From IMG/VR virus record IMGVR_UViG_3300042542_002980, positions 1-21,062 of that record: a stretch of DNA of 21,062 nt, one strand, 5' to 3'. The notes under the pieces are model-generated. The model saw only the letters and a list, made by a program, of their open reading frames with translations. It was not told the origin of the DNA and ran no database searches. Source of the DNA: a virus. Positions 1 to 21,062 of the stretch are shown here, piece after piece. How positions within the stretch are numbered: the stretch's first letter is position 1; every line of letters begins with the position of its first letter. The position numbers and the translations under genes were made by a program.

Positions 1-1116
1 CCGGCGCCCGAGGCGACCGAAGCTCGCAGCGAGCAGGCCCGCGTCGAGGCGGTTCCGTTCTCCGGTCGGCTTCGTGCGTTCGGCAAGGCCGAAGACGCCT
101 ACAAGGCGGGCATGTGGTTCAAGGCGAAGAGCGGCGACGCTCACGCCAAGCGGTGGTGTGAAGACCACGGCGTCGAGGTGCGTGCCCTCGGTGGTGCGTC
201 CGGTGGCGGTGCGAGCTTCGTTCCCGACGTGCTGTCGAGCACCGTTCTGCGTCTCGTCGAGCAATACTCGGCGTTCGCACAGAACGCCACGTCGATCCAG
301 ATGCCCAGCGACGTGGTGCTGTTCCCGAAGCGCACGGCAGGCAACTCGGCGGCATGGATCTCGGAGAACTCCGCGATCACTCCGGCCGATCCCAACGCCA
401 CCCAGGTCACCGTGACGGCCAAGAAATTGGCGGCGGCCGTGGTCATCTCGTCCGAGCTGCTTCAGGACTCGATCGTGTCGATCGCCGACTGGGTGGCTGC
501 GGAGCTGGCCCTCGGCATCAGCAACGCCGTGGAAACGGCTGCGTGGCTCGGCAACCCGAGCAGCGCTCCGGGTGTCGCGGGCATCGTGACTTCGCACGCT
601 GGCGGTCTGCTCAAGACCACCACGGCAGACACGGTGACGACCTACGACTACGCGGCGTCGCTCGTGGCCGCGGCCGGCGACACGCCGGACGAGGTGACCA
701 AGGCGAACCTGCTCGCGATGATGGCTGCGGTCCCGCAGCATTCGAGAGCGGGAAGCAAGTGGTTCGTGAGCCCGTACTTCTTCGCGACCTGCATGCAGGC
801 TCTCGACCTGAACCAAGGTGGTTCGGTCGGCCTGTCGCAGGGCCTCGGCCTCACGTTCCTCGGCTCGCCGGTCGTGTTCACCGACCAGCTTCCGGGCAGC
901 GACGATGCCACCGGCAAGGTCATGGCCCTCTACGGCGATCTGGCCAACTCCTCGATCTACGGCACCCGTGCGGGCCTGGAGATCCAGAGCAGCGACCAGG
1001 TCAACTTCTTGTCCGATCAGACCGTCATCCGTGCGATCGCTCGGGTGGGAATTTCCCACCACACGATCGGCAGCTCGACGGTCGCCGGCCCGGTCATCGC
1101 CCTGCGTGGTGTCTGA
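1..1116 (+). CDS. Major capsid protein, HK97 fold (5' partial)
   Basis: The reading frame is open from the first base, so the gene starts outside the window and 371 codons are visible; an internal ATG at 112 is not needed as a start. The visible part begins in a charged linker (with a segment reading AFGKAEDAYKAGMWFKA near the left edge) and continues as a typical HK97-type capsid: a stretch entering the E-loop/P-domain (VLSSTVLRLVEQYSAFAQ), the segment around AWISENSAITPADP, and VISSELLQDS with a long helix after it. Known role: the self-assembling shell protein of tailed phage heads. The charged N-terminal part may be the end of a delta (scaffolding) domain, which is inference. The gene is followed directly by a strong intrinsic terminator, which suits a highly expressed structural gene. 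Family assignment is by pattern recognition, not a search. Confidence 0.88.
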   Translation, partial: PAPEATEARSEQARVEAVPFSGRLRAFGKAEDAYKAGMWFKAKSGDAHAKRWCEDHGVEVRALGGASGGGASFVPDVLSSTVLRLVEQYSAFAQNATSIQMPSDVVLFPKRTAGNSAAWISENSAITPADPNATQVTVTAKKLAAAVVISSELLQDSIVSIADWVAAELALGISNAVETAAWLGNPSSAPGVAGIVTSHAGGLLKTTTADTVTTYDYAASLVAAAGDTPDEVTKANLLAMMAAVPQHSRAGSKWFVSPYFFATCMQALDLNQGGSVGLSQGLGLTFLGSPVVFTDQLPGSDDATGKVMALYGDLANSSIYGTRAGLEIQSSDQVNFLSDQTVIRAIARVGISHHTIGSSTVAGPVIALRGV

Positions 1117-1141
1117 TCCAGCTTGACAGCAGTGCAATCCT

Positions 1142-1181
1142 GAACGGGCGGTTCTCACGCGAGAACCGCCCGTTCTCTTTT
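1142..1181 (+). terminator. Intrinsic terminator after the capsid gene
   Basis: A perfect 15-bp stem (GAACGGGCGGTTCTC at 1142-1156, its complement at 1161-1175) closes on a 4-base loop ACGC and runs into TCTTTT. It starts 26 bases after the capsid stop codon and its T-tract abuts the ribosome binding site of the next gene. There is no T-tract on the opposite side, so it should act only on rightward transcripts. It probably separates abundant capsid mRNA from the downstream genes, by partial termination or antitermination. Confidence 0.92.
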
Positions 1182-1192
1182 GGAGTTTGCCT

Positions 1193-1930
1193 GTGCTTAT
1201 CAAGGTCGGCGGCACCGAGGTCGAGATCCGTGCGGAAGCGATTCTGTCTGGCCCGAGGTTCGGCCCTTTGGCCAACCTGTTCGGCTGGGCACAGGCCCTG
1301 ATGCCACTCGGCATCCGGCCCACGCTCGGCCAGGGTGCGTTCTGGTCCCAGGTGCTTACTCGCATGATGGAACAGTTCGTCGACCAGTGCGAGTACATCA
1401 TCACGCTCGACTACGACACGTTCGTTTCCCGGCAGGACATCGAGCAGCTGTTTGCCATGGCGCTGGCGTTTCAGTGTGACGCACTCGCGCCGCTGCAAGT
1501 GAAACGGGAAGACGGGCGGCCGATGCTCACGCTCTTGGGCACGCTCGACAATCCGCCAGAGGGCGGTGCCAGCACCCTGCCGGCCACATGGTTTGCCGAG
1601 CCTGTGCAGCAAGTCGATAGCGCCCATTTCGGCTGCACGATCATCTCGACCGCGGCCCTCAAGCGAATGAAGAAGCCGTGGTTCTGGGAAGAGCCAGACC
1701 CACAGGGCAGCTACGGCGAAGGCCGCGTGGACTCGGACATCGGCTTCTGGCGCACGTGGCGAGACTCGGGCAACAAGGTTTTCGTAACGCCGCGAGTGTC
1801 AATCGGGCACGGAGAGTACGTCGTGACCTGGCCGGGCCGCGATCTCGGCAAGCCTGTTTTTCAATACACGGGCGATTGGATGCGGGCGAACAAGGCACCC
1901 GAAACTGCATGGAGCGTAGGACAATCGTGA
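1193..1930 (+). CDS. Glycosyltransferase-like protein (GT-A type)
   Basis: A 245-aa protein resembling nucleotide-sugar glycosyltransferases of the GT-A fold. A hydrophobic strand runs into an Asp-x-Asp motif (ITLDYDTF, D73 and D75), the usual metal and sugar-nucleotide site. Then come a mid-protein segment with the acceptor-side look of family 2 enzymes (HFGCTIISTAALKRM, near residue 145), an Asp-Ser-Asp pair (D180/D182) before an aromatic helix (IGFWRTWRDSG), and a late His (SIGHG, H206). The GTG at 1193 is chosen because GGAG at 1182-1185 lies 7 bases before it; the TTG at 1187 would be only one base from that site. The gene follows the capsid terminator and its stop overlaps the next GTG. 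Its position suggests it glycosylates a virion protein or a host envelope sugar; the substrate is unknown. A cell-wall-modifying role for lysogens is an alternative. Confidence 0.7.
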   Translation: MLIKVGGTEVEIRAEAILSGPRFGPLANLFGWAQALMPLGIRPTLGQGAFWSQVLTRMMEQFVDQCEYIITLDYDTFVSRQDIEQLFAMALAFQCDALAPLQVKREDGRPMLTLLGTLDNPPEGGASTLPATWFAEPVQQVDSAHFGCTIISTAALKRMKKPWFWEEPDPQGSYGEGRVDSDIGFWRTWRDSGNKVFVTPRVSIGHGEYVVTWPGRDLGKPVFQYTGDWMRANKAPETAWSVGQS

Positions 1931-2124
1931 AACTGAAGTTTGTACGGTCGTGGCGTTCCTATTGCTCCGGCCAGACGGTCGACATACCCGGCGGCCTGGC
2001 CGCTGAACTGATCGCCCGAAAGGTGGCAGTCGAGGACAAGCAAAAGTCGTTGATTGAAACCGCTGCTGTCGAAACGCCAGTTAAGACGGCCGACGCCACG
2101 CCACGCAGGAAAAGCAAGCGATGA
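1927..2124 (+). CDS. Small head-region protein of unknown function
   Basis: A 65-aa protein starting at a GTG that overlaps the previous stop (GTGA, 1927-1930), with AGGA at 1918-1921 five bases upstream; an in-frame ATG at 1909 has no better site. The N-terminal 40 residues (KLKFVRSWRSYCSGQTVDIPGG, shortened here to its core VRSWRSYCSGQTV and ELIARKVAV) look like the small beta-barrel plus helix often found between capsid and connector genes of HK97-type phages, in which an arrow of the form 'x-G-x-x-V-D-I-P-G-G-L-A-x-x-L-I' recurs. The C-terminal 25 residues are basic and probably disordered. It ends in an ATGA overlap with the connector gene. Role unknown; a head-assembly helper or a minor decoration protein is possible. 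Confidence 0.7.
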   Translation: MKLKFVRSWRSYCSGQTVDIPGGLAAELIARKVAVEDKQKSLIETAAVETPVKTADATPRRKSKR

Positions 2125-2723
2125 CGTACCGCAGCCTCACCAGATCGTCTCAGCCTGTCGTGGAGCCCGTGACCATCACGGATGCCAAGGCCCACCTGCG
2201 CGTCGACACCGACGCTGACAACACCTACATCATGGGTCTGGTGGCAGCAGCTCGAGCATGGGTCGAGGAGTACCTGGACCGCTCGCTGGTGCACACGCAG
2301 TGGACCATGCGGCTGGACGGCTTCCCGCCGAACGGCCTGGACAACCTCGAGCTGCCGAGGCCGCCGATGGCAACCGCCTCGGCCGTCTCCGCGGTAGCGA
2401 TCACGTACACCACGGAGACCGGTGCCGTGGTCGTGTTTCCATCGCACGAGTACCGGGTCGACCGGAACTCCACGCCGGGCGCCATCAGCCCGCTGTACGA
2501 GCAGGCGTGGCCAGTGCATCGCCGAGACGACAACTCCGTGACGATTACGTGGTGGGGCGGGTACGGCGAGGACGGCCGCAGCGTGCCCACGCAGGTGAAG
2601 CACGCCATGCTCCTGCTGGTTGCCCACTGGTACGACCGCCGCGAGGCTGTGCTGACCGGCAGCATTTCCAAGGAAATCGAATTCGGCGTGAAGTCGATGC
2701 TCGACTCCTGCCGCTGGAGATAA
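2121..2723 (+). CDS. Head-tail connector protein (HK97 gp6 / phiE125 gp8-like)
   Basis: A 200-aa protein with the classic N-terminal connector helices: EPVTITDAKAHLRVD (residues about 15-30) followed by IMGLVAAARAWVEEYLDRSLV, a central beta insertion ending around TITWWGGYGED, and a C-terminal helix with KHAMLLLVAHWYDRRE. This order matches phage gp6-like adaptor proteins, which form a ring under the portal and receive the stopper or tail. The start overlaps the preceding stop (ATGA, 2121-2124), indicating coupled translation. Normally the head-closure genes follow at once; here they appear only at 5347, after an insertion of fibre-type genes. Length is normal for the family. Confidence 0.88.
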   Translation: MTYRSLTRSSQPVVEPVTITDAKAHLRVDTDADNTYIMGLVAAARAWVEEYLDRSLVHTQWTMRLDGFPPNGLDNLELPRPPMATASAVSAVAITYTTETGAVVVFPSHEYRVDRNSTPGAISPLYEQAWPVHRRDDNSVTITWWGGYGEDGRSVPTQVKHAMLLLVAHWYDRREAVLTGSISKEIEFGVKSMLDSCRWR

Positions 2724-2728
2724 TTCCG

Positions 2729-3052
2729 ATGAGCACCTACGAACAACTGCCCGGCCAGCTTGGTCTCTCGCTGCGGCGTGGCGACGAGCTTGGCACGACC
2801 ATCGACTTCTCGCCTACGACGATGACTGGCTACACGGTGTCGGCCGTCATCACGTCTCTCGTTACCGGCAGCACGGTGGCGGCGTTCCAGACCACGCTGA
2901 CCAACGCAGCGGCCGGCATCGTCAATATCGCACTCACGGAGCAGCAGACGGCCGCCCTGCCGGTCGGCACGTACGGCTGGCGTCTTGAATGGGATGCACC
3001 CGGCAGCGTGCGGCGTACGGCACTGCAGGGCCTTGTGGAGGTAGTCGGGTGA
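2729..3052 (+). CDS. Ig-like adaptor protein (BppU N-domain-like), copy 1
   Basis: A 107-aa all-beta protein. It reads like the N-terminal Ig-like domain of phage baseplate upper proteins (BppU_N type): a charged opening ([16 protein letters not shown]), [15 protein letters not shown], then a 'fully fixed' core ([20 protein letters not shown]) and [15 protein letters not shown]. The copy at 12022-12387 shares the same order of motifs, including a common (T/V)NAAAG followed by a strand and L-T-E-x-Q-T. The ATG at 2729 is 6 bases after the connector stop; the longer frame upstream overlaps the connector gene and is not needed. Its stop overlaps the next start (GTGA), so it is coupled to the collagen-like gene. 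Likely role: attaches a fibre to the virion. That role is inferred from family and neighbours. Confidence 0.65.
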
Positions 3053-3849
3053 CGACCACCGCAACCGTCAACAGCAGCCCGATCACAGCCACCGTATCCG
3101 GTGCGTCTGTGTCGGCAACCGTCACGAGCTCGAGCACGTCGGCGAGTGCGTCCGGCGGATTCGGGCCTGCCGGAGCAGCAGGCGCGGCGGGCGCGGCCGG
3201 AGCCACTGGTCCGCAGGGTTCGCAGGGTCCGCAGGGCGAGACGGGTCCGCAAGGGCCACAAGGTGCGACGGGAGCTATCGGCCCGCAGGGCGTGGTTGGT
3301 GCCACAGGACCGCAAGGCGACACCGGCCCGCAAGGTGCCACAGGTCCAGCTGGTGCGGTTGGAGCCACGGGAGCCACGGGAGCGAAAGGCGACAAGGGCG
3401 ATCGAGGCGACACGGGCTCCCAGGGGCCAGCAGGCGAGACAGGCCCACAGGGGCCGCAAGGCGTGACGGGCGCCACGGGACCGCAGGGAGAGACAGGACC
3501 GCAAGGGCCGACCGGCCCGCAGGGCGCGACAGGTGCTCAGGGTCCGCAGGGTGCAACCGGCGCGCAGGGGCCGGCAGGCCCAACCGGTCCGCAAGGGCCA
3601 ACTGGCGACACGGGGGCCACAGGTCCGCAGGGTGCAACCGGGCCAGCTGGAACGACCTCGTGGAATGGAATCACAGACAGGCCGACCACGTTCACTCCCG
3701 CCAGCCACGCCAGCAGTCACGCCGCAGCAGGCAGCGATCCGCTGACGATTACGGCGGCGCAGGTGAGCGACTTTTCTTCGGCGGTCGCGGCGGCTTCGTC
3801 TGCGGCTTCGCCTGACTCCATACACCCGTTTCTTCTGATGGGAGGCTGA
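3049..3849 (+). CDS. Collagen-like fibre protein
   Basis: A 266-aa protein. Residues 1-38 are a Ser/Thr-rich beta head ([17 protein letters not shown]) that resembles the start of the fibre at 12384. Residues 39-203 are 55 uninterrupted Gly-x-y triplets, rich in GPQ and GAT, with one charged stretch ([13 protein letters not shown]). Residues 204-266 are a C-terminal head with the fibre-type phrase [21 protein letters not shown] and a Ser/Ala tail. Gly-x-y runs in phage proteins form collagen triple helices, so a trimeric rod is expected, about 47 nm if fully helical at 0.286 nm per residue (inference). GTG start at 3049 with GGAGG at 3037-3041, 7 bases before it, and a GTGA overlap with the adaptor. 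The gene lies between connector genes, so it could be a head or neck fibre rather than a tail fibre. Confidence 0.85.
3163..3657 (+). repeat. 55 tandem Gly-x-y (9-bp) coding repeats
   Basis: The DNA is an imperfect 9-base repeat (units such as GGTCCGCAG, GGTGCGACG) encoding the collagen triplets. The units differ at third codon positions and in amino acids, so this is an old, diverged repeat rather than a recent expansion. Such tracts are prone to unit gain and loss, which would change fibre length. This repeat also produces a long mirror frame on the minus strand. Confidence 0.9.
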
Positions 3850-3850
3850 C

Positions 3851-4180
3851 ATGCCACAGACGCACAAAGTTCTTGGGCAAACCAGCCCAGCGGCTACCAC
3901 GCTCGCCTCGCTCTACACTGTGCCGTCTGCCACCCAGGCGATTGTCTCGACGGTCACGGTGTGCAACATAGCAGCGACGGCGACCACCTATCGGATCGCA
4001 GTGCGACCCGCTGGTGCTTCCATCGCAACCTCGCAGTATCTGGTTTACGACGCTGCACTGCCTGCGAATGACACGGTGACGCTCACGCTCGGCGTGACGC
4101 TGGCGGCGACTGACGTTGTGAGTGTCTTTGCCGGTTCTGCCGACGTGGCGTTTCACGCCTACGGCGTGGAGATCACATGA
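3851..4180 (+). CDS. Small beta-sheet virion protein, unknown role
   Basis: A 109-aa protein of alternating Thr/Val/Ala strands with almost no charge (SLYTVPSATQAIVSTVTVCN, TYRIAVRPAG, SVFAGSADVAFHAYGVEI). The pattern, with a polar-aromatic N-terminus and repeated strands, matches small phage structural proteins that often sit next to fibre genes. ATG at 3851 with GGAGG at 3841-3845, one base after the collagen gene's stop. Its stop overlaps the next start (ATGA). It may be a capping or decoration protein, or a fibre subunit. No enzyme motif is visible. Confidence 0.7.
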   Translation: MPQTHKVLGQTSPAATTLASLYTVPSATQAIVSTVTVCNIAATATTYRIAVRPAGASIATSQYLVYDAALPANDTVTLTLGVTLAATDVVSVFAGSADVAFHAYGVEIT

Positions 4181-5028
4181 CGATCCGCAACGCATCGCAG
4201 TCGCTGGCAAGTGCCTCTCGGCTACGGGCGGCGATCAGCCGCACTATACGGGTACTGGTCGTCGGCGGCGGTGGAGGTGGCTCTAGCGCGTCAGCCTCGA
4301 ACCGTGTTGGTGGTGGCGGTGGTGGAGGCGGCGTCGTGGATTCCAGTACGGAGATCATCTTGGGCGTGCTGTACACGGTGCGAATTGGTGGCGGCGGTGC
4401 GGCTGGCGCGATTGGAAACTGGTCACGTTTTCACGACTTCACTGCCACCGGCGGCGGCGGCTCTGCGGGCACGACTTATTTTCAAATGGGGACGGGGCCG
4501 GGAGTGATTGGTTCATCGCCTCGCCAGGCGTCCCTGTTTCCGCACCAAGGGTTTAGCGGAGGTCTGGGAGCAACAACAAACACGAATTTCCTGCACGGCG
4601 GCGGCGGTGGAGGTGCTGCCGCGCAGGGTGGTGATGCGACGACTTCGGCAGGCGGCAATGGCGGTGCTGGCAGGCAAAGCACAACTCCTGTGAGTAGCAC
4701 TAACTTTGGCGGCGGTGGTGGTGCTGGTCAGAACAACAACGCGAACAACGTCACGACAGCAGGGAGTGGCGGCACGGGCGGCGGCGGCAGCGGAGGAACT
4801 ACCGGGGCCGGTTCGGCAGGCTCAGCAAACACTGGCGGCGGTGGCGGCGGCGGAGCATCGCCCGCAAACGCAGCCGGGGCGGCTGGAGGCTCTGGCGTGG
4901 TCGTGCTTCGGTATTCGGCTGGACTGAATCTGACCGTTGGCGTTGGTCTTACAGCCACAACGACCACAAGCGGATCGGACAAGATAACCACGATCACCGC
5001 TGGCACTGGAACCGTCACGTTTAGGTGA
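4177..5028 (+). CDS. Glycine-rich fibre/adhesin-like protein
   Basis: A 283-aa protein in which glycine runs of up to eight recur through most of the length (for example VLVVGGGGGGSS, RVGGGGGGGGVV, FLHGGGGGGAAA, NTGGGGGGGAS). It starts with an ordinary polar segment (about residues 1-25) and a short strand IRVLVVGGG, and closes with GGSGVVVLRYSAGLNLTVGV and a Thr/Ser-rich tail. This order (leading VxVVGGGG, poly-Gly middle, closing GGSGVVVLRY) is the pattern of the phage/bacterial 'glycine-rich domain'. The closest known analogues are poly-Gly regions of phage fibre tips that pack as type II helices and bind receptors. ATGA overlap with the upstream gene. The function as a receptor-binding or fibre component is inferred; it could also be a virion decoration protein. 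Confidence 0.68.
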   Translation: MTIRNASQSLASASRLRAAISRTIRVLVVGGGGGGSSASASNRVGGGGGGGGVVDSSTEIILGVLYTVRIGGGGAAGAIGNWSRFHDFTATGGGGSAGTTYFQMGTGPGVIGSSPRQASLFPHQGFSGGLGATTNTNFLHGGGGGGAAAQGGDATTSAGGNGGAGRQSTTPVSSTNFGGGGGAGQNNNANNVTTAGSGGTGGGGSGGTTGAGSAGSANTGGGGGGGASPANAAGAAGGSGVVVLRYSAGLNLTVGVGLTATTTTSGSDKITTITAGTGTVTFR

Positions 5029-5035
5029 GACCGCA

Positions 5036-5350
5036 ATGGCACACTACGCATTTATCGACGAAAACAACGTAGTTACCGAGGTGATTGTCGGCAACGACGA
5101 GACAACCGGCGACTGGGAGTCGCACTACGCTGCGGCGGTCGGTCTTCGCTGCCTGCGAACCAGCTATCACACTCTCGGCGGGCAGCATCTCACCGGCGGC
5201 GTGCCGTTCCGGCTCAACTACGCAGGCATCGGCTACACGTACGACGAGCGGCTCGATGGCTTCATTCCGCCATGTCCCGGCGAAGGTTTTGTGCTGAACG
5301 AGGCTACGGGCCTTTGGGTCGATCAAGCGTTCGTCGAGGAGGCCACATGA
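5036..5350 (+). CDS. Cyanophage-type conserved protein, unknown function
   Basis: A 104-aa protein with the fixed phrases I associate with a family seen in marine cyanophages: the N-terminus (MAHYAFIDENNVVTEVIV), the central LRTSYHTLGG, LNYAGIGYTYDERLDGFIPP, and the closing FVLNEATGLWV. The family's role is not known; it is generally found among structural genes. The ATG at 5036 is 7 bases after the previous stop with only a weak SD (GTGAGA near 5024), and the stop overlaps the next start (ATGA, 5347-5350). It closes the fibre-type block. A separate small protein would fit a fibre accessory or decoration role; this is inference. Confidence 0.72.
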   Translation: MAHYAFIDENNVVTEVIVGNDETTGDWESHYAAAVGLRCLRTSYHTLGGQHLTGGVPFRLNYAGIGYTYDERLDGFIPPCPGEGFVLNEATGLWVDQAFVEEAT

Positions 5351-5670
5351 TCCGACCAGGCGACTTACGCGAGCGGGTGACTGTGCAGGTGGCCAGCGGC
5401 ACCACCAATGCTCTCGGCGAGACCGTGCTGGCGTGGTCCGACTCGTCGGCTGTGTGGGCCAGCGTCGAGGGCGTGTCGGCCCGCGAGGCCCTGTCGGCAG
5501 GCCAGCAGGAAACCACCGTGACGCACAGGCTACGGCTGCGGTATCTGCCCGGCCTCACCAGCCAGATGCGGTTCGCGTGGCGTGGCCGCACGCTGGAGAT
5601 TGCCAGCCTGCTCGAGCACGGGCACCGCACCGAACACGAAGCAATTTGCATGGAGCGTCGCAATGGCTGA
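5347..5670 (+). CDS. Head-tail adaptor / head-closure protein (SPP1 gp16 / Phage_H_T_join)
   Basis: A 107-aa protein beginning IRPGDLRERVTVQ and continuing TNALGETVLAWSDSSAVWASVEGVS, with the late segment GRTLEIASLLEHG. The 'G-x-L-R-x-R-V-T-x-Q' opening and 'A-L-G-E' with a Trp-rich strand are the usual marks of the phage head-tail joining family, small beta-barrels that plug the neck. Start ATG overlaps the previous stop, and the end overlaps the gp10-like gene by 8 bases. Together with the connector at 2121 it forms the neck, so the genes between are an insertion relative to the usual order. Confidence 0.85.
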   Translation: MIRPGDLRERVTVQVASGTTNALGETVLAWSDSSAVWASVEGVSAREALSAGQQETTVTHRLRLRYLPGLTSQMRFAWRGRTLEIASLLEHGHRTEHEAICMERRNG

Positions 5671-6214
5671 ACAGGTCGGCATCAGGATCACGACGAACAT
5701 TCCTGGGCTTGAAAGCATCCGCAATGCGTTCGAGTCCCTGCCGAAGAACCTGGCCGCCAAGCACATGGCGGCCGGGCTGAGGCGTGCCGCAGAAAAGGGC
5801 GGCACGCTGCAGGCCCTGAAGTCAGCCACGCCGAGAGGCCCTACCGGGAACCTCCGGCGGTCGATCGCCGTGAAGAGTAAGCGGTACCCGCGAACCGGTG
5901 TTGGTATCGCCATCCTTGGGTTCAAGTCTGGCCGGAAGATGAACGAGCCGTACGACAACACAAAGCTGGGCTACCACCAGGGGCTCGTCGAGTTCGGCAC
6001 CAAAGAGCGCTTCCGCCGCACGAAGGACGGCCGCATGGTGTCGACCGGGAAGATGCCGGTCGGCGGCTCGTACGGTCGGCCGCCAATCCGGTCGGCATGG
6101 GAGCAGACCCGCGCGCGTGTTGAGTCGCTGATGGTCGAGGAAATGACCAACGCTTTCGATAAGGCCGCCCGCGAGCTGGCCGACAAAATCAAGTCACTCC
6201 AAGGGCCTTTCTAA
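5663..6214 (+). CDS. HK97 gp10-like tail completion protein
   Basis: A 183-aa protein beginning with a helix (IPGLESIRNAFESLPKNLAAKHM) and then ATPRGPTGNLRRSIAVKSKRYPR, followed by the segment HQGLVEFGTKERF and GRPPIRSAWEQTR. The P-x-x-T-G-N-L-R-x-S-I signature and the later aromatic 'x-x-V-E-F-G-T' are typical of HK97 gp10-like proteins, which complete the neck or tail. ATG at 5663 has GGAG at 5652-5655 and lies inside the end of the adaptor gene (8-base overlap). Length is somewhat above the family norm because of a C-terminal helical extension (LMVEEMTNAFDKAARELADK). The stop TAA shares its last base with the next ATG. Confidence 0.85.
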   Translation: MAEQVGIRITTNIPGLESIRNAFESLPKNLAAKHMAAGLRRAAEKGGTLQALKSATPRGPTGNLRRSIAVKSKRYPRTGVGIAILGFKSGRKMNEPYDNTKLGYHQGLVEFGTKERFRRTKDGRMVSTGKMPVGGSYGRPPIRSAWEQTRARVESLMVEEMTNAFDKAARELADKIKSLQGPF

Positions 6215-6633
6215 TGGCGCTGAAATCTCCCGAGGCGGTTCTCAGAAACGCCCTTATTTCGGACACCGACGTTCAGGCGTTGGTCAGCGGCAGGATCTAC
6301 CCGCTGCGATACGTCGGGCCGTCGCCGATCCAGTTTCCGATCATCATCTGGCGGCGTGCCCGCGTCCTGCGTGAGATGGCAATGAGCGGGCCGGTCGGCC
6401 TGCCGAAGGTGACGGTCGAACTCTACGTCTACGGCGTGACCTACGAGGCGGCACGGGATCTGGCGGACAAGTGCCGCCGCGTTCTGGATGGGTTCGCTGG
6501 CAGTCTCGACAATACGGAGGTGCGGCAGTCGTTTCTGGTGGACGAGGCCGACGACCTAGTGGAAATCGACGGCGCGGAAAACTCGCTCTATCTCGTTCGA
6601 CAAACCTACGAAACTTTTTGGCTGGAGACATAA
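6214..6633 (+). CDS. Tail terminator-type protein (DUF3168/gp17-like)
   Basis: A 139-aa protein with the usual family order: an N-terminal helix before GRIYPLRYVG, the strand FPIIIWRRA, VTVELYVYGVTYEAARDLADKCRRVLDG, and a late EIDGAENSLYLVRQTYETFW. Family members cap the growing tail tube and join it to the neck. The start shares a base with the preceding stop (TAATG). It stands between the gp10-like gene and the tail-tube-like genes, the standard position. Confidence rests on the 'S-G-R-I-Y-P' and 'L-A-D-x-C-R-R-V-L' patterns. Confidence 0.78.
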   Translation: MALKSPEAVLRNALISDTDVQALVSGRIYPLRYVGPSPIQFPIIIWRRARVLREMAMSGPVGLPKVTVELYVYGVTYEAARDLADKCRRVLDGFAGSLDNTEVRQSFLVDEADDLVEIDGAENSLYLVRQTYETFWLET

Positions 6634-6636
6634 TTC

Positions 6637-7005
6637 ATGGGAAGCCACGCTCAGGGCACGACACTTACTTTTGCTGGCTCAAGCTACACGGTCACGAGTA
6701 TCACCTACTCGATGAACGACGTGTCGGCAGGCGACACCATCGACGTTTCGCACCTTGGGCAATCGGCGGGCAGCAACGTGCTCACCATGGATCGACCGCT
6801 CAAGGGTTCCGCCACCGACACGGGCCGCGAGGTCAGCATCGAGTACCTGGGCACCGCGCCGATCACTGACGGGGCCACCGGCACGCTGGCGATTTCCGGC
6901 GGCCTGACGCTTTCGGCGGCCGCCACTGTCAGTTCGTCGAGCGTCACGCTGACGGTCAACGACGCCACGCGTGGCCAGGCAACGTTCCGGGTCGCGCGAG
7001 TCTAG
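6637..7005 (+). CDS. Tail-tube-like protein 1
   Basis: A 122-aa all-beta protein: QGTTLTFAGSSYTVTSITYS, TIDVSHLGQSAGSN, REVSIEYLGTAPI, GATGTLAISGGL and a C-terminal strand NDATRGQATFRVARV. The layout resembles small major tail tube proteins of siphoviruses (tube subunits are two beta-sheets plus a loop). It sits exactly where the tube gene should, after the terminator-type protein and before the chaperone pair. ATG at 6637 has GGAG at 6624-6627, 9 bases upstream. It has weak but visible similarity to the next protein (F-A-G-x-S/F-x, T-S-I/V). Which of the two is the main tube protein cannot be told from sequence. Confidence 0.72.
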   Translation: MGSHAQGTTLTFAGSSYTVTSITYSMNDVSAGDTIDVSHLGQSAGSNVLTMDRPLKGSATDTGREVSIEYLGTAPITDGATGTLAISGGLTLSAAATVSSSSVTLTVNDATRGQATFRVARV

Positions 7006-7019
7006 TCACGGAGGTTTCC

Positions 7020-7328
7020 GTGGCGACGTACTCGCAGGGCTGTGTGGTTTCGTTTGCCGGGTTTTCGATCACGGAGCTGACCAGCGTGCAGCTGGAGCTG
7101 GGCGGCGGCATGCCCGTCAGTCGCAGCGGCGGCTATGCACCCAGCGGCGGCAGCGTCAGCGTCGAGGGACTCGCTCCAGCGAATTTCAACTGGGGCCAGT
7201 ACGGCAATCTCAGCATCAGCGGCGGCGGCGTGAGCTTGACATACAACGCAGTATGCACAGGCAAGGGAGCCACTGCGGCTGCCAACGATGTGACGCGTTA
7301 CACGTTCACGTTCGACCTGATTGGATGA
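7020..7328 (+). CDS. Tail-tube-like protein 2
   Basis: A 102-aa beta-rich protein (YSQGCVVSFAGFSITELTSVQLELGG, RSGGYAPSGGSVSVEGLAP, and a closing strand TRYTFTFDLIG). The opening matches the previous protein in order of motifs (QG-x-x-x-x-FAG-x-x-x-x-x-TS). GTG start at 7020 with GGAGG at 7010-7014, 5 bases before it. It overlaps the chaperone start by 4 bases (ATGA, 7325-7328). Two tube-like genes in a row suggest a second tube protein, a tail-tip ring protein or a decoration domain; the sequence does not decide. Confidence 0.65.
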   Translation: MATYSQGCVVSFAGFSITELTSVQLELGGGMPVSRSGGYAPSGGSVSVEGLAPANFNWGQYGNLSISGGGVSLTYNAVCTGKGATAAANDVTRYTFTFDLIG

Positions 7329-7678
7329 CAACCGTGGCACTGACAAAAGAACAGATTCTCGCAGCAGACGATCTCGGCCTCCTCGAGGTCAAGGTAAAGG
7401 AGTGGGGCGGCAGCGTCTTTATTCGCGTGATGACATGCGGCGAGCGTGACTCGTACGAGAACGACTGGGTGGCGAACAAGGGCAAGGGCGTCGAAAATTT
7501 CAGGACCAAGTTTTTGGCGCGTTGCCTGTGCGACGAGAAAGGCGCGCGGCTGTTCACCGACGCGGAGGTGGAGCAGCTGGCGAAGAAGTCGGCCAAGGTC
7601 ATGAGCCGAGTGTGGGCCAAGGCCATGGAGCACAACGCACTCACCGACAAGGACGTGGAGGAACTCGCAAAAAACTAG
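7325..7678 (+). CDS. Tail assembly chaperone (lambda gpG-like), zero-frame product
   Basis: A 117-aa protein with a helical, charged make-up (LTKEQILAADDLGLLEVKV, VMTCGERDSYENDWV, FTDAEVEQLAKKSAKVMSRVW). This is the layout of tail assembly chaperones that coat the tape measure before tube assembly. It ends in ELAKN, encoded by CTC GCA AAA AAC TAG, so a slippery heptamer A AAA AAC is the last sense sequence. The ATG at 7325 overlaps the previous stop and fits the four-base pattern used throughout this gene cluster. The next frame continues without interruption to 7986, giving a fused product by frameshift (see next entries). Confidence 0.82.
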   Translation: MTTVALTKEQILAADDLGLLEVKVKEWGGSVFIRVMTCGERDSYENDWVANKGKGVENFRTKFLARCLCDEKGARLFTDAEVEQLAKKSAKVMSRVWAKAMEHNALTDKDVEELAKN

Positions 7679-7717
7679 CAGTCCGCCCGACGCGTGTTTT
7701 TCTGTTTCGTCTGGCGG
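7669..7717 (+). promoter_or_regulatory. Probable -1 programmed frameshift signal
   Basis: A AAA AAC at 7669-7675 is in the zero-frame phasing of the chaperone gene and is directly followed by its TAG. After a 7-base spacer (7676-7682) comes an imperfect 10-bp stem: 7683-7692 pairs with 7708-7717, with one C/T mismatch (7688/7712) and a 15-base U-rich loop. The order slippery heptamer, 5-9 base spacer, hairpin is the standard bacterial -1 frameshift architecture. A slip puts ribosomes into the frame that encodes the gpT-like domain. Confidence 0.85.
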
Positions 7718-7986
7718 CACATCTCGGAATGACGGTCAAGCGGTTGTGTCAGGAAATGGACAGCCGGGAGTTTGCCGAGTGGATTGCGATCCACCGGCAC
7801 TTCCACCCACTCCCTGACACGTGGCGGCAGACGGGCTTGGTGGCCAGTGCGACGCTCGCGCCGTACTGCCCACGCGGCAGGACACCCAAGGTCGAGGACT
7901 TTGTTCCGATAGTGAAAGGCCCGCAGCACGAATTGCAGATACAGGAAGCGTTGGAACAGTTGGCGAAAGACTTGGCGGGTGAATAA
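7675..7986 (+). CDS. Frameshift extension: gpT-like C-terminal part of tail chaperone
   Basis: In the -1 frame after the slip, 103 residues follow (CTA GCA GTC...), so the fused product is about 220 aa (117 plus 103). The extension reads VFLFRLAAHLGMTVKRLCQEM, DSREFAEWIAIHRHFHPLPDTW and ends in LEQLAKDLAGE. The 'L-G-M-T-V-x-x-L' helix followed by 'S-R-E-x-A-E-W' is the mark of minor tail protein T / DUF4035. In lambda and many other phages this G-GT fusion is made in minor amounts by -1 frameshift and links chaperone to tape measure. No strong SD precedes an internal start (ATG at 7729), supporting frameshift rather than separate initiation. The stop TAA shares its last base with the tape measure ATG. 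Confidence 0.85.
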   Translation, partial: LAVRPTRVFLFRLAAHLGMTVKRLCQEMDSREFAEWIAIHRHFHPLPDTWRQTGLVASATLAPYCPRGRTPKVEDFVPIVKGPQHELQIQEALEQLAKDLAGE

Positions 7987-10900
7987 TGTCAAACACGGCA
8001 ATCGGCCTTGGAATTCAGTTCACTGCCAATGCCAACGGCATGACCAAGGGCCTGTCGCAGGTTGATCGCCAGCTGCAGAACCTCGGCAAGCAAGCGGCGG
8101 CGGCGGCGAGTTTGTTTGACGGCTTCGCTTCTTCAAGCGGTGCGGCTGGTGCGGCCCAGCAGCAATTTGCCACGGATATTAGCTCCCTGACGAGTGCGTA
8201 CCAGGCCAGCCAGATATCGGCCCAAGAGTACGCGTCGCAATTGCAGGCAATTACCGCCGAGGCCCGCACGGCGGCCGCTGCGTTTGCGGAAGGTGCGAGG
8301 ATCACGGACCAGGTTGCCACGGCCGAGGAGCGGCGGACCGCCGAGCTCGAGCGGCTCGGGCAGCTGCTCGCGCAAGGAGCGATCAGCGAGGAGACCTACT
8401 CGCGTGCCGCGGCAGAGGCCAGCGGTGCCAACGAAGAGGCTGCGGCAGCCGAGACCGAGCGAGCCAAGGCGTTGTCGAGGGCGGCTCAGATTACGCAGGC
8501 CAACCTGTCACCTCAGCAGAAGTACGACGCGGCGGTCCAGGAGTTGAGCGACCACCTGGCCGCTGGCCGCATCTCGCAGGAGACGTACAACTCGGCAATC
8601 GCCAAAGCTACGACAGACTACGACAAAGCCGCTAGGGCCGCCAACAAATTCGACGACGCAACCGCCGCCGGTAGTGGTCGCGGCACGATGCAGTTCAACG
8701 AGCTTTCAGGCGTGCTGTCGGCGCTGCCCGGCCCGATTGGAAACGTGGCCGGTCGGCTGTCCGGTCTATCCTCAGCTGGCCAAGGTCTGGGCAAAGTTTT
8801 TAGCGGCGGTGCTGGGCTGTCGGGCGGTCTCGCCAATATTGGTGCCTCAGTGGCCGGGCTGGTGAACCCGTTCACCGTCGGCCTCGCTGCGGTTGCTGCG
8901 TTTGGTGCCGGTGCCAATGCAGTGGCCAGCGGACTGCTCGATCTGGAAGACCGCGTCGAGAAGCTCGGCAACACGGCGGACAAGCTGGGCGTCTCGTTTG
9001 AGTTCATCCAGACGCTTGAAGAGGCGGGCAACCGCTCGGGCGTTTCCATCGAATCGGTCAGCAGTGCTTTCGGCAAGCTGCAAAAGACGCTCGCCGGTGC
9101 AGACGAGGAAAGCAAGGCCGCGACGGCGGCTCTTGCCAAGCTGGGCATTGCGTTCACAGACCTGGAGAACCTCAGCCCAGAGGAGCAGATCCGGCTGATT
9201 GGCGAGCAACTGCAGGGCATCGAAGATCCGGCGAAACGCACTGCCGCTGCCATGCAGATCTTTGGCAAGAGCGGCGCGGATTTGCTGCCGTTCTTCGCCA
9301 ACCTCGGCCCGGCGGCGGATGACATTGAACGGCTCGGCGGCGCTATGTCTGAGATCGACCGAGGCCGCATCGACGATTTCGGTGCAGGCGTCGACGCGCT
9401 GGGCGTTGCCAGTTCCAGGCTCAGTGAACTGCTACTGCTGCCGTTCGCTGGCCTGGGCGAAGGCATCTCACAAGGCTCGGCCGAGTTCCTGGGCGGCATC
9501 AACGCCATCATCGGCCCGATTGGCGACGTGCTGGAACCCATGCTATCTCGGCTGGGCACGACGTTTGAGATTGTTGGCGTGATTCTCGGCGGCATCGGCC
9601 GTTCTATTGGCGCGCTGTTGGCTCCGGTGGGCGATCTGGCTCAGGCGTGGGGCGGCTTGACGGGCGGTTTCGATGACGGGCTGGTGGACGTTGTCCGGTA
9701 TTTCGTCGACGCGGAGGTGGCAGCGCGAGAGTGGCTGGCCTCATTCAGCCCGCTCAATGCAATCACGGACGGCATCGGTGGCCTCGGCGAAACCATTTCG
9801 CGTATCTCCAACATCATCGGCACCGCGCTCTCTCAGGTCGGCGGGTATATCGGAGAGACACTGGAATCGTGGGCCGAGTTCTTCGACTTGCAGTCGGCCA
9901 TCGAACAGATCGGCGGCGTAATCTCGTCCGTGTTCGGCAGCGTCTCGTCGACATTCCAAAAGATCGCCACAGCCATCGGCGGCACGGTCGACCGTTTGCT
10001 CACGATTGCCGAAAACTTTCTTGGCATCACGGCCGAGGTTGACACGACCATCACGCCCGAACTCGACCTTACGCAGCCCAGCCTTGCCGCCGCACAGTTC
10101 GCCAAGGATATCGGCACGGCAGCGACGGCCGCCGCAGAGTTTGGAGAGGCCGGGTTTCAGGCGGCCCTTGCCTATCAAGAGTCTCTGGAGCAGATCGCCC
10201 AACTACAGGCCGACAACACGCTGACGGCCGAAGAAGCCAAGAAAATGGCAGAGCAGGAGAAGGCTGCGTTTGAGGCCAAGATTGCAACGCTGGACCAAGA
10301 GGCCCAAGCGCAGGCAAAGGCCGCCGAGGCCGCGCAGAAGGCGGCCGACGAAAAGATCGCAGCGGCAGAGCGTGCCGCAGCTGCTGCCGTCGAGGCCGAC
10401 CGCAAGCTGGCCGATGCGTTCATCTCAGCCCAAGGTCTTGGCGGCGATGGTGCGACGGCGGCAGACACGCTGCTGGCTATCACTCGGCAGATCGAGGAGA
10501 CCGAGGCGGCAATCGTCGAGGCCCGTGCCAGCGGCGACAAGGCGGCCGAAGATGCTGCCATCCGACGGCTGCAAGTTCTCGACCAGGCCCAGGCGGCGGC
10601 CGAAGAGACGGCACAGTTTGGGTTCTCAACACAGGACGCAGAGCGTGCGATAGCGTCGGTGCGAGAGTCCCTCGACGAGACGTTCTCGTTTGAAAACTTT
10701 GAGATTGCGCCGGAGGCGTTCGCAGCTGCACAGGAGCAGCTGTCGCAGCTGGAGGCGGACCTCGACGCCAAGGTCATCGACCCGGAGACGTTTGAGCAAG
10801 CGGCCGACGCAATCCGCAAAGGCTTTGAAGACGCTTTGGCGACGGCCCAGAAGATTGCCGACCTGAACGAGCAGTACGCCAACCGTGCTGCTGAGATCGA

Positions 10901-11117
10901 GGCCGACCGGCTGGACGCTCTATCGCAGGTCTCGCAGCAGCCCGTGCAGGCGACCGACGTACGCACGAGCGAGGGCGTGAGCGAGTTCCTGCGGCTGGCG
11001 ACCGGCCGCGAAGATCCGGCGATTGCCGAGTATCGGAAACAGCTGTCGGAACTGCAGAAGATCAAGGCCGAGATCAACAAGCTCGGCGGCGTGGTCGACA
11101 TCGTGGGAGCAGCGTAA
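7986..11117 (+). CDS. Tail tape measure protein
   Basis: The largest gene, 1043 aa, one base overlapping the chaperone stop. Residues 1-220 are Ala-rich coiled helices containing three imperfect copies of a motif of the form L-x-x-G-x-I-S-x-E-x-Y (about residues 77-87, 127-139 and 190-201). Residues 250-318 are hydrophobic and glycine-rich, suited to inner-membrane insertion. Residues 320-470 hold the usual tape-measure motifs (KLGNTADKLGVS, AMQIFGKSGADLLP). Residues 500-640 are hydrophobic/amphipathic, and 735-840 are a long Ala/Glu coiled coil. Tape measures set tail length at roughly 0.15 nm per residue, so the tail should be about 155 nm (inference). No peptidase or muralytic motif was seen. 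Confidence 0.93.
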   Translation: MSNTAIGLGIQFTANANGMTKGLSQVDRQLQNLGKQAAAAASLFDGFASSSGAAGAAQQQFATDISSLTSAYQASQISAQEYASQLQAITAEARTAAAAFAEGARITDQVATAEERRTAELERLGQLLAQGAISEETYSRAAAEASGANEEAAAAETERAKALSRAAQITQANLSPQQKYDAAVQELSDHLAAGRISQETYNSAIAKATTDYDKAARAANKFDDATAAGSGRGTMQFNELSGVLSALPGPIGNVAGRLSGLSSAGQGLGKVFSGGAGLSGGLANIGASVAGLVNPFTVGLAAVAAFGAGANAVASGLLDLEDRVEKLGNTADKLGVSFEFIQTLEEAGNRSGVSIESVSSAFGKLQKTLAGADEESKAATAALAKLGIAFTDLENLSPEEQIRLIGEQLQGIEDPAKRTAAAMQIFGKSGADLLPFFANLGPAADDIERLGGAMSEIDRGRIDDFGAGVDALGVASSRLSELLLLPFAGLGEGISQGSAEFLGGINAIIGPIGDVLEPMLSRLGTTFEIVGVILGGIGRSIGALLAPVGDLAQAWGGLTGGFDDGLVDVVRYFVDAEVAAREWLASFSPLNAITDGIGGLGETISRISNIIGTALSQVGGYIGETLESWAEFFDLQSAIEQIGGVISSVFGSVSSTFQKIATAIGGTVDRLLTIAENFLGITAEVDTTITPELDLTQPSLAAAQFAKDIGTAATAAAEFGEAGFQAALAYQESLEQIAQLQADNTLTAEEAKKMAEQEKAAFEAKIATLDQEAQAQAKAAEAAQKAADEKIAAAERAAAAAVEADRKLADAFISAQGLGGDGATAADTLLAITRQIEETEAAIVEARASGDKAAEDAAIRRLQVLDQAQAAAEETAQFGFSTQDAERAIASVRESLDETFSFENFEIAPEAFAAAQEQLSQLEADLDAKVIDPETFEQAADAIRKGFEDALATAQKIADLNEQYANRAAEIEADRLDALSQVSQQPVQATDVRTSEGVSEFLRLATGREDPAIAEYRKQLSELQKIKAEINKLGGVVDIVGAA

Positions 11118-11989
11118 TGGCCGTACTGACCTACCGCGAGGTTATACCGCGAACGTTCACGCACAAGTTTGGCGAGTCGCCGACGGCGGAGATCAAGTAC
11201 CACTGCACGACGAACGGTGCAACGTCGACGCAGGAGGTGCTGAACTCCATCGGGATATTTCACGGTGCCAGCCATCCGGAGTACGGCTACCTTCTTTGCG
11301 TTCAGGGAGCGGTCAACGAACTCGACCCGTACCATGTCGAGGCCACGTATTCCTACGAGGTGCCAGCGATTGGCACCGAGGACAGCGACCCGAACCCGCT
11401 GGCCCGTGCGGACATTTGGTCGTTCTCGACAGGTGGTGCCGCCGTCCCTGCCCTGGCGTACTACGAGGGCAGCGGGAATGGAAACGTACTGCCGCTGATC
11501 AACTCGGCCTATGACTTCCTTGAGGGTGCGATGACCGAGGAGGCGGAATTGCGAGCGACGATTTCCGGGAATCGCGCTGTGTTTCCTGTCGGTGTCGCGG
11601 CCGCTGTCACAAACTCCGTCAACTCAGACGGGTATCTGGGTGCAGCGCCGTACCAGTGGAAATGCCAGGGCATCAGCGGCCAGCAACAGGTCGAAGTGGT
11701 CAACGGCGAAGAGGTTAAATTCTGGGCCGTGTCGGTTGAGTTGGCGTTCCGGCAGAGCGGCTGGCGGTTGATGCTCCCGAACGTGGGCTACAACTACATC
11801 GATGGGAGCCAGAAGAAACGGGCGTATGTCCTTGACGCCGAAAGCGGCGAAAAGCTCGCCTCGTCCAACCCTGTCGCGCTCAACTCCAACGGCTCGCTGA
11901 AAGGGTCGGGCGTCGCACCCGACATTCTCTACCGGCGGGTTCACGCCGAGGTGGCGTTTGCGCCGTTGTTCGGAACGCCGCCTTTCTAA
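11117..11989 (+). CDS. Distal tail / tail-tip candidate
   Basis: A 290-aa protein following the tape measure with a one-base overlap (TAATG), the position of distal tail or tail-tip proteins. Sequence features: VIPRTFTHKFGESPTAEIKYHC, DPYHVEATYSYEVPA, ADIWSFSTGGAAVPALAYY, and a late YLGAAPYQWKCQGISGQQQ. It has no signal peptide, no membrane span, no recognised catalytic motif. Many short strands with Trp/Tyr suggest a beta-sandwich. It is not recognisable by me as a standard Dit or Tal protein; the assignment rests on position and length. It ends a stretch of tightly packed genes; a 32-base gap follows. Confidence 0.6.
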   Translation: MAVLTYREVIPRTFTHKFGESPTAEIKYHCTTNGATSTQEVLNSIGIFHGASHPEYGYLLCVQGAVNELDPYHVEATYSYEVPAIGTEDSDPNPLARADIWSFSTGGAAVPALAYYEGSGNGNVLPLINSAYDFLEGAMTEEAELRATISGNRAVFPVGVAAAVTNSVNSDGYLGAAPYQWKCQGISGQQQVEVVNGEEVKFWAVSVELAFRQSGWRLMLPNVGYNYIDGSQKKRAYVLDAESGEKLASSNPVALNSNGSLKGSGVAPDILYRRVHAEVAFAPLFGTPPF

Positions 11990-12021
11990 AAGCATTTCGA
12001 CACACCGAGTAAGGTGACGTT

Positions 12022-12387
12022 ATGGCAGATTTTCTTGCACTTCCGGGCACGCTCAATATCTCCCTCACGGTGGGCGATGAGTTCGGCATGCTGGCCGACC
12101 TGAGCATCGACACCACCGGGTTCACTTGGACGGCCATCGTCTACCAGGTTTCGACGAGCGTGTCGTTCGTCAACCCGTCCGGCGTCGCAACGCAGGGCGC
12201 CACCGCGGCCACGTTCGCCGTCACGACGGTCAACGCTGCGGCCGGGCAGCTAAACCTTTCGCTGACTGAGTTGCAGACCTCGACGCTTGTGTCGGCACAG
12301 ACCTACCGCTGGTATCTGCGTGGCGTCTCGCCGGGCCTCGTCACCAGGACCTACCTCTCTGGCACACTGCGAGCCTTCGCACCATGA
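12022..12387 (+). CDS. Ig-like adaptor protein (BppU N-domain-like), copy 2
   Basis: A 121-aa beta-rich protein, clearly a paralogue of the 2729-3052 product: ISLTVGDEFGMLADLSID against [16 protein letters not shown], then TTVNAAAGQLNLSLTELQTS against [18 protein letters not shown], and TYRWYLRGVSPGLVTRTYLSG against [19 protein letters not shown]. Ig-like BppU-type adaptors join a fibre to the tail tip. The start has AAGGTGA at 12010-12016, about 5 bases before the ATG. The stop overlaps the next ATG (ATGA, 12384-12387), so adaptor and fibre are coupled, as for copy 1. This copy sits after the tail-tip candidate, the expected place for a receptor-binding apparatus. Confidence 0.72.
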   Translation: MADFLALPGTLNISLTVGDEFGMLADLSIDTTGFTWTAIVYQVSTSVSFVNPSGVATQGATAATFAVTTVNAAAGQLNLSLTELQTSTLVSAQTYRWYLRGVSPGLVTRTYLSGTLRAFAP

Positions 12388-14468
12388 GCATCTCCGTCGT
12401 TGTCTCTAGCACCGCTGCGGGTGTGAGCGTGTCGGGCGGCACAGCCGTGTCGATCGAGGTCGGCGGCGGCATCGGCCCGGCTGGCTTTGTTGTCGCTCCT
12501 GGCACGGCAACCAACGCCTTCGGGACGTTTCAGCTGGCGGCGGGCGACGGTATCACGATTTCCACCAGTGCCTCGCAGTTCACGATTTCAAGCTACGGCA
12601 CGGCGGCTGTCTCCAGCCTCGCTCCTGTGCAGTCGGTGGCCGGGCGTGTGGGTGCGGTGCAGCTGCAGGCCGCAGACGTGACGGCTGGTACGTTCGACAT
12701 CGCACGTATTCCGACGATCTCGTACACCGCCTTGGCCAACGTACCGGCCACGTTCGGACCCTCGGCCCACACGCACTCGACCAGCGACGTGGTGTCGTTC
12801 ACGGCTGCGGCGGCGGCCGCTGCTCCGGTGCAGAGCGTGGCGGGCCGCCAGGGTGCGATCTCGCTGGCAGCGGCTGACGTAAGCGGCCTGGCGTCCGTGG
12901 CCACCAGCGGCTCGTATACGAGCCTGCAGAATGTCCCGGCGACCTTTGCACCTGCGGCCCATACGCACGGCACGGCAGACATCACCGGTATCTCGAGCTC
13001 GTTCGCGGCAGCCAGCCACACGCACGACGCCGCGGCGATTTCCAGCGGCGTGCTCGCGCTCGCTCGCATCCCAACCATTGGCTACACGGCGCTCAGCGGC
13101 GTGCCGTCGACGTTCGCACCGCAGGCCCATACGCACAGCACGGCCGACGTTGTGGGCCTCACGGCATCGTTCTCACAGGTCGGGCACACGCACGACTACG
13201 CGGCGTCGATCCACACGCACTCCACGGCCGACATCGCTGGATACACCAGCTTGCCCGCACAGGGCGGCAAGGCGGGGCCGCTGGTCACTGACGGCACGGC
13301 GGCCAGCTGGGCGAGCCGCTTCAGCATCGTCGACCCGGTGCTGGTCCAGGGTGCTGGCATGACGCTCAGCCGCGACACGGCGGCCGGGTCGATCACGGTG
13401 GCGTTTGCGGGCGGCACGTCCGGGATTGTCGTGAGCAGTGCCACGCCGCAGCCGCTGGGCACAGCCTCGGCGGGTACGAGCGGAGACGCGTCGCGGGCCG
13501 ACCACGTGCACTTGATGCCCTCCGCGGCAGACGTTGGAGCCGCTCCCGCCAGCCACTCGCACGATTACGTGCAGGTGCTGAACGGGCTGACGGGCACTGT
13601 GTCGATTACCGGCGGTGCTGGTGTGACGGTCAGCACGGCCAGCAGCTCGATCACGATCGCGGCGGCTGGCGGTGGTGGCGGTATTTCGTGGCTGTCGGCG
13701 CCTGCGTCGCCGACGGCTACAGGGACGGCTGGGCAGATCGCGTATGATTCCGACTACCTTTACGTCGCCACAGCCGCGAACACTTGGAGGCGGACGGCGT
13801 TGGCATCGTGGGCACAAGATCCGTTTTTTAGCAACGTGGCGATTCTGCTCAGGATGGACGGCAGCGGCGCGACGTTTGTTGATTCGTCACCGTCTCCTAA
13901 GACGATCACTGCGGTCGGCAGCGTCACGCAATCAACGACCCAGAGCAAGTGGGGCGGAAAGTCTGCGTATTTCGACGGCAGCGGCGATGCTCTAACTGTT
14001 GCCATGCCCGCACTCGGCACCAGCGACTTTGTTATCGAAATGTGGCTGTATCTTGTTTCCAATGCAGGAGACTACGTTGGCTTGTACGACGGAAGGTCGG
14101 GAGACGTAACTGCGCACCCTGTGCTCTTTCTTGGCAGCGGCGTGCTTACCTACTACGTCGTGCAAGGCGGAAACGCTTCCGGTGCGACTCGCATTACAGG
14201 CGGGACCGTCTCGGCGGGTGCGTGGCATCACGTCGCCGTGGCTCGCTCGTCTGGCACCACGCGGATGTATTTCAACGGCACACAGGCAGGCAGCTCGTGG
14301 TCAGACTCCACGGACTATCCTTCGTCAACTGCGGCTTACATCGGCTCGCTTTACAACGTGAACATCCTAAATGGCTACATCGACGACGTGCGAGTGACGA
14401 TCGGAGCCGATCGTGGATACACCGGCTCTACCATCACCGTGCCGACAGCGGCGTTTCCTAGTGGGTGA
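12384..14468 (+). CDS. Receptor-binding tail fibre with His-x-His repeats and LamG-like C-terminus
   Basis: A 694-aa protein. Residues 1-35 (VVVSSTAAGVSVSGGTAV, then GGGIGPAG) resemble the head of the collagen-like protein. Residues 80-285 hold a VQSVAGR-x-GA-x-x-L motif repeated and phrases of the form VPATF-x-P-x-AHTH-x-TADV. There are eight His-x-His motifs (H129/131, 193/195, 212/214, 249/251, 268/270, 277/279, 374/376, 391/393); in T4 gp37 such motifs bind iron along the trimer axis. Residues 440-480 carry a linker (GTAGQIAYDSDYLYVATAANTWRR in essence). Residues 484-694 look like a LamG/concanavalin-type sugar-binding domain (FVDSSPSPKTIT, FDGSGDALTV, GAWHHVAVARSSG, GYIDDVRVT). Likely the main receptor-binding fibre; carbohydrate receptor is inferred. 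No intramolecular chaperone was recognised at the C-terminus. Confidence 0.87.
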   Translation: MSISVVVSSTAAGVSVSGGTAVSIEVGGGIGPAGFVVAPGTATNAFGTFQLAAGDGITISTSASQFTISSYGTAAVSSLAPVQSVAGRVGAVQLQAADVTAGTFDIARIPTISYTALANVPATFGPSAHTHSTSDVVSFTAAAAAAAPVQSVAGRQGAISLAAADVSGLASVATSGSYTSLQNVPATFAPAAHTHGTADITGISSSFAAASHTHDAAAISSGVLALARIPTIGYTALSGVPSTFAPQAHTHSTADVVGLTASFSQVGHTHDYAASIHTHSTADIAGYTSLPAQGGKAGPLVTDGTAASWASRFSIVDPVLVQGAGMTLSRDTAAGSITVAFAGGTSGIVVSSATPQPLGTASAGTSGDASRADHVHLMPSAADVGAAPASHSHDYVQVLNGLTGTVSITGGAGVTVSTASSSITIAAAGGGGGISWLSAPASPTATGTAGQIAYDSDYLYVATAANTWRRTALASWAQDPFFSNVAILLRMDGSGATFVDSSPSPKTITAVGSVTQSTTQSKWGGKSAYFDGSGDALTVAMPALGTSDFVIEMWLYLVSNAGDYVGLYDGRSGDVTAHPVLFLGSGVLTYYVVQGGNASGATRITGGTVSAGAWHHVAVARSSGTTRMYFNGTQAGSSWSDSTDYPSSTAAYIGSLYNVNILNGYIDDVRVTIGADRGYTGSTITVPTAAFPSG
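12738..13238 (+). repeat. Internal fibre repeats (SYTALxxVPATF-x-P-x-AHTH units)
   Basis: Within the fibre gene this stretch encodes three full units of roughly the same order: strand with Y-T-(A/S)-L, VP(A/S)TF, three residues, (A)HTH, then STADV/GTADI and a variable spacer of about 18-35 residues; additional HTH motifs lie between them. At DNA level units share only short tracts (for example CCCATACGCAC or CCCACACGCAC), so they have diverged and are under protein-level constraint. The repeat likely sets shaft length. Confidence 0.7.
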
Positions 14469-14503
14469 TTGGCCGGGGAATCCTGAGCTACTGGTAGTCC
14501 CAC

Positions 14504-15163
14504 ATGGCAAAGAAACCCGACGGCGCATCCGCTGGTACGCAGCGAGTGACGTTCACGAAGCCCGCAGCTGAGCGGATCGGCAAGGTCGTTCGCGAGGTGG
14601 AAGCCGGGAACCGCGACCTCGGGCCGCTGGAGTGGGGGCCGAGAGGTGTCGGCGGCTCGTCTAGCAAGGTTTTCCGGGTGGCGACGGTCAGCGGTGCGTG
14701 GGAGTTGAACACGCTGCGGACTGTGACCTTCCGAAACCAGACAACGACGCCGAACACGGCCAGCGTCATGAATCACATCATGCCGCTGCCTGCGATGAAA
14801 AGCACTGGCGCGAGCCGGACCGTAAACATCGCCAAAGACCATACCCAGTGGTACCTCGTCTCGTTCCCGCTGATGACCGCTACGGCGATCATGTCCACGG
14901 GCACGCAGACCATCACGTTTATGGGCACGGGTGCTACACAGACAATTTCTTTCGCTACTGTCGGTCCAGACGTAAACGCAATTACGGACGTTTCCGCCGT
15001 CCTAAATACTAGCAATTGCAGCATCACCGTCAGTAAGACAACGACAGCAGTGCGGACAGTCGGGATAACGCAGACCGCCACGATCCTGTCCATGTCGAGC
15101 ACGCAGACTGCGACCGTGTTTTCAGGCACGTTCACGGCAACCTACATCACGCTGGAGCTGTGA
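14504..15163 (+). CDS. Thr/Ser-rich late protein, unknown
   Basis: A 219-aa protein with a basic N-terminal helix (residues 1-45, including AAERIGKVVREVEAG) and then beta-rich Thr/Ser-rich sequence (VRTVGITQTATILSMSS). A recognisable segment is LEWGPRGVGGSSSKVFRVATVSG near residue 42. I do not recognise a family with confidence. The ATG at 14504 lies 35 bases after the fibre stop with no strong SD (TGGTAG about 10 bases upstream). It sits between the fibre and two cysteine-rich genes, so a tail-tip or fibre-associated structural role is the natural guess. No membrane span or catalytic motif is seen. Confidence 0.65.
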   Translation: MAKKPDGASAGTQRVTFTKPAAERIGKVVREVEAGNRDLGPLEWGPRGVGGSSSKVFRVATVSGAWELNTLRTVTFRNQTTTPNTASVMNHIMPLPAMKSTGASRTVNIAKDHTQWYLVSFPLMTATAIMSTGTQTITFMGTGATQTISFATVGPDVNAITDVSAVLNTSNCSITVSKTTTAVRTVGITQTATILSMSSTQTATVFSGTFTATYITLEL

Positions 15164-15164
15164 C

Positions 15165-15788
15165 ATGGTTTGCCCGTGTTGCCTGCCGAGGTGCTGCCCA
15201 GCGTTTCGTGCGTTTGACGGCACGAACAAGTTTTACCGCTACTTCACATACTACGACTGGGACATTCCAACATTTGGAGTCAACCAATACGTTCTGACGC
15301 CGCAAGATCAAGACTTTGCAATCATGGACCCGTCCGGAACGCCCGCGCCTCCTGGGCGACTTGTCGACGGGCACGTGGTTGCAGACGCGCTGTCGCTTTG
15401 TCCGGGATACCCGGAGGCTTCGCTTCCTTCGGTTACGGGCGGGCCAAGATATCCGCCGGGTTCGTATGGTAATAGGAGTCCAGCAAATTCTCCGAGTCGT
15501 GGATTGCTGGGTGGAGAACCCAGCCCGTATATCCCGTCGCGTCAGCCCACAATATTCAACCGAGGATCTGGGCTTTCAAACATTCCCGGCGGTGGTCGCG
15601 AGTTGTCGGAGTCTTATATTCCAGCCTCGGGCGACCCTGATTGGTTTGCTTACCTTCTTGGAAGTCCGCAGGTGCCGACCAAGCAAAAGGATGGCTTTTC
15701 TCTGATTCGCTCTGAGTTGAGCGGCGAGTATTCGTCGCCGCCCAGCCCGTACTGCCACATAAACTCGTTGGACAACCCGCTGCCGTGA
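15165..15788 (+). CDS. Proline-rich protein with an N-terminal cysteine cluster, unknown
   Basis: A 207-aa protein with five cysteines in its first eleven residues (MVCPCCLPRCCP), after which cysteine is rare. The body contains Tyr/Phe-rich FYRYFTYYDWDIPTFG, then long Pro/Gly/Ser-rich low-complexity sequence (residues about 75-180: GTPAPPGRLV, PSRGLLGGEPSP) and a closing SGEYSSPPSPYCHINSLD. The ATG starts one base after the upstream stop. The cysteine cluster could bind metal or form disulphides, or be lipid-modified, but no lipobox or signal peptide is seen. The low-complexity body argues for a structural protein. No family recognised. Confidence 0.6.
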   Translation: MVCPCCLPRCCPAFRAFDGTNKFYRYFTYYDWDIPTFGVNQYVLTPQDQDFAIMDPSGTPAPPGRLVDGHVVADALSLCPGYPEASLPSVTGGPRYPPGSYGNRSPANSPSRGLLGGEPSPYIPSRQPTIFNRGSGLSNIPGGGRELSESYIPASGDPDWFAYLLGSPQVPTKQKDGFSLIRSELSGEYSSPPSPYCHINSLDNPLP

Positions 15789-16240
15789 ACACAGTCAGTT
15801 GCCGCCGCGAGCACCTTGAAGAGCGTTGCGCCGAGCGAGGCTACACGCTGGCAGAAGTGATGCCGTGCGTTGTCTCGCGGGCTGCCGACGAGTGGATCGT
15901 CGACACTGAAAGCCCGTGGTATCCGAGGATGCTGAAGCCGGGTTACAGCGTGGAAGACGCGGCCGTAGCAACGCAGCTTTCCAGACACGGCACGCCCTCG
16001 TTTCTGACCAAGGTGCGAAATCTCGCATCCGCCGCCGTATCGCACGTCGCCGCAGGCATGCCGATGGCGTCCGACGCCGAGATCATCCGGCGGCACGACA
16101 TATGCCTCAAGTGCGAGCATCTGGAGAACAACGCCTGCAACCTCTGCGGATGCCCGGTGTCGAGGGTGGCGGGCTACGTCAGCAAGCTGTCCTGGGCCGA
16201 CCAAGCCTGCCCGGCGGGCAAGTGGCATCCGGTCGCTTGA
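15785..16240 (+). CDS. Small protein with a C-terminal zinc-ribbon-like cysteine motif
   Basis: A 151-aa protein. The N-terminal half is helical (HLEERCAERGYTLAEVMPCV, then DEWIVDTESPWYPRML). The C-terminal third carries HDICLKCEHLENNACNLCGCPV and WADQACPAGKWHPVA: a Cys-x2-Cys, 7-residue gap, Cys-x2-Cys-x-Cys and a final Cys-Pro-x-Gly, the spacing of a small zinc ribbon or treble clef. The GTG at 15785 overlaps the preceding stop (GTGA). An N-terminal segment of this type is also found in small proteins next to phage structural genes. A DNA/RNA-binding or late regulator role is possible. Function unknown; Zn binding is inferred from the cysteine pattern. Confidence 0.68.
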   Translation: MNTVSCRREHLEERCAERGYTLAEVMPCVVSRAADEWIVDTESPWYPRMLKPGYSVEDAAVATQLSRHGTPSFLTKVRNLASAAVSHVAAGMPMASDAEIIRRHDICLKCEHLENNACNLCGCPVSRVAGYVSKLSWADQACPAGKWHPVA

Positions 16241-16261
16241 CGGCCCTGCCACGCTGGGTGG

Positions 16262-16453
16262 ATGGGACGCGCCAAGCATCAGCCGAAGCCCGACGCGGTC
16301 ATCCTGCCGCCCGAGCTCGATGATGACGAGGATTGTGGCGGCGGCGGCATCCCGGATGAGGATGGCTGGATCCACGTAAAGGAGACGACCCTTGACGAAG
16401 AAAAGCCCAAGCGGCGGCGGCCTGCTCGACGCCGTTCGCCGGGAGATGGCTGA
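16262..16453 (+). CDS. Small acidic/basic protein, hypothetical
   Basis: A 63-aa reading frame with an acidic centre (ELDDDEDCGGGG, PDEDGW) and a very basic end (KPKRRRPARRRSPGDG), probably disordered. ATG at 16262 is preceded by GGTGG (16254-16258), a weak SD. It overlaps the next gene by 62 bases in another frame. It could be a genuine small accessory protein, or noise, since the following gene has the better start signal. No family recognised. Confidence 0.4.
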   Translation: MGRAKHQPKPDAVILPPELDDDEDCGGGGIPDEDGWIHVKETTLDEEKPKRRRPARRRSPGDG

Positions 16454-16658
16454 GGTGCGGCATGGACCTCCGTCGTGGTGGGAACGAGTCGCACCGGAGC
16501 ACCTCGCAGAACTCAGTGCGATCAAAGCTGCGTGGCAGTCAGGCGAGCTGGGCACCCGCAAGAAGACGCTGGCCCGCACCATCAGCAACAACCTGCGTTC
16601 TCGTGGCATCAGTGATATCGGGTGGCAAGGAGTTCTGACATGGCTCGACGTAGCCTGA
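16392..16658 (+). CDS. Small helical protein with TTG start, unknown
   Basis: An 88-aa protein begun at TTG 16392, chosen because AAAGGAG (16378-16384) stands 7 bases before it and the frame has no ATG until residue 19. Features: a basic, flexible N-terminus (KKSPSGGGLLDAVRREM), a Trp-rich turn (PPSWWERVAPEHLAEL), and a helical segment RKKTLARTISNNLRSRGISDIGWQGV ending in a Trp. The 'KT-x-A-x-x-I-x-x-x-L-x-x-R-G' pattern suggests a small DNA-binding or nucleoprotein fold. It overlaps the metallophosphoesterase start by 19 bases and may be coupled to it. No family named. Confidence 0.62.
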   Translation: MTKKSPSGGGLLDAVRREMAEVRHGPPSWWERVAPEHLAELSAIKAAWQSGELGTRKKTLARTISNNLRSRGISDIGWQGVLTWLDVA

Positions 16659-17710
16659 AAGACGAGGTTGCCAGCGACCTGGCCGCCGCGTCACAACTCG
16701 CCACCGATGCCGAGATCGCACGGCTGCGGTCGGAGCTGGCCTCGTACCGAAATCGGTACAAGGCCGCCTTGTCGCAGATCGACCGGGAACGCGAGCGGGC
16801 CGACGCTATATCGTCGCTCCAGGGCGTGCAGCCGGTCGCCTTGACCAAGGTTGTCAAAGGCAAGAAGCGGGCCAAGCACTCCGCCACGGCGATCCTCATG
16901 CTGTCGGACGTGCACTGCGAAGAGCGCGTACTTCCCGAGACCGTCAACGGTGAAAACGACTACTCGCTTGACGTATGCCAGGCCCGGCTCGCCGAGCTCG
17001 AGGAGCGGTTTCTGGATTGCCTGCACCACGAACGCAACCAGGCCGATATCCGCCGCGTGCTGATTTGGCTGGGCGGCGACTTCATCACGGGCCACATCCA
17101 CCCGGATTGCGTCGAAGTGGCCCAGCTTTCGCCCATGAACGCCACGCGGTGGATCGCCGAGCGGCTGCGTGGACTCATCGACAACGTGGCTCAGCACGCC
17201 GACGAAGTGGTGGTCGCCACCAACGCAGGCAACCACGGAAGATCCACAGAGAAAAACCGCATTGCCACGGAGCTCGACCACTCGTGGGAGCAGTTGATGT
17301 TTTTCACGCTGGCCCGCGAGGAGAAGAATAAGAACGTGCAATGGAAGATCGCCGAGGGCCACCTAGGCTACGTCGACCTCGACGGGTTCCTCGTCCGCAC
17401 GACCCATGGGCACTCCATCCGGTTCGCTGGTGGTGTCTACGGTCTGGCCCTACCGGCCTCTAAGGCCATCGCCCGGTGGGACGCGGGACGCAAGGCTCAC
17501 TTGACCATCTTTGGCCACTACCACTCGTTCGGCTGGCTGCGTGGTGCACGCTACGTGGCGAACGGGAGCGTGATTGGACACAGCCCATACGCTGAGAGGG
17601 TCGCCTCTCCAGAGAGGCCATGCCAGGGCATGGCAATCATCGACCACGGCCGCAACGAGGTGACGCGTGCGTATCCGCTGTTCTGCGACCGCGACCTACG
17701 GACGCGTTGA
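16640..17710 (+). CDS. Metallophosphoesterase (calcineurin-like / DNA exonuclease-like)
   Basis: A 356-aa protein with a coiled-coil N-terminus (residues about 24-60) and a calcineurin-type core in the expected order: LSDVH (D90, H92), LGGDFITG (D147), a GNHG motif (N198, H199), THGH (H256/H258) and FGHYHSFG (H293/H295). Spacing and motifs fit a binuclear metallophosphoesterase. Phage members include DNA repair nuclease-like and cyclic-nucleotide or polynucleotide phosphatases; substrate cannot be read here. The ATG at 16640 is preferred over GTG 16622 because AAGGAG at 16627-16632 is 7 bases before it. Placed among accessory genes left of the integrase, it may act in DNA processing, nucleotide metabolism or host defence evasion. 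Confidence 0.85.
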   Translation: MARRSLKDEVASDLAAASQLATDAEIARLRSELASYRNRYKAALSQIDRERERADAISSLQGVQPVALTKVVKGKKRAKHSATAILMLSDVHCEERVLPETVNGENDYSLDVCQARLAELEERFLDCLHHERNQADIRRVLIWLGGDFITGHIHPDCVEVAQLSPMNATRWIAERLRGLIDNVAQHADEVVVATNAGNHGRSTEKNRIATELDHSWEQLMFFTLAREEKNKNVQWKIAEGHLGYVDLDGFLVRTTHGHSIRFAGGVYGLALPASKAIARWDAGRKAHLTIFGHYHSFGWLRGARYVANGSVIGHSPYAERVASPERPCQGMAIIDHGRNEVTRAYPLFCDRDLRTR

Positions 17711-17713
17711 CGC

Positions 17714-18466
17714 ATGGTTTACGACTTGAGCGACGACTACATCGCCGAGGCTCGCAAACGAGCGTATCGGTACCAAGGACAGTGGACTGGCACAGCAGGA
17801 TCACTGGCGGCCGATGTCGCCAGACTTCTCATCGAAAGGAAAAAGATGCAAGGAATTCTTACAGATCTCGAAAACTCCAATGCTGCACTGCGTGAAGCTG
17901 TCGAGAACCGGCTGGCCGGCCAGCCCAGCGTCGACGAGACCGACGCTGCTGGTGGCGAGTTCGCCGACTGGATGCGAAACACATCTGGCGGCTGCTGCGA
18001 CGGTGGCAAGTGCCACACGCCAGAAGACAAAGCGCCGGAGCGGTGGCGCGAGATCACGCAGGCGAGCGCCGAGAAGTACGCCGCCGAGCGGTTCCTCGGC
18101 TCGTCGCTGCTCAAGTCGGACGTGCACCCGACCAGCCAAGCGTTCTACGACCTCTGCGACGCAATCAAGGACATGCACCGGAGAAAATCCTCTGACTATG
18201 GGTGCCCGAGTGGCAGTGACCCGTTGGCCAACATCCGCAACGGTGCCAAGTTCGTCGGGATCCCAGCTTGGAAAGCGGCCATGGTGCGGCTGAGCGACAA
18301 GGTCACCAGGTTGGCGACCTACAACGTCACTGGCCGGCTGGAGAACGAGTCGCTGGAGGACAACCTCTTCGACCTGGCCTCGTACAGCCTGCTGGCACTG
18401 CTGTTGCACCGAGAAGAACACGGAAAGATCAACGGCGGCCACCGGAGGACTCACCATGACGCATGA
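17714..18466 (+). CDS. Phage Nmad1/DUF1599-like protein (nucleotide-modification-associated)
   Basis: A 250-aa protein, three bases after the metallophosphoesterase. The C-terminal part (residues about 141-235) has the motif order I associate with this family: IKDMHRRKSSDYG, SDPLANI, RLSDKVTRL, ENESLEDNLFDLASYSLL. It looks like an all-alpha MazG-type fold with acidic residues (E213, D216, D220) for metal. The family is named from phage gene neighbourhoods linked to modified DNA bases; the exact reaction is not established. The N-terminal half is helical and carries a Cys-rich loop (GGCCDGGKCH, residues 92-101) not typical of the family and possibly zinc-binding. The last bases overlap the following gene by 11 (18456-18466). 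Confidence 0.75.
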   Translation: MVYDLSDDYIAEARKRAYRYQGQWTGTAGSLAADVARLLIERKKMQGILTDLENSNAALREAVENRLAGQPSVDETDAAGGEFADWMRNTSGGCCDGGKCHTPEDKAPERWREITQASAEKYAAERFLGSSLLKSDVHPTSQAFYDLCDAIKDMHRRKSSDYGCPSGSDPLANIRNGAKFVGIPAWKAAMVRLSDKVTRLATYNVTGRLENESLEDNLFDLASYSLLALLLHREEHGKINGGHRRTHHDA

Positions 18467-18671
18467 CGTAGCAGGGCCGTCCGCTGCATCGACTGGTTCT
18501 GTGGAGAAGTGTCCGGTGTGCGGCGGGCCGTCGCTCACTCGGGCTGAACGAGTTGCCATCTCATTCATCGCACACAACGATCCGAAAGACGGCTTTGTGC
18601 GGAGAACGTGGCTGGAGTTCAAGACTGCACTATGCGGCCTGCTGGAGCGAACGCGAGAAACGAGCAAGTAG
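18456..18671 (+). CDS. Small hypothetical protein with a CPVCGG motif
   Basis: A 71-aa protein with a single Cys-x-x-Cys knuckle (EKCPVCGG, residues 18-24), a helical middle (LTRAERVAISFIAHND) and a basic helical tail. ATG at 18456 has GGAGG at 18444-18448, 7 bases before it, a good signal. The one knuckle cannot alone make a zinc ribbon; it could dimerise. It is the last plus-strand gene before the convergent integrase, so it closes the rightward operon. Function unknown. Confidence 0.72.
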   Translation: MTHDVAGPSAASTGSVEKCPVCGGPSLTRAERVAISFIAHNDPKDGFVRRTWLEFKTALCGLLERTRETSK

Positions 18672-18705
18672 CCACAGAACGAGACACTTGATCCGGGCGG
18701 CGGCT

Positions 18706-18743
18706 CGAGCGGCGCGGGTTTTATCCTTTCCCCGCGCCGCTCG
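18706..18743. terminator. GC-rich hairpin between convergent genes
   Basis: A 13-bp perfect stem (CGAGCGGCGCGGG at 18706-18718, complement at 18731-18743) with a 12-base T-rich loop. It lies between the stop at 18671 and the integrase stop at 18754, where a two-way terminator is expected. No T-tract follows on either strand, so it may be Rho-assisted or weak. It could also be an mRNA 3'-end stabiliser or an attachment-site arm. Confidence 0.5.
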
Positions 18744-18753
18744 CCGTCTGCCG

Positions 18754-19728
18754 TTAGGTTGCTGGCTTGTCGCCCGTAGATTCCTCTCCGCCAGGTGGAA
18801 GCTTCTTCTGCTTGGCACCTGGATCATGGGGCCTGTCGATGTCGGGCAGGTAGCCGAGGTTGGATTCCCGGCCCGTGATTTCCTCGTCGTAGTAGTGGTT
18901 CTCGGCCATTTCCTCCGAGGAGTGGCCTAGTTGCCGCTTCGCTGAGATCCCGGCCCGCTTGAGGTAGCTGGCCGTCGATTTGCGGATGGCATGGAACGGC
19001 TTGTATGGCACGCCAGCCACCCGGCAGAGCACCCGCAGGCTGTTGTAGGCAGACAGCGGCTCCCGGTCGTCCAGCCAAGGCCATACGCGAGCCTCTGGCG
19101 GGCCTTTCTGGGCAGCCAGCATCTTTGCTAGGTCTGGCGTGATCGGCCGTGTAATCGTCTCCCTGTGGCCCTTGCGGGTGGCTGCAAGGAACGTGAGAGT
19201 GTGCCGCTCGAGGTCCACCTCCGACCAGCGGATCTGCAAGATGGCACCGATCCTCTCGCCGGTCTGGAACATGGCCATGATTTTCGTCGGCCAGTACCAG
19301 GCGGCAGGCTTTCCCGACACCATTCCCTTCCTCTGCCTGCCAACCTCCACCAGCCGCACGAGCTCCTCGGCCTTGTAGGCCTTCGGTACAGGCTTCGGCA
19401 CCTTCGGCCTTGCGTAGTCTGGGAACTCGATCATCTGGCCGTCCGACCGCTTCCAACGCTTCTTGGCCAGCCAGTTCCACAGTGTGCGGATGTGGGCTGA
19501 GTCTTTCGCCAAAGACGCCGGGCTGATCAGCTTCCACCGTGAGTGCTGGGTGACACGCCGCCACCGCAGAAACTTGGCGATCGTCAGATCGTCGAGGTCG
19601 TCCACGGTCGGCTCCCGCCCCAGAAAGTCTCTTAGGCGGGCCAGCGTCGCCACGTACATCGTCACCGTCCGGTCGCACAGGTCCTTGTGTGGGGCAAATC
19701 GGTCAATCAACAGGTCTTTCAGCTGCAT
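18754..19728 (-). CDS. Tyrosine recombinase / phage integrase
   Basis: A 324-aa integrase read from ATG 19728 (minus); GAGGAG lies 7 bases before it, whereas the in-frame TTG upstream at 19788 adds 20 residues without a ribosome site. An N-terminal SAM-like DNA-binding part (residues 1-105) precedes a catalytic domain from about 115: R159 (TGERIGAI), K186 (TRKGHR), H246-x-x-R249 (FHAIRK), H269 (LGHSS) and Y279 or Y280 (ENHYYD) as nucleophile. It would integrate the phage at an attachment site not identifiable here. Its C-terminal 40 residues are a charged, probably disordered tail (GAKQKKLPPGGEESTG). It is convergent with the late operon and divergent from the excisionase-like gene, which places the switch region at its promoter. 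Confidence 0.93.
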   Translation of the reverse strand: MQLKDLLIDRFAPHKDLCDRTVTMYVATLARLRDFLGREPTVDDLDDLTIAKFLRWRRVTQHSRWKLISPASLAKDSAHIRTLWNWLAKKRWKRSDGQMIEFPDYARPKVPKPVPKAYKAEELVRLVEVGRQRKGMVSGKPAAWYWPTKIMAMFQTGERIGAILQIRWSEVDLERHTLTFLAATRKGHRETITRPITPDLAKMLAAQKGPPEARVWPWLDDREPLSAYNSLRVLCRVAGVPYKPFHAIRKSTASYLKRAGISAKRQLGHSSEEMAENHYYDEEITGRESNLGYLPDIDRPHDPGAKQKKLPPGGEESTGDKPAT

Positions 19729-19771
19729 CTTCGCTCTCCTCTTTGGTGTTTGAGGGGCGATCCTAGCGGGT

Positions 19772-19801
19772 AGTGTACAGACGTTCAAGTTTTCGGCTCA
19801 A
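19772..19801 (-). promoter_or_regulatory. Candidate integrase promoter
   Basis: On the minus strand, TTGAGC (complement of 19796-19801) and TACACT (complement of 19772-19777) are 18 bases apart, with expected transcript start near 19765 and a leader of about 37 bases to ATG 19728. The -10 lies inside direct repeat 1, so a protein bound there could switch the promoter off. The -35 is a weak match. Confidence 0.35.
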
Positions 19802-19935
19802 GGGTACGGACCAAGGTTGGCCGTCCGCTCAGTCCGCTCGAAACTCTGCACACCGTGTACAGAGGTTCAATCTGCACCCCATCCGCTAGAACAATCGCCC
19901 CATTTGGGATGAGGTGATAGTGTACAGCGTTTCCA
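19773..19935. repeat. Three 16-bp direct repeats, integrase control region
   Basis: GTGTACAGACGTTCAA (19773-19788), GTGTACAGAGGTTCAA (19855-19870) and GTGTACAGCGTTTCCA (19920-19935). The first eight bases are identical in all three and contain the palindrome TGTACA. Copies are 82 and 65 bases apart and in the same orientation. Copy 1 overlaps the proposed integrase -10. Likely protein-binding sites (integrase arm sites or repressor operators). Confidence 0.75.
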
Positions 19936-19997
19936 GTGAACGGAGCAAAGCAGGAATTCGAAGCGGCGCCTACCTCGTGAAATACGGACCAAGGTTG
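19805..19997. repeat. Two copies of a 15-bp element with inner dyad
   Basis: TACGGACCAAGGTTG is identical at 19805-19819 and 19983-19997, 178 bases apart, and is followed by GCCG or TCCG. In copy 2, CGGAC and GTCCG flank CAAGGTT, an inverted pair; copy 1 has the related CCAA-GG-TTGG dyad. Each lies near the start of a divergent gene, which suits a shared regulator. Confidence 0.65.
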
Positions 19998-20008
19998 TCC
20001 GCGTATGT

Positions 20009-20036
20009 TTGACACTAGAACCGCTAGCGTTACATT
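20009..20036 (+). promoter_or_regulatory. Promoter P1 with operator-like motif
   Basis: TTGACA (20009-20014), 16 bases, TACATT (20031-20036). The motif TAGCGTTAC (20025-20033), complement of GTAACGCTA, overlaps the -10. The predicted transcript start falls at or near the ATG at 20043. Confidence 0.6.
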
Positions 20037-20042
20037 GCAGGA

Positions 20043-20306
20043 ATGATTGCCGTGGCCTCGCCAGACAAAGAATGGATCACAGTCGCCGAAGCAGTGAAGC
20101 TCTGCGGCTGCACCGAGGGCTACATCCGGCGGCTCTTGATTGCCGAGGATCCCCGGCTGACCGGCTGGAAGGCCGGACAGCGGGCCTGGCTGGTCAAGCG
20201 GGCCGACGCGGTGGCACTCAAGGCCAGCCTGTCCACCCGCTCTGTGGGCAGGCGAGCTGAGAAGCCGGCGGCACCCAAGCCCAGCCGCAAGCGGAAGCCC
20301 TCGTAA
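20043..20306 (+). CDS. Excisionase-like / winged-helix HTH DNA-binding protein
   Basis: An 87-aa protein. Residues about 11-55 show a helix-turn-helix (EWITVAEAVKLCGCTEGYIRRLL) followed by a wing-like strand (GWKAGQRAWLVKRADAVAL), the pattern of phage excisionase/MerR-type DNA-binding domains. The basic tail (KPAAPKPSRKRKPS) is probably DNA- or RNA-binding. Two starts are possible: ATG 20043, which would be leaderless given P1, and GTG 20052, 9 bases after AGGA (20039-20042). The gene is divergent from the integrase. It is likely the excisionase or a switch regulator; a repressor role is not excluded. P1's operator-like motif suggests autoregulation. Confidence 0.75.
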   Translation: MIAVASPDKEWITVAEAVKLCGCTEGYIRRLLIAEDPRLTGWKAGQRAWLVKRADAVALKASLSTRSVGRRAEKPAAPKPSRKRKPS

Positions 20307-20349
20307 TCCTCGAGGAAAGCCGCACCCAAAGAAATCTCCTCAAGAGCCC

Positions 20350-20377
20350 TTGCACAAAGTAACGATAACGCTACACT
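20350..20377 (+). promoter_or_regulatory. Promoter P2 with operator-like motif
   Basis: TTGCAC (20350-20355), 16 bases, TACACT (20372-20377). GTAACGATAACGCTA (20359-20373) holds two overlapping TAACGNTA units between the -35 and -10. In P3 the same GTAACG stands at the identical distance from the -35 (9 bases). It should drive the 47-aa gene. Confidence 0.6.
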
Positions 20378-20416
20378 AGGGCACACAGGATTCTTCCGGC
20401 CAAGGAGGGCCAAGCG

Positions 20417-20560
20417 ATGAAACGACACCTCGACCGGCTGATTCAAGCCCTCGTGTTCATCCGCCTCGGCCAGCAGCTGGGCACCGACTCGGACCTGGCC
20501 CAGGCGATCGCCAAGTGCATTGACCTCGTTGTTTCCACGCTTGCAAGATTTCTTGCTTGA
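20417..20560 (+). CDS. 47-aa small protein, unknown
   Basis: A 47-residue frame (MKRHLDRLIQALVFIRLGQQ at its start, SDLAQAIAKCIDLVVSTLARFLA at its end, shortened) with one or two amphipathic helices. The ATG at 20417 has a near-perfect SD, AGGAGG (20403-20408), 8 bases upstream, and its own promoter P2. The stop TGA at 20558-20560 overlaps the -35 of P3. The protein has no signal peptide and no clear HTH. Possibly a small regulator, anti-repressor or toxin-like peptide; not assigned. Confidence 0.65.
   Translation: MKRHLDRLIQALVFIRLGQQLGTDSDLAQAIAKCIDLVVSTLARFLA
20543..20556. repeat. Inverted repeat next to P3
   Basis: GCAAGA-TT-TCTTGC is a perfect dyad with 6-bp arms, lying directly before the TTGACA of P3 and inside the end of the 47-aa gene. 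It could be an operator for P3; a weak hairpin is also possible. Confidence 0.4.
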
Positions 20561-20584
20561 CAGAAGTAACGCTATCCGTACTCT
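20557..20584 (+). promoter_or_regulatory. Promoter P3 with operator-like motif
   Basis: TTGACA (20557-20562), 16 bases, TACTCT (20579-20584). GTAACGCTA (20566-20574) lies in the spacer, and a related GTGACGTTA is at 20596-20604. It should transcribe the 81-aa gene with a leader of about 150 bases. Confidence 0.5.
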
Positions 20585-20738
20585 CTCGCAACCAAGTGAC
20601 GTTAGCGGCACACGCAAAGCCACGACCGATGGACGAAGTTTCTAGTCCTCATTTCGCCAACTGGAATGCCTGACCACTAGATTGCCAGCAACTGGACAGC
20701 CGTATATCTTTGCCCCAACACAGAAGGAGATGACCCAC

Positions 20739-20984
20739 ATGGATGCTCATGATCGTGAATACGCCGGAGCCGTCGCCGGGATGTCAGAAACCTACGGCAG
20801 CGACGTGAACGCCTTTGCCATCGGCACGGGAGTCACCTTTCGCCTCGCCGGCTGGCCTCAGAGCTCGTTCGACGACGGCGATGTGATCGGCCACCACAAC
20901 GGCAAGCTGCTCGTCGAGACCGCCGACGACATCGTGGAGGTCGACCCGCGGGCGTGGCCCGAGGGCAACGTACTGCCCTGGTAA
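20739..20984 (+). CDS. 81-aa acidic hypothetical protein
   Basis: An 81-aa protein. ATG 20739 is chosen because AAGGAG (20724-20729) stands 9 bases before it; the frame runs up to 20682 but that start has no site. The sequence has an acidic character (DAHDREYAGAVAGMSETYG, SFDDGDVIGHHNGKLLVETADDIVEVDP) with a beta-type core (TGVTFRLAGWPQ, GKLLVETA), ending VLPW. This looks like a small SH3-like or beta-barrel fold; no family named. It follows P3 and is the last complete gene. Confidence 0.68.
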   Translation: MDAHDREYAGAVAGMSETYGSDVNAFAIGTGVTFRLAGWPQSSFDDGDVIGHHNGKLLVETADDIVEVDPRAWPEGNVLPW

Positions 20985-20996
20985 TCGCACAGGAAC

Positions 20997-21043
20997 GGCC
21001 AGCGGTGGAACCGTTGGTCGGAAGGAGCGGCGACGGAGTCGCC
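20997..21043 (+). other. Two consecutive hairpins with GGA loops
   Basis: 20997-21006 pairs with 21010-21019 (10 bp, two G-U pairs) around GGA; 21029-21034 pairs with 21038-21043 (6 bp) around GGA. They follow the last gene and no T-tract is visible. GGA in hairpin loops is the contact of CsrA-type RNA-binding proteins; here it may be chance. Confidence 0.3.
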
Positions 21044-21062
21044 AGAAGCAAGGACGCACAGT

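Follow-up and report, generated by a model that had tools for sequence, protein, structure and literature searches.

In a stretch of viral DNA of 21,062 nt (hereafter the window), the junction between two small tail genes, G and T, is almost certainly a site of programmed –1 ribosomal frameshifting of the lambda G-GT type. The production of a short and a fused chaperone by frameshifting is well known in long-tailed phages, and its assignment to these chaperone genes is supported here by the match of both halves to tail-chaperone families next to the tape measure gene, by the slippery heptamer kept among relatives and by the lack of a nearby start for T. The case rests on homology and conservation; the bare heptamer and the fold of the hairpin downstream match what is expected by chance.

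Anatomy of the G-T junction and its gene neighbourhood

Positions 7201-8460 of the window were inspected directly for the anatomy of the junction, and the main features are collected in Table 1. G begins with an ATG that overlaps, as ATGA, the stop of the ORF upstream, and it ends in GAG GAA CTC GCA AAA AAC TAG, in which A_AAA_AAC falls, inside the G/T overlap, in the X_XXY_YYZ phase of G that a –1 slip needs. The first codon read in the new frame would be CTA (7675-7677), from which the –1 frame is open up to the TAA at 7984-7986, in turn overlapping the start codon of the tape measure gene (ATG, 7986); the predicted fusion would thus count 117 + 103 = 220 aa. A spacer (7676-7682) separates the heptamer from a stem in which CCGCCCGACG (7683-7692) faces CGTCTGGCGG (7708-7717) with nine pairs and one C-U mismatch. 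An earlier note on this DNA had described the heptamer directly before TAG in the –1 phase, a 7-base spacer, a 10-bp stem with one mismatch and a –1 frame open for 103 codons with gpT-like sequence, and all of these elements were found in place. The bare heptamer is no rarer than chance, occurring twice on the two strands of the window vs 0.9 expected; it is its position, its phase and its conservation across relatives that stand above chance.

Table 1. Features of the G-T region (positions in the window).
Feature	Position	Strand	Description
Two tandem small ORFs	6637-7005, 7020-7328	+	Probable tail tube proteins, from position only
Gene G	7325-7678	+	Tail assembly chaperone, 117 aa; ATG at 7325, stop TAG at 7676-7678
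GGAGGA	7657-7662	+	Shine-Dalgarno-like, 6 nt 5' of the heptamer; possible stimulator (speculative)
Slippery heptamer A_AAA_AAC	7669-7675	+	Last two sense codons of G; phase read from the sequence
T part	7675-7986	+	–1 frame, 103 codons, gpT-like; lacks a nearby start codon of its own
Stem-loop	7683-7717	+	7 nt 3' of the heptamer, 15-nt loop (RNA fold); probable stimulator
Tape measure protein	7986-11117	+	PHROG 9483, 8462 and 58 (tail length tape measure protein), best E 3.3e-23

Residues 5-117 of G match PHROG 344 (tail assembly chaperone) with an E value of 6.7e-29, and a match of G to Pfam Phage_TAC_1 is under the curated cut-off (E 0.0031). For T there is a match to PHROG 337 (tail protein; E 3e-15) and a weak one to Pfam Phage_tail_T (E 7.5e-5; 23.5 bits, below the cut-off of 25.9). 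Both sit just 5' of the tape measure gene, whose product is the expected partner of G and GT. The two tandem ORFs upstream resemble each other (27.6% identity, E 4.7e-8), have no match among Pfam or PHROG families and are probably a duplicated tail tube protein, the expected partner of T. With genes for an HK97-type capsid, head-tail adaptor, tail completion, terminator and tape measure proteins around the junction, the neighbourhood is a normal siphovirus module. Other ORFs of the window were also noted: one between the capsid and head-tail adaptor genes (1187-1930) resembles, and only weakly, a PHROG whose function is unknown, one within the head-tail module (2989-3849) carries collagen triple-helix repeats (Pfam Collagen, E 2.9e-25) and is followed by an ORF with a glycine-rich domain (4177-5028), and a probable tail fibre with repeats at 12384-14468 ends in a C-terminal concanavalin-like lectin domain (Laminin_G_3, E 6.9e-17).

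In the proposed mechanism most ribosomes would read GCA AAA AAC TAG and release gpG (117 aa), and a minority would slip back one base on A_AAA_AAC, reading CTA GCA GTC CGC instead of the stop and synthesizing gpGT (220 aa). If lambda is taken as the model, gpG in many copies and gpGT in few would associate with the tape measure protein, and the tail tube protein would be recruited through T; slippage would be stimulated by the hairpin and perhaps also by GGAGGA. The occurrence and efficiency of slippage, the fused product and the chaperone role are inferred. According to PMC5009743, A_AAA_AAC is much less prone to shift than A_AAA_AAG in E. coli, so that the efficiency in the real host is unpredictable. 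It is conceivable, and in our view rather unlikely, that A_AAA_AAC works well by virtue of a host property, such as the asparagine tRNA or slow termination, slippage being coupled to termination; in this phage group the heptamer A_AAA_AAC almost always touches a stop codon. As for a queuosine-related host cause, both planctomycete MAGs with a relative carry tgt, and the simple absence of the enzyme is therefore unsupported there.

Conservation of the shift site and of the stem

Relatives were collected by scanning IMG/VR with G and T, which gave many loci, by tblastn among isolated phages (of Streptomyces, Rhodococcus, Thermobifida, Microcystis, Moraxella, Psychrobacter and Acinetobacter) and by a genome scan with the T alignment, which gave four loci (two planctomycete MAGs, one Chloroflexi MAG and Streptomyces solincola). 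At each junction G was followed to its stop and T was traced back to the opening of its frame. The comparison of homologous phages that the earlier note had suggested, run on distinct junctions from metagenomic viruses, isolated phages and bacterial genomes, revealed a canonical heptamer in phase in 101 out of 108 sequences, which are akin to each other and not independent trials; clustering at 95% leaves 67 of them and the same picture. The heptamer is A_AAA_AAC in 67 cases, G_GGA_AAA in 18, G_GGA_AAC in 14 and G_GGT_TTC in two, these last being assigned by the scan alone and lying 33 nt from the stop. The T frame is –1 relative to G in all of the listed junctions except one. The remaining seven junctions, in which the scan detected no canonical heptamer, are those of the Rhodococcus phages REQ1 and Shagrat, three sequences of the type of Thermobifida phage P1312, the Microcystis phage Mae-JY09 and L029, a single metagenomic contig; this is the only close relative with a broken heptamer (A_AAA_ATC, GCAAAAATCTAG, near 2837-2848), whether through an error of sequencing or because the site has truly been lost.

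Codon use at the site was compared as well. GCA AAA AAC are the last three codons of G in 40/40 non-redundant relatives with A_AAA_AAC; elsewhere in the G genes of these relatives AAA accounts for 75 of the 453 lysine codons (AAG for 83%) and GCA for 125 of the 457 alanine codons. In other relatives the homologous site holds G_GGA_AAA or G_GGA_AAC, and such exchanges of one heptamer type for another suggest that what is selected is the capacity to slip and not the amino acids encoded. A_AAA_AAC, G_GGA_AAA and G_GGA_AAC have replaced one another at a homologous shift site, which makes the junction a clean case for comparison. Upstream of the heptamer, the GAG codon of GGAGGA is conserved as GAG in all 40 relatives, vs 70% GAG for glutamates elsewhere in G, and GGAGGA is missing from the relatives with G_GGA_AAA, where GAAGA or CAAGA is found instead. 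The adjacent stop was also considered as a required element and rejected, because L154, L265, L266 and Yara keep the heptamer before sense codons; in L154 and Yara the T codon at the place of the stop overlap is leucine, though no stop overlaps it.

The stem is a probable stimulator of the frameshift, with evidence on both sides. Its nine pairs form in all of the 30 distinct relatives, seven of them never varying, and two compensatory changes were observed, in one sequence each (G-C to A-U at 7689-7711 and A-U to U-A at 7690-7710); stem registers slid along the same 30 relatives are paired in 23-65% of cells. When codons are resampled, 25 out of 27 sequences, again akin to each other, fold better than the mean and 15 reach p < 0.05. 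In the window, however, the hairpin does not stand out from dinucleotide shuffles (z +0.32) nor, with the T peptide fixed and codons resampled, from codon-preserving chance (z –0.92, p 0.17), and the G+C-rich arms are partly forced by the peptide motif of T. Furthermore, phiSASD1 and Psymv2 possess the heptamer and no strong hairpin, folding worse than the mean, and in the relatives with G_GGA_AAA the pairing of this region adopts other registers. The stem described by the earlier note is real as a conserved pairing and less certain as a stimulator than was implied, and of all the elements in the note's reading it is the weakest.

Translation of T and alternative explanations

Conservation of the peptide RPxRxFLFRLAAHL, after the junction, extends to Streptomyces and Psychrobacter phages, and from the fourth codon on the residues R4, P5, F9, F11, R12, L13 and A14 do not vary whereas the codons for them do, so that the stretch between the stop of G and the first ATG of the T frame is translated. 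This speaks against the possibility that T is a separate gene, expressed without fusion by coupled re-initiation at an internal codon. An in-frame ATG is indeed present at 7729 and a T-like gene is annotated as a separate short CDS in the records of REQ1, Psymv2, Yara and AbIPP1; however, initiation at 7729 would lose the conserved VRPTRVFLFRLAAHLG segment, and the invariant heptamer would be left unexplained. ATG, GTG and TTG, to the exclusion of CTG and rarer starts, were counted as start codons in the 101 junction rows whose heptamer stands 0 or 3 nt from the stop of G. In no row does such a codon of the T frame fall in the 60 nt preceding the conserved segment of T, and in 54 rows the whole open stretch up to that segment is free of them. 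A separate T is therefore very improbable. Relatives without the heptamer and with a separate start for T, which the earlier note had named as evidence against frameshifting, were looked for in the same material, and what emerged was the widespread heptamer reported above and no nearby start in the rows scored.

The two frames could also be joined in the mRNA, by slippage of the RNA polymerase on the run of six A and with no slippage of the ribosome, an explanation to which we give even less credit: where relatives carry G_GGA_AAA or G_GGA_AAC, no more than three or four A stand in a row at this point, and longer runs are generally needed (An with n > 7, as cited in PMC3711429). That the heptamer arose by chance next to an ordinary overlap of genes, or that one long gene was broken by a sequencing frameshift, is scarcely credible at all; the number of bare heptamers expected in the window would allow the former, but the same arrangement, with the frame offset kept, recurs in about a hundred distinct sequences. 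Stop codon readthrough was rejected, the 0 frame after TAG reaching TGA after 17 codons. Ribosomal –1 frameshifting is the reading retained below.

Known systems and the question of the host

The lambda system shares with the window the gene order, the –1 direction, a small chaperone G extended by T upstream of the tape measure gene and a heptamer near the end of G, whereas its slippery heptamer is G_GGA_AAG and that of the window is A_AAA_AAC with a stop touching it. The reference for the lambda G-GT frameshift is Xu, Hendrix and Duda (2004, cited in PMC5009743). Homologous in sequence are the Streptomyces phages Dubu and phiSASD1, with G (41-42% identity) and T (41-43%) alike and a heptamer touching the stop, whose RefSeq records carry a joined two-piece CDS with the frameshift annotated at the same place; unlike the window, they have G_GGA_AAC and phiSASD1 lacks a strong hairpin after it. 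In haloarchaeal viruses, A_AAA_AAC (HCTV-2) and G_GGA_AAC (HCTV-1) are given as g-t shift sites in PMC5009743; the HCTV-2 heptamer, as described in that paper, is that of the window, and the hosts differ in being archaeal. The Psychrobacter phage Psymv2 (L167, near 2501) and the Acinetobacter phage AbIPP1 (L360, near 1755; outside the 108 counted) have GCA AAA AAC TAA at the junction (GCAAAAAACTAA). Both differ from the window in that two unjoined CDS are annotated, that of T starting downstream of the junction, and Psymv2 also lacks a strong hairpin; the comparison suggests that these records are without the fusion and without the conserved beginning of T. The junction in the window is an ordinary case of the lambda G-GT type, A_AAA_AAC having already been reported for such genes, and it changes nothing in principle about tail assembly.

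The phage is uncultured and a planctomycete host is a guess, made because the nearest relative in a bacterial genome, its T about 51% identical, sits in a Pirellulales (planctomycete) MAG. The capsid protein of the window, searched in this MAG as a test of the host, was not found, and a literature search returned no paper on planctomycete prophages with tail frameshifts. A tyrosine integrase on the minus strand (18754-19788) and an excisionase-like ORF at 20043-20306 (PHROG 66, E 8.7e-5) suggest that the phage is temperate.
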